Below, in pieces: positions 1-64,000 of a DNA stretch of 64,000 nucleotides. Source of the DNA: a bacterium. Lineage in GTDB: Bacteria > Myxococcota > UBA727 > JAUIJE01. Within the stretch, counting starts at the first letter, position 1. Every line of letters starts with the position of its first letter. The position numbers were made by a program, and so were the translations under genes. The stretch is from contig JAUIJE010000001.1 in NCBI GenBank assembly GCA_030431455.1, forward strand, positions 806,001-870,000. The letters run 5' to 3'. The notes beneath the pieces were generated by a model, which made no database searches, was not told where the DNA came from, and was given only the letters and a program-made list of their open reading frames with translations.

Positions 1-1457
1 CGCAGCGTGCGCTGGGCTTGGTGGCGAATCGAGGCCAAGCGATCCTTGTCGTCGTCGAGGATGTGACACCGTGCGGTGAAGCGCGGGTGCTCAAACCGCA
101 AGGGCAACGTGCCGTCGAAGGTCGCCCGGGCGGACCCGACCCAGTCGTGTTCGAGGATGTCGCGGTCGATGGCGGCGAGCTTGACGATGTCGCCGGGGGC
201 GAGGTGAACGTGTTCGATGGTCAGGGTCCCGGTGAGGCGGTTGTCGTCGAGCACCAGGGTGCGGCCCGCGGCGTCGGTGCGCCCGGCGGTGAACCGCACC
301 GAGAGGTCGGGCCGGCCCCCGAACGCGTCCCAGTTGCCGCCCGCGACGCGGAGGCGGCATTGCAGCGGGACATCGTCCAGTTGCTCGACGGTGCGGGCCC
401 GGCCGGACACCGGCGCCGCCGACTGCGGTGTGCCCCGGTGCGCGCCGACGACAAAGCCGGGGGCGGCGTGGTCGGCGTCGGTCCACCCCTGGCGCATGCG
501 CCCGACCCGGTCGGGGGGCGCGGGCGCCGGGCGCGGGGGGGGCGCCATCGCCCGCGGCGGGGGCAACGGCACCGCAATGTCCATGGAGAGCGCCACGCGG
601 CAGCCATTGGGAAAGGCCAGGTCCACGACGTGGCGGTCGCGGGCAATGCGGGGGCGCACGCGGAGGTGGCGGCACGGGGCCGGCCCGGTGGCGGTGCACG
701 CCAGCAGGGTGGCCAGCGCGTCGACCCGGGCGGCGGCTTCGTCGGCGCTTTGTTGTCGGGCGTTGTGCCGGGCGAGGGCGGTCAGGTAGGTGCGCGCGCG
801 GTCGCCGACCTCGGCCTGGTAGACCTCGGGGTCAAGCAGCCCGTCGTCGAACATCGTGCGGGCGGGGGTGTCGGTGACGCGCTGAAAGATCTGAAAGGGC
901 CGGTAGGGCGGGCCGGGCAACATCGAGGCCGCGATGCCCGCGGGGAGCAGCGCGGTGTCGACGACCAAAGCCACTGCACCCCCGACCAGGCGGTTCATCT
1001 CCTCGTGAAACGTCGGGCGCCACCTCGGGGCATCGAGGTAAGGCGGGGGCGGGAGCAGGGGTTTTTCCGGTGGGGGTTCGGCCACCGCGAACCAGGGGGC
1101 GCTGGGCAGAGGCGCGCTGGGGGTCCACACCAACGACGCTTGGGCCCCTTGGGCGGCGGGCTCGATCACCTCGAGCACGGTCTCGGTGAGCACGAGGTCG
1201 ACGCCGTAGACGGTCGGGGACAGGCCGGCCTGGGCCGCGACCTCGTCGACGTCGAGGGCCCGTTCGGTCACTTTGACCAACCCGGCGTCGCGCAGCCGTT
1301 CGGCGAGGGCGGTGCGCCCGTCGGGGCCGGCTTGGGCGCAGGCGTCCTCCCAGCGGGCGGGGGGCGCGGGCGCGGCGGGGGCGTCCGGCGCGGTCGCGCA
1401 GTGACATAGGGTCGGCGCGACGGCGATGACGGGCAGGAGGCGGAGCAACGGCCGCAT
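1..1457 (-). CDS. Putative lipoprotein, C-terminus beyond the window
   Basis: The reading frame is open from an ATG at 1457 to the window edge, giving at least 485 residues; it is absent from simple ORF lists only because its stop lies outside. The N-terminus is a short hydrophobic leader followed by a Cys pair near residues 18-20, consistent with a lipoprotein although the lipobox is not canonical. A Pro/Ala-rich spacer follows. The last part (about residues 380-485) alternates short hydrophobic strands with a DRD...HDWVG stretch that resembles the calcium-loop region of C2 domains. No catalytic motif was recognised. It is divergent from the dioxygenase gene, leaving about 50 bp for both promoters. 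Function unknown. Confidence 0.7.
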   Translation of the reverse strand, partial: MRPLLRLLPVIAVAPTLCHCATAPDAPAAPAPPARWEDACAQAGPDGRTALAERLRDAGLVKVTERALDVDEVAAQAGLSPTVYGVDLVLTETVLEVIEPAAQGAQASLVWTPSAPLPSAPWFAVAEPPPEKPLLPPPPYLDAPRWRPTFHEEMNRLVGGAVALVVDTALLPAGIAASMLPGPPYRPFQIFQRVTDTPARTMFDDGLLDPEVYQAEVGDRARTYLTALARHNARQQSADEAAARVDALATLLACTATGPAPCRHLRVRPRIARDRHVVDLAFPNGCRVALSMDIAVPLPPPRAMAPPPRPAPAPPDRVGRMRQGWTDADHAAPGFVVGAHRGTPQSAAPVSGRARTVEQLDDVPLQCRLRVAGGNWDAFGGRPDLSVRFTAGRTDAAGRTLVLDDNRLTGTLTIEHVHLAPGDIVKLAAIDRDILEHDWVGSARATFDGTLPLRFEHPRFTARCHILDDDKDRLASIRHQAQRTL

Positions 1458-1506
1458 GGGGCAAAGGATAGCGGCGGCCAGCCCGCGGATGTGGCAAGAT
1501 CGCGTG

Positions 1507-2481
1507 ATGACGGACAAGAGAATGCTCGGTTGGCGCCTCACGCGCCGCGACGCTTTGGGGGTGTTGGGGGGCGCGGCCGCGGCCTCGGCGGTGGGGTGCA
1601 TCGACCCCGTGGGGCCGGGCCCGGACGCTGGCGCCGACGCGGGACGGCCAGATGCGGCGGGGGCGGATGCGGGCGCGGACCGGGATGCCGGGGCCGTCGA
1701 CGCGCACGCCGCCGACGGGGGCCGGGACGCGGGCGCCCCCGACGCCCACGACGCGGACGCGGCCGGCGCCGATGCCGGGGAACCCGCGGGGTGGGCCACG
1801 GGGGGCACCGCGGCGATGGTGGACGCGGCCACCTACCCGAACCCCTTCGGCCCCCTGGGCAATGTGTGTGCTTTGCACTGTTCGGCGATCCTCGGGCCCT
1901 GTCACGTGGCGTCCCCGCTGCGCCACGACGTGAGCGAAGGAAGCGACGGCCTTCCCGTGCGCTTGGCCCTCCGGGTGGTGGACGGCCTCTGCCAGCCTCT
2001 GCCCAACGCCATCGTCGAGATTTGGCACACCGACACCCGGGGCATCTACTCCGGCTTGGCCGGCAGCATCTGCAACGACGAGGCAGAGGACCAGGCCGCG
2101 GACTACTTCCGGGGCTACCTGCGGACCGACGCGGCCGGGCGGGTGGACTTCGATACGGTGTTTCCCGGGTGGTACAGCGGGCGTGCGATCCATATTCATT
2201 TTCGCATCATGGTCGGCCCCTACGACGGTGACGACGGGGCCCCGACGGTGCTGACCTCCCAGTTGTTCTTCGCCGATGACCTGGTCTCGTCGATTTTTGC
2301 CGGCGAGCCGGTGTACGCGGACCACGGGCAGCCGGACAAGTGGCTGACCACCGACGGCGTGACCAATGACCTCGCGGACCCATCCCCCTACGTGCTCGAG
2401 GTGAGCCAGATGACCGACGGCGCGATGATGGCGGCCAAGACGCTGGTGGTGGACCTCGCGGGGCCCACCTGCGCGGTTTGA
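1507..2481 (+). CDS. Intradiol ring-cleavage dioxygenase-like lipoprotein
   Basis: A 324-residue exported protein of the intradiol (catechol/protocatechuate 3,4-) dioxygenase family, which cleaves vicinal diols with non-haem Fe(III). All four expected iron ligands are visible: Tyr181 in GIYSG, Tyr223 in GWYSG, and His229 and His231 in HIHF. The N-terminus has a twin-arginine-type leader (LTRRDALGVLGG) ending in the lipobox SAVGC with Cys31, so it is probably a Tat-exported lipoprotein. Residues 32 to about 100 are an Asp/Ala/Gly-rich linker of the kind common in myxobacterial surface proteins. ATG 1507 is chosen because an earlier in-frame ATG at 1426 would run into the divergent gene. The substrate is unknown; extracellular members of this family are poorly characterised. 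Confidence 0.85.
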   Translation: MTDKRMLGWRLTRRDALGVLGGAAAASAVGCIDPVGPGPDAGADAGRPDAAGADAGADRDAGAVDAHAADGGRDAGAPDAHDADAAGADAGEPAGWATGGTAAMVDAATYPNPFGPLGNVCALHCSAILGPCHVASPLRHDVSEGSDGLPVRLALRVVDGLCQPLPNAIVEIWHTDTRGIYSGLAGSICNDEAEDQAADYFRGYLRTDAAGRVDFDTVFPGWYSGRAIHIHFRIMVGPYDGDDGAPTVLTSQLFFADDLVSSIFAGEPVYADHGQPDKWLTTDGVTNDLADPSPYVLEVSQMTDGAMMAAKTLVVDLAGPTCAV

Positions 2482-2500
2482 CTCACGCGAGAAGGAAGCA

Positions 2501-3277
2501 ATGGCATTGTGTCAGTCTGTGATCGACACGTTCGTGACCGATGGGTATGCACGGATCGAGGGGGCGTTTTCCCGGGACGTGGCCGACGCGGTGGTCGCGC
2601 GGTTGTGGGCCGACATGGGCCGTGACCCCGACCGACCCGAGACCTGGACCGATCCCGTGGTGCGGCTCGGCATGTACACCGACCCACGGTTCGTCGAGGC
2701 CGCGAACACCCCGCGGCTTCGGGACGCGTTCGACGCGTTGGTGGGCCCAGGCCGGTACCGCCCGGTGGCGGCGATGGGCACATTTCGCTGTGCTTTTCCC
2801 TCGGCGGCAGACCCGGGCGACTGCGGCTGGCACGTCGACGCCAGCCTCGACTTTGATCGGCCAGACTTCCTGTCCTGGCGGGTCAACGTGGCCTCGGACG
2901 GCCGGGCGCTGCTGCTTTTGTTCTTGTTCACCGACGTGGGGCCGGACGACGGTCCCACCCGGATTCGGGTGGGCTCGCACCGCACGATGGCGCGCGTGTT
3001 GGCCCCGCACGGCGCGCATGGAATGACATTGCGCGACCTGGTGGCGGTGGATTTTGGGGGGGACCCGGGCCGCGGCGAAGTCGAGGCGGTGGGGGCGGCG
3101 GGCACGGTGTATCTGTGCCACCCGTTTTTGGTGCACAGCGCCCAGCCCAACCGAACCGGACGGCCGCGGTTTTTGGCCCAGCCCCCGCTGTTGCCGGTCG
3201 AAGGCCACGGGCCGGCAGCGGGCGCGCCCTCCGCGGTCGAGGCCGCGATCCGCGCCGCGCTCGACGACGACGCCTAG
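2501..3277 (+). CDS. Phytanoyl-CoA dioxygenase (PhyH) family oxygenase
   Basis: A 258-residue Fe(II)/2-oxoglutarate-dependent oxygenase of the PhyH family, about the usual length. The HxD iron pair is His111/Asp113 in GWHVDAS. The distal His is probably His212, in a VHSAQPNRTGRPR segment that also supplies the arginine for 2-oxoglutarate. A purine-rich ribosome site (gagaaggaag) precedes the ATG. It starts 19 bp after the dioxygenase gene and probably shares its transcript. Substrates in this family range from lipids to small secondary metabolites, and the sequence does not say which. Its stop codon overlaps the stop codon of the convergent ABC-F gene. Confidence 0.85.
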   Translation: MALCQSVIDTFVTDGYARIEGAFSRDVADAVVARLWADMGRDPDRPETWTDPVVRLGMYTDPRFVEAANTPRLRDAFDALVGPGRYRPVAAMGTFRCAFPSAADPGDCGWHVDASLDFDRPDFLSWRVNVASDGRALLLLFLFTDVGPDDGPTRIRVGSHRTMARVLAPHGAHGMTLRDLVAVDFGGDPGRGEVEAVGAAGTVYLCHPFLVHSAQPNRTGRPRFLAQPPLLPVEGHGPAAGAPSAVEAAIRAALDDDA

Positions 3278-4911
3278 CTGCCGCGCCCGGCCGCGACCGG
3301 GCGGGGGCCGCCGAGGGCCAGGCGGTGGGTGACGCCGAGCGCGTCGAGGAAATCCTCGTCGTGGCTGACCACCACCAAAGCCCCCGGGAAGTCGGCGAGC
3401 GCGGTCTCCAAGTACTGGATCGCATCGAGGTCGAGGTGGTTGGTGGGCTCGTCGAGGAGCAGCACCGCGGGGGCCGGGTCCTGGTGCACGGTCAAACACA
3501 ACACCAGGCGCAGGCGCTCGCCCCCGCTGAGCGCGTGCGCGGGGGTGTGAACGGCATGGTTCCAAAACAAAAACGGGGCCAGGCGCTCGCGGCACGCGCC
3601 CTCGGACAGGTCGGGGCGCACCGCGCGCAGGTTGTCGAGCACCGTGCCGCCCTCCACCGGCAGCGCCAGGTCCTGGTCAAACCGGGCCCGGGGGAGCGGG
3701 CCGAGACGCAAGCGCCCGCGGGTGACCGGGAGCTGGTCGTCGAGCATGCGCAACAGGGTGCTCTTGCCACTGCCGTTGGGCCCGGTGATCGCGACCCGCA
3801 CCGGGCCTTGCCAGGAGAAGGTCACGGCGTCGAACACCACCCGGCCCTCGTCGAGCAGATGCCCCAATGCGTCTGCTTCGGCGATGGTCTGTCCGCGGGC
3901 CACCCCCGGCGTGTCGAGCCCGAACGACAGGGACGCGGTCGCGCTCACCCGCGCGCGGGCCTCGCGCAGACCGTCGACGGCGGCGGCGATGCGGTCGTCG
4001 GCCACCCGTTGCCCCGCCGCCCGGCTGCGGTCGGCGCTCTCTTTGCGCACGTCGAGCAGGCTTTTGGGTTGGCCCCCCTCCCGCCGGGACTGGCGCCCCT
4101 TCTTGTCGCGCTGGTCCTGCTTTTCTCGGTTGCGTTGGGCCTCCTTCTTGCGCGCCCGCAGTGCGCTGGCCGCGTCGTGCACGCGGCGCGTTGCCGCGGC
4201 GGTCTGGACCGCCTTTTCGTCGCGGTAGGCGTCGAACGCCCCGCCGTAGGTGACCAGGCCGCGCGGGGTGAGCTCGACGATGCTGTCCACCGCGCGGAGC
4301 AGCGCCCGGTCGTGGCTGACCGCGAGCACCCCGGGCTGCTCGCGCACAAACGTGCACAGCCAGCGCCGGCCCGCGGCGTCGAGATGGTTGGTGGGCTCGT
4401 CGAGGAGCAGCACGTGGGGGCGCACCCGCAACGCCCCCGCGAGGCGGACCCGCAGGTGCTCGCCGCCGCTGAGGCCGGACGCGGCCCGGGCCAAGGAGAG
4501 CCCGGCGAGGCCCACGTGGTCCAAGGCCGCGTGCAGTTCGTCCTCGAGGGACCACTGTTCACCGACCTGCGCGGCGTCCTGCGCGGAGCCTTCCCCCGCG
4601 AGCAGCCGCTGCAGGGCGCGCCAGGGGGGGCCGGCGCCGAGGAGGTCGGCCACGGTGCGCGCCCCGTCGTCGACGGGGTGTTGGCGCAGCCAGGCCACCG
4701 GGCCGGTGGCGGTCACCTGGCCCCGGTCCGGCCGGCGGGAGCCGTGCAGCAGGGACAGCAAGGTGCTTTTTCCGGTGCCGTTTTGTCCCACCAGGCCGGT
4801 GGGCGCCTCGGTGAGGGTCAGGTCGACGTCGGAGAAGAGCACACGGGGGGAGGGGCCCGCGTGGGCGGACAGGCCGGACGCCACAAGGCGTGCGGAACGG
4901 AGCGATGACAT
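3274..4911 (-). CDS. ABC-F family ATPase (translation/ribosome-associated)
   Basis: A 545-residue soluble protein with two ABC cassettes and no membrane segments, the hallmark of ABC-F proteins, which bind the ribosome E site and act as translation or antibiotic-protection factors. Walker A motifs GQNGTGKST and GPNGSGKST, two LSGGE signatures and two LLLDEPTNHLD Walker B motifs are present. The linker between cassettes is rich in Lys/Arg/Gln and charged, as expected for the P-site tRNA interaction motif region. ATG 4911 is preferred over GTG 4947, which adds 12 residues unlike the family. Which subfamily (Uup, EttA-like or resistance type) cannot be decided by eye. Confidence 0.88.
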   Translation of the reverse strand: MSSLRSARLVASGLSAHAGPSPRVLFSDVDLTLTEAPTGLVGQNGTGKSTLLSLLHGSRRPDRGQVTATGPVAWLRQHPVDDGARTVADLLGAGPPWRALQRLLAGEGSAQDAAQVGEQWSLEDELHAALDHVGLAGLSLARAASGLSGGEHLRVRLAGALRVRPHVLLLDEPTNHLDAAGRRWLCTFVREQPGVLAVSHDRALLRAVDSIVELTPRGLVTYGGAFDAYRDEKAVQTAAATRRVHDAASALRARKKEAQRNREKQDQRDKKGRQSRREGGQPKSLLDVRKESADRSRAAGQRVADDRIAAAVDGLREARARVSATASLSFGLDTPGVARGQTIAEADALGHLLDEGRVVFDAVTFSWQGPVRVAITGPNGSGKSTLLRMLDDQLPVTRGRLRLGPLPRARFDQDLALPVEGGTVLDNLRAVRPDLSEGACRERLAPFLFWNHAVHTPAHALSGGERLRLVLCLTVHQDPAPAVLLLDEPTNHLDLDAIQYLETALADFPGALVVVSHDEDFLDALGVTHRLALGGPRPVAAGRGS

Positions 4912-5076
4912 GAGGAATCCGGGGCGCGGTGAGGCCGCAAACGGCACGAACGGACGGCGGGGCCGTCGCTGGGAACAGGGTCAGTTCGTGCCGCGCTTCA
5001 TGTCACACCACCTTCGGCCCCAGTGTAGCCGAGGGGGGCCGCGGCTGACAACCCCGCGCCCCAATGGGATTGGACC

Positions 5077-6237
5077 TCAGGCCAGCGCCTCGAACGGCGC
5101 CAGGGCCGCCTCGACGTCGGCGTCGTGCCCCTCGTCGCGCAGGCTCTCGCCGATGGCGCGCATGGTGCGCCGCAGGTCGTCGGGGCGGTGGAGCACGTGG
5201 CCCATGTGACCGACCCGGAAGCTGTTGCCTTTGAGGGCGGGGTGCAGGCCGCCCGCGATGACCACGCCCCGCGCGGACACGCCTTGCAGGAAGCGAGCGG
5301 CGTCGACCGTCCCCGGCAAGCGCACCGCGCTGATGGTGTGCGCGGCGAGGGCGGGGGTGGTGACCAGGGACAGCCCGAGGGCGGCGAAGCCCGCGCGGAA
5401 CGCATCCGCGGCGTTTTTGTGCAGAGCGAAGCGGGCGTCCATGCCGTCGCGCGCGACCTCGGCGAGCGCGACATCGAGCCCGCGCACCAGGGTGGTGGCG
5501 GGGGTGGCGAAATAGCTCGGGGTGCCCGCTTCGTACGCGGTCATGATCGGTCGCCACGACGAGTAGTCGAGCACCAGCGCGGGGGGCCGCTGGAGCTTGT
5601 CGCGGGCCTGCTGGGCCCGGGCGCCGACGACGAGCAGGCCCAGGCCCGGGGGGAGGCCGATCGCCTTTTGGCTCCCGGTGAGCACGACGTCGGCCCCCCA
5701 CCCGGCCATGTCGAACTGCTCGCCGCCGATGGAGCACACCCCGTCGAACACCGAGAGGGCGCCGTGTTCGCGCGCGAGGGCGGCGAGGGCGGCGGCGTCG
5801 TTGCGGGTGCCGGTCGAGGTGTCGACGTGGGTGCACAGCAGCGCCTTGTACGGTGTGCCGCGCAGCTTTTGGGCCACCGCGTCGAGGTCGGGTCCCTCGC
5901 CCAGGGCGGACGGGACCACGTCGACGGTCGCGCCGCGCCGGCGCGCCATCTCCGCGATGCGGTCCGAGAAGTAGCCAATGTGGGGCACCAGCGCGCGGTC
6001 CCCCTCGTCGAGGAGGTTGCCGATGGCCATGTCCATCGCGGTGGTGCCGCTGCCCGCGACCACATAGGGCTGCGCATCGGCGGGCGCTTGCCACACCGTG
6101 CGCATCATGCCGAGGGCGCGCCCGAACGCGGCGATGAAGCCGGGCGCGAGGTGGCCGGGCGGGGGCCCCGACACGGCCTGCTCGACCGCGGGGGAGATTT
6201 CGATGGGACCGGGGATCATCAACAGTGGCTTGTCCAT
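5077..6237 (-). CDS. PLP-dependent class V aminotransferase (alanine/serine-glyoxylate type)
   Basis: A 386-residue class V aminotransferase, resembling alanine-glyoxylate and serine-glyoxylate aminotransferases and the related 2-aminoethylphosphonate enzymes. The opening MIPGPIEISP, the SGTTAMDMA cofactor-phosphate region and the PLP-binding lysine in the LTGSQKA segment are all family features, and the length is normal. The start at ATG 6237 gives the family-typical N-terminus; longer in-frame alternatives would read into the MCP gene upstream. It lies 76 bp downstream of the MCP on the same strand, so it may be co-transcribed, but there is no obvious functional link. The substrate pair is inferred only at family level. 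Confidence 0.85.
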   Translation of the reverse strand: MDKPLLMIPGPIEISPAVEQAVSGPPPGHLAPGFIAAFGRALGMMRTVWQAPADAQPYVVAGSGTTAMDMAIGNLLDEGDRALVPHIGYFSDRIAEMARRRGATVDVVPSALGEGPDLDAVAQKLRGTPYKALLCTHVDTSTGTRNDAAALAALAREHGALSVFDGVCSIGGEQFDMAGWGADVVLTGSQKAIGLPPGLGLLVVGARAQQARDKLQRPPALVLDYSSWRPIMTAYEAGTPSYFATPATTLVRGLDVALAEVARDGMDARFALHKNAADAFRAGFAALGLSLVTTPALAAHTISAVRLPGTVDAARFLQGVSARGVVIAGGLHPALKGNSFRVGHMGHVLHRPDDLRRTMRAIGESLRDEGHDADVEAALAPFEALA

Positions 6238-6313
6238 GGCTGGCCTTTGCCAGCCGAGGCCACGAGTTGAAAGCCCCCTGGGCGCGGCGGCCCCCCCGCC
6301 GGGCGCGCGGGGG

Positions 6314-7564
6314 TCAATCCTTGCGCAGGGTCCGCAGAAACTCGTCGACGTCCCGCTGCAGCGACGCCGCCAGCTGCGACAACTCTTCGCTGGCCGACCC
6401 GAGGTTGCGGGCCGCGTCCTCGGTGGACTCCGCGCTCGACGCAATGCCATGCACATGGGCGCTGACGTCGCGGGCACCCACCGAGGCCTCCTGCAGGCTG
6501 CGGTGGATCTCGACGGTGATCTCCCGCTGCTGGTCTTGCACCGCCCGGTTCACGCTGTCGGTGGTCTTGGCGATGGTGCGCATGATCTCATCGACGCGTT
6601 CGATGGCTTCGCTCACCCCTTTGACCGAGCCCTGGATGCTCCCGACGCGGGTCTCCACCTGTTCTGTGGCTTCGCGGGTCTGTTTGGCGAGCTCTTTGAC
6701 CTCGTTGGCCACCACCGCGAAGCCCTTGCCCGCTTCGCCCGCCCGCGCCGCCTCGATGGCGGCGTTGAGGGCGAGGAGGTTGGTCTGTTGGGCGATGTCG
6801 GTGATGAGGCCGATGACGCTCGCAATGGTACTGGAGGCGTCGGAGAGCTCGCCCACCACCGCGCGGGTGGTGTCCACCTGCGCCTCGGCGCTCTTGGCCA
6901 CCGTGCCCGCGTCGTTGGTTTGGTCGCCGATGCGGGCGATCACCGCCGCGATCTCCGACATGCTCTCGGCGACCACGTTGAGATTGACCGCCGCTTGCTC
7001 GGCGGCGGCGGCGACGTTGTTGGTGCGGTCCCGGTTGTCCGCGGTGGTCTCCGCGAGCTGGCTGGCGGTGGCTTGCGCCTCGGTGGCGGCCGCGGCCACG
7101 GCCTGGACCACGTCGGCGATCTTGGACTCAAACTGGTCCGCGAGCTCGAGCCGCTCCACCCGCAGGGACTCGATGCGCTCGTGCTGCGCCTTCATGCCCC
7201 CGATGCTCTCGTTGATCAGCTCGGCCGCGCGGCGGAACGCGCCTTGGAGGCCCTTGGGGCGGAGGGTGCGGTGGTAGCGCCGTTCGCTGGCCGCGATCAG
7301 GGCCGCGGCGGATTCGCGCACGAAGGCATCGGTGATGTCGACGAAGTTGTTCACCGCGTCGAGCGTGGCGCGGAGCGCGGGGTCGCCATCGATGTGCAGC
7401 AAGCGGTCCTCGAGGTCGCCGCGGGCCCCGCCGCTGCACACGTCCCCGATGCGCCGAAGCCACGCGCGGGCTTGGTCTCGTTCGGCTTTGACCTGCTCGA
7501 GCTCGGCCCGGAGCGACGACACGTCCGGTTGCACCGGCTCAGAGAGCGAAGACAAGCTGCTCAT
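6314..7564 (-). CDS. Soluble methyl-accepting chemotaxis protein
   Basis: A 416-residue cytoplasmic chemoreceptor. It has no transmembrane segment. Residues 1-30 look coiled-coil ([14 protein letters not shown]), a short N-terminal region follows, and the rest is the long signalling hairpin with the near-invariant tip ([19 protein letters not shown] then [15 protein letters not shown]) that binds CheA and CheW. No C-terminal pentapeptide for CheR/CheB docking is seen. It starts 26 bp inside the preceding PAS gene, so the two are translationally coupled and probably form one sensory unit, with PAS as sensor and this protein as output. No other chemotaxis genes are in the window. Confidence 0.9.
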
Positions 7565-8063
7565 AGCTCATTCCTTTGTCCGCGAGGAACTCTTCCAAGA
7601 GGCGGGCGCCGGCCGCGACCGCGTCGTTTTTGTTCGCCGCCCGGCGTTCGCGTTCGCGCAACTGTGCATAGACGGGTTCGATCGCGGCCACCGCTTGGGG
7701 ATTGGGCGCGCGGCGGTTGGAGTGGTACCCGATGATGCGCCCGGTGTGGTCGAAGGTCGGCGTGACGTGGGCGAACACCCAGTAATGGTCGCCGTTTTTG
7801 CAGAGGTTTTTGACGTAGGCGAACAGCTCTTGGCCGTCCGCGATCGTCTTCCACAAAAGACTGAACACGCTGCGCGGCATGTCCGGGTGGCGGATCATGC
7901 TGTGGGGCATGCCGAGCACCTCGTCTTCGGTGTAGCCGGCCACGTCGAGAAACACGCGGTTGGCGTAGGTGATGCGGCCATGGGTGTCGGTCTTGCTGAC
8001 GATCAGTTCGTCGTCCGCAAACCGCTGCTCTTTCCCGGTCGGGGTCGGGCGGGTGTTCGACAT
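7539..8063 (-). CDS. PAS domain sensor protein, Aer-like
   Basis: A 174-residue single-PAS protein. The segment [19 protein letters not shown], then [16 protein letters not shown], the [19 protein letters not shown] strand and the following HVTPTFD match the FAD-binding PAS domain of the Aer aerotaxis sensor. Residues from about 125 on form a charged helix. ATG 8063 is chosen because GGAGGT sits at the right distance upstream; an upstream ATG at 8093 has no such site. Its 3' end overlaps the MCP start by 26 bp. Classical Aer joins PAS, membrane anchor and MCP in one chain, so this looks like a two-gene soluble version. FAD binding is inferred, not seen. Confidence 0.87.
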
Positions 8064-8213
8064 GTGAAAGACCTCCACCCCGGTCATCGACACGAACGGT
8101 GGAAAGGCAAAGGCCTTTTGTCGTCGACCACGCCCTGATCAGGTGGGCGATTTCGCACGGCGGCGGGGGGGGGGCGCGCCGGGGCCGTCAATCTCTTGAC
8201 GGCGTTTGTGCCC

Positions 8214-10427
8214 TCAAGCGTGCGGGGGGTGGAAGGGCAGTTCGCGGACGCGTTCGCGGGTGAGGGCGAACCAGGCGTTGGCGATCGCGGGCGCCACCGG
8301 GGGCACGCCCGGCTCGCCGATGCCCCCCGGGGCGTGTCCGTCGGTGATGACCTCGACGTCGATGCTGCGCGGGGCTTCGTGCATGCGCACGAGCCGGTAC
8401 TCGCGGAAGTTGCCCGCGCGGACGCGGCCGCCCTGGTAGTCGAGGTGGCCGTACAGGGCCACGCTGGCCCCAAACAGCACCGCCCCCTCGAGCTGCGCCC
8501 GCACCCGCTCGCGGTGCACGATGCGACCGGGGTCGGCCACCACCCACGCGCGCTCGAGCTTGGGCCCGCCCCCGGGGGCGCGCGACACCTCGACCACGCA
8601 GGCCACGTAGGTCAAGAAGCTCCGGTGGACGGCGAAGCCCTTGGCCCGGCCCTCGACGGGGGGCGCGTCGAACGCCGACCGTTCGCGGACCGCGTCGATG
8701 ACCCGGTGATACCGCGCAATGTCAATGGGGTGTTCGCCCTCGGGCGCGCCGTAGTTCCACAGGGGCACGCCGAGCTCATCCGCCGAGACCACCCGGGGTG
8801 GGCCGTACACGGTCTTGATGAAGTCGGGCAAGGGGACCCCGCGGTGGTGGGCGAGCTCGTCGAGAAAGCCCTGGACCGCGAAGGCGTGGTTGATGTTGTA
8901 CACCGACCGCATCCACCCAATGCGCATGCGCTCTTGCACCGCGTGGGTCTCGAACGACACGTGAGGGACGGCCAAGGGCAGGTCGCTCAGTCCTTGGCCG
9001 AGCTCGCTGTCGCGCAGCTCGTGGCGCGCGGCGTCGAAAGTGCTGCCGATGGTGGGCGAGGCGATGCGTTGCCGCCACGCGGTGAGGGCGCCCTCGTCGT
9101 CAAACCCGGCGGAGAGCGCTTGCACCGACGCGGCGTGAAAATAGCCCTGGCGCATCGCGTCTTCGCGCAGCCACTGGACCCGGACCGGGCGGCCCACCGC
9201 CTGGGACAGATGCGCGGCCTCCACCGCGTAGTCGGGCTTGCTCTTCCGACCAAACGCCGCGCCGAGGTAGGTGACATTGACCCGGACCGCGTCCTCCTCG
9301 AGCCCGAGCCGGCTGGCCACCAGCGAGCGTGTGCGCTGGGGGGTCTGGGTGTTGATCCACACCTCGCACCCGGTGGCGGTGACCTCCGCCACCGCCGCGG
9401 GCGGCTCCAGCGCGGCGTGGGCGAGATGCGGCACCACATAGGTCGCCTCCACGACGTTGGCCGCGCGCTTCAGCGCGTTTTCGGCATCACCGCGTTGGCG
9501 GCGCGGCGTGCCGGGTTGGGCCACCTGTTCGCGCATCTGGGCCAGGTCTGCGGCCCAGGTGGCGTCGTCGTGCGGGCTTTCGGACCAGCGCAGGCGGAGC
9601 TTTTCGCTCGCCTTCTTGGCGGTCCAGGTGTCGCGCGCCACCACCGCCACGCCCCCGAGGGGCTGGAACGCATACGGCGGGGCCGGGACCGGCATCGTGA
9701 CCACGTCGTGCACCCCGGGGACGGCCCGGGCCGCGCCATCGTCGACCTCGAGGAGCGCGGCCCCGAGCACCGGGGGGCGCACGATGACCGCGGTGAGCAT
9801 GCCCGGCCTCTGCACGTCGGCGCCAAACTGTGCTCGGCCGCTGGTCCACTCGTCCACCTCGACGAGCGGGAGGTCCCAGCCCCCGGGCGGAATGTCACTG
9901 CGCAGTTTCACTTTGTCGGGGTGCGGGACCTTGGCGGCGGCGGCGGCGGCGGCGAGCTGCCCAAACGGCACGGCGCGGCCCGACGAGGCGTGCACCACCT
10001 CGTGGGCGACGCTCGCCACCTCGCCCACCGGGACCCGCAGCTGGCGCGCCCCCGCGTGTTCGAGCATGGTGCGGGCGACCGCGGCCATGCGGCGCAACAT
10101 CTCGTATTGGTTGCGGATGCTGCGCGACCCGTCGGTGTTCTGGTCGCCGTACACGGGGTCGCCGGGGGCCTGCACGACGCGGACCCGCGCCCGGTCCGCG
10201 CCCATCTCCTCGGCGAGCAGCGCGGGAATCGAGCTGCGTACGCCTTGGCCCATTTCCGACCGGTTGCAGGTCAAGTGCAGGGTGCCGTCGGGCTCGAGCC
10301 GCACCCACACGTTGGGCACGAAGGGCTTGCCCGCCGCGTGGGCCGGGCCCGCCCCGAGGGCGAAGAGCGCGCCGGTCCCCACCGAGCCGATCAAAAACCC
10401 GCGCCGAGAGAGCTGGGGCGCGTTCAT
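8214..10427 (-). CDS. Molybdopterin-binding hydroxylase large subunit (isoquinoline 1-oxidoreductase beta-like)
   Basis: A 737-residue xanthine-oxidase-family catalytic subunit, the length typical of IorB-type enzymes. It begins with a Tat signal (LSRRGFLIG) that has a hydrophobic h-region ending near AHA. Molybdopterin-binding segments include [10 protein letters not shown] and [15 protein letters not shown], and the C-terminal GGIGEPG carries the conserved catalytic Glu. Tat export with cofactor loaded implies a periplasmic enzyme. It overlaps the 2Fe-2S subunit by ATGA, and a diheme lipoprotein gene precedes both, giving a complete route Mo to 2Fe-2S to haem. The substrate (N-heterocycle or aldehyde) cannot be told from sequence. 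Confidence 0.9.
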
Positions 10428-10873
10428 GATTCGCCCGCGGCGTCGAGGATCGCGGCCCGGATGCGCAGGTAGGTGCCGCAGCGGCAGATGTTGGTCGCCA
10501 TCGAGCGGTCCACCTGCGCCTCGCTGGGATGAGGGACCTCCTCGAGGAGGGCGGCGGCGGTCATGATCTGGCCCGCTTGGCAGTAGCCACATTGGGGCAC
10601 GGCGTGGCGCGCCCAGGCTTGCTGCAAGGGGTGGCTGCCGTCGGGGGACAGGCCCTCGATGGTGGTGACCGCGCGCCCCTGCAGGCGTTCGACCGGGAGC
10701 ACACACGAGCGAACCGCTCTGCCGTCGACGTGCACGGTGCACGCGCCGCAGAGGGCTTCACCGCAGCCGTACTTGGTCCCGGTGAGCCCGAGGTGATCGC
10801 GCAGCACCCACAGCAGCGGGGTGTCGGGGGAGGCGTCCACGTCATGGACGGTGCCGTTCACGGTCAGTTTCAT
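10424..10873 (-). CDS. 2Fe-2S electron-transfer subunit of molybdenum hydroxylase (IorA-like)
   Basis: A 149-residue subunit with two [2Fe-2S] clusters. The plant-ferredoxin-type cluster ligands are in [17 protein letters not shown] with a further Cys in RSCVLP; the second cluster uses CGYCQAGQ and NICRCGTY. It moves electrons from the molybdenum centre to the next carrier and normally travels folded with the large subunit through Tat, since it has no signal of its own. GGAGAG precedes the ATG. Both ends overlap neighbours by four bases (ATGA), indicating a tight three-gene operon. Confidence 0.93.
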
Positions 10874-11451
10874 TGTGGCTCTCCACGGGGGGGACAAGGC
10901 GCGCCGGCGTCGATCCACGTTCGGGCGGTGTCGCCGAGCGCGGCCTGGCTCCCGGGGGCGGGTTCGCGGCCGTGTCCGGGGGAAAAGCCCCAGCCCACGA
11001 GCGGGTCTTCGGCCAAATGTTGCTGGAGCTCGTCGAGGGTGCGGCCGCCGTTGCGCGCCTTGTCTTTCAGCTGTGCACAGATGGCCGCGTCGCTGCGGCC
11101 GCGCCAGGCCATCGAGAGGGGGGCGAGGTGCCAGCCGGGGGCGCCGGGCACGCGGGCGTCGGTGGCGTTGCGATCCTGGTGACAGCTCGCGCAGTGGGCG
11201 CCGGGTTCGCCCCGGTCGTCGGGGCCACGCCACACCGGCGGGTCGTGCACGGCTTGGTGCATGCCCTGGCGCGGCCGGTCGTCGTCGGGGTGGCAGTTGA
11301 GGCAGCGCGGGTGGCGCAACACCTCGACGAGGTGGGCGAAGGCTTTGTGCCCGGCCTCGACGGTGGCGGGGTCGGCCGGGGCGGGCGCGGGCGCGCTGCT
11401 GCAGCTGGTGACGGCGGCGAGGAGCGGGAGAAGGAAGGCGGTCGAGCGCAT
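10870..11451 (-). CDS. Diheme c-type cytochrome-like lipoprotein
   Basis: A 193-residue exported protein with leader [11 protein letters not shown] giving a lipobox Cys near residue 17, followed by a short Ala/Pro linker. Two haem c attachment sites are visible, CLNCH and CASCH, spaced about 40 residues apart, plus a His/Met-rich middle ([13 protein letters not shown]) that could supply axial ligands. It is the first gene of the operon with the 2Fe-2S and molybdenum subunits, so it is likely the membrane-anchored electron acceptor of that enzyme. The family is not one of the standard cytochrome c folds that can be recognised by eye. Confidence 0.85.
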
Positions 11452-11630
11452 GGAGCGCCGATGTACCGTCGTGGCCGGCGCGGCGCAGCCCCTTCTTCGG
11501 GGGGCGGGGGGTGCGCCGCGGCGTTGGAGGTCGAAAAGTGCAATGATAACAGGTTGTTAGGCGGTTGCGGGGCAACCCGCGTGGCGTCTTTGGGCGCGTT
11601 GGTGGCGGGGCTGGGCCCCGCACGCCGGAG

Positions 11631-11702
11631 GCAGGCCAATCAGAAGAGCAACCTGCGCGGCCTTCTGGCCGCGTGGAGGTTCAAGCCCTCTCCCGACCAC
11701 CA
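11631..11702 (+). other. tRNA-like 3' half, possible degenerate class II tRNA
   Basis: The plus strand shows a seven-pair hairpin (CGCGGCC-TTCT-GGCCGCG, 11656-11673) like a long variable arm, then a T-arm (GGAGG-TTCAAGC-CCTCT, 11675-11691) with the consensus T loop, a seven-base acceptor 3' strand CCCGACC, discriminator A and an encoded CCA at 11700-11702. Upstream, GCAGG and CCTGC could pair as an anticodon stem, but the loop between them is 16 bases, not 7. No matching 5' acceptor strand (GGTCGGG) was found. It faces the initiator tRNA tail to tail across a shared terminator. It may be a decayed tRNA, an integration scar or an unusual small RNA. Confidence 0.35.
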
Positions 11703-11736
11703 AAAAAAAACGCAGCCACGAAGGCTGCGTTTGTTT
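11703..11736 (-). terminator. Intrinsic terminator of tRNA-fMet, possibly bidirectional
   Basis: Stem ACGCAGCC / GGCTGCGT (11710-11717 and 11723-11730) with a five-base loop. On the minus strand it is followed by at least eight T residues, a strong intrinsic terminator for the initiator tRNA. On the plus strand the same stem is followed by TTGTTTT, so it could also terminate transcription of the tRNA-like element. Confidence 0.85.
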
Positions 11737-11812
11737 TGGTTGCGGGGCTAGGACTTGAACCTAGGACCTTCGGGTTATGAGCCCGATGAGCTACCAACTG
11801 CTCCACCCCGCG
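11737..11812 (-). tRNA. Initiator tRNA-Met (CAT)
   Basis: A 76-base tRNA with encoded CCA. The anticodon loop CTCATAA sits on a stem ending in three consecutive G-C pairs (GGG/CCC), and position 1 is C facing A72, the unpaired C1-A72 end that formylase recognises. D arm GAGCAGTTGGTAGCTC and T arm with GTTCAAGTC are normal. These identity elements mark it as the initiator rather than elongator methionine tRNA. Confidence 0.96.
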
Positions 11813-11876
11813 GGCGAGGGGGAATGTAACAGCCGGTATCGGGCTGTCAACGATCAGATCGCGGTTCTTGAAAAAC

Positions 11877-12974
11877 TCAGCTCTTGCCCAAAAACGCGTC
11901 GTGGTCGTACCGGGCCGGGTCGAAGGGGTGCGGCCCTTCGTCGGTGTCGAACAGCTCGACCCCGAGCGCGGCGATGGCGGCGGCGTCCTCATCGTCGAGC
12001 TCGCCGAGCGGAAGCCCGATGCGCCCGGCCGCCTTCCACGCCTTTTTGTGGGCGAGGGCGACCTCCTTGACCGCGGACGAGTCGGCCACCGACCCGGCGA
12101 GCACGAGCTCTTTGGTCTTTTTGCCCGCCCACGCCACGATGAGGTCGGCCACGTCGGCTTCGCCGCTGATGCGCACCGCCTCCTTGGGGGCCAAATGGGC
12201 GAGCGCGCCGGGGAGGGCGGTGAGCACGTCGTCGTCGACCGCGCTCTCGGTGGACAGGCCGAGGTCGAGCGACGCGAGCTTGGGGAACGCGCCGGCGGCC
12301 AGGTGCCGCACGTCCTCGGCGTCCATCGGGTCGGCGAGCAGGCTGAGTTGTTTGAGGGTGTCGCTCCCCGCGTCGGGGGGCAGCGTCCACGACCCCACCA
12401 CGTACAAGCGCTCCAGCTTGGGCAGCGCGAGCACACCCCCGAGGTCGCCGCACGACACGTGGGCTTGGCGCGTCACCGTCTGGTCGTAGGCGTCGATGAT
12501 CAGGGTCTGCAGCTGGGCCGGGCACAGGTCGGCCAGCACCTCCACCGCGGGGTCAAAATGCAGCCGCCGATCGGGATAGAGCACCAGCGCGGTCACGTCG
12601 TCGGTGATGTGCTCGGTCATCAGCTTGTGCATGTCGTCGGGTGACAGCGACTCGTCCAGCTTGAGCAGCAGCCGGCCCTTGGTCTTGATGATGCCCTTTT
12701 TGCGGTCCGCTTCCTCGGGGCTCGGCTCGTACCCGACCAGGCGCTCGTTGGGCACCTTCTCGGCCACGCCCACCTTCTTGTCCCGGATGCGCCACCCTTG
12801 CCGCGGGCTGTACCGCTGCATCAGCACCTTGTTGAAGGCCTGGGCCGCTTCTTTCTCGTCGGTAAACTCGATCCGTTCGAACAGGCCGCCGCTGCTCGGC
12901 ACATACAGCGCCAGATCGTCCAGGATCATTTTCGCGCGCTGCGATCCCTTTTCAAAATTGAACACCGCTTTCAT
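11877..12974 (-). CDS. Uncharacterised protein, WGR-like N-terminus and repeat-rich body
   Basis: A 365-residue soluble protein without signal or membrane segments. Residues 20-60 contain an EFTDEKEAAQAFNKVLMQRY...GWRI pattern reminiscent of the C-terminal half of WGR domains, found in DNA-nick-responsive and molybdate-regulator-like proteins, but the WGR tripeptide itself is missing. The middle has leucine-rich-repeat-like strands (PKLERLYVVGSW, FPKLASLDLGL), and the tail is acidic. It lies 9 bp downstream of tsaE on the same strand. The domain calls are weak and no function is proposed. Confidence 0.75.
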   Translation of the reverse strand: MKAVFNFEKGSQRAKMILDDLALYVPSSGGLFERIEFTDEKEAAQAFNKVLMQRYSPRQGWRIRDKKVGVAEKVPNERLVGYEPSPEEADRKKGIIKTKGRLLLKLDESLSPDDMHKLMTEHITDDVTALVLYPDRRLHFDPAVEVLADLCPAQLQTLIIDAYDQTVTRQAHVSCGDLGGVLALPKLERLYVVGSWTLPPDAGSDTLKQLSLLADPMDAEDVRHLAAGAFPKLASLDLGLSTESAVDDDVLTALPGALAHLAPKEAVRISGEADVADLIVAWAGKKTKELVLAGSVADSSAVKEVALAHKKAWKAAGRIGLPLGELDDEDAAAIAALGVELFDTDEGPHPFDPARYDHDAFLGKS

Positions 12975-12983
12975 CGTTGCTTC

Positions 12984-13430
12984 CTAGCGCTCCATCGACG
13001 GGGTCAGCTCAATGTAAATGCATCGTTCGTCGTCGTCATCGCCGGGGTCCAGCCGGACCCGCACCACCCGCTGGGCATCGTCGAACAGTCCCGCGACGTT
13101 GCCCGGCCATTCCACCATGGCAAACGCAGCCGGATCGTGCACCATCTCCCCGAGCCCCAGCTCCCAAGCCTCGTGGGCGTCGGACAGCCGGTACAAATCG
13201 AGGTGGTGCACCACCGGCGCGGTCGCGTAGCTGTGCCCCAGGGCGTAGGTGGGCGACTTCACCCCCCGCCCGCCGAGCGCGGCGACAAAGCCGCGCACAA
13301 AGGTGGTCTTGCCCGCGCCGAGCGGACCCTCGAGCAGCACCACCGCGGGGGGCACCAAGCGCCGGGCCAGATCGCCCGCCACCGCCTCGGTCTCGACGTC
13401 GGAGCGCGTGATGTGTTGCTCGGTGCTCAT
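12984..13430 (-). CDS. tsaE: tRNA threonylcarbamoyladenosine biosynthesis ATPase TsaE
   Basis: A 148-residue P-loop ATPase of the TsaE family, which energises release of the t6A37 modification complex TsaBD. The Walker A motif is LEGPLGAGKTTFVRGF, followed by the family-typical KSPTY segment, the HLDLYRL motif and MVEWPGN. Length and motifs are standard. It overlaps the end of the NAD(P)H-hydrate repair gene by ATGA, a linkage seen in many bacteria where yjeF and yjeE (tsaE) are adjacent. Confidence 0.95.
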   Translation of the reverse strand: MSTEQHITRSDVETEAVAGDLARRLVPPAVVLLEGPLGAGKTTFVRGFVAALGGRGVKSPTYALGHSYATAPVVHHLDLYRLSDAHEAWELGLGEMVHDPAAFAMVEWPGNVAGLFDDAQRVVRVRLDPGDDDDERCIYIELTPSMER

Positions 13431-14938
13431 GCCCCGCGCGCTCCGAACACCACCGGTCCCACCGCGTCGGCGATCTCCCCCGCGAGGTGACCCCGCGTCA
13501 TCGTCGCCGACAAGGCCGCGCCCGCGGCCTGGTGGACACAGCACGCGAGGATGGCGGCCTCGACCGCGGGCCCGACGTCGAGACAGGCCGCGACCACCCC
13601 GCTGAGCACGTCGCCGCTGCCGCCCACCGCGAGCGCCGGGCACATGCCGGGCACGATGGTGGGGATCGCGTCCCGCGCGGCGATGATCGGGGCCGCGCCC
13701 TTGAGCACGACCACCGCGCGTTCGGGGTAGTGCTCGACGAGCCGGCTGGCCGCGGCCATACGGTCGCGTTGGACCGCCGCGGGCGAGATGCCGAGCACGG
13801 CCGCGGCTTCGCCGGGGTGGGGCGTGACCACGACGTCGAGGCCGGGGGGCAGCGCGTGGGGCATGCGCAGGCCGTCGGCGTCGAGCACCACCGGGAGCTC
13901 GGCGGCGGCGGCGGCGGCGAGCAGGCGGGCGGCGTCTTTTTGGCGGCTGGCGTCGGTGGACAACCCCGGGCCGATGACCAACGCGGTCAGCCCCTCGAGC
14001 TGGTCGGGGCCGCGCACCATCAGCTCGGCCGGGCGGTCGAGGTCGGTCTCGCCCGAGAGCAACGAGACCTTGCCCGCCCCGGCGCGCAGGGCGGCGCGGG
14101 CGGCGAGGAACGCGGCGCCCTTGGTCCCCGGCGCGCCGACCAGGACCCCGACGTGGCCGAAGCTGCCCTTGTGCGATGTGCCCGACGGCGCGTGGCCGTC
14201 GGCGCGGGGGGGGCCCAGGGTGGCGGTCTGGGCCACCGGCCGGCGCAAGGGATGCAGGATGCCCGCGTCGGCGACCTCGACGTGGCCGACGTTGGCCGCG
14301 CTCGGCTCGGCCACGTGGGCGATCTTCGCCCGGCCGTAGGTCACGGTGAGGTCGGCGCGCAAAAACGGCCCGTCGGGTTTGCGCCCGTCGGCGTACAGGC
14401 CGGACGGGATGTCCACCGCGACCACCTTGCGCTCGGCGGTGTAGACCTCGTCGATGAGCGCGCCGAGGTCTTCGCCGAGGGGGCGCCGCAGCCCGGTGCC
14501 GAACAGCGCATCCACGATCACGGTGTCGTCCCGCAGCGCGGCCAAGATCGCGGTGGGGGCCAGCGGGCGGCACAGGGGCTCGCGCACGGGGTTGTCGAAC
14601 CCCAGGTGCACGCAGGCCTCGTCGAGGGCGGTCTTGGCCCGGGCCGCGTCGGTCCCGGCCTTGGGGGCGCCGAACACGAGCACGTCCACGAGGTGGCCCA
14701 ATGCCTTTGCGTGCCGGGCGATGACGTAGCCATCGCCCCCGTTGTTGCCCGGCCCGCACAGGATGAGCAGATGCCGCGGGCCGTACCGGGTGCGCAGGGC
14801 CTCCAGGGTGGCCCGGCCCGCGTGCTCCATCAGGGCGATGCCCGGCACCTTCACGGTGTCGATGGTGAACCGGTCCGCCTCTTGGGCAGTGGCCGCGTCG
14901 TCGAGAGGGCGGAAGGCCAATCGATCCACACTGAGCAT
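13427..14938 (-). CDS. nnr: Bifunctional NAD(P)H-hydrate epimerase / dehydratase
   Basis: A 503-residue two-domain metabolite-repair enzyme. Residues 1 to about 215 are the YjeF N-terminal epimerase, with CGPGNNGGDGYVIARH and DALFGTGLRRPL, which interconverts R- and S-NAD(P)HX. From about 240 to the end is the ADP-dependent dehydratase with a ribokinase-like fold, with KGSFGHVGVL, VVTPHPGEAAAVLG and GGSGDVLSGVVA. Together they restore damaged NAD(P)H. ATG 14938 gives the normal N-terminus. It is divergent from pepP with about 57 bp between starts. Confidence 0.95.
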   Translation of the reverse strand: MLSVDRLAFRPLDDAATAQEADRFTIDTVKVPGIALMEHAGRATLEALRTRYGPRHLLILCGPGNNGGDGYVIARHAKALGHLVDVLVFGAPKAGTDAARAKTALDEACVHLGFDNPVREPLCRPLAPTAILAALRDDTVIVDALFGTGLRRPLGEDLGALIDEVYTAERKVVAVDIPSGLYADGRKPDGPFLRADLTVTYGRAKIAHVAEPSAANVGHVEVADAGILHPLRRPVAQTATLGPPRADGHAPSGTSHKGSFGHVGVLVGAPGTKGAAFLAARAALRAGAGKVSLLSGETDLDRPAELMVRGPDQLEGLTALVIGPGLSTDASRQKDAARLLAAAAAAELPVVLDADGLRMPHALPPGLDVVVTPHPGEAAAVLGISPAAVQRDRMAAASRLVEHYPERAVVVLKGAAPIIAARDAIPTIVPGMCPALAVGGSGDVLSGVVAACLDVGPAVEAAILACCVHQAAGAALSATMTRGHLAGEIADAVGPVVFGARGA

Positions 14939-14995
14939 GCTGCGTGATACATCGATGCGTAGATTTCTGCATGGGTATCGCGAAAAGGAGCCGGC

Positions 14996-16372
14996 ATGCG
15001 GGTGCCGAATGAGACCGACCTGTCGTTGTTTGCCGTGCGCCGCCAGGCGTTGGCCGAGTACGTCCGCGACCAGGTGCCCGAGGCCGAGCAGCCCTGCGCG
15101 GTGGTGTTGTGCGGGACCCCCGAATACCTCCGCAACAGCGACGTCGAGCACGCGTACCGGCCGGACAGCGACGTGTACTACCTCACCGGGTTCGAGGAGC
15201 CCGACGCGGTCTTGGTGTTGGTGGTCGAGCCGGAGCAAGAACGTCTGGTGATGTTCGTGCGGCCCAAGGACAAAGAGCGCGAACTGTGGACCGGGTACCG
15301 GGCCGGGCCCGAGGGGGCCAAGCGCGACTACGGCGCGGACGAGGCCTTTCCCTTGGCCACGCTTTCGGGCCGGCTGCCAAAGCTGCTCGTCGGGACGCGC
15401 ACCGTGATCGGGGCCTGGGGCCGGCGCGCGGACGATGACCAAAAGCTCATCGCGGCCTACGAAGGGGCGCGCCACAAAGCGCGCAAGCGCGGGGTGTTCC
15501 CCACCGTGATGCGCGACGTGCGCGAGCTGCTCGGGCCCCTGCGCCAACACAAGACCGCCGACGAGGTGTCGCGTCTGCGCGCCGCGGTCCAGGCCACCGC
15601 GGCCGGGCACCGGGCGGCGATGGCCGCGTGCAGGCCGGGGGTGTCCGAGCATGTGCTCTACGCCCAGCTCACCAGCGCGTTTTTGTCCGCGGGGGCCAAG
15701 CGCCACGGCTATTCCCCAATTGTCGCGAGCGGGCCCAATGCCTGTGTGCTGCACTATGTCGACAACCAGCGCACCATCGAGGCCGGCGACCTCGTGCTCA
15801 TCGACGCGGGAGCGGAGTACGGCATGTACACCGCCGACGTGACCCGGACGTTTCCCGCCTCGGGCCGGTTCACCGAGGCCCAGCGCGCGGTCTACGAGGT
15901 GGTGCTCGAGGCCCAGCGCCTGGCCCTCGAGGCCACCCGCCCCGGCGCGACCCTGCCCGAGATCGACCGCATCACCCGTGAGGCGCTGGCCGCGGGGCTG
16001 GTCAAGCTCGGCCTGCTCGACGGGGACCCGGCGAAGCTGGCGAAAAAGGTCAAGCAGGAGGACGGGACCGAGAAGGCCCCGCTCGATCGGTTCTACCCCC
16101 ACAGCACCAGCCACTTCCTCGGCCTCGACGTGCACGACGCCGGTCCCTACCACGACGGCACCGACCCCACCGCGCTGCAGCCGGGCATGGTGGTGACCAT
16201 CGAGCCCGGCCTGTATTGCCAGCCCGACGACGAGCAGTGCCCGGCCGCCTACCGCGGCATCGGGGTGCGCATCGAAGACGACGTGCTCGTGACCTCGTCG
16301 GGCCACGAGAACCTCACCGCCGACATTCCCAAAAGTGTCGAAGCGATCGAGGCGGCGGTCGGCGGCGGCTGA
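14996..16372 (+). CDS. pepP: Xaa-Pro aminopeptidase PepP
   Basis: A 458-residue M24B metallopeptidase that removes N-terminal residues preceding proline. The N-terminal creatinase-like domain contains NSDVEHAYRPDSDVYYLTGF, typical of aminopeptidase P. Catalytic metal ligands are visible: Asp in LIDAGAEYGMYTADVTRTF (two), His in STSHFLGLDVHD, Glu in VTIEPGLY and Glu in RIEDDVLV. A good ribosome site (aaaggagc) lies upstream of the ATG. Cytoplasmic, with no signal peptide. An insertion of about 20 residues before the STSH motif (KKVKQEDGTEKAPL) is longer than in many homologues. Confidence 0.95.
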   Translation: MRVPNETDLSLFAVRRQALAEYVRDQVPEAEQPCAVVLCGTPEYLRNSDVEHAYRPDSDVYYLTGFEEPDAVLVLVVEPEQERLVMFVRPKDKERELWTGYRAGPEGAKRDYGADEAFPLATLSGRLPKLLVGTRTVIGAWGRRADDDQKLIAAYEGARHKARKRGVFPTVMRDVRELLGPLRQHKTADEVSRLRAAVQATAAGHRAAMAACRPGVSEHVLYAQLTSAFLSAGAKRHGYSPIVASGPNACVLHYVDNQRTIEAGDLVLIDAGAEYGMYTADVTRTFPASGRFTEAQRAVYEVVLEAQRLALEATRPGATLPEIDRITREALAAGLVKLGLLDGDPAKLAKKVKQEDGTEKAPLDRFYPHSTSHFLGLDVHDAGPYHDGTDPTALQPGMVVTIEPGLYCQPDDEQCPAAYRGIGVRIEDDVLVTSSGHENLTADIPKSVEAIEAAVGGG

Positions 16373-16384
16373 CCGCGCGGGCAG

Positions 16385-18391
16385 CTACTCGTCGGGGTCG
16401 TTCTCCAGCGCGCTGAGCAGCTGCCGCACGCTCTGGTCCTCGGGGGCCTCGAGCAACGCCTCCCGGGCATGGCGCCGCGCCCCCCCTGGGTCCCCGGTGC
16501 GCAGGCACACCACCGCCATCACCGCGTGGGCCTCAGCGCTGTCGGGCACCATCGACAACGCCCGTTCCAGGCAGGCCTGGGCGCGGTGGTACTGGTGCCC
16601 GTCGGAATAGCTCTTGCCGAGGTTGATCAAAAACGCCGCCTCGGTGGGGTCGAGCCGCACCGCGCTCTCAAACGCCGACGAGGCGGCCGCGACCTGGCCG
16701 CGCAAAGACAGCGCGAGCCCGAGGGCGTTTTGGGCCTCGGCGTTTTCCGGCAGCCGCACGGTGGCGGCCTCGAGCACGCCCTCGGCGCGTTCGGCGTCGC
16801 CCCGCTCGACGAGCATCTGGCCGTAGGCCAGAAATGCAGCCCCATTGCTGCGGTCGCTGCGGATGGCTTTTTCGTAGGCTTTGCCCGCCCGGGCGAACCG
16901 GCCCAAGCTCTGAAACGCCAACGCCCGCAGGTGGTGGGCGCGACCGGGGTGGCTGCCGTCGGCTTCCTCGGCCGCGAACCGCACGCGGAAGTAGTCGCCG
17001 TCGACGAGCTCGAGCTCGAACAGGCCCGCGGGGGTCACCGGCAACGTCACCGTCACGCTGTAGGAGAGCTCGTCGCTCCCGTCGTCGAGCAGGTCGTCGG
17101 ACAGGGCCTTCAAGAACCGCTCGGCCCCGTCGAGGGCGTCGTGGCTCAACGTCGCCGAGCGGATCAAAAGCGCGTCTTCGCTCCGCGCGCTCACGGTGAC
17201 GTCGCCCGCGTGGGCGGTGAGCTGCTCGAGCACGCCCGCGACCCAATGGGGCGACAGGGCCACCGAGGCGATCTTGTCCCCCACCAGCCCCACCGCGAAC
17301 CCTTCGCCGTCCTCGATGACAAACGCGTGGGCCTGGTAGCGAATGAAGCCCGACTGGCGCTTGGCCTCGTCTTCATAGTGCGCGAAGCGGTCCACCGGCT
17401 CGTCGTCGAAGCGGGGCACGGGCTCGGTCCGGCCGGACTCGGTTTGGCGCGCCATCAACACCGCGTACGGACCTTGGTCACGGACCATGCGGTCGTCGAA
17501 CGCGCGGCTGTACACCGGGGATTTCAGCTGTAGGTGCGGGTCGCCCGCCTGGTGGGCGAGGTCCCAGAGCACGATGCGGCTCAACCAGTTGTCGATGGAC
17601 ATGCCCCGGGCGCGGATCGACGCGCAGGCGTGGCGGTAGTCGATGCGCGAGACCGCGCCGCTTTTTTCGTGGGCGAGGATGTGGTCGTTCTCGACCAGAA
17701 ACGACACGTCGGGGAAACGCCGCTCGAGGCTCTTCTCAAACGCGAGAAACGCCCGGAACTCGCTGGGCAAGCCGCGCCCCCGCCGGCTGATCACCGCGTG
17801 GGGCCCGCGGCCCGTCCACAGCGCCTCGGCGAGCAAGGCGTGCACCCCGATGTGGGCGCAGTACCGTTCGTCTCGCACCACCAACCGCACGTTGTCCTCG
17901 TCGTAAGTCGGCGTGAACCCGTAGTGCTGGGCCGCCCGCACCGCGCCCTCGACGATGCCCTCGAGGTCGACAAAGAACACCATGCCGATGCCCCCGTCGA
18001 ACAGCGGCGCGAGGTTGCCCGCCCAGTCGGCGAACGAGGGGGAAAACCCCGGGCGCGCGTCCCGCAACGCCGACCACGTCAACGACGAGAGCACCCGGCC
18101 GCCCGACTCCAGCCCGTGGATGGCATTGTCGATCTGGGGCCCCAGACCGCTCTGGACCTCGCCGTCGTCCCGGGTGGGCAGCACCATGATGCGCACCGTG
18201 GGGTCGAGCTCGACCACCACCACCTGCTGGTTCTGGTCGCTCTGGGCCACCGCCCGCAAAAACCGCCGCCGGAAATTGTCGGCCGGCACCTCGGGGAGCG
18301 GGCCGGGGTAGAAGGTCAGCTGCTGTGGGGCCGACGCGCGGTCGCCGGGCTCAGCCCTCAGCCAGCTGTGCAGGCGCGAAAACCAACGCAC
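16385..18391 (-). CDS. TPR-repeat protein of unknown function
   Basis: A 668-residue soluble protein. The last third (from about residue 470) holds consecutive tetratricopeptide repeats (for example GRFARAGKAYEKAIRSD, AEAQNALGLALSLRGQ, AFLINLGKSYSDGHQ), which usually mediate protein binding. The first 450 residues match no fold recognisable by eye and contain several DUF-like mixed strand/helix segments. It starts 31 bp downstream of the Ser/Thr kinase gene on the same strand, so it is likely co-transcribed and may be a partner or target of the kinase. That relationship is inferred from position only. Confidence 0.85.
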   Translation of the reverse strand: MRWFSRLHSWLRAEPGDRASAPQQLTFYPGPLPEVPADNFRRRFLRAVAQSDQNQQVVVVELDPTVRIMVLPTRDDGEVQSGLGPQIDNAIHGLESGGRVLSSLTWSALRDARPGFSPSFADWAGNLAPLFDGGIGMVFFVDLEGIVEGAVRAAQHYGFTPTYDEDNVRLVVRDERYCAHIGVHALLAEALWTGRGPHAVISRRGRGLPSEFRAFLAFEKSLERRFPDVSFLVENDHILAHEKSGAVSRIDYRHACASIRARGMSIDNWLSRIVLWDLAHQAGDPHLQLKSPVYSRAFDDRMVRDQGPYAVLMARQTESGRTEPVPRFDDEPVDRFAHYEDEAKRQSGFIRYQAHAFVIEDGEGFAVGLVGDKIASVALSPHWVAGVLEQLTAHAGDVTVSARSEDALLIRSATLSHDALDGAERFLKALSDDLLDDGSDELSYSVTVTLPVTPAGLFELELVDGDYFRVRFAAEEADGSHPGRAHHLRALAFQSLGRFARAGKAYEKAIRSDRSNGAAFLAYGQMLVERGDAERAEGVLEAATVRLPENAEAQNALGLALSLRGQVAAASSAFESAVRLDPTEAAFLINLGKSYSDGHQYHRAQACLERALSMVPDSAEAHAVMAVVCLRTGDPGGARRHAREALLEAPEDQSVRQLLSALENDPDE

Positions 18392-18422
18392 ACCGTCATG
18401 CTAACGAGGGGCCCGGTGCGTC

Positions 18423-20117
<1,695 letters not shown>

Positions 20118-20234
20118 CGGTCGTGTTTTACGCGGTTTTGACCCGGCGGTGAATCGATCGTGTCGGGTGGGTCGGCTTGTCCTGTGCCGGCGCCCTCGGG
20201 TAACCTCCTCCGCGATGAAAACTTGGCGAGGCCC

Positions 20235-21326
20235 ATGAGCGAAAAGGTCATCCCCCCGTCGGTGCAGTGCCAAAGCTGTGGCAAGCCGTTCATTCCCCGG
20301 CTGGGGTTCCAGACCGTGGTGCAGGGCGCGTCGACGTCGTACTTTTGCTCGGTGCCGTGCCGGGCGATGCCCGCCGGCGCCGGCGCCGAGGCGGTGTGCG
20401 ACACCTGCGGCACGCGTTTTGTCCCCACCTACGCCTACCAGGTGACGCGCAAAGGCGACGCCAAGGTGTACGCGTGCAGCGACGCCTGCCGCCAATCCCA
20501 GCGCCCGGATGTGCCCGCGGCGGTGCACCGGCCGCCGGCCCGGGTGTTCGCGGTGCTCAACCAAAAGGGGGGCACGGGCAAGACCACGACGTCGATCAAC
20601 GTGGCCGCGGGCCTGGCCGAACGCCACCGGCGGGTGCTGCTCGTCGACGCCGACCCCCAGGGCAACGTGGCCGCGTCGCTCGGCGTACGCAGCAAAAAGA
20701 GCCTCTACGACGTCCTGATGAACGGCGCGGCCATCGCCGATGCCGTGGTCCCCCTGTTCGAAAACCTCGACGTGCTCACCAGCGACGAGCGCCTCGCGGC
20801 CGCGGAGATCAAGCTCGCCCAGCGCCCCAAACGCGCCGGCCTGCTCAAGCGCCACATCGACAGCGTGGCCAGCCAGTACGACGACATCCTCATCGACTGC
20901 GGACCGTCCCTGTCCCTGCTCAACCAAAATGTCCTCTGCGCCTCGACCTCGGTGCTGGTCGTGGTGGCCTGCGACTACCTCAGCCTGGTCGGGGTCAAAC
21001 AGGTGCTGCGCACGATCAAGAACGTCGGCGCCCATCTCGGCCACCCCATCTCGGTGGGGGCGGTGGTGCCCACCATGTACGACGCCCGGGCCCGCATCTG
21101 CCGCGACGCCCTCGATTCCTTGCAGAAACATTTCGGCGACAAGTGCCTGCCCCCCGTGCGCCACAACGTGCGGCTCAAGGAAGCCCCGTCCAAGAAGAAG
21201 ACAATCTTCGAACACGCGCCGGGCTCCCACGGGGCCGAGGACTATCTCGCGGTGGTCGACGCCCTGTGCGCGCCGGTGACCGAAGAGGTCCACGTGGCCA
21301 GCCTGGTGCGATCGGGGGCGCGATGA
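20235..21326 (+). CDS. ParA/Soj-family ATPase with two N-terminal zinc-finger motifs
   Basis: A 363-residue protein. The C-terminal 260 residues are a ParA-type deviant Walker ATPase (NQKGGTGKTTTSINVA with signature Lys111 and Lys116; VDADPQGN; DCGPSLSLLNQN), a family that positions DNA or protein cargo. The N-terminus, unusually, carries two copies of a CX2CX22CX3C motif: Cys12, 15, 38, 42 and Cys55, 58, 81, 85. The YFCSVPC and YACSDAC endings resemble TRASH/MYM zinc fingers. The ATG at 20235 is preferred; in-frame GTG 20160 lies closer to the kinase promoter. The next gene overlaps by ATGA, as parA-parB-type pairs do. Confidence 0.9.
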   Translation: MSEKVIPPSVQCQSCGKPFIPRLGFQTVVQGASTSYFCSVPCRAMPAGAGAEAVCDTCGTRFVPTYAYQVTRKGDAKVYACSDACRQSQRPDVPAAVHRPPARVFAVLNQKGGTGKTTTSINVAAGLAERHRRVLLVDADPQGNVAASLGVRSKKSLYDVLMNGAAIADAVVPLFENLDVLTSDERLAAAEIKLAQRPKRAGLLKRHIDSVASQYDDILIDCGPSLSLLNQNVLCASTSVLVVVACDYLSLVGVKQVLRTIKNVGAHLGHPISVGAVVPTMYDARARICRDALDSLQKHFGDKCLPPVRHNVRLKEAPSKKKTIFEHAPGSHGAEDYLAVVDALCAPVTEEVHVASLVRSGAR

Positions 21327-21640
21327 AAGGGCGCAAACAACCCGAGGACGACGCGTTCGTCTCGCCCCTCGAGGACGAAGACCCCTTGCTGGAGACGCTC
21401 TACCAGGTGTCCGGCCCAGCCGAGGAAAAGCGCCGCCGGGGCCCCGGGCGCCGGCGGCCTCTGCCCGAGGGGCGCTCGTATCGCTTGGTGACGTTTTCGT
21501 TCTACGAGGAAGACGTCGAGCGGCTGGACGCGCTTTTGTCCGAGGCCCGCCAGCAGGGCAAACGCAAGGTCAGCCGGTCGCAGATCGTGCGCCTGGCCTT
21601 GCGCCAGGTCGACCTCGACCAGCTCCCGGACGAGATCTGA
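21323..21640 (+). CDS. Small ribbon-helix-helix-like partner of the ParA ATPase
   Basis: A 105-residue basic and acidic mixed protein. Its first 45 residues are disordered-looking, ending in an Arg-rich patch (EEKRRRGPGRRRP). The rest, RLVTFSFYEEDVERLDALL then KVSRSQIVRLALRQV, fits a ribbon-helix-helix fold: one strand followed by two helices. RHH proteins serve as DNA-binding partners (ParG/CopG-like) of ParA ATPases. ATG 21323 overlaps the parA-like stop, so the pair is translationally coupled. DNA binding is inferred from fold and context only. Confidence 0.8.
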   Translation: MKGRKQPEDDAFVSPLEDEDPLLETLYQVSGPAEEKRRRGPGRRRPLPEGRSYRLVTFSFYEEDVERLDALLSEARQQGKRKVSRSQIVRLALRQVDLDQLPDEI

Positions 21641-21643
21641 GCC

Positions 21644-22303
21644 TCAGCCGAACAGGTCGGCGAGCTGGTCGAGATCGTCGTCGAGGGAGTGACGCACGAG
21701 CACGGCCACGGAAAAGAGCGAGACCAGCGCGTTGAGGCTCGCGTCCCGGACCGCGGCGTCCGAGATGCGTTTGACGAAGCAGGTATTCACAGTTTGCAGG
21801 TCGTCGTAGAGCTTCCGCAGGCCGACGAGCTCGTAGTCGGGGGTGCCGCCCTTGCGGGCCTGGAAAAACTCTTTGAGCAGGTAGTTGCTGCAGGTGCGGT
21901 AAATGGTCTCTTTGGTGGTCGAGAACGGGAGGTGGTTTTCCCCCATCGCGTGCAGCTCGCCGAGGATGGGGCACGCCGACGTCGCCATCACCAACCCGAG
22001 GATCGAGTGCAGGGCGGTCTGCACGTCACAGTCCTTGACGTAGGTGCGCTCGTCGGTGCGGACCGTGACCTTGACCTTGGTGTAGCTGACCACGTCGACA
22101 AACTGCGAGACGATGGCCGCGGTGTCGGCCGCGGCCGGGCAGTGGGCGTGCTGGTTGCCGTCGAGGGGGCAGTTGGTGCACTGGTGGTACCGGAGGTCGG
22201 CCCACGACGGCAGGTCGGCGTCGGCCGCGGGCTCGGCGCGGCGCGGGTCGACCGCGAACGTGTGGGTGGGGCCGCCCTGGATGTCGAGGGTGTACACAAT
22301 CAT
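21644..22303 (-). CDS. Conserved hypothetical protein with a CTNCP motif
   Basis: A 219-residue soluble protein beginning MIVYTLDIQGG. It has a CTNCPLDG...HCP cysteine cluster around residues 42-58 that could bind a metal or form disulfides, then a predominantly helical remainder (SILGLVMATSACPILGEL, TIYRTCSNYLLKEFF). It is convergent with the RHH-like gene, with only 3 bp between stops. The regular pattern of conserved-looking Cys and aromatic residues suggests a real family, but it was not recognised. Confidence 0.75.
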   Translation of the reverse strand: MIVYTLDIQGGPTHTFAVDPRRAEPAADADLPSWADLRYHQCTNCPLDGNQHAHCPAAADTAAIVSQFVDVVSYTKVKVTVRTDERTYVKDCDVQTALHSILGLVMATSACPILGELHAMGENHLPFSTTKETIYRTCSNYLLKEFFQARKGGTPDYELVGLRKLYDDLQTVNTCFVKRISDAAVRDASLNALVSLFSVAVLVRHSLDDDLDQLADLFG

Positions 22304-22381
22304 CGTCGGACGAGCATAGCCCAGCGCCCGGCGACAAGGGGTGACATCGTGCCCGCCCCGTGTGCGACTGCAGGCGACGGC

Positions 22382-24769
22382 TCAGAACCCGCCCGCCCGG
22401 TCGGTGCCGAACAGCCACTGGGCCCCTTCGAAGGCCGAGCCGGCGGCCTTTTCGGCCCGCTCGGCGAAGTCGCGCATGCGCACCCGCACCGCGGGCCGGT
22501 CGGACTTGTCCGCGATGTGGGCAAAGCCGAGCGCGGCCACCCCGAAGTCCCCGCGCCGGGCGTGGGCCATGGCCAGGCCGCGCAGGGCCTGCTCGTCGAA
22601 CGGGCCGGGCAGGGTGATGCGCTCTTCGTGGTTGCGCAGGAGCAGGTCGAGCCCCTCGTCGGGCGCCCCCCGCTGGATGTATTGGCGGGCGAGCAGGTAC
22701 CGCACGAACCCGACGAGCTCTTTGTCGTCGCCGCGATACTCGGACAGGGCGCCGCTCAGGCCGATCATGCGGGTGGTGTCGTCGCCGTGGCGAGGGTCGC
22801 GGCTGAGGAACACCAGCGCGGCCCGGGCGAGCTCGTCTTTGCCCGCGGACCGGCGACAGCGGTCGTTGAGCAGGGATTTGGCCTGGACCAGGCGCTCGGC
22901 CGCGGGGGACGCGACCTCCAGGGGCATGCGGCCGTAGGTGGCCTGGGCGTCGCGAAAGCGACCGCGGCCCACGAGCAGGTCGGCGGCCTCGTCGAGCAGG
23001 TTGAGCCGCCGGCGCGGATCGTCGGTGAGCTGAATCGCTTGCTGGAGGTAGGCGAGGGCGCGGATGTCGTCGTCCTGGTCGCGGGCGATGTCGGCCAGGC
23101 CCTCCAAGGTGGGGGCGGTGATCGGGTCTTCGACTTGGCGGGCGGCCTGCTCGGCCCGGCCGAAGTCCTGGGACCGGGCGTAGCCGAGGATGTCCTCGCG
23201 GGCGGCTTTTTGGTCGGGGTCGCAGGTCTCGTCGAGGATGCTGGGCCGGGCGTAGCTGGTCTTGACCGAGAACAGCGCGTCTTTCGGCAGGGGGAGCTCG
23301 TCGAGGTCTTGTTCGTGTTCGGCCACGAACTTGTCGAGGGCATCGGCCCCCTTGAACCCCGCGCCGAGGTCGCCGCTGGCGTAGATCGCGCGGACCGCGT
23401 CGGGGCCTTTGGCCTCGAGGATCGATTGGATCAAGGCCCCTGCAGTGACATAGGCACGGCCGGGGGCGTGCCGCCAAAAGCCGAACAGGCCCGCGGCCCC
23501 GCCGAACAGGTCCTCCAGCGGCGGCGCGAGGTCGGCGCGGCGCAGGGCCGCGGCCTGCTCTTTCAGGGTCAACTCGTTGTCGAGCTTGAGCTCGGGGGTG
23601 GCGGCCATGGCCACGCCCTCGACCACGCCGGTGTTGACCAAGAACAAAAACCGGCTCGGCACCGCGAACATGCCGTCAGACCATTCGCCGGCCACGATGT
23701 GGGCGAGCTCGTGGCCGAGGCTGCCGTGCGGGACCGCAGCGTGGGAGATGTGGATCTCGCGTTTCCAGGGGAGCGCGAAGTGCACGTGTTCGGCCCCGGT
23801 CCAGTAGGCGAGGGCGTCGCGGTCTTTGTGCAGGTAGATCGTGATCGGCTCGGTGGGGCCGACCTTGAGCCGGGCCTCGAGCCGTTGCAGCCAGAGGGTG
23901 GACTCGGCCAGCACCGCCTCGACATCACGCGCGGTCAGCGCCGCGGGGTCGGCCTTGACCAGGACCCCGGGGGCGGCCTTCTCGAGGCGGTAGGTGTCCG
24001 ACAGCTCGCCCCGGCTTTGCACAATTTCGTCTTTGCTGCGCACATGGGCCACGACCCCGACCAAAAAACAAAGCCCCGCGGGGATGACCCAGGACGGTCC
24101 TTTGCGGCTCGGCCCGGCCAGGCCCCCGGTCTGTTGCCGGGGGAACAAGGTGATGCCCACCCCGATGAAGCCCACCGCGAACAGCAGCGTGGCCAGCCGG
24201 TAGCCGACCACCGCGGGGTGCACGCCCCGGCCGCGCAGCATGTCCCCGTCGAGCACGACGGAAAAATGGCTCAAGAACCGAAACGACGGCGCGAAGTAAA
24301 AGTCGGCGGTGAGCCAGGCCGCGTAGGCGAGCACGACCACCACGGTGGCGAGCACCGCCACCGTGGGCTGGCCGGTGAGCCGCCCGATGAGCAGCCCGGT
24401 GGCCGAGCACAGCAGCATCACCGGCAGGGACAGGAAAAAAAACGGCAGCCAGCCGCGCCCGGGGGCACAGCTTTCATGCCCCAGCGACGCGACCATGATC
24501 ACGATGACGAACCCGACAAACGCGATGCCCAGCGTGAGCGCCTGCATGGTCAGGTCGCCGGAAAACCCGCGCGATTGGCGGTAGCTCCCCCGCGCCGCCC
24601 CCGCGAACAGCAGGGACAGCCCCCCGACCACGCCCAGCACTTGGGCCGCCTCGGGCCCGGCGGTCCCGGTCAGGGGGAACATGGCGCACAACAGCGCCGC
24701 CACCCACACGATCAACACCGCGACGGGGCTCATCACCGGAATCGTCGGTGGCTTTACCTTCGCGCTCAT
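22382..24769 (-). CDS. Multi-pass membrane protein with gluzincin-type peptidase domain
   Basis: A 795-residue protein with about six or seven transmembrane helices in residues 15-245, then a soluble domain. That domain contains HELAH (353-357) and a downstream Glu384 in GVVEGVAMA, the HExxH...E arrangement of peptidase clan MA zinc proteases. The C-terminal 300 residues are helical and TPR-like (DIRALAYLQQAIQL and similar). ATG 24769 follows GAGG at suitable spacing; an earlier in-frame ATG would overlap the divergent PilZ promoter region. It could be a membrane-anchored protease acting on the periplasmic or cytoplasmic side; topology and substrate are unknown. Confidence 0.82.
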   Translation of the reverse strand: MSAKVKPPTIPVMSPVAVLIVWVAALLCAMFPLTGTAGPEAAQVLGVVGGLSLLFAGAARGSYRQSRGFSGDLTMQALTLGIAFVGFVIVIMVASLGHESCAPGRGWLPFFFLSLPVMLLCSATGLLIGRLTGQPTVAVLATVVVVLAYAAWLTADFYFAPSFRFLSHFSVVLDGDMLRGRGVHPAVVGYRLATLLFAVGFIGVGITLFPRQQTGGLAGPSRKGPSWVIPAGLCFLVGVVAHVRSKDEIVQSRGELSDTYRLEKAAPGVLVKADPAALTARDVEAVLAESTLWLQRLEARLKVGPTEPITIYLHKDRDALAYWTGAEHVHFALPWKREIHISHAAVPHGSLGHELAHIVAGEWSDGMFAVPSRFLFLVNTGVVEGVAMAATPELKLDNELTLKEQAAALRRADLAPPLEDLFGGAAGLFGFWRHAPGRAYVTAGALIQSILEAKGPDAVRAIYASGDLGAGFKGADALDKFVAEHEQDLDELPLPKDALFSVKTSYARPSILDETCDPDQKAAREDILGYARSQDFGRAEQAARQVEDPITAPTLEGLADIARDQDDDIRALAYLQQAIQLTDDPRRRLNLLDEAADLLVGRGRFRDAQATYGRMPLEVASPAAERLVQAKSLLNDRCRRSAGKDELARAALVFLSRDPRHGDDTTRMIGLSGALSEYRGDDKELVGFVRYLLARQYIQRGAPDEGLDLLLRNHEERITLPGPFDEQALRGLAMAHARRGDFGVAALGFAHIADKSDRPAVRVRMRDFAERAEKAAGSAFEGAQWLFGTDRAGGF

Positions 24770-24887
24770 CGACACCTCGGGGGCGCATCCTGACAAGAAC
24801 CTGCACCGCTGCAAAGCGCAAAACCGGCCGCCAAACTCCCAACCGCGCCCCGCAACCTGGTACAAAACAACCTACGAGGTGTTGCAC

Positions 24888-25295
24888 ATGCCGGAGACCA
24901 CAGACGGCCCAGAAGCGCGCAAACACCCCCGCGCGCCCATCGAGTTGAAGGTCGAATACAAGAAGATGAACACCTTCTTCTCCGACTACACAAAGAACAT
25001 CAGCAAGGGTGGCACGTTCATCAAGACCGACCGCCCGCTCAAGGTCGGCACCGAGTTTGTGTTTCGCCTGGTCATCCCCGTGCTCGAGGAGAGCGTGGAG
25101 ATCAAAGGCAAGGTCGCGTGGGTCAACACCGAGACCGAAAAGCAGCGGCCCGACGTCGAGGAGCGGGGCATGGGCATCCGCTTCGTCTACGAGGACAACG
25201 GCCAGCGCGAACACTTCGAGGGCATCGTCGAGAACCTCATGAAGGAGTCCCTCGGCGAGGTCGTGTACAAAAAACTGATGAAACAGGCGTCGTGA
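24888..25295 (+). CDS. PilZ domain protein (myxobacterial TIGR02266 type)
   Basis: A 135-residue single-domain protein. The pattern RKHPRAPIELKVEY, then YTKNISKGGTFIKT, GTEFVFRLVIP, VAWVN and RGMGIRFV matches the PilZ-related domain repeatedly found in Myxococcus proteins. Typical PilZ RxxxR is present as RKHPR, and the D/NxSxxG motif as NISKGG, so c-di-GMP binding is plausible. Such proteins commonly influence motility or envelope functions. ATG 24888 has a short upstream GAGG. It is followed by a hairpin that may terminate the transcript. Confidence 0.9.
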   Translation: MPETTDGPEARKHPRAPIELKVEYKKMNTFFSDYTKNISKGGTFIKTDRPLKVGTEFVFRLVIPVLEESVEIKGKVAWVNTETEKQRPDVEERGMGIRFVYEDNGQREHFEGIVENLMKESLGEVVYKKLMKQAS

Positions 25296-25301
25296 CCGCG
25301 C

Positions 25302-25328
25302 GGTGATCGGCGCCAAAGGCCGCTCACC
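25302..25328 (+). terminator. Hairpin after the PilZ gene, candidate terminator
   Basis: Inverted repeat GGTGATCGGC / GCCGCTCACC with one mismatch and a seven-base loop begins 7 bp after the PilZ stop. There is no clear T-tract behind it, so termination is only a suggestion. Confidence 0.35.
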
Positions 25329-25382
25329 GTCACAGCCCGTCACCGCCCAAGGTCGGCTACCGTCGTCGAGACAGGAGGCGCG

Positions 25383-26582
25383 ATGAAAGCGGCAACATGG
25401 TGTGCGGTGGCGTGGGTGATCGGCGGGGCGACGGCCGGGCACGCCCAATACACGGCGGGCGACGTCTACTACGTCGCCGAATACGGGGAAGTGTGGAACA
25501 TCACCGACGGGGGTGACTTCGCCGCGGTGTCGCCCTTCACCGACATCAACACGTACATCTCGGGCGCGGTCGCGTTCAGCCTCGACCGGTCCACGATGTA
25601 TGTGGCCGCGACCAACGACAACCAGGTGCTCGCCGTCGACGAGTTCGGCGCGGTCACCGTGCACGCCACGCTCCACCGGCCCACCGGGCTGCTGATGACC
25701 GACGACGGCGTGTTGCTCGCGACCGAGTGGGAAAACGGCAACGTGAAGATCGTCACCGCGCCCGGCGACTACATCGACGCGGCCCCGTTTGTGTCCGGGC
25801 TGACCCGGGCCCGTGACCTCCACCAGCGGCCCGACGGCACCGTGCTGTGCTCCGACCAGTTCGCGGGGGTGGTCTACGACCTCGGCTACCCGACGGGGGG
25901 GCCGGTCGACGGCATCTTCGTCAGCGGCCTGCTCGGGCTCAAGTCCCTCGTCGAGACCCGCGACGGCACGCTGTACGCAGGGGCGGAATGGGACGTCTAC
26001 GACATCACCGCGGGCGGGGACTTTTCGGCCGCGGCCTCGTTCGCCACCGGGCAGGACTTTTTGGGGCTGTACGTCGACGCCCAGGACCGGCTGATGTCGG
26101 GCACGTATGCGGGGACCGAAGTGTTCGACATCTCCGCGGGCGGCGATTTCAGCGGCGCGACCCCGTGGGCGTCGGGGTTGGCGTTGGCGGACTCGGCCAT
26201 CGGGGTCGTGCCGGGGGCGGTGTGTGGCAACGGTTTTGTCGAGGGCGACGAGGCCTGTGACGACGGGAACGTCGACGACGGGGACGGGTGTTCGGCCGCG
26301 TGCGGCGACGAGACGCCCGGGGCGGACGCCGGGGTGGCGGATGCCGGGGACGGTGACGGGGATGGTGACGGCGATGGTGACGGCGATGGTGATGGTGATG
26401 GAGACGGTGATGGTGATGGTGATGGTGATGGCGACGGAGATGGTGATGGTGATGGTGATGGTGATGGCGGGTGCGGATGCCGCGCCGACCAGAGCCCCGG
26501 CGCCGGGGTGATCTGGGCCGCGGGCGCGCTGGCCGGGCTGGGGGGGCGACGACGACGGCGGCGGTCCGGCCAAACACCCTGA
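25383..26582 (+). CDS. MYXO-CTERM surface protein with propeller-like domain and Asp-Gly repeat
   Basis: A 399-residue exported protein with a signal peptide ending at GHA-Q. Residues 25-280 carry repeated GGDF and DGxL motifs typical of a beta-propeller. About 281-308 is the myxobacterial cysteine-rich repeat ([23 protein letters not shown]), followed by roughly 40 residues of almost pure Asp-Gly. The end, GCGCRAD, a hydrophobic helix and an Arg cluster (RRRRRR), fits the MYXO-CTERM sorting signal, which anchors proteins at the myxobacterial cell surface. The Asp-Gly block is encoded by a hexanucleotide repeat and may vary in length. The role is unknown; it is probably surface-exposed. Confidence 0.9.
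26348..26468 (+). repeat. GATGGT/GACGGT hexanucleotide repeat coding Asp-Gly
   Basis: About twenty tandem hexamers of the form GA(T/C)GG(T/C) encode an uninterrupted Asp-Gly tract in the MYXO-CTERM protein. The unit is a multiple of three, so copy-number change would alter linker length without breaking the frame. DG-rich stretches may also bind calcium. Confidence 0.9.
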
Positions 26583-26639
26583 GCCCCACGTTGGGCCAAA
26601 CCCGTGGTCCCCGCCGTTGCAAGGCGGGAGGTGCAGCCG

Positions 26640-27725
26640 ATGAAAGGTGCGATCGCGACCGTGTCACTCCTCGTGGTGGCCGGCCTGGTGGTGTTCTTTG
26701 TCCTCGAGGGGCGGTTCATGCTCGAAGGGGGTCGCGCGCCCTGGGCGGTGATCAACAACGACGTTGCGGTGTTGAAAGAGGCGCTGCAAAAGGGCGTGTC
26801 CGACGAGGAGCGGCACAAGGCCTTCGGCCGGGCGGTGGGGCGCGGCAACCTTGAGGCGATGGACCTGTTGCTCGACGCCGGGGCCGACGTCAACCAGCGG
26901 CCGTCGCCGCAAAGTCCCTGCACGCTTTTTGCCACGCTGCGCTTTGGCCGCCCCGCGGTGGCCAAGGCCCTGCTGCAGCGCGGCGCGGACCCGAGCCGGT
27001 GCGACGAGCCGGCGGCCGCGCTCATGGACAATGCGCTGCGCTACGGGCGCGGGGACGCCCCCCAGCAGGACCTGGTGTTCATCCTGAGCAAGCTCTACAA
27101 ACCGGGGACGGATCTGACCGAGGTCAAGGCCCTCGCGGCCAAGCACAAGCTCGACCAGGTCGCGGCCTGGCTCGAACACCCCGAGCAAGCGGTCGCGGCG
27201 GTGGACAACAACATTGCGCTGTTGCCCAAGGGCGAGCCCGGCTCCGTCGACCAGGACGACCTGCGCGCGCTGTGCGAAGAGGGCACCGCGGTGGCGACCG
27301 CGGCCCCGTACAAGAAACAAGCGGAGGTCGCGTCACCGATGTACTTCTTCGAGCGCCGGTTCGAGACCTGGCGCTGGCCGGGGGTGGGCGGACCCGGGCA
27401 GCCGCAGCTCCCGACGTGGTGGTTCTCGTTTCAAGAAAAGGCCGACACCCAGCTCGTGGCCTGCGTCGACGCGGTGGACAAAAAGCGCGTCAAGGAATGT
27501 CACTACAAAGGGCCGGGCGGGGGCATCAGCGTCTACGACGCGACCTGGACGGTGACGGTCAAAGAGGCCCGAACCGGCCGCGTGGTCGTCGAGAAGAGCT
27601 TCCCGATGCAGGCCTCGCGACAATGTGACGTGATCAAGTTCGGCAAGGACCAGGAGGGGCAGTTCCCGGACTACGGGGCCAAGCTCCAGGACGTGATGGC
27701 CGCGCTCGTGGGCGGGCCGCGCTGA
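26640..27725 (+). CDS. Membrane-anchored ankyrin-repeat protein
   Basis: A 361-residue protein with one N-terminal transmembrane helix (residues 5-22, uncleaved-looking) followed by ankyrin repeats: [21 protein letters not shown] and [19 protein letters not shown] are clear units. The C-terminal 150 residues form an unrecognised beta-rich domain with four Cys and many Trp ([18 protein letters not shown]). GGGAGGT precedes ATG 26640, which is preferred over an upstream GTG 26604. Ankyrin repeats mediate protein contacts; the domain probably lies in the periplasm. It is 57 bp after the MYXO-CTERM gene and may share its transcript. Confidence 0.82.
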
Positions 27726-27795
27726 ACCCGGGCGCGGCTCCGCGCGTGGGGGGGCGGCGTTGCCGCGGGGTTGCGCCGGTGCCATACCACGCGGC

Positions 27796-28752
27796 ATGCC
27801 CGCCCCCGAAGTCACCGCGCCTGCGATCGATGTCGAAGGCCTCGTCTGCCGGTACGGTGACACCACCGTCGTCGACGGGGTCAGCTTCTCGGTCCATCCC
27901 GGCGAGCTCGTGTCTTTGCTCGGGCCCAACGGCGCGGGCAAGAGCACGACCATCTCCGTGATCTGTGGCCTGCTCGCCCCGGTGGCGGGGGACGCGCGCA
28001 TCCTCGGGCGCTCGGTGTTGTCCGACCCGCTGCACGCCCGGGCGCAGCTCGGCATCGTGCCGCAGGATCTCGCCCTCTACGAGGACCTGTCCGCCCGGGA
28101 AAACCTCACGTTCTGGGGGCGCATGGCGGGCCTGAGCGGCCGCCGCCTGCAAGGCCGCGTCGACGACGTGCTCGCCCTCATCGGTCTCGCCGACCGGAGC
28201 AAGGACAAGGTCGACACCTACTCGGGGGGCATGAAGCGGCGCCTCAACATCGGCGCTGCGCTCGTGCACGAGCCACGGGTGATCATCATGGACGAACCCA
28301 CCGTGGGCATCGACCCCCAGTCCCGCCGCCACATCCTCGACAGCGTGAAGGCCCTCAACCGCGAAGGGCAAGCGATCCTCTACACCACGCACCACATGGA
28401 GGAGGCCGAGGAGCTCTCGGATCGGGTCGTGATTCTCGACCACGGCAAGCTCATCGCGGCCGGCACCCGGGCGGAACTCGTGGCGCAAATCGGGGAGAAG
28501 ACGCGCCTGCGCTTCGTGGTGCCCGAGGCCCGGGACGAGGTGATGCGCGCGTGGGACGCTCTGGATGAGGTCGACAGCGTGACCGCGCACGACGACGAGG
28601 TGGTGCTCATCGTCGACGACGCCGACGCCGTTCTCCCTCGCGCGTTCGACGCGGTGGCGGCGACCTGTGCCCGGGTCAGCCACGTCAGCATCGAGCCGCC
28701 GGACCTCGAGGCGGTTTTTTTGCACTTGACCGGCCGCGGGTTGCGCGACTGA
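27796..28752 (+). CDS. ABC-2 exporter ATP-binding subunit
   Basis: A 318-residue ATPase of the DrrA/CcmA-type export family. Walker A is LGPNGAGKST, the signature is YSGGMKRRL, Walker B is VIIMDEPTVGIDP and the H-loop follows in TTHHMEEAEEL. The C-terminal 90 residues are the extra domain typical of drug or polysaccharide exporters. It is followed 1 bp later by two permease genes, so the trio forms one exporter. ATG 27796 gives the normal start. The substrate is unknown; neighbours give no clue. Confidence 0.93.
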   Translation: MPAPEVTAPAIDVEGLVCRYGDTTVVDGVSFSVHPGELVSLLGPNGAGKSTTISVICGLLAPVAGDARILGRSVLSDPLHARAQLGIVPQDLALYEDLSARENLTFWGRMAGLSGRRLQGRVDDVLALIGLADRSKDKVDTYSGGMKRRLNIGAALVHEPRVIIMDEPTVGIDPQSRRHILDSVKALNREGQAILYTTHHMEEAEELSDRVVILDHGKLIAAGTRAELVAQIGEKTRLRFVVPEARDEVMRAWDALDEVDSVTAHDDEVVLIVDDADAVLPRAFDAVAATCARVSHVSIEPPDLEAVFLHLTGRGLRD

Positions 28753-28753
28753 C

Positions 28754-29950
28754 ATGGGTGCGCTCGTTGCCCTCGCGGTCAAGGACCTCCGACGCTCGGT
28801 GCGGAGCCTGTTCCTCATGGGCATGGCGTTCGCGGCGCCGCTTGCGATTTGCGCCATCATCGCGGCCGCGTTCGCGGGCAGCGGGGGAGAAGATTTCGAG
28901 CCCGTTCGGGTCGCCCTCGTCGATGAGCGACCCGGCGATGACGAGACCCTGCGCGCGATGTGGGAGGACAAGGCGGTGGGCGCGGTTTTGGCCCCGACGC
29001 GGGCCGACACCCTCGAGGCCGGTCGGGCGTTGCTCGAGGACGAGACGGTGGAGGTGGTGGTCGTGCTCGATGCCCCCGAGGGCGGCGCGACCCGGGTGCG
29101 GCTCTACGCTGACGCGGCCGGCGCGGTCCGGCCACACGTGGCCGAGGCGGTGTTTGACGGCATGCTCGACGTGCAACACGGGGCCGTGGTCGTCGCCCAA
29201 GGCGCACCACCACAAGAGGCCGCGGGCCGGGTCGCGGGCTATTTCTCGTGGTTGTCGTCGACGTCCGCGGCCGATGTCCGGGCCCGGCTCGACGTGCAGC
29301 CCCCGGATCCGGCGGTGAAGAGCCGCAGCATGACCGAGCGCATGAAGGCGCGGGTGATCCTGGCCCAGCTGGTGTTTTTTGCGTTCTTTGGGGCCGCGTT
29401 CGCCGGTCAGACGCTGTTGCGCGAGGAGGAGGAGGGGACCTGGACCCGGCTGCGGGCCACGGCCCAGCCCCTGTGGGTGTTGCTCGCGGGCAAGGCGCTG
29501 TTTGTGGCCGTGTTCGTCTCGGTGCAGACGGTTGTGTTTCTCGTCGCCGCGCCCTGGCTGTTCGGCATCGACGTCGGGTCTGCGCCGGCCATGGGGCTTT
29601 CCGCCATCGGTCTGGTGTCGTGTACCACCGGGCTCGGCCTCGCGTTGGTGTCGCTCATCCGCACCAACAAACAGGGGGGGCCCCTCATCGGGGCGGCCAT
29701 GCCCCTGCTCGGGATGCTGGGGGGATTGTTCACCGCCGGGGTCGCCAACCTCCCGCCGGTGATGGAGGTGATCAGCCTCGCCACGCCCACGGGTTGGGCG
29801 TTCCGTGCGTTCGACCTGGCCAGCAGCGGCGCGCGTTTGGTGGCGGTGGCCACGACGACGGCGGTGTGCATCGGCATTGGGATCGGGTTGGCCACCTTTG
29901 CGCTTTGGCGGTTCCGCCGCCGCTATGCACCCATCGCGGGGGCCACATGA
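28754..29950 (+). CDS. ABC-2 type transporter permease
   Basis: A 398-residue permease with one N-terminal helix (residues 20-40), a large periplasmic domain of about 150 residues, and five or six helices in the C-terminal half, the usual ABC-2 NatB/YhfB-like layout. LREEEEGTWTRLRATAQP is the family-typical segment between helices. Its stop overlaps the start of the second permease (ATGA). It probably pairs with the next gene as a heterodimeric channel. Confidence 0.9.
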   Translation: MGALVALAVKDLRRSVRSLFLMGMAFAAPLAICAIIAAAFAGSGGEDFEPVRVALVDERPGDDETLRAMWEDKAVGAVLAPTRADTLEAGRALLEDETVEVVVVLDAPEGGATRVRLYADAAGAVRPHVAEAVFDGMLDVQHGAVVVAQGAPPQEAAGRVAGYFSWLSSTSAADVRARLDVQPPDPAVKSRSMTERMKARVILAQLVFFAFFGAAFAGQTLLREEEEGTWTRLRATAQPLWVLLAGKALFVAVFVSVQTVVFLVAAPWLFGIDVGSAPAMGLSAIGLVSCTTGLGLALVSLIRTNKQGGPLIGAAMPLLGMLGGLFTAGVANLPPVMEVISLATPTGWAFRAFDLASSGARLVAVATTTAVCIGIGIGLATFALWRFRRRYAPIAGAT

Positions 29951-31104
29951 GCCGGGTGTGGGCGCTGGCGCGCAAAGACCTGGTGCAGGTGGTGCGGGAC
30001 AAGAAGATCGCGTTTGTCCTCGTGGTGATGCCCCTGGTGTTCACCGCCGCGTTCGGGACCGCGTTCGAGCGTGCCGACGAAGCGGTCGTGCCCCGCGTGC
30101 TGGTGTTGGCCGATGAGGCCTCGCGGGAGGTGGCGGCGGGTTTTCTCCGGTTGCTCGAAGACCCCGGCGGGCTCGACGTCGAGATCCTGGCCCCCAGCGC
30201 GCGGGAAAGCGCGATCGATGAGGTCAAGCGCAAGCAGGCGCAGGCGGTGGTGGTCTTGGCGCCCGCGTCGGCGTCGGCGTTGCGGCGCGCCGAGCGACCG
30301 TCCCTCGAGGTCATCGCCGACCAAGGCGACACCGAGGCGAGCCTCGCCCTGCGGCGCATCGAGGCCACGGTGTTTCGCGCCATCGTCGCGGCCCGCGCCG
30401 CTCCCGCCGGTCCCCTCGACGACGCGGTGGCCGCTTGGCAAGGGCGGGCCGCGGTCCAGCGGCTGGCGTTTGGCGTCGACGGGGACAAGCTCGTGCCCAG
30501 TGGCATGCGGCAAGCGTCGCCGGGCATTCTGATCCAGTTCGCGATCATGAGCCTGATCGGGTCGGCGGGCATTCTGTTCGCCGAGCGCAAGCAGGGGATG
30601 CTCGCGCGCCTGCTCGCGGGTTCGATGTCGCGATCCGCGATCATCGCCGGGCACGGCCTCGCCATGTTTGCGTTGGCGTTCGGCCAAATGCTGATTCTCG
30701 TCGTGGGGGGACAGGTCTTGTTCGGGGTCGAATACGCGCGGGCGCCGTTGGGCATTGTCATTGTGCTGGTGGCGTTCGGTCTTTTCTTGGCCGCGCTGGC
30801 CCTCTGCATCGGCGCGTTCGCCAAAAAAGAGGACCACGTGGTGCTGTTGTCGCTGGCCGCGATGTTTGCGCTCTCGGGGTTGGGCGGCGCCTGGGTGCCC
30901 CTCGACGTCATGGGCGACACCTTGAAGACGGTCGGGCACCTGTTGCCGTCGGCGTGGGCCCTCGACGGGTTGCAGAACATCGTCGTGCGGGGCCAGGGGG
31001 CCGCATCCACCCTGCGGCCGGCGGGGGTCGTGCTCTTGTGGGCCGTCGGGTTCGGCGCGCTCGCGGTGTGGCGGCTCGGGCGCAACACCGCGACCCGGGC
31101 CTGA
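29947..31104 (+). CDS. ABC-2 type transporter permease, second subunit
   Basis: A 385-residue permease with the same layout as the preceding one: an N-terminal helix, a periplasmic domain, then the conserved FAERKQGMLARLLAGSMSR segment and five further helices. The start codon ATG 29947 overlaps the preceding stop by four bases. With the ATPase this makes a two-permease exporter. No DUF or accessory periplasmic adaptor lies nearby. Confidence 0.9.
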   Translation: MSRVWALARKDLVQVVRDKKIAFVLVVMPLVFTAAFGTAFERADEAVVPRVLVLADEASREVAAGFLRLLEDPGGLDVEILAPSARESAIDEVKRKQAQAVVVLAPASASALRRAERPSLEVIADQGDTEASLALRRIEATVFRAIVAARAAPAGPLDDAVAAWQGRAAVQRLAFGVDGDKLVPSGMRQASPGILIQFAIMSLIGSAGILFAERKQGMLARLLAGSMSRSAIIAGHGLAMFALAFGQMLILVVGGQVLFGVEYARAPLGIVIVLVAFGLFLAALALCIGAFAKKEDHVVLLSLAAMFALSGLGGAWVPLDVMGDTLKTVGHLLPSAWALDGLQNIVVRGQGAASTLRPAGVVLLWAVGFGALAVWRLGRNTATRA

Positions 31105-31111
31105 GCGGCGA

Positions 31112-31145
31112 GACGCGCGGTCAGCGTCGCGGCCGGCCGCGCGTC
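31112..31145. terminator. Nine-pair inverted repeat between convergent genes
   Basis: GACGCGCGG and CCGCGCGTC form a perfect nine-pair stem between the exporter stop (31104) and the ffh stop (31144). It overlaps the last bases of ffh. No T-tract is present, so it would be a weak or factor-assisted terminator shared by both directions. Confidence 0.4.
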
Positions 31146-32736
31146 ACTTGCGCTTTTTGTTCTTCTTGCGCGCCTTTTGTTGGGCCTTGCGCTTGTCCTT
31201 TTTGGCCTTGGCGGCTTTGCCGCCGCCGCCGCCCCCCGCGCGCGTGGTCGAGTAGTAACCGGGCGGCGGGGCCAGGGGCCGTCCGCCTTGGGCCCCGAAG
31301 GGGTTCATGCCGCCGAACATCGCGCTCATGTCGCCGGGCATGCCCTGCATGCCTTTGGTGAGCTGGGCCATCTTGGCCATGTTCTTGAAGCCGGGGATGC
31401 GGCCGAGCATGTTGGGTTGCATCCCGATCATCTGCATCATCTGCTTCATCATCGAGAAGCGCTGCAAGAGCCCGTCGAGTTCTTGCACCGAGCGGCCCGA
31501 GCCATTGGCGATGCGGCGTTTGCGTGATTTCGACTCTTCCACAATCTTGGGATTGTGACGCTCCTCGGTGGTCATGGACTGGACCAGGGCCTCGAGCTTG
31601 ACGAACTCCCGGTCGTCGACCGACTGCCCCTCGGGGATCATGTCGCTCATCCCGGGGATCTTCTCGAGCAGGCTCGAGATCGACCCCATCTTCTTGATCA
31701 TCTTGAGCTGGTCGAGGAAGTCCTGCAGGGAAAACTTCCCCTGCAGCATGCGCATCGCGTCCTTCTCGGCCTTGTCTTGGTCGACGTGCTCCTCGAAGTC
31801 CTGCACCAGCGAGACGATGTCGCCCATGCCGAGGATGCGGCTGGCCAAGCCGTCGGGGCGGAACTCCTCGAGCTTGTCGAGTTGCTCCCCCATCCCGAGG
31901 AACTTGATCGGCTGCCCGGTGATTTCTTTGATCGACAGCGCCGCCCCACCGCGGGCGTCACCGTCGAGCTTGGTCATGATGAAGCCGTCGATGCTCAGGC
32001 GCTGATCGAACTCCATCGCGGTCCGCACCGCGTCCTGCCCCATCATCGCGTCGGCGACGAGGAAGATGTTGTCCGGCTTGGTGTGGGTCTTGATCGCCTC
32101 GAGCTCTTCCATGAGCGCGTCGTCGATGGAGAGGCGGCCGGCGGTGTCGAAGATGACCACATCGCACTGCATCTCTTTGGCTTTTTGATGCGCGCGTTTG
32201 CAGAGCTCGGGCGGGGCCACGCCGTCTTCGGTGTAGACCTTACAGCCGAGTTGGTTGCCGAGGACCTTGAGCTGCTCGATGGCGGCGGGGCGGTAGATGT
32301 CGGCGGCCACGAGGAGCGGGCGGTGATTTTTTTTCTGGAGGTAGGCAGCGAGCTTGCCCGTGGTCGTCGTCTTCCCGGTCCCTTGCAGGCCGACCATCAT
32401 GATCGAACCCACCGGCTTGGACAGGCGAATCGACGTGTCCACCGGGCCCATCAGGGCCTCGAGCTCGTCGTAACAAATCTTGATGAAGTGGTCGGCGGGA
32501 CCGACCTTGAGCTTCTGGCCTTGTTTGTCCTTGCCCGCCACCGCGCGGGTCGCGCCGAGGGCCTTTTCCTTCACCCGGGCGAGGAACCCTTTGACCACCG
32601 AGAACTCGACGTCGGCCTCGAGCAACGCGAGGCGCACCTCGCGGAGGGCCTCCTCGGTGTTCTTTTCGGTGAGTTCGCTTTGGCCCGACAGGTAGTTGCG
32701 GGCGCTCTTAAAGCCTTTGGAAACGGTCTCGAGCAT
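31144..32736 (-). CDS. ffh: Signal recognition particle protein Ffh
   Basis: A 530-residue SRP54 GTPase that, with the SRP RNA, delivers nascent membrane proteins to FtsY. The N domain is helical; the G domain shows GLQGTGKTTTTGKL, DTAGRLSIDD and TKLDGDARGG. The Met-rich M domain (FSMMKQMMQMIGMQPNM) includes the RNA-binding SKSRKRRIANGSG stretch. The C-terminal tail is long, with a Gly/Pro run and then a strongly Lys/Arg-rich end, extending past the usual length of about 450. SRP RNA was not seen in the window. Confidence 0.97.
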   Translation of the reverse strand: MLETVSKGFKSARNYLSGQSELTEKNTEEALREVRLALLEADVEFSVVKGFLARVKEKALGATRAVAGKDKQGQKLKVGPADHFIKICYDELEALMGPVDTSIRLSKPVGSIMMVGLQGTGKTTTTGKLAAYLQKKNHRPLLVAADIYRPAAIEQLKVLGNQLGCKVYTEDGVAPPELCKRAHQKAKEMQCDVVIFDTAGRLSIDDALMEELEAIKTHTKPDNIFLVADAMMGQDAVRTAMEFDQRLSIDGFIMTKLDGDARGGAALSIKEITGQPIKFLGMGEQLDKLEEFRPDGLASRILGMGDIVSLVQDFEEHVDQDKAEKDAMRMLQGKFSLQDFLDQLKMIKKMGSISSLLEKIPGMSDMIPEGQSVDDREFVKLEALVQSMTTEERHNPKIVEESKSRKRRIANGSGRSVQELDGLLQRFSMMKQMMQMIGMQPNMLGRIPGFKNMAKMAQLTKGMQGMPGDMSAMFGGMNPFGAQGGRPLAPPPGYYSTTRAGGGGGGKAAKAKKDKRKAQQKARKKNKKRK

Positions 32737-32799
32737 GGTCTTGGTCCCTTACGTCAACACGCGCGACGTAACGTCTTTTGTCCGCTGACAAAAGGGGCC

Positions 32800-35049
32800 T
32801 CAGTCGGCGGGCGCGACGAGGGCGGCCACCGCGTAGACGCCGGCCGCGAGCACGCCCATGCCCGCGAGGCCGAGCCAGGGGCTGAGCGCGGCGAACAGCG
32901 CCGAGGCGAACACCGCGAGCACCGCGTTGACCGCATAGAGCCAGGCCGAGCTGCCGGGCCCGAAGTGTCGCTGCACCTGGGCCACCAGGGCGGGAAAGGG
33001 CAGCCCGAGGGGAAGCGCGACGAGCGCGGCGGTGGCCCCGGTGAGCAAAAGCCGCGCGGGCAGGCCCCAGGTGAGCGCGCCGAGGGCGGTGAGCGCCGGC
33101 GGCAAAAAGGTGCCCGCGGAGAGCGCGATCGCGGAGATGGCGAGCACCCGGCGCGCGCTCAAGCGATGGTCGCTGAACCACACCGCGAGCCCGCCGGCCC
33201 CGAGCAACATGCCGCCCACCACCGCGCCGAAGGCGAGCAGGGGGCGGGCGCAGATGAGCGAAAAGCGCTGGGCGAGCGAGAGCTCGGCGAACATGAAGCC
33301 GAGGCCGAGCAGGGCCGCGGCGAGCAGCGGCTGCAGACCCGGGCGGCGGGACTGTCGACGGAAAAAGAGCGGGAGCACGAGCACGAGGAGCGCGGCCAGC
33401 GACGCGATGATGCCCACCGTGAGCACCGCGCGCTCGACGAGGGCGGGGCCTTCGATGCGCAAACGCGTCGAAGCGTTCTGCGTGTAGTCCTCGGCGAAGC
33501 GGTGAAAAAACGGCCGGTCGTCGGTGGGCATCGGCCCGTCGTAGTCGGTGGGCAAGGGGATGACGCGGGTGTGGTCGGGCAGGGGCAATGCTTGTGCATC
33601 GACCGGGCGGGCGAAGACGAGCAGGCCCGAAAAAAACGCATCGTCGGGTTCGGCCAGGACCGCGACCAGGTGGCGGTCGACCTCGTCCGCGGGCACGCCC
33701 TTGCGCAACAGCGCGTCGCGGCTGAGCGCGGTGAGCAACGAGAGTTGGCCCTTGGGCCGGGTGAAATACAGCACGCCGCCGTCGTCAAGATGGGACAAGA
33801 ACGTGTCCATGGCTTCGGCGGTGAGCAAAAAGTCTTCGCTCAGCCGAAGCGCGCCCGAGGCGAGCGCGGCGTTGGTGATGGTGTGCACCGCCACAATGTG
33901 GCTGTACTTTTTCTCGGTGCGTTCCAAAAAGGCGCGCGCCTCCATGTGGTGGAACGCGACCCGTTTGTCCTCGTACACCCGCTTGCCGCCCATGAGCGCG
34001 GGGTGGGGCACGATCGCGGCGATGCCGGACAAGATCTCCACCGCGTCGACGCTGGGCGCGCCGTGCGACAGCGCCCGGGCCACTTCGTACCCGGCCCCGC
34101 TGCCCACGATGAGCACCGGGCCCTGCGGCGCTTTTACCAAAAACGCGGCCGACGCCTGATCGCGCGGGGGCGGGCCCGACACCGGGAACACCGGCGCGCG
34201 GGTCATGGCCGCTCCGAGGTCGATCATCACCCGGGGCGCGGGCCGCGCGGGAATCACGTCGACGCGCCCGTCCGCGCGGTCCTCGGTGGTGAGCGCGCCC
34301 TGGGCTTCGAGTTTGTCGAGGACATCGGTCGCGTGTTCGCGCCCGATGCGCTTTTCCTGCGTGGCCTGGGGCATCAGGGTCGCGCCGGCCACACACAAGG
34401 CCAAATACGATGTGGCCACGACGAGCAAAGCCACCCGCCAGCGCCGCCGGGCGGTGAACAACATGGTGCCGAGGGCCCCGCACAGCCCCGCGAGCAGCCC
34501 GGCGCCGACAGGCCCGAACCAGTCGAGCACAAACACGGCCAAAAACGCGCCCGCCGCGCCCCCGAGGAGGTCAGCCCCGTAAATGCGCTGCACGCTGTCC
34601 TGCGCGCGCTCGAGCATGGCCGAGAGCGCGGCCCCGAGACCCGCGAACGGCACCGCAAACGCGACGAGGGCGAGCACAAACGTGAGCGTGGCGGACAGGG
34701 ACTGTCCGACGAGCAACGGTTCGAGACCGATGCGCAGGGCGACCACCAGCGACAGCGGCGCGCCCACTGTGACAAGCACCCCGCCGGCGAAGGTCGCGCG
34801 GGTCGTCTGCGCCCACGACGGGCGGAGCGCGAACACCGTGCCCGCGACCCCACCGCCGAGCATCGCCGAGCTGAGCGCGACGAAGGCGAAGGGCGGCCAC
34901 GTCACCTGCGCCACTGCGCGCATCAGCGACAGCTCACACAAAAACACCGCGAACGACACCAGGCCGAGGCCCAGCACCGCGCGGGGATGTTCTGTTCGGT
35001 TGTCGCCTACGATGAGCAAGCCTCGCCTTGATGCTAGAACCGACCGCAT
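32800..35049 (-). CDS. Multi-pass membrane protein with spermidine synthase-like domain
   Basis: A 749-residue protein: about seven hydrophobic helices in residues 25-210, a soluble domain to about 510, then about six or seven more helices. The soluble domain has VLIVGSGAGYEVARAL and DAVEILSGI, the SAM-binding-type motif I and acidic motif II of aminopropyltransferases, and DDGGVLYFTRPK, as in membrane-fused spermine/spermidine synthase homologues common in Myxococcota. Key donor-site acidic residues are uncertain, so it may not make polyamines. ATG 35049 is the most likely start; reading further upstream would translate the tandem repeats. Confidence 0.8.
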   Translation of the reverse strand: MRSVLASRRGLLIVGDNRTEHPRAVLGLGLVSFAVFLCELSLMRAVAQVTWPPFAFVALSSAMLGGGVAGTVFALRPSWAQTTRATFAGGVLVTVGAPLSLVVALRIGLEPLLVGQSLSATLTFVLALVAFAVPFAGLGAALSAMLERAQDSVQRIYGADLLGGAAGAFLAVFVLDWFGPVGAGLLAGLCGALGTMLFTARRRWRVALLVVATSYLALCVAGATLMPQATQEKRIGREHATDVLDKLEAQGALTTEDRADGRVDVIPARPAPRVMIDLGAAMTRAPVFPVSGPPPRDQASAAFLVKAPQGPVLIVGSGAGYEVARALSHGAPSVDAVEILSGIAAIVPHPALMGGKRVYEDKRVAFHHMEARAFLERTEKKYSHIVAVHTITNAALASGALRLSEDFLLTAEAMDTFLSHLDDGGVLYFTRPKGQLSLLTALSRDALLRKGVPADEVDRHLVAVLAEPDDAFFSGLLVFARPVDAQALPLPDHTRVIPLPTDYDGPMPTDDRPFFHRFAEDYTQNASTRLRIEGPALVERAVLTVGIIASLAALLVLVLPLFFRRQSRRPGLQPLLAAALLGLGFMFAELSLAQRFSLICARPLLAFGAVVGGMLLGAGGLAVWFSDHRLSARRVLAISAIALSAGTFLPPALTALGALTWGLPARLLLTGATAALVALPLGLPFPALVAQVQRHFGPGSSAWLYAVNAVLAVFASALFAALSPWLGLAGMGVLAAGVYAVAALVAPAD

Positions 35050-35226
35050 GATCGGCCAGGCCCCGGATAAACGACAGTTTTCGCCAGTTTGTGCCCGAAC
35101 GGATCTGCGGGGACGCAACTGGGCCGGCGCGGTTCCGGAATACAAGAAGACGCGTCCGACAACCGAAGCTGCACTGGCTGCGGCACGAGGAAGGCTTACC
35201 CTCGTGTGGTGGTGGGGGTGGGATCC

Positions 35227-35655
35227 AAATCCCACCCAACTGAGGGCGGGCCTGCGTGAAAATTCCGCCGCCTCGCGGACGCGGGGGTGGGCTCCCCTAG
35301 GAGACGCCTGGCGGCGCTCCCCGGGGAGCTTGCGGTTTGCTTCGCAAACCTGGGATGCAAATCCCACCCAACTGAGGGCGGGCCTGCGTGAAAAAAAGGC
35401 CGCCGCTTCGCGGACGCGGGGGTGGGCTCCCCCAGGAGACGCCTGGCGGCGCTCCCCGGGGAGCTTGCGGTTTGCTTCGCAAACCTGGGATGCAAATCCC
35501 ACCCAACTGAGGGCGGGCTTGCGTGAAAATTCCGCCGCTTTGCGGACGCGGGGGTGGGCTCCCCCAGGAGACGCCTGGCGGCGCTCCCCGGGGAGCTTGC
35601 GGTTTGCTTCGCAAACCTGGGATGCAAATCCCACCCAACTGAGGGCGGGCCTGCG
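35227..35655. repeat. Tandem array of three 132-135 bp repeats plus a partial fourth
   Basis: Units begin at 35227, 35359, 35494 and 35626 (first base of aaatccc), with lengths 132, 135 and 132 and a truncated last copy ending near 35655. Copies differ at only a few bases. Each unit contains several perfect short hairpins: TGGGAT-GCAA-ATCCCA, GGTTTGC-TTC-GCAAACC and the 14-base palindrome GCTCCCCGGGGAGC. The array sits in the 635 bp divergent gap between two genes (35049 and 35685). All unit lengths are multiples of three, so long open frames run through it on both strands, but these look incidental. The rest of this gap (35050-35226) shows nothing recognisable. Confidence 0.95.
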
Positions 35656-35684
35656 CCGCGAAGGGCGCCACATGGAGGTGAGCG

Positions 35685-36230
35685 GTGCCGTTTGACCGAC
35701 GACGGGTCCTGCTGTCGGGAGCGGCGACGCTCCTGGCTCCCGCGTGCAAAAAAGAGGAAAAGCCCGCCGTCGACGACGCGCCCCCGCCGGACCAGGCGAG
35801 CGGGCGCAAGGGGGTCGAGGTCGCGCTCGTCTCCGCGGCGCGGCGCATCCTGCCCAGCGACGGCAACGGGCCCGGGGCCCAGGAAGCGGGCGTGGGCGCC
35901 TACGTCGTCGGGCTGCTCGACGACCCGGCCGCGGCCCAGCTCAAGAGCATCTTGATGAAGGGCGGGGACTTTTTGCACCGGGCGGCGAAAAATCGCGGGG
36001 CGAAGACCTTCGCGGACCTCGACGCCGCGGCCCAGGACCAGGTCCTGCAGGACCTGCTCGACGGCAAAATGCGGCCCAACCGGTTTTCCGGGCCGCGCTT
36101 TGTGCAGGTGCTGACCGCGGTCTGTCTCGAGGGGTACCTGTGCGATCCCCGTCGTGGCGGCAACAAAGACAAGGTCGCGTGGACCTGGCTCGGCTACGAC
36201 CCCAAAGGACGCGGAGCGGTCTATGAATGA
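35685..36230 (+). CDS. Gluconate 2-dehydrogenase subunit 3-like Tat lipoprotein
   Basis: A 181-residue exported protein: leader DRRRVLLSGAATLLAPAC (twin arginine, lipobox Cys 21), a Lys/Pro/Asp linker, and a helical domain resembling the small gamma subunit of membrane-bound gluconate 2-dehydrogenase-type enzymes (VSAARRILPSDGNGPGAQEAGV, FVQVLTAVCLEGYLCDPRRGGN). Such subunits escort the partner oxidoreductase through the Tat system. GTG 35685 is the start because GGAGGT lies six bases upstream. It overlaps the next gene by 8 bp. The tandem repeats end 30 bp upstream of its start. Confidence 0.86.
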   Translation: MPFDRRRVLLSGAATLLAPACKKEEKPAVDDAPPPDQASGRKGVEVALVSAARRILPSDGNGPGAQEAGVGAYVVGLLDDPAAAQLKSILMKGGDFLHRAAKNRGAKTFADLDAAAQDQVLQDLLDGKMRPNRFSGPRFVQVLTAVCLEGYLCDPRRGGNKDKVAWTWLGYDPKGRGAVYE

Positions 36231-37845
36231 CCCGGACGTGATCGTCATCGGCAGCGGGGCGGGGGGCGCGCCGGTCGCGGCCCGTCTCTGCGAGGCGGGG
36301 GCCACCGTGCTCGTGGTCGAGAAGGGCCCGTTTTACAAAAAAGCTGACTTCGACCGCGACGAGGTCGAGTGGGTCCGGCGCGACAAGTTCATCCCCCACG
36401 TGCGCAAAGACCCGCACACCCGGCGCAACGACGAGGGGCTGCGCGCGGTGCCCACCGCAGACGGCTGGATTTCGTGCGTCGTCGGGGGCGGCACCGTGCA
36501 CATGGGCGGTTACTTTTTGCGGGCCGCGCCCGAGGACGCGGTTCAGGCCACGCGATTTCAAACGGTCCAGGCCGCGACCGCCGAAGACTGGCCCTTCGCC
36601 TACGACGCCTTGACGCGATTTTACGACCAAGCCGAACAGGAGCTCGGCGTGAGTGGCGCACCCTCGGGCAAAGACCCCGCGATTGTGTCGCACGAGGTCG
36701 CGGGCCTGGTCGACGCCGCGGCCAAGACGGTGGGCGTCTCGAGCGCGCCCACCCCGCGCGCGATTTTGACCGTGCCGCGCCCCGACGAGGACCGCGCGGC
36801 CTGCGCCTACCACGCGCTGTGCGGCAGCTATGGCTGTCCCAACGACGCCAAGGGCGCGATGGGGCCCACGTACATCCGCCGGGCCGAACGCACGGGCAAG
36901 CTCATCCTCTGGACCGAAGCGATGGCCACGCGCCTGGTCAAGGGGGACAAGGGCCGCATCGAGGGTGTGGTGGTCAAGCGCAAAGGCCAGGGCGAGACCA
37001 CGGTCAAAGCCAAGGTGGTGGTGCTCGCCGCGGGGGCGATCGAGTCCGCGCGCCTGTTGCTGCTGTCCGGCCCGGGCCTGACCACGTCGACGCAGGTGGG
37101 CAAAAACCTCTGGTTTTCGTTGTTCACCGAGGTCGTGGGCCGGCTGCCCCGCGCGGCGTTCGCCGAGAAGGTCCCGGCCCTGATGGCGGGCAGCCCGTTC
37201 CTCAACCGCACGGTGATGGCCCACGGGGCGATGTCGGACAAAGACCAGGCCGCCCACCGGCTGGACCGTGCAGGTTCATTGCATTTTGGGTTTGTGCACG
37301 ACAACCCCATTCACCGGGCCGAGCGCGCCGCGGTGGACGGGGGCTTTGTCTTCGGGAGCAAACTCAAAGAACGCCTGCATACACATTTTCGCGAAGGCCG
37401 CCACATCGTGGTCGAGGGCTTTGGCGAGGCGGTGCCGCACAAAGGCAGTTACATTGACCTCGATCCCCGGGTCAAGGATCGCCACGGGCTCAAGGCCGCG
37501 CGCATCACCCATTTTCACCACCCCCGGGACCAGCGCGTGGCCCAGGTCATGCGCGAGACCTCGCAAAAGGTGCTCACCGAGATGGGCTGCACCGAGGTCA
37601 AGACCACCGTGGGCCTGGGCGAGACCACCTCGCTGCAGGGCGGCACCTGTCGCATGGGAAAAGGCCCCGAGACCGCGGTGGTCGACGAGACCGGCCAGGT
37701 GTTCGGCACCACCAACCTCTACGTGACCTGCGGGGGCGCGCTCCCGAGCAGCCTCAACGTGCCGCCCACCTTGACCATCATCGCCAACGCCCTGCGCGTG
37801 GCCGAGGGCATCGCCAAAGCCCGCACCCGCCCGGCCAAACCCTGA
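36223..37845 (+). CDS. GMC-family flavoprotein oxidoreductase
   Basis: A 540-residue FAD enzyme of the glucose-methanol-choline family, like the large subunit of gluconate 2-dehydrogenase. The dinucleotide fold is VIVIGSGAGGAPVAARL, the FAD/active-site region is SCVVGGGTVHMGGYF, and the C-terminal motif is CGGALPSSLNVPPTLTIIANA. A CGSYGCPNDAKGA cluster in the middle is typical of this subgroup. It has no signal of its own, consistent with export bound to the Tat lipoprotein subunit upstream. No cytochrome subunit is adjacent. The substrate (sugar acid or alcohol) is unknown. Confidence 0.9.
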   Translation: MNDPDVIVIGSGAGGAPVAARLCEAGATVLVVEKGPFYKKADFDRDEVEWVRRDKFIPHVRKDPHTRRNDEGLRAVPTADGWISCVVGGGTVHMGGYFLRAAPEDAVQATRFQTVQAATAEDWPFAYDALTRFYDQAEQELGVSGAPSGKDPAIVSHEVAGLVDAAAKTVGVSSAPTPRAILTVPRPDEDRAACAYHALCGSYGCPNDAKGAMGPTYIRRAERTGKLILWTEAMATRLVKGDKGRIEGVVVKRKGQGETTVKAKVVVLAAGAIESARLLLLSGPGLTTSTQVGKNLWFSLFTEVVGRLPRAAFAEKVPALMAGSPFLNRTVMAHGAMSDKDQAAHRLDRAGSLHFGFVHDNPIHRAERAAVDGGFVFGSKLKERLHTHFREGRHIVVEGFGEAVPHKGSYIDLDPRVKDRHGLKAARITHFHHPRDQRVAQVMRETSQKVLTEMGCTEVKTTVGLGETTSLQGGTCRMGKGPETAVVDETGQVFGTTNLYVTCGGALPSSLNVPPTLTIIANALRVAEGIAKARTRPAKP

Positions 37846-37858
37846 CCGCCCCGCCCGG

Positions 37859-38113
37859 CTACCGCCCCAGGCGGGCGTCGAGCTCGCCCTTGCGCAACAG
37901 GTGCTCGAGGTCGGAGCACCCACCGATGCTCTCGTCGCCGAAGAAAATCTGCGGCACCGTGCGCTGGCCGGTCTTTTCGCGCAGCCAGGCCCGGGTCTCG
38001 AAATCCCCGTCGACGTCCACCTCCTCAAACGGCACGTCGTGCTGGGCGAGCAGATGCTTGGCCCGATGACAAAAACCGCACCACGGGGTGGTGTAAATCT
38101 TCACCGACTTCAT
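37859..38113 (-). CDS. Glutaredoxin
   Basis: An 84-residue monomeric glutaredoxin, the normal size. Active site CGFC in TTPWCGFCHRAKHLL, the cis-proline TVPQIFF and the GGCSDLE glutathione-binding segment are all present. It reduces disulfides with glutathione in the cytoplasm. ATG 38113 is chosen since upstream extension adds 35 residues absent from the family. It is convergent with the GMC gene. Confidence 0.93.
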   Translation of the reverse strand: MKSVKIYTTPWCGFCHRAKHLLAQHDVPFEEVDVDGDFETRAWLREKTGQRTVPQIFFGDESIGGCSDLEHLLRKGELDARLGR

Positions 38114-38220
38114 GCCGCATGTTCGCGACTCGGACCCGGGGGCGCAAGGGCGCCCGACGGGGGGATGCTTTTGGAGCGAGACAGGGTAGGAGAGGGTATA
38201 CGTTGCCCCAAAGGACACCC

Positions 38221-39372
38221 ATGAGCGCTCGCCCCATCTCCCGCATCACCTTCGTGCTCAAAGGCGAAGACGGCCGGCCGCACCCCGTGGCCGAGGCCCT
38301 GTGCGATGCGATGGCGATGGCGCTCGAGGCGCGCGGGGTCCGGGTCTGCCGGCACACGTTGGGCGCGCCCCCCGAGGGCGCCCTGCGCGCCGATGTCGCG
38401 ATTTGGTTGCCGGACGCGGCCGAGGCCACCGGGGGCCTGGTCGCGCGGGAGGCGTTCGCCCGGACCCACGTGCTGCTCGCGCTGGACGTCAAGGACGCGC
38501 GCGACAATGCCACAGGATTCGACGCGATCTGGGCCCCGCACGAGAGCATGGTGGGGCCCCTGCAAGACGCGGTCGAGCGCACCCGGGGCGCGTTTGTGCC
38601 CGACGTGATCCCGGCGCGGCTGCCGGCCCTGTTGCGCGACGAGCGCACCGCGGAAAAGGCCGCGCGTGGTCTCGGCAACAAGCCCGTGGTCATGCTCGAC
38701 GTGCGCGAACAGTTCTGGCGCGACATCGAGCGCGTGGTGTTTCACCTGACCCTGGCGGAAAAGGGCCCGGTGTTTGTCATCGCCGCGCCCCACGACGACA
38801 AAGCCCGCGCCCGGGTGCGCGAGCTGTGTCAGCGCCACGCCCTCGACGCCTACCTCGCGTCCGGCCCGCAGGTGGTAAGCGCGTCGGCCCCCGCGGTCGA
38901 CGTGTGGTTCGGCCGGCCCCGCGCGGTGGAGCTCTTGCTGCTCGCGGCCCACTCGGTGTGCACCGCGTGGCTCGCCTGCGACAGCACGCCCCCCGACCTG
39001 CTCTGCGAAAAGCTGCTCAGCCACGGCGCCATCGCCGGCGGCGAAGGGGTGCTCCAGCTGTCGGCCACCCTCGATCGGCTGCTCGGCGCGGCCCCCGCGG
39101 CGGTGGGCACGCTGTTCAAGGAGCATGTGGTGGGCGATGCCCGGGCCTTCGTCGACACCCTCGCCTCGGTCAAGCACCACGTGAGCCGGCCCCGCGGCAG
39201 CGCGGTGTGGGAACGCATCGGGCCCAAGGCCGACGGCACGGGCGAACGGGGCCCGGTCCACGCCAAACAAGAGCCGGCCAAGGACGCGGAGAAGGCCCGC
39301 GCCGACGCCATCGAGTCCGCGCTCTCCGCGCTCAAGGCGCGCTTGTCCGACGAGGGTGAAGAGGCCGCGTGA
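38221..39372 (+). CDS. Uncharacterised protein, first gene of a PHP/flippase operon
   Basis: A 383-residue soluble protein with a TPR-free alpha/beta pattern. Residues 1-130 look like a glycosyltransferase-4-type or response-like N-terminal fold (RPHPVAEALCDAMAMALEARG), and about 140-300 resemble the C-terminal half of such enzymes (KGPVFVIAAPHDDKARARVREL, then DVWFGRPRAVELLLLAAHSVC), but no catalytic residue is clear. The C-terminal 60 residues are charged and helical. AAGGA precedes ATG 38221. It overlaps the PHP gene by GTGA. The glycan-related role suggested by neighbours is an inference. Confidence 0.8.
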   Translation: MSARPISRITFVLKGEDGRPHPVAEALCDAMAMALEARGVRVCRHTLGAPPEGALRADVAIWLPDAAEATGGLVAREAFARTHVLLALDVKDARDNATGFDAIWAPHESMVGPLQDAVERTRGAFVPDVIPARLPALLRDERTAEKAARGLGNKPVVMLDVREQFWRDIERVVFHLTLAEKGPVFVIAAPHDDKARARVRELCQRHALDAYLASGPQVVSASAPAVDVWFGRPRAVELLLLAAHSVCTAWLACDSTPPDLLCEKLLSHGAIAGGEGVLQLSATLDRLLGAAPAAVGTLFKEHVVGDARAFVDTLASVKHHVSRPRGSAVWERIGPKADGTGERGPVHAKQEPAKDAEKARADAIESALSALKARLSDEGEEAA

Positions 39373-40103
39373 TCGACCTGCACTGCCATTTGTGTTTTGC
39401 CTGCGACGACGGGCCGCACGACGCCGCCGAGGCCCGTGACCTCGCCCAGGCGTTGAGCGACGCCGGCGTCACCGAGGTTGCCTGCACCCCCCACGTGCGG
39501 TCGGACAAAGGCTGGATGAACACCCAAAAAGAGCAGCCCGGCCTCCACCAGGCCCTGCACGACATGCTCGACGACGCCCAGAGCCCGCTCACGGTGCACC
39601 GCGGGGCCGAGCACTACCTCGACGAGGTCCTGATGGCGGGGCCGTTCGACGAGGTGTGCGTGCCCTATGCACAGTCCAAGACCATCCTCCTCGAGCTGCC
39701 CTACCACGGGGCCCCGCCGCACTTCATGGACCAGTTGTTCGCTCTGCGCCGGGCCGGCTATCACCTGTTGCTCGCCCACCTCGAGCGGTTCCCCTATGTG
39801 GTCGACGACGAGGACGCCCTGTCGCGCATCGTGGACAGCGGCTACCTCATCCAGGTCAACCTCGGGTCGCTCAGCGGGGGCTACACCCGCGCGCACAAAA
39901 AGGCCGCCCGCAAACTGATCGAGCGCGGCCTGGTCCACGTCGCGGCCGGCGACTGTCACCGGGCCAAAGACGTGACCAAGTTTTTGCAGAAGGGGCGCAA
40001 GGTGCTCGAAAAAATGGTCGGCGAAGACGGCGCCCAGCGCCTGCTCGTCGACAACCCGCGCAAAATCCTCGCCGGCAAGGCCCCCCACGAGATCGCCGCG
40101 TGA
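39369..40103 (+). CDS. PHP-domain hydrolase, CpsB/YwqE-like tyrosine phosphatase
   Basis: A 244-residue PHP metal-dependent hydrolase. The metal motif MIDLHCH opens the protein, followed by CTPHVRSD, RGAEHYLDE, LLLAHLERFP and AAGDCHR, the order seen in CpsB/CapC-type phosphatases that dephosphorylate bacterial tyrosine kinases controlling capsule export. GTG 39369 overlaps the preceding stop, and its own stop overlaps the flippase-like start, so all three genes are translationally coupled. A cognate tyrosine kinase is not in the window. Confidence 0.88.
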   Translation: MIDLHCHLCFACDDGPHDAAEARDLAQALSDAGVTEVACTPHVRSDKGWMNTQKEQPGLHQALHDMLDDAQSPLTVHRGAEHYLDEVLMAGPFDEVCVPYAQSKTILLELPYHGAPPHFMDQLFALRRAGYHLLLAHLERFPYVVDDEDALSRIVDSGYLIQVNLGSLSGGYTRAHKKAARKLIERGLVHVAAGDCHRAKDVTKFLQKGRKVLEKMVGEDGAQRLLVDNPRKILAGKAPHEIAA

Positions 40104-41152
40104 GCGCCCCCAAGAACCAAACGCGCTCGCGCGCCCTGTCCCTCGTCGTGGCGCTCGTCATCGGCGCGCTGTGTTTGGTGTTCGCGGTGCGCAACGTCGA
40201 CCTCGACAAGACCGGCGCGGCCCTGGCCAACATCTCCGCCGGGGGCATCGCCGGATACCTCGGTCTCATCATCCTGATGTTCATCGTGCGCAGCTGGCGC
40301 TGGGCGATCCAGGTCGAGGGCCTGAGCGGCGAACGCCCCAAGCCCGTCGACGCGCTCGCCATCTGTGCGGTGGCCTTCGCCGCGGTGTTTTTGTTGCCGT
40401 TCCGGCTCGGCGAGTTCGTGCGGCCGTTTTTGTCCGAGCGCAAGGGCTACATGACCATGTCCGCGGGCCTGGCCAACTCCTTGGTCGAGCGCATCACCGA
40501 CGGGCTCATCACCACCGCGTGTTTCGCCGGGGTGCTGTTTGCGCTCCGCGACCAAGGCCTGCCCGACGTGGTGCAGAGCGCGGCCATCGGCGGCTTTGTC
40601 CTGTTCGGCGGCGCCACCGCCGCGTCGGTGGTCGCGCTCATCTGGCAGGACGCGTCATTGCAGTTCTGGCGGCGGGCGCTTTTCTTTTTGCCCGAGACGG
40701 TGCGCGAGGCCTTGGTGGGCCTGCTCGCGGCCTTCATCGAGGGCCTGAAGTGTTTCCGCAGCGTGTCCGCGGGCCTTCTGTACGTCGTCCTGTCGCTCGC
40801 GTTTTGGGCCATCAACGGCGTGGCCTTGTACGTGTTGCTCGTGGACTTGGCCCCCGGGTTCACCCTCGTGGGGGCCTACTTCACCATCTGTTTTATGGTC
40901 ATCGCGGTGATGATCCCGGCGCCGCCCGGCAACGTGGGCAACTTCCACTACTTCACCAAGCTCGCGCTCACCCTCGTCGGGGTCTCGGCGGAGACGGGGC
41001 TGGCGGGGGCGGTGGCCGCCCACGCGCTGCAGATCGTGGCGTTGGTCCTGTGGGCGGGCCTGTTCGTCGTGACCGGCCGGGTCTCGCTCAAGAGCGTCCG
41101 GGACGCGACCCTGGCCGGTGCCGACGACGCTCAGGACGTCGGGAAGAGTTGA
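40100..41152 (+). CDS. Flippase-like membrane protein (LPG synthase TM / UPF0104 family)
   Basis: A 350-residue integral membrane protein with about eight helices. WRWAIQVEGL near residue 65, LPFRLGEFVRPFL, NSLVERITDGL and the late PAPPGNVGNFHYF are family hallmarks of the lysylphosphatidylglycerol synthase membrane domain and related AglD/flippase-like proteins, which act on lipids or lipid-linked glycans. It lacks the soluble aminoacyl-transferase domain of MprF. GTG 40100 overlaps the PHP stop by four bases. A lipid-glycan step is a reasonable but unproven role. Confidence 0.9.
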   Translation: MSAPKNQTRSRALSLVVALVIGALCLVFAVRNVDLDKTGAALANISAGGIAGYLGLIILMFIVRSWRWAIQVEGLSGERPKPVDALAICAVAFAAVFLLPFRLGEFVRPFLSERKGYMTMSAGLANSLVERITDGLITTACFAGVLFALRDQGLPDVVQSAAIGGFVLFGGATAASVVALIWQDASLQFWRRALFFLPETVREALVGLLAAFIEGLKCFRSVSAGLLYVVLSLAFWAINGVALYVLLVDLAPGFTLVGAYFTICFMVIAVMIPAPPGNVGNFHYFTKLALTLVGVSAETGLAGAVAAHALQIVALVLWAGLFVVTGRVSLKSVRDATLAGADDAQDVGKS

Positions 41153-41271
41153 TCGAGCAGCCGATCGATTTCCTTTTCGTCTTTGAGCGCCTTTTCCATG
41201 TCCCGGTAGAACGCGTCCTCCATCGGGGAGAAGTGGTCGTCGACGAAGCGGTGTTTCTTGCTGGGGGCCAT
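41131..41271 (-). CDS. Small charged protein, 46 residues
   Basis: A short gene with a strong ribosome site (AAAGGAGGACAC before ATG 41271). The product, starting MAPSKKHRFVDDHF and ending with a helical KALKDEKEIDRLLDQLF segment, is highly charged. Its 3' end overlaps the flippase gene by 22 bp in antisense. No family was recognised, but the ribosome site and clean start argue it is translated. Confidence 0.6.
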   Translation of the reverse strand: MAPSKKHRFVDDHFSPMEDAFYRDMEKALKDEKEIDRLLDQLFPTS

Positions 41272-41609
41272 GTGTCCTCCTTTTGGGCCAGGGGGCTCCA
41301 GGTTCGGGCGGCGGGCCCCCGATGGCCAGTTTTTGGCCTCGCGCCGGGGCAGTCGCGAGAAAAGCATTAAAGATTAACGGCTTACGCGCGGTGGCGGGCC
41401 GGCGCACCCGGGCCTTGGTTTGGTCGTTTACAACCCCCCGTCCGGTTGTTACGTCTCTCTCACTTGCTCCTACATCCCATGTGCAGCGGGGAGGGGCGAG
41501 CCGGCGTGCCCGGAGACTTCGCACAACCGCGAATGCTCAGTGGGGTCGCTCGGGGTTCCTGAAAGGGGGCTTCGAGAGGCGGCGCTGGCATCAGTGCTGC
41601 GAGGTGACG
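41272..41609 (+). other. Leader region of the rimP-nusA-infB operon
   Basis: These 338 bp carry no convincing gene. Around 41366-41385 is the most AT-rich stretch nearby (attaaagattaac), and 41427-41457 contains GTTTACAAC and GTTGTTAC as an imperfect inverted pair, so the operon promoter probably lies here. No clear -35/-10 pair was identified by eye. Confidence 0.4.
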
Positions 41610-42233
41610 ATGGGGCACGACACAGACACATTGGAGCCCTTCTTGGTGCCCTTCATCGGGGTGGCGGAAGACGTGCGCGCGATCGCCGAGCCGGTGGTCG
41701 TCGACGAAGGATGTGAGCTTGTGTTCTTTCAGCTGGTGCGCGGTCCCCGGCGCACCAAGGTTCGTTTTTTCATCGACACCCTCGGGTCCCATGGCGAAAA
41801 AGACGACGCCCACGTCGGCATCGCGGACCTGGAGCGGGTCAACCGGCGCCTGTCCGACGTGCTCGACGTCGAAGACCAACACCGCGGGCTGTTCAAGGGC
41901 GCGTGGGACCTCGAGGTCTCGAGCCCCGGGGTCGACCGGCCCCTGGCCAAGCGTTCGCATTTTCAGCACGCGGTGGACAAGAAGGTCCAGATCAAGCTCC
42001 AGCGCGCGCAGGCCGGCAAGCGCACCCACACCGCCCGGCTCACCGCTGCCGGCGACGACGCCATCGAGCTGTTCCTCGACGGGGAGGAGCCGCTGACGGT
42101 TTCATTCGACAACATCGAGTCCGCCCACGTCGTGTTCGAGTTCGAGCCGGCGGGGAAAAAGAAAAAGGCATCCGAAAAGCGCGGCAAGAAGGCCGCGAAT
42201 CCGAAATCGACATCAAAGGCCCGGGCGCGCTGA
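41610..42233 (+). CDS. rimP: Ribosome maturation factor RimP
   Basis: A 207-residue RimP, needed for 30S subunit maturation. The N-terminal domain shows [17 protein letters not shown], and [14 protein letters not shown] precedes the signature [12 protein letters not shown]. The C-terminal SH3-like domain follows. The last 30 residues are a Lys/Arg-rich tail ([14 protein letters not shown]) longer than usual. GAGG precedes the start region. It is the first gene of the cluster, 46 bp before nusA. Confidence 0.93.
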
Positions 42234-42279
42234 GCGTCCACAACCACCCCGCAGGGGAACCTTCCGAGAGGAGGACGAC

Positions 42280-43995
<1,716 letters not shown>

Positions 43996-44081
43996 CCGCG
44001 GGTGTTGTCGAGGAGGCTCCCCTGAGAAAGCGACGCAAAGGACACGGCAAACGCGGAGCGGCGCTCGGTCACACCGAGCCG

Positions 44082-44717
44082 ATGCGGAGCTGTGTGGCGT
44101 GTCGCCAAAGCGCGCCACCTCGGGGGCTGTTGCGTTTTGTGCGGGGGCTCGACGGGGCGGTGGCGCTCGACGTGCGCGGCCGCCTCGACGGGCGCGGCGC
44201 GTACACCTGTGCCCAGCCCGGGTGCCTGCGGCGGGCGCGCGAAAAGGGCGCGTTCGGTCATGCGTTCGCCGCGCCGGTGGTGTTCGACGATGGGTTCGTC
44301 GAGCGGGTGCCGTCGGTGCTGCGCGACGAGATCGTGCGGGGGCTGGCCTTGCACCGGCGCGCGGGGCGGGCGGTGTACGGGCGCGACCGCGTGCTGGAGG
44401 CCGCGCCCCAGTTGTCGCTGCTGGTGCTGGCCGAGGACGGCGCGGCCAACACCCGACGTGACATTTTGGAAAAAGCCGCGGGGTTGGCCGTGCACCAAGG
44501 CCCCGCCAAAGCTACGTTGGGCCACGTGTTTGGCCGTGAAGCGGTGGCGGTCGTCGGGGTGATGGACCTCGGGGGCGCCACCGCGCGGCTGCGCGACGAC
44601 TTGTCGCGCTACGGGCATTTTTCGGCGTCAACGGGCGCCCCCGTCGCGGGCGGAGCGCCTTGCGACGAGAACAAAGAGGGCGTAGAAGCGCCCAAGGAAA
44701 GCGTGGTCACGCAATAG
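44082..44717 (+). CDS. YlxR-L7Ae fusion, RNA-binding protein of the nusA-infB operon
   Basis: A 211-residue two-domain protein. Residues 1-75 are YlxR (MRSCVACRQSAPPRGLLRF, GRGAYTC), a nucleic-acid-binding regulator; about 95-175 is an L7Ae/L30e-type domain (LSLLVLAEDGAANTRRDIL, TLGHVFGREAVAVVGVMD) like YlxQ, which many bacteria encode separately in this operon. ATG 44082 has a poor ribosome site. A perfect AGGAGG at 44011-44016 lies five bases before an in-frame CTG at 44022, which would add a basic 20-residue extension starting with an RKRRKGHGKRG stretch. The true start may therefore be CTG 44022. Confidence 0.88.
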   Translation: MRSCVACRQSAPPRGLLRFVRGLDGAVALDVRGRLDGRGAYTCAQPGCLRRAREKGAFGHAFAAPVVFDDGFVERVPSVLRDEIVRGLALHRRAGRAVYGRDRVLEAAPQLSLLVLAEDGAANTRRDILEKAAGLAVHQGPAKATLGHVFGREAVAVVGVMDLGGATARLRDDLSRYGHFSASTGAPVAGGAPCDENKEGVEAPKESVVTQ

Positions 44718-44748
44718 CGAAAGCGGTTGCGACACGCAGGAGGACACC

Positions 44749-47526
44749 GTGCGCGTTCACGAGTTGGCCAAAAAGCTGGGGATGCCCAACAAAGAGCTCA
44801 TCGAGAAGCTCAACGAGGGCGGTATCGAGGTCAAGACCCACAGCAGCGGGGTCGATGAGGCGGCGGCGATGAAAGTGCTCGGTGTAACCAAAAAGGCCGA
44901 GTCGGCCCCCAAGAAGAAACCGCGCACGGTCGTGCGACGGCGGCGCTCGGGCAAGGACGACGACGATTCCAACGACACCAACGACGAGGCCAGCGCGGCC
45001 GACGCGGACGGTGGCGACGACGGCGCGGCGGTGACCGCGTCCAGCGAGCCGGAGCCCACCGCGGCCCCCGAAGCCGCGGCGCTGGCCGCCGAGGAGGCCG
45101 CCCCCGCCGCGGCCGCCCCCGCGGAGGAAGCGCCCGCGCCCGCCGCTCCCGCCGAGGAGCCGGCTGCGGCTGCGGCCGCCGCTCCGGCCGAGGCCCCCGC
45201 GGCCGCCGCCGCCCCGGCGGAAGCCCCCGCGGCCGCCGCCGACAAGCCGGCCGCCGAGGCGAAGAAGGCCGAGGCCGAAGGCGGCGAAGCCAGCGGTGGC
45301 GAGGACGACAAAGGGCCGTCCAACGTCGTGCGCGTCATCGACGCCGAAGCGATCAAGAGCCGGCTGCGGGCCGAGGGGCGCTCCTTCGACAAGAAGCCGC
45401 GCCGCACGTTCTCCCGGGTGCGCGAAATCCGCGTGGTCAACGACCGCTTCGGCGCGGGCCCGCAGATGATCGACGTGACCGGCCAGACCGGTCGCGGCGG
45501 TGGCGGCGGCGGCGGTGGTGGCGGTGGTCCCGGCGGGGCCGGCGGCCGTCGCTCGGGCAACACCCACCGCAAAGAAGGGTTCCGCGATCGCCGCGAGGCG
45601 CGTGGCCGCGAAATGTGGGTCAACCCGGGCCGCAAAAAGAAGTCGGGCAAAAAGGGCAAAGGCACCGAGATCACGCAAGCCGCCGCGCACAAGCGCGTCA
45701 TCGAGCTCGCCGACGTCATCTCCGTGGCCGACCTCGCCCACAAGATGTCGATCAAGGCCGGGCAGGTGATCTCCAAGCTCATGCAAATGGGCATGATGGT
45801 CACCGTCAACCAGACCCTCGACTACGAGACCGCGGCGATCGTCGCGCAAGAGTTCTCCTTCGAAGTGAAGAACGTCTCGTTCGACGAGACCGACATCCTC
45901 GACGCGCAGGACGACAACGGGGAAGAGCACGCCAAGCCGCGCGCGCCGGTGGTCACCGTCATGGGCCACGTCGACCACGGCAAGACCAGCCTGCTCGACC
46001 ACATCCGCAAGGCCAACGTGGTCAGCGGCGAGGCCGGGGGCATCACCCAGCACATCGGCGCGTACTCGGTGAAGACGGCCAAGGGCCAAATCACCTTCCT
46101 CGATACCCCGGGCCACGCGGCGTTCACCGCGATGCGGGCCCGCGGCGCCGAGGTCACGGACATCGTGATCCTGGTGGTCGCGGCCGACGACGGGGTCATG
46201 CCCCAGACCAAAGAGGCCATCGACCACGCCAAGGCCGCGAAGGTGCCGATCGTGGTCGCGATCAACAAGATCGACAAGCCCGGCGCCAAGCCCGAGCGGG
46301 TGATGCAAGAGCTCACCGAGCACGGCCTGGTCAGCGAAGAGTGGGGCGGCGACACCATGATGGTGCAGGTCTCGGCGCTCAAGGGCACCAACATCGACGG
46401 GTTGCTCGAGGCGGTGCTGCTCCAGGCCGAGGTCGGCGAGCTGAAGGCCGACCCCACCGGCCAAGCCAAGGGCACCGTCGTCGAGGCCCAGCTCGACAAG
46501 GGCCGTGGTCCGGTGGCCACGGTGCTGATCACCCAAGGCACGCTCAAAGCCGGCGAGTACATGGTCGCGGGGGAGCACGCGGGCCGGGTGCGCGCGATGT
46601 ACGACTCCGCGGGCAAGAAGCTCAAGCAGGCGGGGCCGTCCATGCCCGTCCAGGTCCTTGGCTTGTCCGGGGTCCCCGACGCGGGCGATCGTTTCGACGC
46701 CGTGAGCGACGACAAGACCGCCAAGCAGGTGGCCGAGCACCGCTCCCAAAAGAACCGCGAAGAGCAACGGATGAAAGAGTCCCGCGTCTCTCTCGACGAC
46801 TTCCTCAACAAGAAGAAGGGCGACGAGGAAGTGCAGGAGCTTCGTCTGGTGGTCAAGGCCGACGTGGGTGGTTCGCTCGAGGCGCTGTCCCAGTCCCTGG
46901 AGAACCTCACCACCCGCAAGGTGCGCATTAACATTGTGCGCTCGGGGGTGGGCACCATCACCGAGACCGACGTGAACCTCGCGTTGGCGTCCCAAGCGAT
47001 CGTCATCGGGTTCAACACCAAGCCGGACGCCAAAGCCGCCGCGGTGGCCCAACACGAGAAGGTCGACATCCGGACCTACCGGGTCATCTACGAGTGCCTC
47101 GACGAGGTCCGCGCGGCGATGGCCGGGCTGTTGGCGCCCAGGCTCGAGGAGCGTTACGCGGGCACCGCCGAGGTCCGGCAGCTGTTCCGCGTGCCCAAGC
47201 TTGGCACCATTGCGGGCTCCTACGTCACCGACGGCAAAATGGTGCGCGCGGGCAAGGTGCGGGTCAAGCGCGGCGACGAGGTGCTGTTCGACGGGGAGTT
47301 CGCGTCGCTCAAGCGCTTCAAGGACGACGTCCGCGAAGTGGCCTCCGGCTACGAGTGCGGCATCGGCATCCAGGGCTTCAACAAGCTCGAGGAGGGGGAC
47401 CTCATCGAGTGCTACGAGGTCGAGGAAGTGCGCGCCGAGCTCGACGAGGCGTTGGTCAACCTCAAGGACGAGACCCCCCCGGGGGGCTCGGACTCCGGGG
47501 CCACCGAAGCCGGCGCCCCGGCGTAA
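44749..47526 (+). CDS. infB: Translation initiation factor IF-2
   Basis: A 925-residue IF-2, which brings initiator tRNA to the ribosome in a GTP-dependent manner. Residues 1-50 are an IF2_N-type domain ([19 protein letters not shown]), 70-175 an Ala/Pro/Glu-rich linker, about 240-260 a Gly-only run, then a second IF2_N. The G domain has [17 protein letters not shown] and NKID; domains II to IV follow. GTG 44749 sits seven bases after AGGAGG. The initiator tRNA it uses is encoded at 11737-11812. Confidence 0.97.
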
Positions 47527-47532
47527 GCCACG

Positions 47533-47903
47533 ATGTCGTCGTTTCGCAAAAAGCGGGTGGCCGACGAGATCCGCAAGGTGCTCTCCGAGCGGATCGTGCG
47601 CGGCTTGAAGGACCCGTTGCCGGGCTTTGTCACCATCCGTGAGGTCGAGGTGAACACCGACTTCACCCGGGCCAAGGTGTTCTTCTCGGTGTTCGGCAGC
47701 GACGAGGACAAACAAGGCGCGCTCGACGTGCTCACCGACCACCAAAAGAGCCTGCGCAGCGAGGTGGGCAAAAAGGTCCGGCTGCGCAACACCCCCGAGC
47801 TTGTGTTTGTGCTCGACGAGAGCGGCGAGCGCGCGGCCCGGATTCACCAGCTGCTGGACGCGGCCGGGGCGGGCGAGGGCACCGACAACCCAGGAGAGGA
47901 CGC

Positions 47904-47907
<4 letters not shown>
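47533..47907 (+). CDS. rbfA: Ribosome-binding factor A
   Basis: A 124-residue RbfA, required for 16S rRNA 5' end processing and cold adaptation. [16 protein letters not shown] at the N-terminus, [21 protein letters not shown] and the [18 protein letters not shown] segment are standard. It lies 6 bp after infB and overlaps glmM by four bases. The usual downstream truB is absent. Confidence 0.95.
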
Positions 47908-49274
<1,367 letters not shown>

Positions 49275-49287
49275 CCACCGCGCGCGC

Positions 49288-49857
49288 CTAAGCGAGACGC
49301 TCGACCCACGCGCCCCCCGCGACGTAGCGCTGGTGCAGGTTCCCGGCCCAGAGCTCGATGCTGCCGTCGACGGCGTGTTCCACCGCCGCCTCGAACGCCC
49401 GCTCAAAGCCCACGCAGTCCACGGGGAGCTTGAGATCGAGGTCGAGGGACGCGGACTTCGGCTCGACGGTCCAACTCTCTCGTCCAAAAAACTCGGTGTA
49501 GGCGTTCGCGTCGAAGGCAGCCAAGGCCTTGTTGCGCCCCGCCGCGCTCTTGAACGTGAGGGAGCCGGCGGCGCGGAGGGAGCCATCCCAGTCCGCGGCC
49601 AGCCGCACTGGCCGAAACGAAATCTCCGCCGCCTCGGGGAGCGCGAGGTGTTGCCCCAACGCCTCGGCGATGCGCGCGCGGTGAAACTTGGCGTACCGCG
49701 CCTGCTCGCCCTTGAGGTCGGGCTTGGAGAACTCGTTGAAGCTGGCGGTCACGGTTCGGACCAGCATCGTCTTGGACGCGCCCGGGGGCGCGTAGCCGCA
49801 CAGATCGCGAAGTTGTTTGTTCTTGAGCTTGTTCAGGTTGGGAACCACTGACGTCAT
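49288..49857 (-). CDS. Uncharacterised protein
   Basis: A 189-residue soluble protein of unknown family. The N-terminus has a helical KLKNKQLRDLCGY segment, then ASKTMLVRTVTASFNEF; the C-terminal half alternates beta strands (AAEISFRPVRLAADWDGSL, SASLDLDLKLP) and ends in SIELWAGNLHQRYVAGGAW. GGAGG precedes ATG 49857. It is convergent with glmM, 13 bp from its stop. No catalytic motif seen. Confidence 0.72.
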   Translation of the reverse strand: MTSVVPNLNKLKNKQLRDLCGYAPPGASKTMLVRTVTASFNEFSKPDLKGEQARYAKFHRARIAEALGQHLALPEAAEISFRPVRLAADWDGSLRAAGSLTFKSAAGRNKALAAFDANAYTEFFGRESWTVEPKSASLDLDLKLPVDCVGFERAFEAAVEHAVDGSIELWAGNLHQRYVAGGAWVERLA

Positions 49858-49948
49858 CTTGAGCCTCCAGCGCGAAGCCTAGGGCGAAGGCCGGGGGCCC
49901 ACCCCTGAAAACCCTGGAGCACGTCTGAAGGAGCGCCTTGAGCCGGCT

Positions 49949-52129
49949 CTAGCCCTTGAAGAACCGGCCGAGACCGCCGGACTTTTTCTGGCTGTCCTCG
50001 ATGGCTTTGTTGACCCGGCGCAGCGCGCTGGTGGCGCCCCCGTGCCGGTCGTTGAGCTTGAGGGTCCGCCGGAAGAAGTTGCGGGCCGCGCTCATGTCGC
50101 CCATCTCCATCGCCACCCGTCCCGCGAAGTAGGTGATGTCGGGGACGCCGGCCATCTGGGCCCCGATGCGGCCGAGCTCGTTGACCAGCCGTTTGCCTTC
50201 GCGCGGGTCGCGCCGCCCCCACCAGTTCGCGTAGTCGTGGTAGGCCTTCCACTCGTTGTTGCCCGGGTTCACCTCGACGCAGGTGGCGAGCAGGCGCACC
50301 GCCCCTGCCATCTCCCCGCGCGCGACCAACGTCTTGGCTTTGGCGAAGTCGTTTTCGGCCTCGAGGATGGCGGCGATGTCGGTGGACATCCCGTCCTCTT
50401 CCATCTTGCGCGCGGCGTCGTACTCGGCGCGTTTGCCGTCGTTGGACAGGGTGCTGTGGGCGTCCTGGATGAGGGCGAACAAGGTGTCGAGCGCCCCCGC
50501 GGCGTTGCCGAGGTGGAGGCCGGCGAAGCTGTCGGTGTGGTACTCGCGGGCGAGGTTGAAGTAGGCCTTCTTGATTTGCGCCCCATCGGCGGTGGCGGGC
50601 ACACCGAGCACCTCGTAGTGGTCCTTGTCGTCGAGGGCGGCGAGCTTGTCGAGGATCTTCTGGCGCGCGGCCTGCTCCTCGGGCGAGAACGCTTGGCCCT
50701 CATCGGAGCGCGCCTCTTGGACGACCGCCCGGGTCGAGCTGCGCCGGGGCATGGTCGGGCCGCCCACCGGTGCGCCCTCGTCGGAGAACACGTGGCCGCC
50801 AGGGCCCGCGGTCGGTTGGGCTTGGTGGCTCGTGGGCCGCGAAGCGGGCTGGGGTCGCGAGCCCTCCTGGGGCGGGGCCGGCCGGGGCGCAGCGGGCTCT
50901 TGCGCGGCGGGCCTTTGCGCGGCGGGCGGTTGCGCGGGCCGGGCGGCCTGGGACGCCACCTGGGCGGTCTGGTTCGCGTCCATGGTGATGGCCTCGGTCG
51001 AGGCCATCACCGCCTCGGTGGACATCAGCAGGTACGCCTGGCGCATGCGGGCCACGCGCTCGCCCCCGTCGCGCGCGGCGGAGAGCATCTGGGCGACCGT
51101 GGCCCGGCCGTTGATGGCGCGCACCATCGAGTCTGAGCCACACGCGGCCTCGATGAAGGCGGTGACCTCGGCCCAGTTTTTTCCGGGGGCGAGGCGCAGG
51201 GGGCCGCGCGGCATGACGTGTGGTTCGAGCTCGGTGTCGGTCGCGGTCCGGAGCCCGACTTTGACCGCGTCGAGCAGCGAGGTCGGGGCGCCGGGCACGA
51301 CCTTGTTGAACTCGTCGGTGTCGGTCCAGCGAAACGAGCCCGACGCGGCGATGAGGTAGCTGACCACGCGCGGAATGACCGCCCGGTAGGCGTTTTTGAT
51401 TTGGTCTTTTGTGATCCAGTCCTCGGTGCGCAGCACGTCGTACAGGCCGCGCCCACGCTCAACGCAGAGGTCGATGAGCTTTTGGTACATCTCCGAGGTC
51501 AGGATGCCGCGGCGGATGAGCTCCACCCCGACGTTGATGTTGGGGGCGTTGCATTGGGCCATGGTCGCCCGCCCCCGAAACACAAACACGCGGCCGCGCC
51601 GCGGGCCGAACACGTCGAGAATGCCGGTGTGGCTCTCCCGGGCCGCCCGCCACAGAAGGTGGATGACCGGGCTCTCGAGCAGGCCGCCTTGGCCGGGCAT
51701 GGGCCGCTTTTCGGCGGCGGCGGCGGTGGCGGCGGCGGGCGCGGCTTGGGCCGAGAGGATGCGCTCGATCTCGGCCACGAGTTTGTCGGGGCCGAACGGC
51801 TTGGCCAAGAATGCCTGGGCATTGTGTTGGTTGAACGCCTCGTCCTGGTGCTCTTTGGACTTGAACACCCCGCTGATGAACACCACCGGGCTTTGCACCT
51901 GGCGCGCCCGGAGCCCGATGGCGACGTCGAAACCCTGCTTTTTCGGCAACAACAGGTCGAGCACGATCACGTCGGGCATCGCCGCGCCGCTCTGCTTCAC
52001 CGCGTCGATGTGGTCGAGCGCCTCCGCCCCGTTGGCGAAGGGCAACACATCGAACCCCTCCTGGGTGAGGGCCGCGGCCAGCGTTCCCCGGAGGTTGGTG
52101 TCGTCGTCAGCGAGGAGAATCGAGGGCAT
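49949..52129 (-). CDS. Response regulator with DUF4388, J-domain-like and TPR-like regions
   Basis: A 726-residue signalling protein. Residues 1-125 are a receiver domain (ADDD at 7-10, phosphoacceptor Asp58 in VIVLDLLLP, Lys110 in FLAKPFG). About 145-300 is DUF4388, a domain typical of myxobacterial and cyanobacterial regulators. A Pro/Ala/Gln-rich linker spans 380-450. About 503-575 is a DnaJ J-domain (HYEVLGVPATADGAQIKKAYFNLAREYH), but the catalytic HPD is HTD at 531-533, so Hsp70 stimulation may be lost or altered. The tail has TPR-like helices. No partner histidine kinase is nearby. Confidence 0.88.
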   Translation of the reverse strand: MPSILLADDDTNLRGTLAAALTQEGFDVLPFANGAEALDHIDAVKQSGAAMPDVIVLDLLLPKKQGFDVAIGLRARQVQSPVVFISGVFKSKEHQDEAFNQHNAQAFLAKPFGPDKLVAEIERILSAQAAPAAATAAAAEKRPMPGQGGLLESPVIHLLWRAARESHTGILDVFGPRRGRVFVFRGRATMAQCNAPNINVGVELIRRGILTSEMYQKLIDLCVERGRGLYDVLRTEDWITKDQIKNAYRAVIPRVVSYLIAASGSFRWTDTDEFNKVVPGAPTSLLDAVKVGLRTATDTELEPHVMPRGPLRLAPGKNWAEVTAFIEAACGSDSMVRAINGRATVAQMLSAARDGGERVARMRQAYLLMSTEAVMASTEAITMDANQTAQVASQAARPAQPPAAQRPAAQEPAAPRPAPPQEGSRPQPASRPTSHQAQPTAGPGGHVFSDEGAPVGGPTMPRRSSTRAVVQEARSDEGQAFSPEEQAARQKILDKLAALDDKDHYEVLGVPATADGAQIKKAYFNLAREYHTDSFAGLHLGNAAGALDTLFALIQDAHSTLSNDGKRAEYDAARKMEEDGMSTDIAAILEAENDFAKAKTLVARGEMAGAVRLLATCVEVNPGNNEWKAYHDYANWWGRRDPREGKRLVNELGRIGAQMAGVPDITYFAGRVAMEMGDMSAARNFFRRTLKLNDRHGGATSALRRVNKAIEDSQKKSGGLGRFFKG

Positions 52130-52159
52130 GCGGGCTCGACTGTAGCAGAATCGCCCGCC

Positions 52160-54745
52160 TCAGCGGGTTTGCACCACGACCGGAGACAGCGCGAGCGGGC
52201 GCTGGGACAACAGGGCCTCGGCCACGTCAGGGTCGACCCCGAGGAGGAACTTGGTGGTCTGCGAGACGCTGTCCGCGGTCGCGTTGGTCCCCGCCACCAC
52301 CCGGACCGCGCTCGACAGCCGGCTGGTGATTTCGTCGTCGCCGCTGAGCACCGAATACTCGACCTCGTCGGCGGACAGCCCGGACAGTTCGCGGGCCCGG
52401 GCGAGGGCGGCGTCGAGCCCCCCCAGGGTGTCGACCAGCCCGTGCCCCTTGGCCTCGACCCCGGTCCAGACCCGGCCGCCGGCCACCGCGCGCAGCTTTT
52501 TGTCGTCGGTGCCGCGGCCCTCCTTGATCGCGGTCAAGAACCGTTCGTAAATCCAATCGACCTGTTTTTCGGCCGCTTGGCGCTCGGACTCGGACAGCCC
52601 GCGCAGGAGGTTGGGGCCGGGGTTGGCCCCGCGGTTGATTTCATATCCGTGCACGCCGACGTCGGAGGCGAGCCGCTCCGCGTTGAACATCAAGGAGAAC
52701 ACGCCGATCGACCCGGTGATGGTCTGCGGCTCGGCGAAGATCTCTTGGGCCCCCGCGGCCACGTAGTACCCGCCGCTGGCCGCGACGTCGCCCATGGAGG
52801 CGATGACGGGCTTTTCCTCGCGCAGGTCCATCACCGCGTGCCAAATCAGGTCCGAGGCGAGGGCGTCCCCGCCGGGGGAGTCGATGCGCAACACCACCGC
52901 CTTGACCTCGGAGTCCTTCTTCGCCGCCCGCAACGCTTCGATGATGGTGTTGGCGGCGGCGCCGCCCCCTCCGTCGAGGAGGGGAATGCCCCCGCCCCCG
53001 CTCATGGAGATGGTGCCGCTGACGGGGATGATCGCGATCCGGTTGGGGTCGGACCACCGGTCCTTGCGCCGGGCGTCGTCGAGGTAGCTGTCGTCGAGGC
53101 TGGGTTTGCCGATGCCCTCGAAGTCGCTTTCGATCAGGCTGGGCACCTCCGAGAAGTAGCCGATGCCGTCGACGATGTTGGCCCGCCGCGCGTCCTCGGC
53201 GTTGAGGCCGCCTTTGTCGATCAGGGCTTTGACCTTCTCCGGGCTCAAGTTGCGGCCGGCGGCGAGACCTTCGACCAGCCGGCCAAAGAGCACGTCGAGG
53301 AGGGCGTTCTCGACTTCGAGTTCAGCGGCATTGGGTTCGTCGGCGATGAAGGTCTGGGGCGCGGACTTGTACTCCCCCGCGGTGATGGCCTGGGCTTGGA
53401 GGCCAAACCGGTCGAGCGCGCTTTTGACGTACATCAACTGCACCGAGATGCCGTCGAGGGAGAGCGCCGCGGCCGGGGACATATAGATCTTGTCCGCGGC
53501 GGCGGCGAGGTAGACCGCCTCGTCCCCGCCCCCGTCGAGGTGCACCACCACGCGTTTGCCCGCGGCGCGCAGCTTGAGCACCAGGCCGCGCAGCTCCTCG
53601 ATGCGGCCCCAGCCCAGGGACAGACCGGACAGGCGGAGCACCACGCCCTCGACGCCCTCGTCGCGGGAGGCCTTCTCCAGGCCGTGCATCACCTCGAGGG
53701 GCGAGGTCTGGCCCGCGAACACCTCCTCGATGATGTTGTCCGCGTCGTTGGGGGGCACCCCGGCCCCGGTGAGGGTGAGGGTGATCCAATGGGAGAACGT
53801 GGGAATGACGCTGTCGAACTCCTCGACGGAGAACCGGGCGAACGCCCCCATCGTGCCCTGCACGGTGTTCGCGCTGAGGTTGGTGCTGGAGGTGGTGCCG
53901 ATGTCGCCGAGCAACAGCGCGCCGAGGTGCCCGGTGTTGACCTCGATGCCGGCGCCCACGCGGGCCAGGGGCAGCGACTGGAAGGACCAATCAAATTGCT
54001 CGGCCATGACCCCGGCGTAGAGGACCCCGCCGAGGGCTTGCAGCTTGACATTGGCAGAGGGGAGCAGGCGGCCCTGGGAGAACGCGGCGTTGGTGAAGAG
54101 GTTGGGGTGACCGGCTTCGAAGCGGACGTCGGTGCCGACGGTGAGGTACTTGCCGAACGGGCGGAGGCTCACCCCCGCGCGCATCTTGCTCGCTTCGTCG
54201 AGCTTGACCGCGCCGAGGTTCTCGAAGGCAAAACCCATCGAGAGCCACGACAAGGGCCGGATTTGAAACCCCATGTCCCCGAGGAAGCGCACCGCGCCGG
54301 GACCTTGGTTGGGGTCGAGCGAGGTAAAGGTGTGCAGCTGGGTGCCGATGGCGAGGGTGCGGTCAAACCGAAACGCCATCGTGAACGAGTTGGTGAACAT
54401 CGGCGTGGCCCCGAACGCGGTGGGCACCACGTATTGGGCCGCGCCCCCGAGGGCGAAGCCTTCGACGGGGCTGAACGCCGACTGCAACAACAGGCGATGC
54501 CGTGGCCGCGCCCCGATGCCGAACTCGCCGGAGTAGCCGCCCACCACCTGCAGGGCGTCGACGAACGCCAAGCCCGCGGGGTTGCTGTGCATCGCCCAGG
54601 TGTCGTCGACCGCGGCGGTCTGGGCGTAAGGGGTGATGGTGCCGGTGAGGCCGTGGGGGATGCCTTGGGCGAGGGCCGCGGAAGACCCCAGCGCGACGAA
54701 GGCGGCGAACAGTCCAGGGAGCAGACGCTTCATGACCGAACTCAT
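52160..54745 (-). CDS. sppA: SppA-family signal peptide peptidase with N-terminal barrel-like domain
   Basis: An 861-residue protein. After a signal peptide (ending ALA-Q near 27), residues 28-310 resemble an outer-membrane barrel of the FadL/PorV type (TWAMHSNPAGLAFVDAL, amphipathic strands such as FTMAFRFDRTLAIGTQLHTF). About 335-850 is a tandem-domain SppA: general base Lys460 in GEYKSAPQTF and nucleophile Ser657 in GDVAASGGYYVA, 197 residues apart as in E. coli SppA. ATG 54733 is an alternative start with the same signal. The fusion suggests an SppA-type serine protease at the outer membrane rather than the inner one. Confidence 0.88.
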   Translation of the reverse strand: MSSVMKRLLPGLFAAFVALGSSAALAQGIPHGLTGTITPYAQTAAVDDTWAMHSNPAGLAFVDALQVVGGYSGEFGIGARPRHRLLLQSAFSPVEGFALGGAAQYVVPTAFGATPMFTNSFTMAFRFDRTLAIGTQLHTFTSLDPNQGPGAVRFLGDMGFQIRPLSWLSMGFAFENLGAVKLDEASKMRAGVSLRPFGKYLTVGTDVRFEAGHPNLFTNAAFSQGRLLPSANVKLQALGGVLYAGVMAEQFDWSFQSLPLARVGAGIEVNTGHLGALLLGDIGTTSSTNLSANTVQGTMGAFARFSVEEFDSVIPTFSHWITLTLTGAGVPPNDADNIIEEVFAGQTSPLEVMHGLEKASRDEGVEGVVLRLSGLSLGWGRIEELRGLVLKLRAAGKRVVVHLDGGGDEAVYLAAAADKIYMSPAAALSLDGISVQLMYVKSALDRFGLQAQAITAGEYKSAPQTFIADEPNAAELEVENALLDVLFGRLVEGLAAGRNLSPEKVKALIDKGGLNAEDARRANIVDGIGYFSEVPSLIESDFEGIGKPSLDDSYLDDARRKDRWSDPNRIAIIPVSGTISMSGGGGIPLLDGGGGAAANTIIEALRAAKKDSEVKAVVLRIDSPGGDALASDLIWHAVMDLREEKPVIASMGDVAASGGYYVAAGAQEIFAEPQTITGSIGVFSLMFNAERLASDVGVHGYEINRGANPGPNLLRGLSESERQAAEKQVDWIYERFLTAIKEGRGTDDKKLRAVAGGRVWTGVEAKGHGLVDTLGGLDAALARARELSGLSADEVEYSVLSGDDEITSRLSSAVRVVAGTNATADSVSQTTKFLLGVDPDVAEALLSQRPLALSPVVVQTR

Positions 54746-54832
54746 AACCCACTTTCCCGCTCGTGCGGTGGACGATCCGTGGACCGGGGCGGGGCGTCCG
54801 CGCCGCACCCTGGGGCGAGGCCCAGCGGCGGG

Positions 54833-55372
54833 CTACAGGCCTTCTGCGAGGTCTAGGATCTTCTGGCACGAACGCCAGTTGCGCGCGGTGGCGGCCACGC
54901 CGAGGGCTTTGTCGAGTCCCTTCACCATCGTGCTTTTCCCGATGCCGCCGGGACTCCAAAGGTACAGGGCGTGTTTGGCCAGGGTCGTTTGTTCGTCGAC
55001 GCGGGGGAGCGCGTCGACGGCTTTTTGGGCCGCCGCGGTCGGGGCCTTCTCCAAAAAGTACACATGCACCGCCTTGGGGTCGGCCGCCCCCTCGGCGCGG
55101 TACGGGCACGCGTCGAGCACCTTGCGGTAGGTGCCCAACGCCATCACCATCATCTGCGGGACCCAGCGGAAGTTGTTGCCGAACTCGTCGACCAGCGCCT
55201 GCCGGTAGCGCCCCGCCGACTGACCGGTCTCGACCACGAGGTTGCCGCTTTGGATGTAGGTGGCGGCTTGGGTCGCCCCCACCGCCTCGGCCATGCCGCG
55301 CAGGTCCGCCATCTGGATGCGGTGGTGGCCGCCGACGTTGATGCCGCGAAGAAGCACGATCAACTTGGCCAT
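54833..55372 (-). CDS. DUF1697 family protein
   Basis: A 179-residue protein of the widespread DUF1697 family, whose biochemical role is not known. KLIVLLRGINVGGHHRIQM, then GATQAATYIQSGNLV and the late NWRSCQKILDLA are family motifs, and the length is normal. It sits 31 bp after the selenoprotein gene on the same strand and may be co-transcribed with it. Confidence 0.9.
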   Translation of the reverse strand: MAKLIVLLRGINVGGHHRIQMADLRGMAEAVGATQAATYIQSGNLVVETGQSAGRYRQALVDEFGNNFRWVPQMMVMALGTYRKVLDACPYRAEGAADPKAVHVYFLEKAPTAAAQKAVDALPRVDEQTTLAKHALYLWSPGGIGKSTMVKGLDKALGVAATARNWRSCQKILDLAEGL

Positions 55373-55403
55373 CGGTGCCTTTCGTCTCGGGCGGCTCGCC
55401 CCG

Positions 55404-55748
55404 TCAGCGCAGGGCGTCGAAGCCGCCGGGGGGAAAGCCGACGAACAGCGCCTGGCCCTGGCGCAGGGTGGGAGCGCGGAGATTGCCGGTGGTGCCGAGC
55501 ATGTGGGAGAGCAGTTCTTCGTCGTCGGGCGCGGCCTTTTTCATCTCGAAGTGGAGCACGTTTTTGCCCTTGGCCACGTATATGTCCCGGGCCGCGCGTG
55601 CCAATGACAATGCATCGGCCCGCTGCAGTTTGCGGCTGGCCGGGACCTGCTCGACGATCTCGTATTGGTTTTGCGCAAGAAACTCCTGCGCTCGTTTGCA
55701 GCCCGTTCAACCTGAGCGGTGGTAGTACCAGTCGATTTTCTTCGCCAC
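55404..55748 (-). CDS. ArsC-family selenoprotein with in-frame TGA (UxxC)
   Basis: A 114-residue thioredoxin-fold protein of the ArsC/Spx type. It starts at GTG 55748 behind GAGGAGG, begins MAKKIDWYYHRSG, then has TGA at 55709-55707 followed by TGCKRAQEFLAQ. If the TGA is read as selenocysteine (residue 14) the motif is UTGC, with Sec in place of the first redox Cys. The frame then stays open to a normal TGA at 55404 and reads a coherent protein (VAKGKNVLHFEMKK, NLRAPTLRQGQALFVGF). A SECIS-type hairpin follows the TGA. Conventional calling yields only the downstream fragment. An ArsC-family (seleno)protein group is known, so the call is strong. Likely a redox enzyme; substrate unknown. Confidence 0.9.
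55673..55691 (-). promoter_or_regulatory. Bacterial SECIS element in the ArsC-like selenoprotein mRNA
   Basis: Fifteen bases after the TGA, GCGCAGGA and TCTTGCGC pair as an eight-pair stem (one G-U) with loop GTT. The loop begins with G, and its distance from the TGA (23 bases) falls in the range accepted for bacterial SECIS hairpins that bind SelB. This is what allows a ribosome to insert selenocysteine. Confidence 0.75.
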
Positions 55749-55802
55749 GTCGTCCTCCTCGTCACACCGGGGACGGCTCGTCCCGGTCACACATTGAACG
55801 TT

Positions 55803-56906
55803 CTACACATTGAACTTGAAGTGCATGACGTCGCCGTCGCGCACCACGTACTCCTTGCCCTCGAGCCGCAGCTTGCCCGCCTCGCGGGCCTTGGCCTCGC
55901 CGCCCAGAGACACGAAGTCCTCCCACCAAATCACCTCGGCCTTGATGAACCCACGCTCGAAGTCGGAGTGAATCACCCCCGCGGCCTGGGGCGCCTTGGC
56001 CCCGGCGGGGATCGTCCAAGCGCGGACCTCTTTTTTGCCCGCGGTGAGATAAGTCTGCAGACCCAATAGGGCATAGCCAGCGCGAATCAGGCGGTCGAGC
56101 CCGGACTCCTCCAGGCCGAGGCTCTCCAAGAACTCCTTTTTCTCCTCCTCGTCGAGCTCGGCGATCTCGGCCTCGATCTTGGCGCAGATCGGGATCACTT
56201 GGTCATCGCGTTCGGCCGCGATCTTGTGCAGCTCGGCGAGGTGCGGGTTGGTCGCGGGGTCGAAGCCGTCCTCGTCGACGTTGCCCACAAACAGCGTGGG
56301 CTTCACGGTGATGAGGTGCAGGTCGCGCATGATGACGCGGCTGTCGTCGTCGTCCCCGATGTCGAAGCTGCGCGCGGGGTGGCCCTTTTGCAGGTGGTCG
56401 AGGAGCCGCTCGGTCAGGGCCACGGCCTTTTTCTCCATCGGGTCCTGGCCGCGGGCCATTTTTTTGGCGCGTTCGTGACGCTTCTCGACCGTCTCGAGGT
56501 CCTTGAAGATGAGCTCGGTCTCGATGGTCTCCACGTCGCGCCGCGGGTTCACGTCGCCGTCGACGTGGGTCACGTTGTCGTCGGTGAAGCAGCGCACCAC
56601 GTGGCAAATCGCGTCCACATCACGGATGTGGGAGAGGAACTTGTTGCCCAGCCCTTCACCCTGCGAGGCGCCGCGCACCAGGCCGGCGATGTCGACGAAC
56701 CGAATGGAAGCGGGCACCACTTTTTCGGGGTCGACCACGTCGGCGAGGGCTTTGATGCGCGTGTCCGGCACGGACACGATGCCGACGTTCGGCTCGATGG
56801 TGCAGAACGGGTAGTTGGCCGACTCGGCCACCGCGTTCGACAAGCAGTTGAACAGGGTGCTCTTGCCCACGTTGGGCAGGCCGACGATTCCACACGAAAA
56901 ACCCAT
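55803..56906 (-). CDS. ychF: Redox-regulated ATPase YchF
   Basis: A 367-residue Obg-family P-loop protein that hydrolyses ATP rather than GTP. G1 is GLPNVGKST, G3 is DIAGLVRGASQGEGLGN, and the position of the usual NKxD is NVDE, consistent with the ATP preference known for YchF. The C-terminal TGS domain runs from about 280 (LQTYLTAGKKEVRAWTI) to the conserved end VVRDGDVMHFKFNV. It has roles in oxidative-stress and ribosome-related regulation in other bacteria. Confidence 0.96.
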   Translation of the reverse strand: MGFSCGIVGLPNVGKSTLFNCLSNAVAESANYPFCTIEPNVGIVSVPDTRIKALADVVDPEKVVPASIRFVDIAGLVRGASQGEGLGNKFLSHIRDVDAICHVVRCFTDDNVTHVDGDVNPRRDVETIETELIFKDLETVEKRHERAKKMARGQDPMEKKAVALTERLLDHLQKGHPARSFDIGDDDDSRVIMRDLHLITVKPTLFVGNVDEDGFDPATNPHLAELHKIAAERDDQVIPICAKIEAEIAELDEEEKKEFLESLGLEESGLDRLIRAGYALLGLQTYLTAGKKEVRAWTIPAGAKAPQAAGVIHSDFERGFIKAEVIWWEDFVSLGGEAKAREAGKLRLEGKEYVVRDGDVMHFKFNV

Positions 56907-57301
56907 GGCGGATGCTCCTGACGGATGGCTCTGTGCCTCGGTGGAACCGGTTTTTCAATTCGGTTCAGTCCCGGCACGCGCCCCTCTCGAAAACGCCGAC
57001 ATCACCGGGCACGGGTTGTGAAATACCTCCCGCGCCGACGGAGATTCCGCGGCCTCCCAGCGCGCGCCGTGCACGACGGGCGCAGGGGGCGTTGATCCCG
57101 CCGCCTCGACGAGAGGAGGCACCGCGGGGCGCGCCCGGACGGGGAAGGCTGGTCGGTGGGGGCGGGCCCTCCGGGCCCCCTCTCACTTTTCGCGCCGCCC
57201 GGCCCCATCTGCCCCGTTTCCGCGCAGATTCCCCCCGCCGGGAACAAATCTCTCGCCCCACCTTCCTTGACGGCCACCGCCTCCCTCGGCATCGCCCCTG
57301 C
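56907..57301 (+). other. Non-coding stretch between ychF and the SpoU gene
   Basis: These 395 bp separate two divergent genes. Weak open frames cross it but none has a ribosome site or family-like sequence. GC-rich short inverted pairs are present; promoters for both flanking genes are expected here but no consensus was identified. Confidence 0.4.
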
Positions 57302-57988
57302 GTGGACGCCACCCTCCGCTCCCGCCTGCGCCGCCTGATGGACGAGCACGCCCTCGGGCCCTACGTCTCCGAGCGGCGCAAAGACCGGATGCTCGACGTC
57401 ATCGGCGGCCGCCTCACGTCGGTCACGGTGGTGCTCGAAAACCTCTACGACCCCCACAACGTCTCTGCCGTGGTGCGCACGGCCGAAGGCTTTGGTTTGC
57501 ACCAGGTGCACGTGGTGGAGCAGCCCAACAAATACACGCGCTGCGCGGCGATTCTGCGCGGGTCGGATCGCTGGGTCGACATCGTGCGCCACGACGGGCT
57601 CAACCGCTGCCTGAGCGATCTCATGGCCGACGGCTACACCCTCGCGGTCGCCGACGTGGGCGAGGGCTGCGTGCCCGTTGAGAAGCTCGACGTGACCGGC
57701 AAGCTCGCGGTGGTCATGGGCAGCGAACGCGACGGCCTGTCCAAACGCGCCAAGCAGCTCGCCGACGTGCGGTTCACCATCCCCATGGCCGGGTTCACCG
57801 AGTCGTTCAACGTGTCGGTGTCGGCCGCGATCACCCTGTACGAGGTCACGCGCCGTCGACGGCAGCTGGCCACGGTGCCCGAGCTGACCGAGGCCCAACT
57901 CGCCGAACACCTCGTGCAGTGGATGCGCCGCTCGGTCAAAAACGCCGCCGACATCGAGGCGCGCGTGGCCCAAGAACAGCAAAGCTGA
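57302..57988 (+). CDS. SpoU-family rRNA/tRNA 2'-O-methyltransferase (TrmH-like)
   Basis: A 228-residue SPOUT methyltransferase. Motif 1 is LENLYDPHNVSAVVRTAEGFG, motif 2 VVMGSERDGLS and motif 3 FTIPMAGFTESFNVSVSAA, the arrangement of TrmH, which methylates G18 of tRNA. SPOUT enzymes use a knotted SAM site and act as dimers. GTG 57302 is used; ATG 57338 would be 12 codons shorter and is equally possible, since neither has a clear ribosome site. It is followed 63 bp later by mnmH, giving a small tRNA-modification group. Confidence 0.88.
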   Translation: MDATLRSRLRRLMDEHALGPYVSERRKDRMLDVIGGRLTSVTVVLENLYDPHNVSAVVRTAEGFGLHQVHVVEQPNKYTRCAAILRGSDRWVDIVRHDGLNRCLSDLMADGYTLAVADVGEGCVPVEKLDVTGKLAVVMGSERDGLSKRAKQLADVRFTIPMAGFTESFNVSVSAAITLYEVTRRRRQLATVPELTEAQLAEHLVQWMRRSVKNAADIEARVAQEQQS

Positions 57989-58051
57989 CGCGACGATGGG
58001 CCGCGGCCAAACGGGGCAGACAACGCCGCCCGGCTTCTCTACATTGCCCGC

Positions 58052-59200
58052 GTGACGCTCGAGCCGCCCACCCGTGACCTGCTGCTGGCCGACACGCCGT
58101 TCATCGACGTGCGCGCCGAGGTCGAGTTCGACAAGGGCGCGTTCCCGTCGGCGCGGTCCCTGCCGATCCTGACCACCGACGAGCGGCACCGGGTGGGCAA
58201 GACGTACAAAGAGCGCGGCCAGGACGCGGCGGTCGCGCTCGGGCACGAGCTTGTCTCGGGCGCGGCCAAGGAGGCGCGCATCGCGGCTTGGTGTGCGTTC
58301 AAGGCCGCGCACCCGGCCGCGCGCATCTATTGCTGGCGCGGCGGGATGCGCTCGCGCATCGCCCAGGACTGGATGGCGGCCGCGGGCCAGCCCATCGTCC
58401 GGGTCGCGGGCGGGTTCAAGGCGTTGCGGCAGGTGGCCCTCGACGAGTTCGCGGACGCCGCCCAGCGCGCGCGGCTGTTCATCATTGGCGGCCGCACAGG
58501 GTCGAACAAGACCGGGCTGATCCGGGCCGTGCCCGGCGGCGTCGACCTCGAGGGGTTCGCCCACCACCGGGGCTCAAGCTTCGGGCGCCGGGCCGAAGAG
58601 CCCCCCACCCAGATCGATTTTGAACACGCCCTGTGCATCGACGTGATGAAAAAACGCGGCGCCGCCGACCGCGGGCTGTTCCTCGAGGACGAAGGGCGCT
58701 GCATCGGCTCGCGCAACATCCCGCAGAACTTCTTCGAGGCCATGCGCCAGGCCCCCTTGGCCATCGTCGAGACCCCCCTCGAGGCGCGGGCCCGGCACAT
58801 TCTCGACGACTATGTGATCGGGGCCCGCGACGAGCACCGCGCGGTGTTCGGCGAGGACGGGGACGCGCGATACCGCGAAGGCCTGCTCGCCGCGTTGCAC
58901 CGCATCCGCAAACGCCTCGGCCCGGCCGCGACCCAAGACGTGCACGACGAGATGACAGCAGCATTGGATGCGCAGCTGCACGGCGACGACCCCGCCGCGC
59001 ACCTCGGCTGGATTCGCCTGCTGCTCACCGGCTACTACGACAAGATGTACGGCTACCAGCTGGACAAAGCCCAAGACCGCATCGTGTTTCGCGGGACGTT
59101 TGACGAGGTCCAGGACTGGGCGCGCGCGCAGGGGCGCGCCACCGGCTGGACCGCGCAGGACACCGGCGACGACGACGGCCAGGACAAGGAGCGCGCATGA
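58052..59200 (+). CDS. mnmH: tRNA 2-selenouridine synthase MnmH (SelU)
   Basis: A 382-residue enzyme that replaces the sulfur of 2-thiouridine at tRNA position 34 with selenium from selenophosphate. The N-terminal rhodanese domain has FIDVRAEVEF and the catalytic Cys94 in IYCWRGGMRSR. The C-terminal P-loop domain has GGRTGSNKT (146-154), where the usual Gly before Lys is Asn. GTG 58052 is the start. Its stop overlaps the next gene by ATGA. Its presence implies the genome has a selenophosphate synthetase (selD), which is not in the window. Confidence 0.94.
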   Translation: MTLEPPTRDLLLADTPFIDVRAEVEFDKGAFPSARSLPILTTDERHRVGKTYKERGQDAAVALGHELVSGAAKEARIAAWCAFKAAHPAARIYCWRGGMRSRIAQDWMAAAGQPIVRVAGGFKALRQVALDEFADAAQRARLFIIGGRTGSNKTGLIRAVPGGVDLEGFAHHRGSSFGRRAEEPPTQIDFEHALCIDVMKKRGAADRGLFLEDEGRCIGSRNIPQNFFEAMRQAPLAIVETPLEARARHILDDYVIGARDEHRAVFGEDGDARYREGLLAALHRIRKRLGPAATQDVHDEMTAALDAQLHGDDPAAHLGWIRLLLTGYYDKMYGYQLDKAQDRIVFRGTFDEVQDWARAQGRATGWTAQDTGDDDGQDKERA

Positions 59201-59832
59201 GCCCCCCCGACGCACACTTTTGGACCGAGCGCTGGGCCGAGGGCCGCACCGCGTTTCACCAGCCCGACAAGAACGCGCTGCTCGTGGCCCACCTCGACCG
59301 GTTGCCAAAAGGCCGGGTGCTCGTCCCCCTGTGCGGCAAATCGCACGACCTCGCGTACCTCCGCGACCACGAGCGTCCCCCGTTCGGGGTCGAGGTCGTC
59401 GAGCAGGCGGTGCGCGAGTTGTTCGAGGCGCTCGGGGTCTCTCCCACCCGCGAAGGGGACCTCGTGCGCGGGGCCGGGGTGTCGGTTTTCCTGGGCGACT
59501 TTTTTGCCCCCACCTTGCCCGCCCTCGCGGGCACCTTCGACGGGGTGTGGGACCGGGCCGCGCTCGTGGCCATCGACCCGTCCGCGCGCGAACCGTACCG
59601 CGACCGGCTGCTCACCCTCATGTCGCACGGGGGCACGCTGCTGCTCGCCACGTTCGACTACGACCAAGACCTGCGCGCGGGCCCGCCGTTTTCGGTGCCC
59701 GACGACGTGGTGCACGGTTTGTTCGGCCCGCACGGCACCGTCGAGCGCGTCGCCCAACACGCAGGGACATTGCCGACCCCGGACGGCACCGCCCCGGTGA
59801 TGGAGAACGTCTACGTGTTCGTCAAGCGCTGA
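59197..59832 (+). CDS. Thiopurine S-methyltransferase (TPMT) family protein
   Basis: A 211-residue SAM-dependent methyltransferase. Bacterial TPMT hallmarks are present: FWTERWAEGRTAFHQPDKN near the N-terminus and the SAM motif VLVPLCGKSHDLAYL, then FGVEVVEQAV, DRAALVAIDP and the LLLATFDYD strand. Bacterial members methylate selenium and tellurium compounds into volatile forms, besides thiopurines. Here it is translationally coupled to mnmH, which makes a selenium-related role more likely, though this is inference. Confidence 0.88.
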   Translation: MSPPDAHFWTERWAEGRTAFHQPDKNALLVAHLDRLPKGRVLVPLCGKSHDLAYLRDHERPPFGVEVVEQAVRELFEALGVSPTREGDLVRGAGVSVFLGDFFAPTLPALAGTFDGVWDRAALVAIDPSAREPYRDRLLTLMSHGGTLLLATFDYDQDLRAGPPFSVPDDVVHGLFGPHGTVERVAQHAGTLPTPDGTAPVMENVYVFVKR

Positions 59833-59838
59833 GCCCGG

Positions 59839-60096
59839 TCAGATCACCGCGGTCTCGTCCGGTGCGGGCGCACCACGCGGCGTGTCCTCGACGGGGGCCT
59901 CGGCCGGGGCCGGGGCCATCTGGTCCTGCAGCAACATTTGCTCGTCCCCGTCCGGGCCCGCGCCCTCGTCTTCGGGCACGACCTCGTCGTCGTAGGGGTA
60001 ATCGTTCTCGCTGCTGGTCGCCACCGACAAGGTGCACGCGGTCAGCAACAGGGCCAAGCCAAAGAACTTCCGGAGATTGTGCAGCGAACGGACCAT
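59839..60096 (-). CDS. Small lipoprotein
   Basis: An 85-residue lipoprotein: leader FFGLALLLTAC gives lipid-modified Cys around residue 21, and the mature part is acidic and Pro/Glu-rich (DDEVVPEDEGAGPDGDEQ). ATG 60096 is the start since GGAGGTGATC, an exact anti-16S match, lies just upstream; an ATG 15 bases earlier overlaps that site. Convergent with the TPMT gene. Probably envelope-located; function unknown. Confidence 0.75.
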   Translation of the reverse strand: MVRSLHNLRKFFGLALLLTACTLSVATSSENDYPYDDEVVPEDEGAGPDGDEQMLLQDQMAPAPAEAPVEDTPRGAPAPDETAVI

Positions 60097-60214
60097 GTTG
60101 ATCACCTCCATGGGCCCACGGTTTCATGTGGGTGCAGGCAGACAACGCAACCGTCCTGAATGCTCCTGGAGGCGGCCCAGGGCCTCTCCAGCTTGACCAA
60201 AAAACCCTTTAAAA

Positions 60215-61151
60215 TCAGCTACCTGGAAGCTGCTTGGCGCCGGGGGCGCGGGCCAGCGCGCGCCGCGCCTCGGCCTGCATCAACCGCCGAAACCACGCGT
60301 GGGCGGGGTCGCGGTCAAAGCGCGGGTGCCACACCAGCGCGAACGCCACGTGCGGGATCTCCAGCGGGGGCTTCGACAGCCGCAGACCGAGCTGCCGGAC
60401 CGCGGCCCGGGCCACCGGCACGGGCACGTTCATCAGGTGGTCGGACTGGGTCAGCGCCATCAGCCCCACCACATACGAGGGGACCTCGAGGCCGACGCGC
60501 CGCGTGACCTGCGCTTGCTCCAGCGCGCGGTCGATGGGGTTTTTCGCGGGGTTGTTCAGCCGCACCACGATGTGCGGGTACGCCACCCACCGCTCGACGG
60601 TGAGGCGGCGCCGCAGGGCCGGGTGATCGGCCCGGCCCGCGACCATGATGCGAAGGCGGCCCAAGGTCCGGGCCCGGAACGTCTCGGGCACAAACGACGT
60701 GGGGCAAAAGGCCACCGCCGGGCGCTCGCCGTCGAGCGCCGCGCGGAGGTCACCGGCCAACGGCAAGAGGCGCAGGGTCACGCCCGGGGCCTCGGCTTGG
60801 ACCGCGTGCACCAACGCGGGGACCCAGGGGCCGAACACGTCGGGCACCACCACGTCGAACCCCGCGCGGGCGGTCGCGGGATCAAACCCTGGTTTCCGGC
60901 GCGAGGGCCCGCTCGAGGTCGCGCAGCGCCGCGTCGAGGGCCGGGAGCATCCGTTCCGCCCGCGGGGTGCGCACCAGGCTGCGCCCCCGGCGCACGAGCA
61001 GCTCGTCGCCGAGGCCTTCGCGCAACTGTGCCAAGCGGTAGCTCATCGACGATTGGCTGATGTGCAGGCGCGCGGCCGCGCGGCTCACGTGCTGCTCCTG
61101 CAGCAGGGCGTGCAGGGCCACGAGCTGGGCGGGGTCGAGGGACAAAGACAC
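60215..61151 (-). pseudogene. LysR-family regulator gene with a frameshift
   Basis: The N-terminal half (GTG 61151 to about 60882) encodes a LysR winged-helix: LVALHALLQEQHVSRAAARL and SQSSMSYRLAQLREGLGDELLVRRG, stopping at TGA 60882 after APETRV. The substrate-binding half continues in the next frame, from about 60880 down to 60215 (DVVVPDVFGPWVPALVHAV, VPVARAAVRQLG). Removing one G from the CAGGGTTTGATC stretch near 60886 restores ETRFDPATARAGFD, the normal LysR linker. So the gene carries a single-base insertion, unless it is a sequencing error. It is divergent from the peroxiredoxin-like gene it may have regulated. Confidence 0.85.
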
Positions 61152-61160
61152 CCCGCCAAG

Positions 61161-61202
61161 GTATCGAATACGCCAATGATTGTTGCCCAATCCATCGATT
61201 GG
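61161..61202. promoter_or_regulatory. Candidate LysR operator between divergent genes
   Basis: Two palindromes lie in the 83 bp between the LysR start and the peroxiredoxin-like start: GTAT-CGA-ATAC (61161-61171) and CCAATC-CATC-GATTGG (61187-61202). Paired dyads in a divergent spacer are usual for LysR-type regulators. Binding is not shown. Confidence 0.4.
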
Positions 61203-61234
61203 TTCGATTCCTCTGCGGGGGGCATGGTGGGGGC

Positions 61235-61846
61235 ATGAACACGACCAAACCCCCTTCGCCCGCCCTTGCTCCCCCCCGCGCCCCGGGCGCGTCCCCGCCC
61301 CGGACCGGGTCCCGCCGCCGGGTGGGCGAGTCGCTGGGGCGGTTTTCCGTCGAGACCTTGGCCCACGGGCGGCTGCGATTGCCCGACGGGTGGACCCACC
61401 TGCAGTTCCGCCGGTTCGCGGGTTGCCCGGTGTGCAACCTTCATCTGCGCCGCTTCGCTCAGGGACACGCCGCCTTGGTCGAGGCCGGCCTGCGCACGGT
61501 GGCGTTTTTCCATTCGCCCGCCCGCCTGATGCAGCCCTACCAGGGCGACCTGCCGTTCGCGGCCGTGCCCGACCCCGACCGCCATTTCTACCGGCTCGTC
61601 GGCGCCGAGCAGAGCCCCTTCGCGGTGGTGCACCCCAAGGTCATGGGCGCGGCGGTGGCGGGCTTTTTCGGGGCCCGGTCCAACCCGCTCGCGGGGGGGC
61701 GCGATCAGACCCAGCTCCCCGCGGACCTGCTGCTCACCCCCGACGGCACCGTGGCCGCGGTGCACTACGGCACCCACGCCAACGACCAATGGGAACTCGA
61801 CGAGCTGTTGGCGCGGTTCCGAGACGCCCGGGCCCGCGCGGGCTGA
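61235..61846 (+). CDS. Peroxiredoxin-like (AhpC/TSA family) protein
   Basis: A 203-residue thioredoxin-fold protein of the AhpC/TSA-like group. The first 35 residues are a Pro/Ala/Arg-rich extension, then FRRFAGCPVCNLHLRRF carries a CPVC pair at the redox position, followed by HSPARLMQPYQ, FAAVPDPDRHFYRLVG and DLLLTPDGTVAAVHYG. Typical of peroxiredoxin-like proteins that detoxify peroxides or reduce thiols, but CxxC instead of a single peroxidatic Cys makes a thiol-disulfide role equally possible. ATG 61235 lies downstream of the LysR operator-like palindromes. Confidence 0.82.
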   Translation: MNTTKPPSPALAPPRAPGASPPRTGSRRRVGESLGRFSVETLAHGRLRLPDGWTHLQFRRFAGCPVCNLHLRRFAQGHAALVEAGLRTVAFFHSPARLMQPYQGDLPFAAVPDPDRHFYRLVGAEQSPFAVVHPKVMGAAVAGFFGARSNPLAGGRDQTQLPADLLLTPDGTVAAVHYGTHANDQWELDELLARFRDARARAG

Positions 61847-61861
61847 GCCGCGCTGGCTGCG

Positions 61862-64000
61862 TCAGCTCACCCGCACCGACACCGCTTTGCTCACCCCGGG
61901 CTGCTCCATGGTGATGCCGTAGAGCTGGTCGACGGCCTCCATGGTGCGCTTGTTGTGGGTGATGACGATGAACTGCGAGATGTTCGACACGTCTTTGATC
62001 AGCTCGTTGAAGCGGCTGACGTTGCTCTCGTCGAGCGGGGCGTCGACCTCGTCGAGCAGACAGAAGGGCGAGGGCTTGATCAGGAAGATGGCGAAGATGA
62101 GCGACACCGCGGTCAGCGCCTGCTCGCCCCCGGACATCAACGCCACCGACTGGAGTTTCTTGCCCGGGGGCTGGGCGTAGATCTCGACCCCGGTCTGGAG
62201 CAGGTCGTTGGGGTCGGTGAGCGCGAGCCAGGCTTTGCCGCCTTTGAACAGCCGGGGGAACACCTTCTCGAACTGCGCGTTGATCTGCTCAAACGCCTCT
62301 TTGAAGCGTTTCTTCGTCGTGCGGTTGATCTTGACGATCGCGCGGCTGAGCTGCTCGAGGGCGTGGGTGAGGTCGTCGGACTGGGTCTTGAGGAAGTCGT
62401 AGCGCTCCTCGAGCTCGTGGTACTCGTCGATGGCGGTGAGGTTGATTTCGCCGAGGTTGTCCATCTTCTTGCGCAGCTCGGCGAGGCGGTCTTTGACGTT
62501 GAAGTCCGGCTCGGGCGCGAGGTGGTAGTCGAAGATCGCTTCGGTGGGCGAGATGCCGTAGTTGGATTGGCAGCGCTGCTCGAGGTTCTCCAAGGAGAGC
62601 TCGGCCTCGCGCACGGACAACGCAATTTCATTCTGGCGCTTGCGCGCGCTGTCGAGCCCGGCGCGCAGGCCCCGCACCTCGCCCTCGAGGGCGCGCACCG
62701 TCTCCGCCGCCTTCTCGTACTTCTCCCGGTCGACGTCGAGGGTGCCTTTGACCTCGGTGCGCTCCTTCATCAGCTCTTCGATCCGGGTCTTGGACTCGAC
62801 CTCGGTGCGCATGATGTCTTCGCGGTCCCGCTCGTAGCTCTGCAGTTGCTCGTCGAGGCGGCCGATGCGGGTCTGGATGTCGGTCTCGTTCTGCTCGTGG
62901 TGGGCGAGGGTCTGCTTGAGGTTCTCTTTGCGCTCCACCGCGGCCGCGACCTCGACCTTGAGCCGGGTGACCTCGTCGCCCTTGGTCTTGATTTCGTGGT
63001 CCAGCGCGGCCTGGCTGTCGGCGGCGGTCTTGAGCTTCTCGTCGGCGGCGCGCTTGGTCTGCTCGAGCTCGGCGATGGTGACCAAGAGCTGTTCGCGCTG
63101 GCCGGTGAGTTGGCCGTGTTGCTCGGCGAGCTTTTCGCTCTGCGCTTGCCGGTCGGTGACCTCGCGCAGCAGGCGGGTGACCTCATCCTTTTGGCGGTTG
63201 AGCGCCTGGGTCCCGTCCATGTACCGCTGCTCGATGTCCTGTAGGGCCTGGGCCAAGGCCTGCACCTGCTCGTCGAGGGTGCGCTTTTGTTCGGTGCGCT
63301 CCGCCTTTTGGGCGTTGAGCTCGTCGAGCACCGCGCGCTCCTGGGCGGCCTTTTCGGTCAGGTCGCGGATCTCGCGCTTTTGGCGCAGCAGCCCGCTGTC
63401 GGCCTCGTCCGCGCTGCCCCCCCGGGCCCGGCCGTCGGCGCACAGCACCGTGCCGTCCTTGGTGCAGAGATTCACGCCCCGGGCGCGGGCCATGGCCCAC
63501 ACCTGGCGGAGGTCCGCGCCCTCGTCGAGCACGTACACGTCGGCGAGCAGCTGGGGCACAAACTTCTCAAACCCCGGCTTGGCTTTCACCAGCAGCGACA
63601 GGGGCCGCGCGCCCCGGATGTAGGGCTCGTCTTTGGGCGCGTCCTTGAGCAGGGCAAAGAAGCCTTGGCCTTCGCCGCTCTCGCGCAGCTCGACGATGGC
63701 GTTCAGGATGAGGTCCTCGTCCTCGACCAAGGCCGCGCTCAGCCGGTCGGACAGGGCCGCGCTGACCATGACCTCGTGCTCGGCGTCGACGATGATCGCG
63801 TCGGCGAGCAGGCCGTGCACCGCGAGCTTCGCCCCATGTTTCTGCATGAACTGCCGGACCCCTTCGGGGCTCCGGCTCAGGGCGGCTTCGATCTCCTGCA
63901 GGGAGTTGAGCTTGCCCGTGACCTCGGTGAGCGCTTCGCGCCGGGCCAGGATGTCCTCGTCGAGGGCGGACACCTGTTGGGCGACCTGCAGCGCGGCCTG
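61862..64000 (-). CDS. smc: Chromosome segregation ATPase SMC, N-terminal part beyond the window
   Basis: The frame is open to the right window edge, so only the C-terminal 712 residues are seen. They comprise the end of the first coiled coil, the hinge (about residues 40-190 of this part, ending CADGRARGG), a long second coiled coil, and the C-terminal ATPase half with signature LMSGGEQALTAVSLIFA and Walker B PFCLLDEVDAPLDESN. SMC condenses and segregates chromosomes with ScpA and ScpB. The Walker A half lies outside. Convergent with the peroxiredoxin-like gene. Confidence 0.95.
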   Translation of the reverse strand, partial: QAALQVAQQVSALDEDILARREALTEVTGKLNSLQEIEAALSRSPEGVRQFMQKHGAKLAVHGLLADAIIVDAEHEVMVSAALSDRLSAALVEDEDLILNAIVELRESGEGQGFFALLKDAPKDEPYIRGARPLSLLVKAKPGFEKFVPQLLADVYVLDEGADLRQVWAMARARGVNLCTKDGTVLCADGRARGGSADEADSGLLRQKREIRDLTEKAAQERAVLDELNAQKAERTEQKRTLDEQVQALAQALQDIEQRYMDGTQALNRQKDEVTRLLREVTDRQAQSEKLAEQHGQLTGQREQLLVTIAELEQTKRAADEKLKTAADSQAALDHEIKTKGDEVTRLKVEVAAAVERKENLKQTLAHHEQNETDIQTRIGRLDEQLQSYERDREDIMRTEVESKTRIEELMKERTEVKGTLDVDREKYEKAAETVRALEGEVRGLRAGLDSARKRQNEIALSVREAELSLENLEQRCQSNYGISPTEAIFDYHLAPEPDFNVKDRLAELRKKMDNLGEINLTAIDEYHELEERYDFLKTQSDDLTHALEQLSRAIVKINRTTKKRFKEAFEQINAQFEKVFPRLFKGGKAWLALTDPNDLLQTGVEIYAQPPGKKLQSVALMSGGEQALTAVSLIFAIFLIKPSPFCLLDEVDAPLDESNVSRFNELIKDVSNISQFIVITHNKRTMEAVDQLYGITMEQPGVSKAVSVRVS

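Follow-up and report, generated by a model that had tools for sequence, protein, structure and literature searches.

A new member of a known ArsC-related selenoprotein family, encoded across an in-frame TGA

Does a TGA at codon 14 of a short minus-strand frame end a protein, betray a dead gene or a misread base, or specify selenocysteine (Sec)? The question was raised by the first-pass annotation of a window of 64,000 nucleotides (the whole stretch of DNA that was analysed), in which a selenoprotein was proposed to lie hidden behind such a codon. Here we present evidence that the gene is genuine and well supported, an ordinary addition to a selenoprotein family that is already known. From comparisons of the sequences we infer that the TGA is almost certainly read as selenocysteine.

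A frame interrupted once

On the minus strand, the frame that opens with GTG 55748 runs to a TGA stop at 55406-55404 and is interrupted just once, by a TGA at 55709-55707 (codon 14). Reading through this codon yields MAKKIDWYYHRSG-U-TGCKRAQEFLAQ..., a product of 114 residues. In the UTGC motif the TGA codon is followed by T-G-C and thus opens a CxxC-type pair, whose first residue is Sec or Cys in the family NF041106. The read-through frame has no stop for 27 codons 5′ of the TGA. GTG 55748 is the best start despite the frame being open further 5′, with a ribosome-binding site, AGGAGG, that ends 5 nt ahead of it (Table 1). Re-reading the sequence bore out the frame, the GTG start, the TGA at codon 14, the UTGC motif and the clean run to 55406-55404 as first annotated, together with the ribosome-binding site that had been called strong. 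The annotated 114-residue ArsC-like protein stands as well by its match to NF041106, with the small correction that the gene comprises 114 residues plus a stop.

It had also been claimed that most automatic annotation would keep only a downstream fragment or miss the gene. A plain list of open reading frames does give downstream fragments only at this locus, for example 55404-55610; the claim is nevertheless overstated, since annotation based on NF041106 would name the read-through protein. Reading the sequence itself can bring to light a selenoprotein that is truncated by simple ORF callers.

The gene lies between ychF and a gene for a DUF1697 protein. Inspection by eye of the gene context of ten homologous loci brought out no shared neighbour, and these two genes therefore carry no functional inference. 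Elsewhere, a scan of the whole window returned four further frames with a TGA and a hairpin, which were rejected for their implausible, mostly low-complexity translations.

Table 1. Features of the locus and of the selD gene in the same genome
Feature	Coordinates	Strand	Basis or remark
Selenoprotein gene, NF041106 ArsC-related	55404..55748	-	114 codons + TGA stop; 1.2e-35, 122 bits, cut-off 85
Ribosome-binding site AGGAGG ahead of GTG start	55754..55759	-	Direct reading of the sequence
In-frame TGA, predicted selenocysteine 14, UTGC motif, Cys17 partner	55707..55709	-	26/27 close members have TGA, one has TGC
SECIS-like hairpin, GUU apical loop on an 8-bp stem	55673..55691	-	Folding, covariation, synonymous recoding
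ychF, redox-regulated ATPase/GTPase, upstream neighbour	55803..56906	-	TIGR00092 8.6e-149
DUF1697 protein, downstream neighbour	54833..55372	-	PF08002 2.1e-33
selD in-frame TGA region	L016 2300-2440, G000 contig C12	-	GGG-U-AAK

Selenocysteine machinery of the genome

The genome that was searched (7.7 Mb, 28 contigs, 97% complete) contains SelA (8.9e-128), SelB (279 bits, above the cut-off), SelD (1.3e-110) and one tRNA-Sec (69.9 bits, over the Rfam threshold), and ARAGORN calls the same locus a tRNA-SeC with a TCA anticodon. All four genes that the first-pass annotation had named as a check, selA, selB, selC and selD, are present. The genome holds the full set expected of a bacterium that makes selenoproteins, namely SelA, SelB, SelD and tRNA-Sec. 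On contig C12, selD, selA and selB are adjacent and selC lies about 31 kb off.

The selD gene of this genome has an in-frame TGA of its own at the active-site position, in the context GGG-U-AAK, which we take to be the site known to be occupied by either Sec or Cys in SelD proteins. This TGA serves as an internal positive control for the reading of Sec in the genome. With selD also containing an in-frame TGA, the genome therefore encodes at least two selenoproteins.

Conservation of the TGA and of the adjacent hairpin

A scan of the genome collection identified 23 relatives, all of which (23/23) have TGA at the aligned codon, and the addition of members from the phylum brought the close family to 27 including the window gene. 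TGA occupies the same codon in 25 of the 26 others, and the remaining one (L018, genome G191) has TGC, as expected from the prediction that homologues should carry U or C at this site; the homologues are kin to one another, and counts of TGA and of hairpins do not represent independent events. The TGA-bearing records are labelled Planctomycetes, Acidobacteria, Gammaproteobacteria, Deltaproteobacteria/Myxococcales and Eisenbacteria. A search inside the taxonomic family returned the window genome alone, no other member of that family being in the collection. Homology spans the TGA, with a mean identity of 83% over the 12 residues upstream and 43% over the 19 downstream. This continuity, the retained TGA and the folding excess described below put the observation beyond chance.

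The sole Cys form comes from a genome of 100% completeness in which SelA gave no match and no SelB passed the cut-off, and the TGA-bearing genomes G187, G190 and G028 have both SelA and SelB. All phylum genomes with a TGA-bearing match are in the SelA list, an agreement that is weak on its own because SelA is common in the phylum (152 of 195 genomes). The switch between Sec and Cys, tracking the presence or absence of SelA and SelB in the phylum, constitutes a tidy natural test with one Cys case.

The hairpin annotated past the TGA is real. The first helix, GCGCAGGA-GUU-UCUUGCGC, has its first apical loop nucleotide 24 nt past the TGA. Published criteria for bacterial SECIS elements (PMC13188914) specify a loop of 3-9 nt with G among its first two nucleotides, a stem of 4-16 bp, a distance of 16-37 nt from the UGA and a minimum free energy of at most -7.5 kcal/mol; the window hairpin falls within every one of these limits, with its 3-nt loop GUU, its 8-bp stem, a UGA-to-loop spacing of 23 nt and -12.0 kcal/mol. 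Most of the homologues' hairpins fall into two registers, with two-sided pair changes in 4/8 and 5/8 pairs. In each register group the covariation score was equalled in 0 of 500 shuffles, which are uncorrected for relatedness, and slid registers gave lower covariation than the true register in both groups. In 29/29 TGA-bearing loci the stretch just past the TGA folds more strongly than its synonymous recodings, z averaging -1.6 at the best offset; the window gene alone reaches a synonymous-shuffle z of only -1.57. The same recoding revealed no hairpin excess in three Cys homologues (z -0.13, 0.14 and -0.41). An Rfam scan of the gene matched no named RNA family.

Three TGA-bearing loci (L066, L067 and L068) lack the common GUU hairpin in the first 45 nt past the TGA and may use another, slightly more distal one. 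A weaker second zone of excess folding against synonymous recoding, with a dip near +130 nt, lies about 126-144 nt past the TGA across the 29 TGA-bearing loci (mean z about -1.1).

These observations bear on three other readings of the codon. A single base change turns TGC or TGT into TGA, and the gene could thus be a decaying pseudogene, dead since its Cys codon mutated. However the same TGA stands in the 25 other loci, from several phyla and with intact frames, and this conservation across phyla already refutes decay; the frame 3′ of the TGA is moreover clean and conserved, and the genome has the Sec machinery. We consider a pseudogene extremely improbable. Nor do we give any appreciable chance to a sequencing or assembly error that converted TGC or TGT to TGA. 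Single-base errors occur, which makes such an error conceivable, but TGA at this codon in 25 other assemblies effectively excludes the misread base that had been listed as a possible refutation, and the adjacent hairpin is found in the TGA-bearing forms and is absent from the three Cys forms tested.

The TGA might instead be a true stop, followed by a restart at TTG 55610 that yields a 68-aa protein, and 55404-55610 is indeed among the frames that the ORF finder lists. However the conserved KKIDWYYHR strand and the first thioredoxin-fold helix fall before TTG 55610, and ahead of the TGA the first and second codon positions vary less (0.16 and 0.11) than the third (0.42). A restart is therefore very unlikely.

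Two further sets of relatives were encountered. A second ArsC/Spx-like TGA group in the same phylum (L026 1477-1806 and L030 1468-1803, both minus strand) has the pattern YYGKPG-U-xGC-KAREFLA and a strong hairpin like that of the window gene; it scores under every NCBIfam cut-off, so that current annotation may overlook it or give it a wrong name. Divergent relatives with an FFGR strand at the start, under the NF041106 cut-off, have TGA in one case (L022 1471-1806, minus strand) and TGC in another (L021 1483-1818, plus strand).

The protein and its relation to known families

Across 33 aligned proteins, with TGA read as C, the residues C14, C17, P93 and G104 never vary. The AlphaFold2 model has high confidence (mean pLDDT 92.4, pTM 0.84); among solved structures it lies closest to Spx and ArsC-related proteins, with E no better than 2e-3. 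Likeness to Spx/ArsC is supported by a sequence profile that includes three Spx-like rows and hence leans to Spx.

Computation shows directly the reading frame, its family, the conservation of the UGA, the hairpin and a full Sec machinery. We are highly confident in the explanation that best accounts for them, in which the gene product would be a small ArsC/Spx-related thioredoxin-fold selenoprotein. SelB with Sec-tRNA(Sec) would bind the hairpin just 3′ of the UGA, selenocysteine would be put in at position 14, and Sec14 and Cys17 would act as a selenenylsulfide-type redox pair in the reduction of a disulfide or an oxidised substrate. The product is most likely a Sec-Cys (UTGC) thioredoxin-fold oxidoreductase, a reductase or oxidoreductase activity being predicted, and arsenate is a conceivable substrate. 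We advance more tentatively, with the balance of probability somewhat against it, the proposal that these proteins make up a distinct Sec redox module, with a middle part that departs from the ArsC/Spx fold (a beta hairpin replacing the ArsC insert) and a substrate that is not arsenate but one not yet recognised.

The read-through protein matches NF041106, 'ArsC family (seleno)protein' (NCBIfam), over residues 5-106 with 122.3 bits. It scores 17.0 bits against PF03960 (Pfam ArsC), under the cut-off of 24, is likewise under the cut-off of TIGR01617 (Spx/MgsR), and TIGR00014, with PF03960 the score criterion for the ArsC arsenate reductase family, is absent among its NCBIfam matches. It is therefore a member of a family curated as selenoprotein-or-Cys and, by those cut-offs, not a canonical ArsC. 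With the Spx/MgsR regulators and ArsC it shares a thioredoxin-like fold, an equivalently placed CxxC, a conserved proline and profile matches to Spx structures; it differs from them in a model-to-structure TM of only about 0.5 and in a middle part made of two adjacent strands.

In the 2026 catalogue (PMC13188914) NF041106 is entered as 'Arsenate reductase-like protein' with UxxC, a high-confidence prediction, and a 2008 Global Ocean Sampling study is cited for the family. The window gene shares with this entry a nearly whole-length match above the cut-off, UxxC and about 114 aa, with no substantive difference. The 2008 survey reported 'Arsenate reductase 2' (cd03032, UxxC) with 42 selenoproteins (PMC2398784), marine metagenome members that, going by the catalogue's citation, would belong to exactly the same subfamily as the window gene. 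The first-pass annotation was right that ArsC-family (seleno)proteins are known. With the family in the literature since the 2008 ocean survey and in the 2026 catalogue, the finding is therefore correct and not new in kind, and it adds to a biology already catalogued one more member, well supported and with a SECIS hairpin that covaries.
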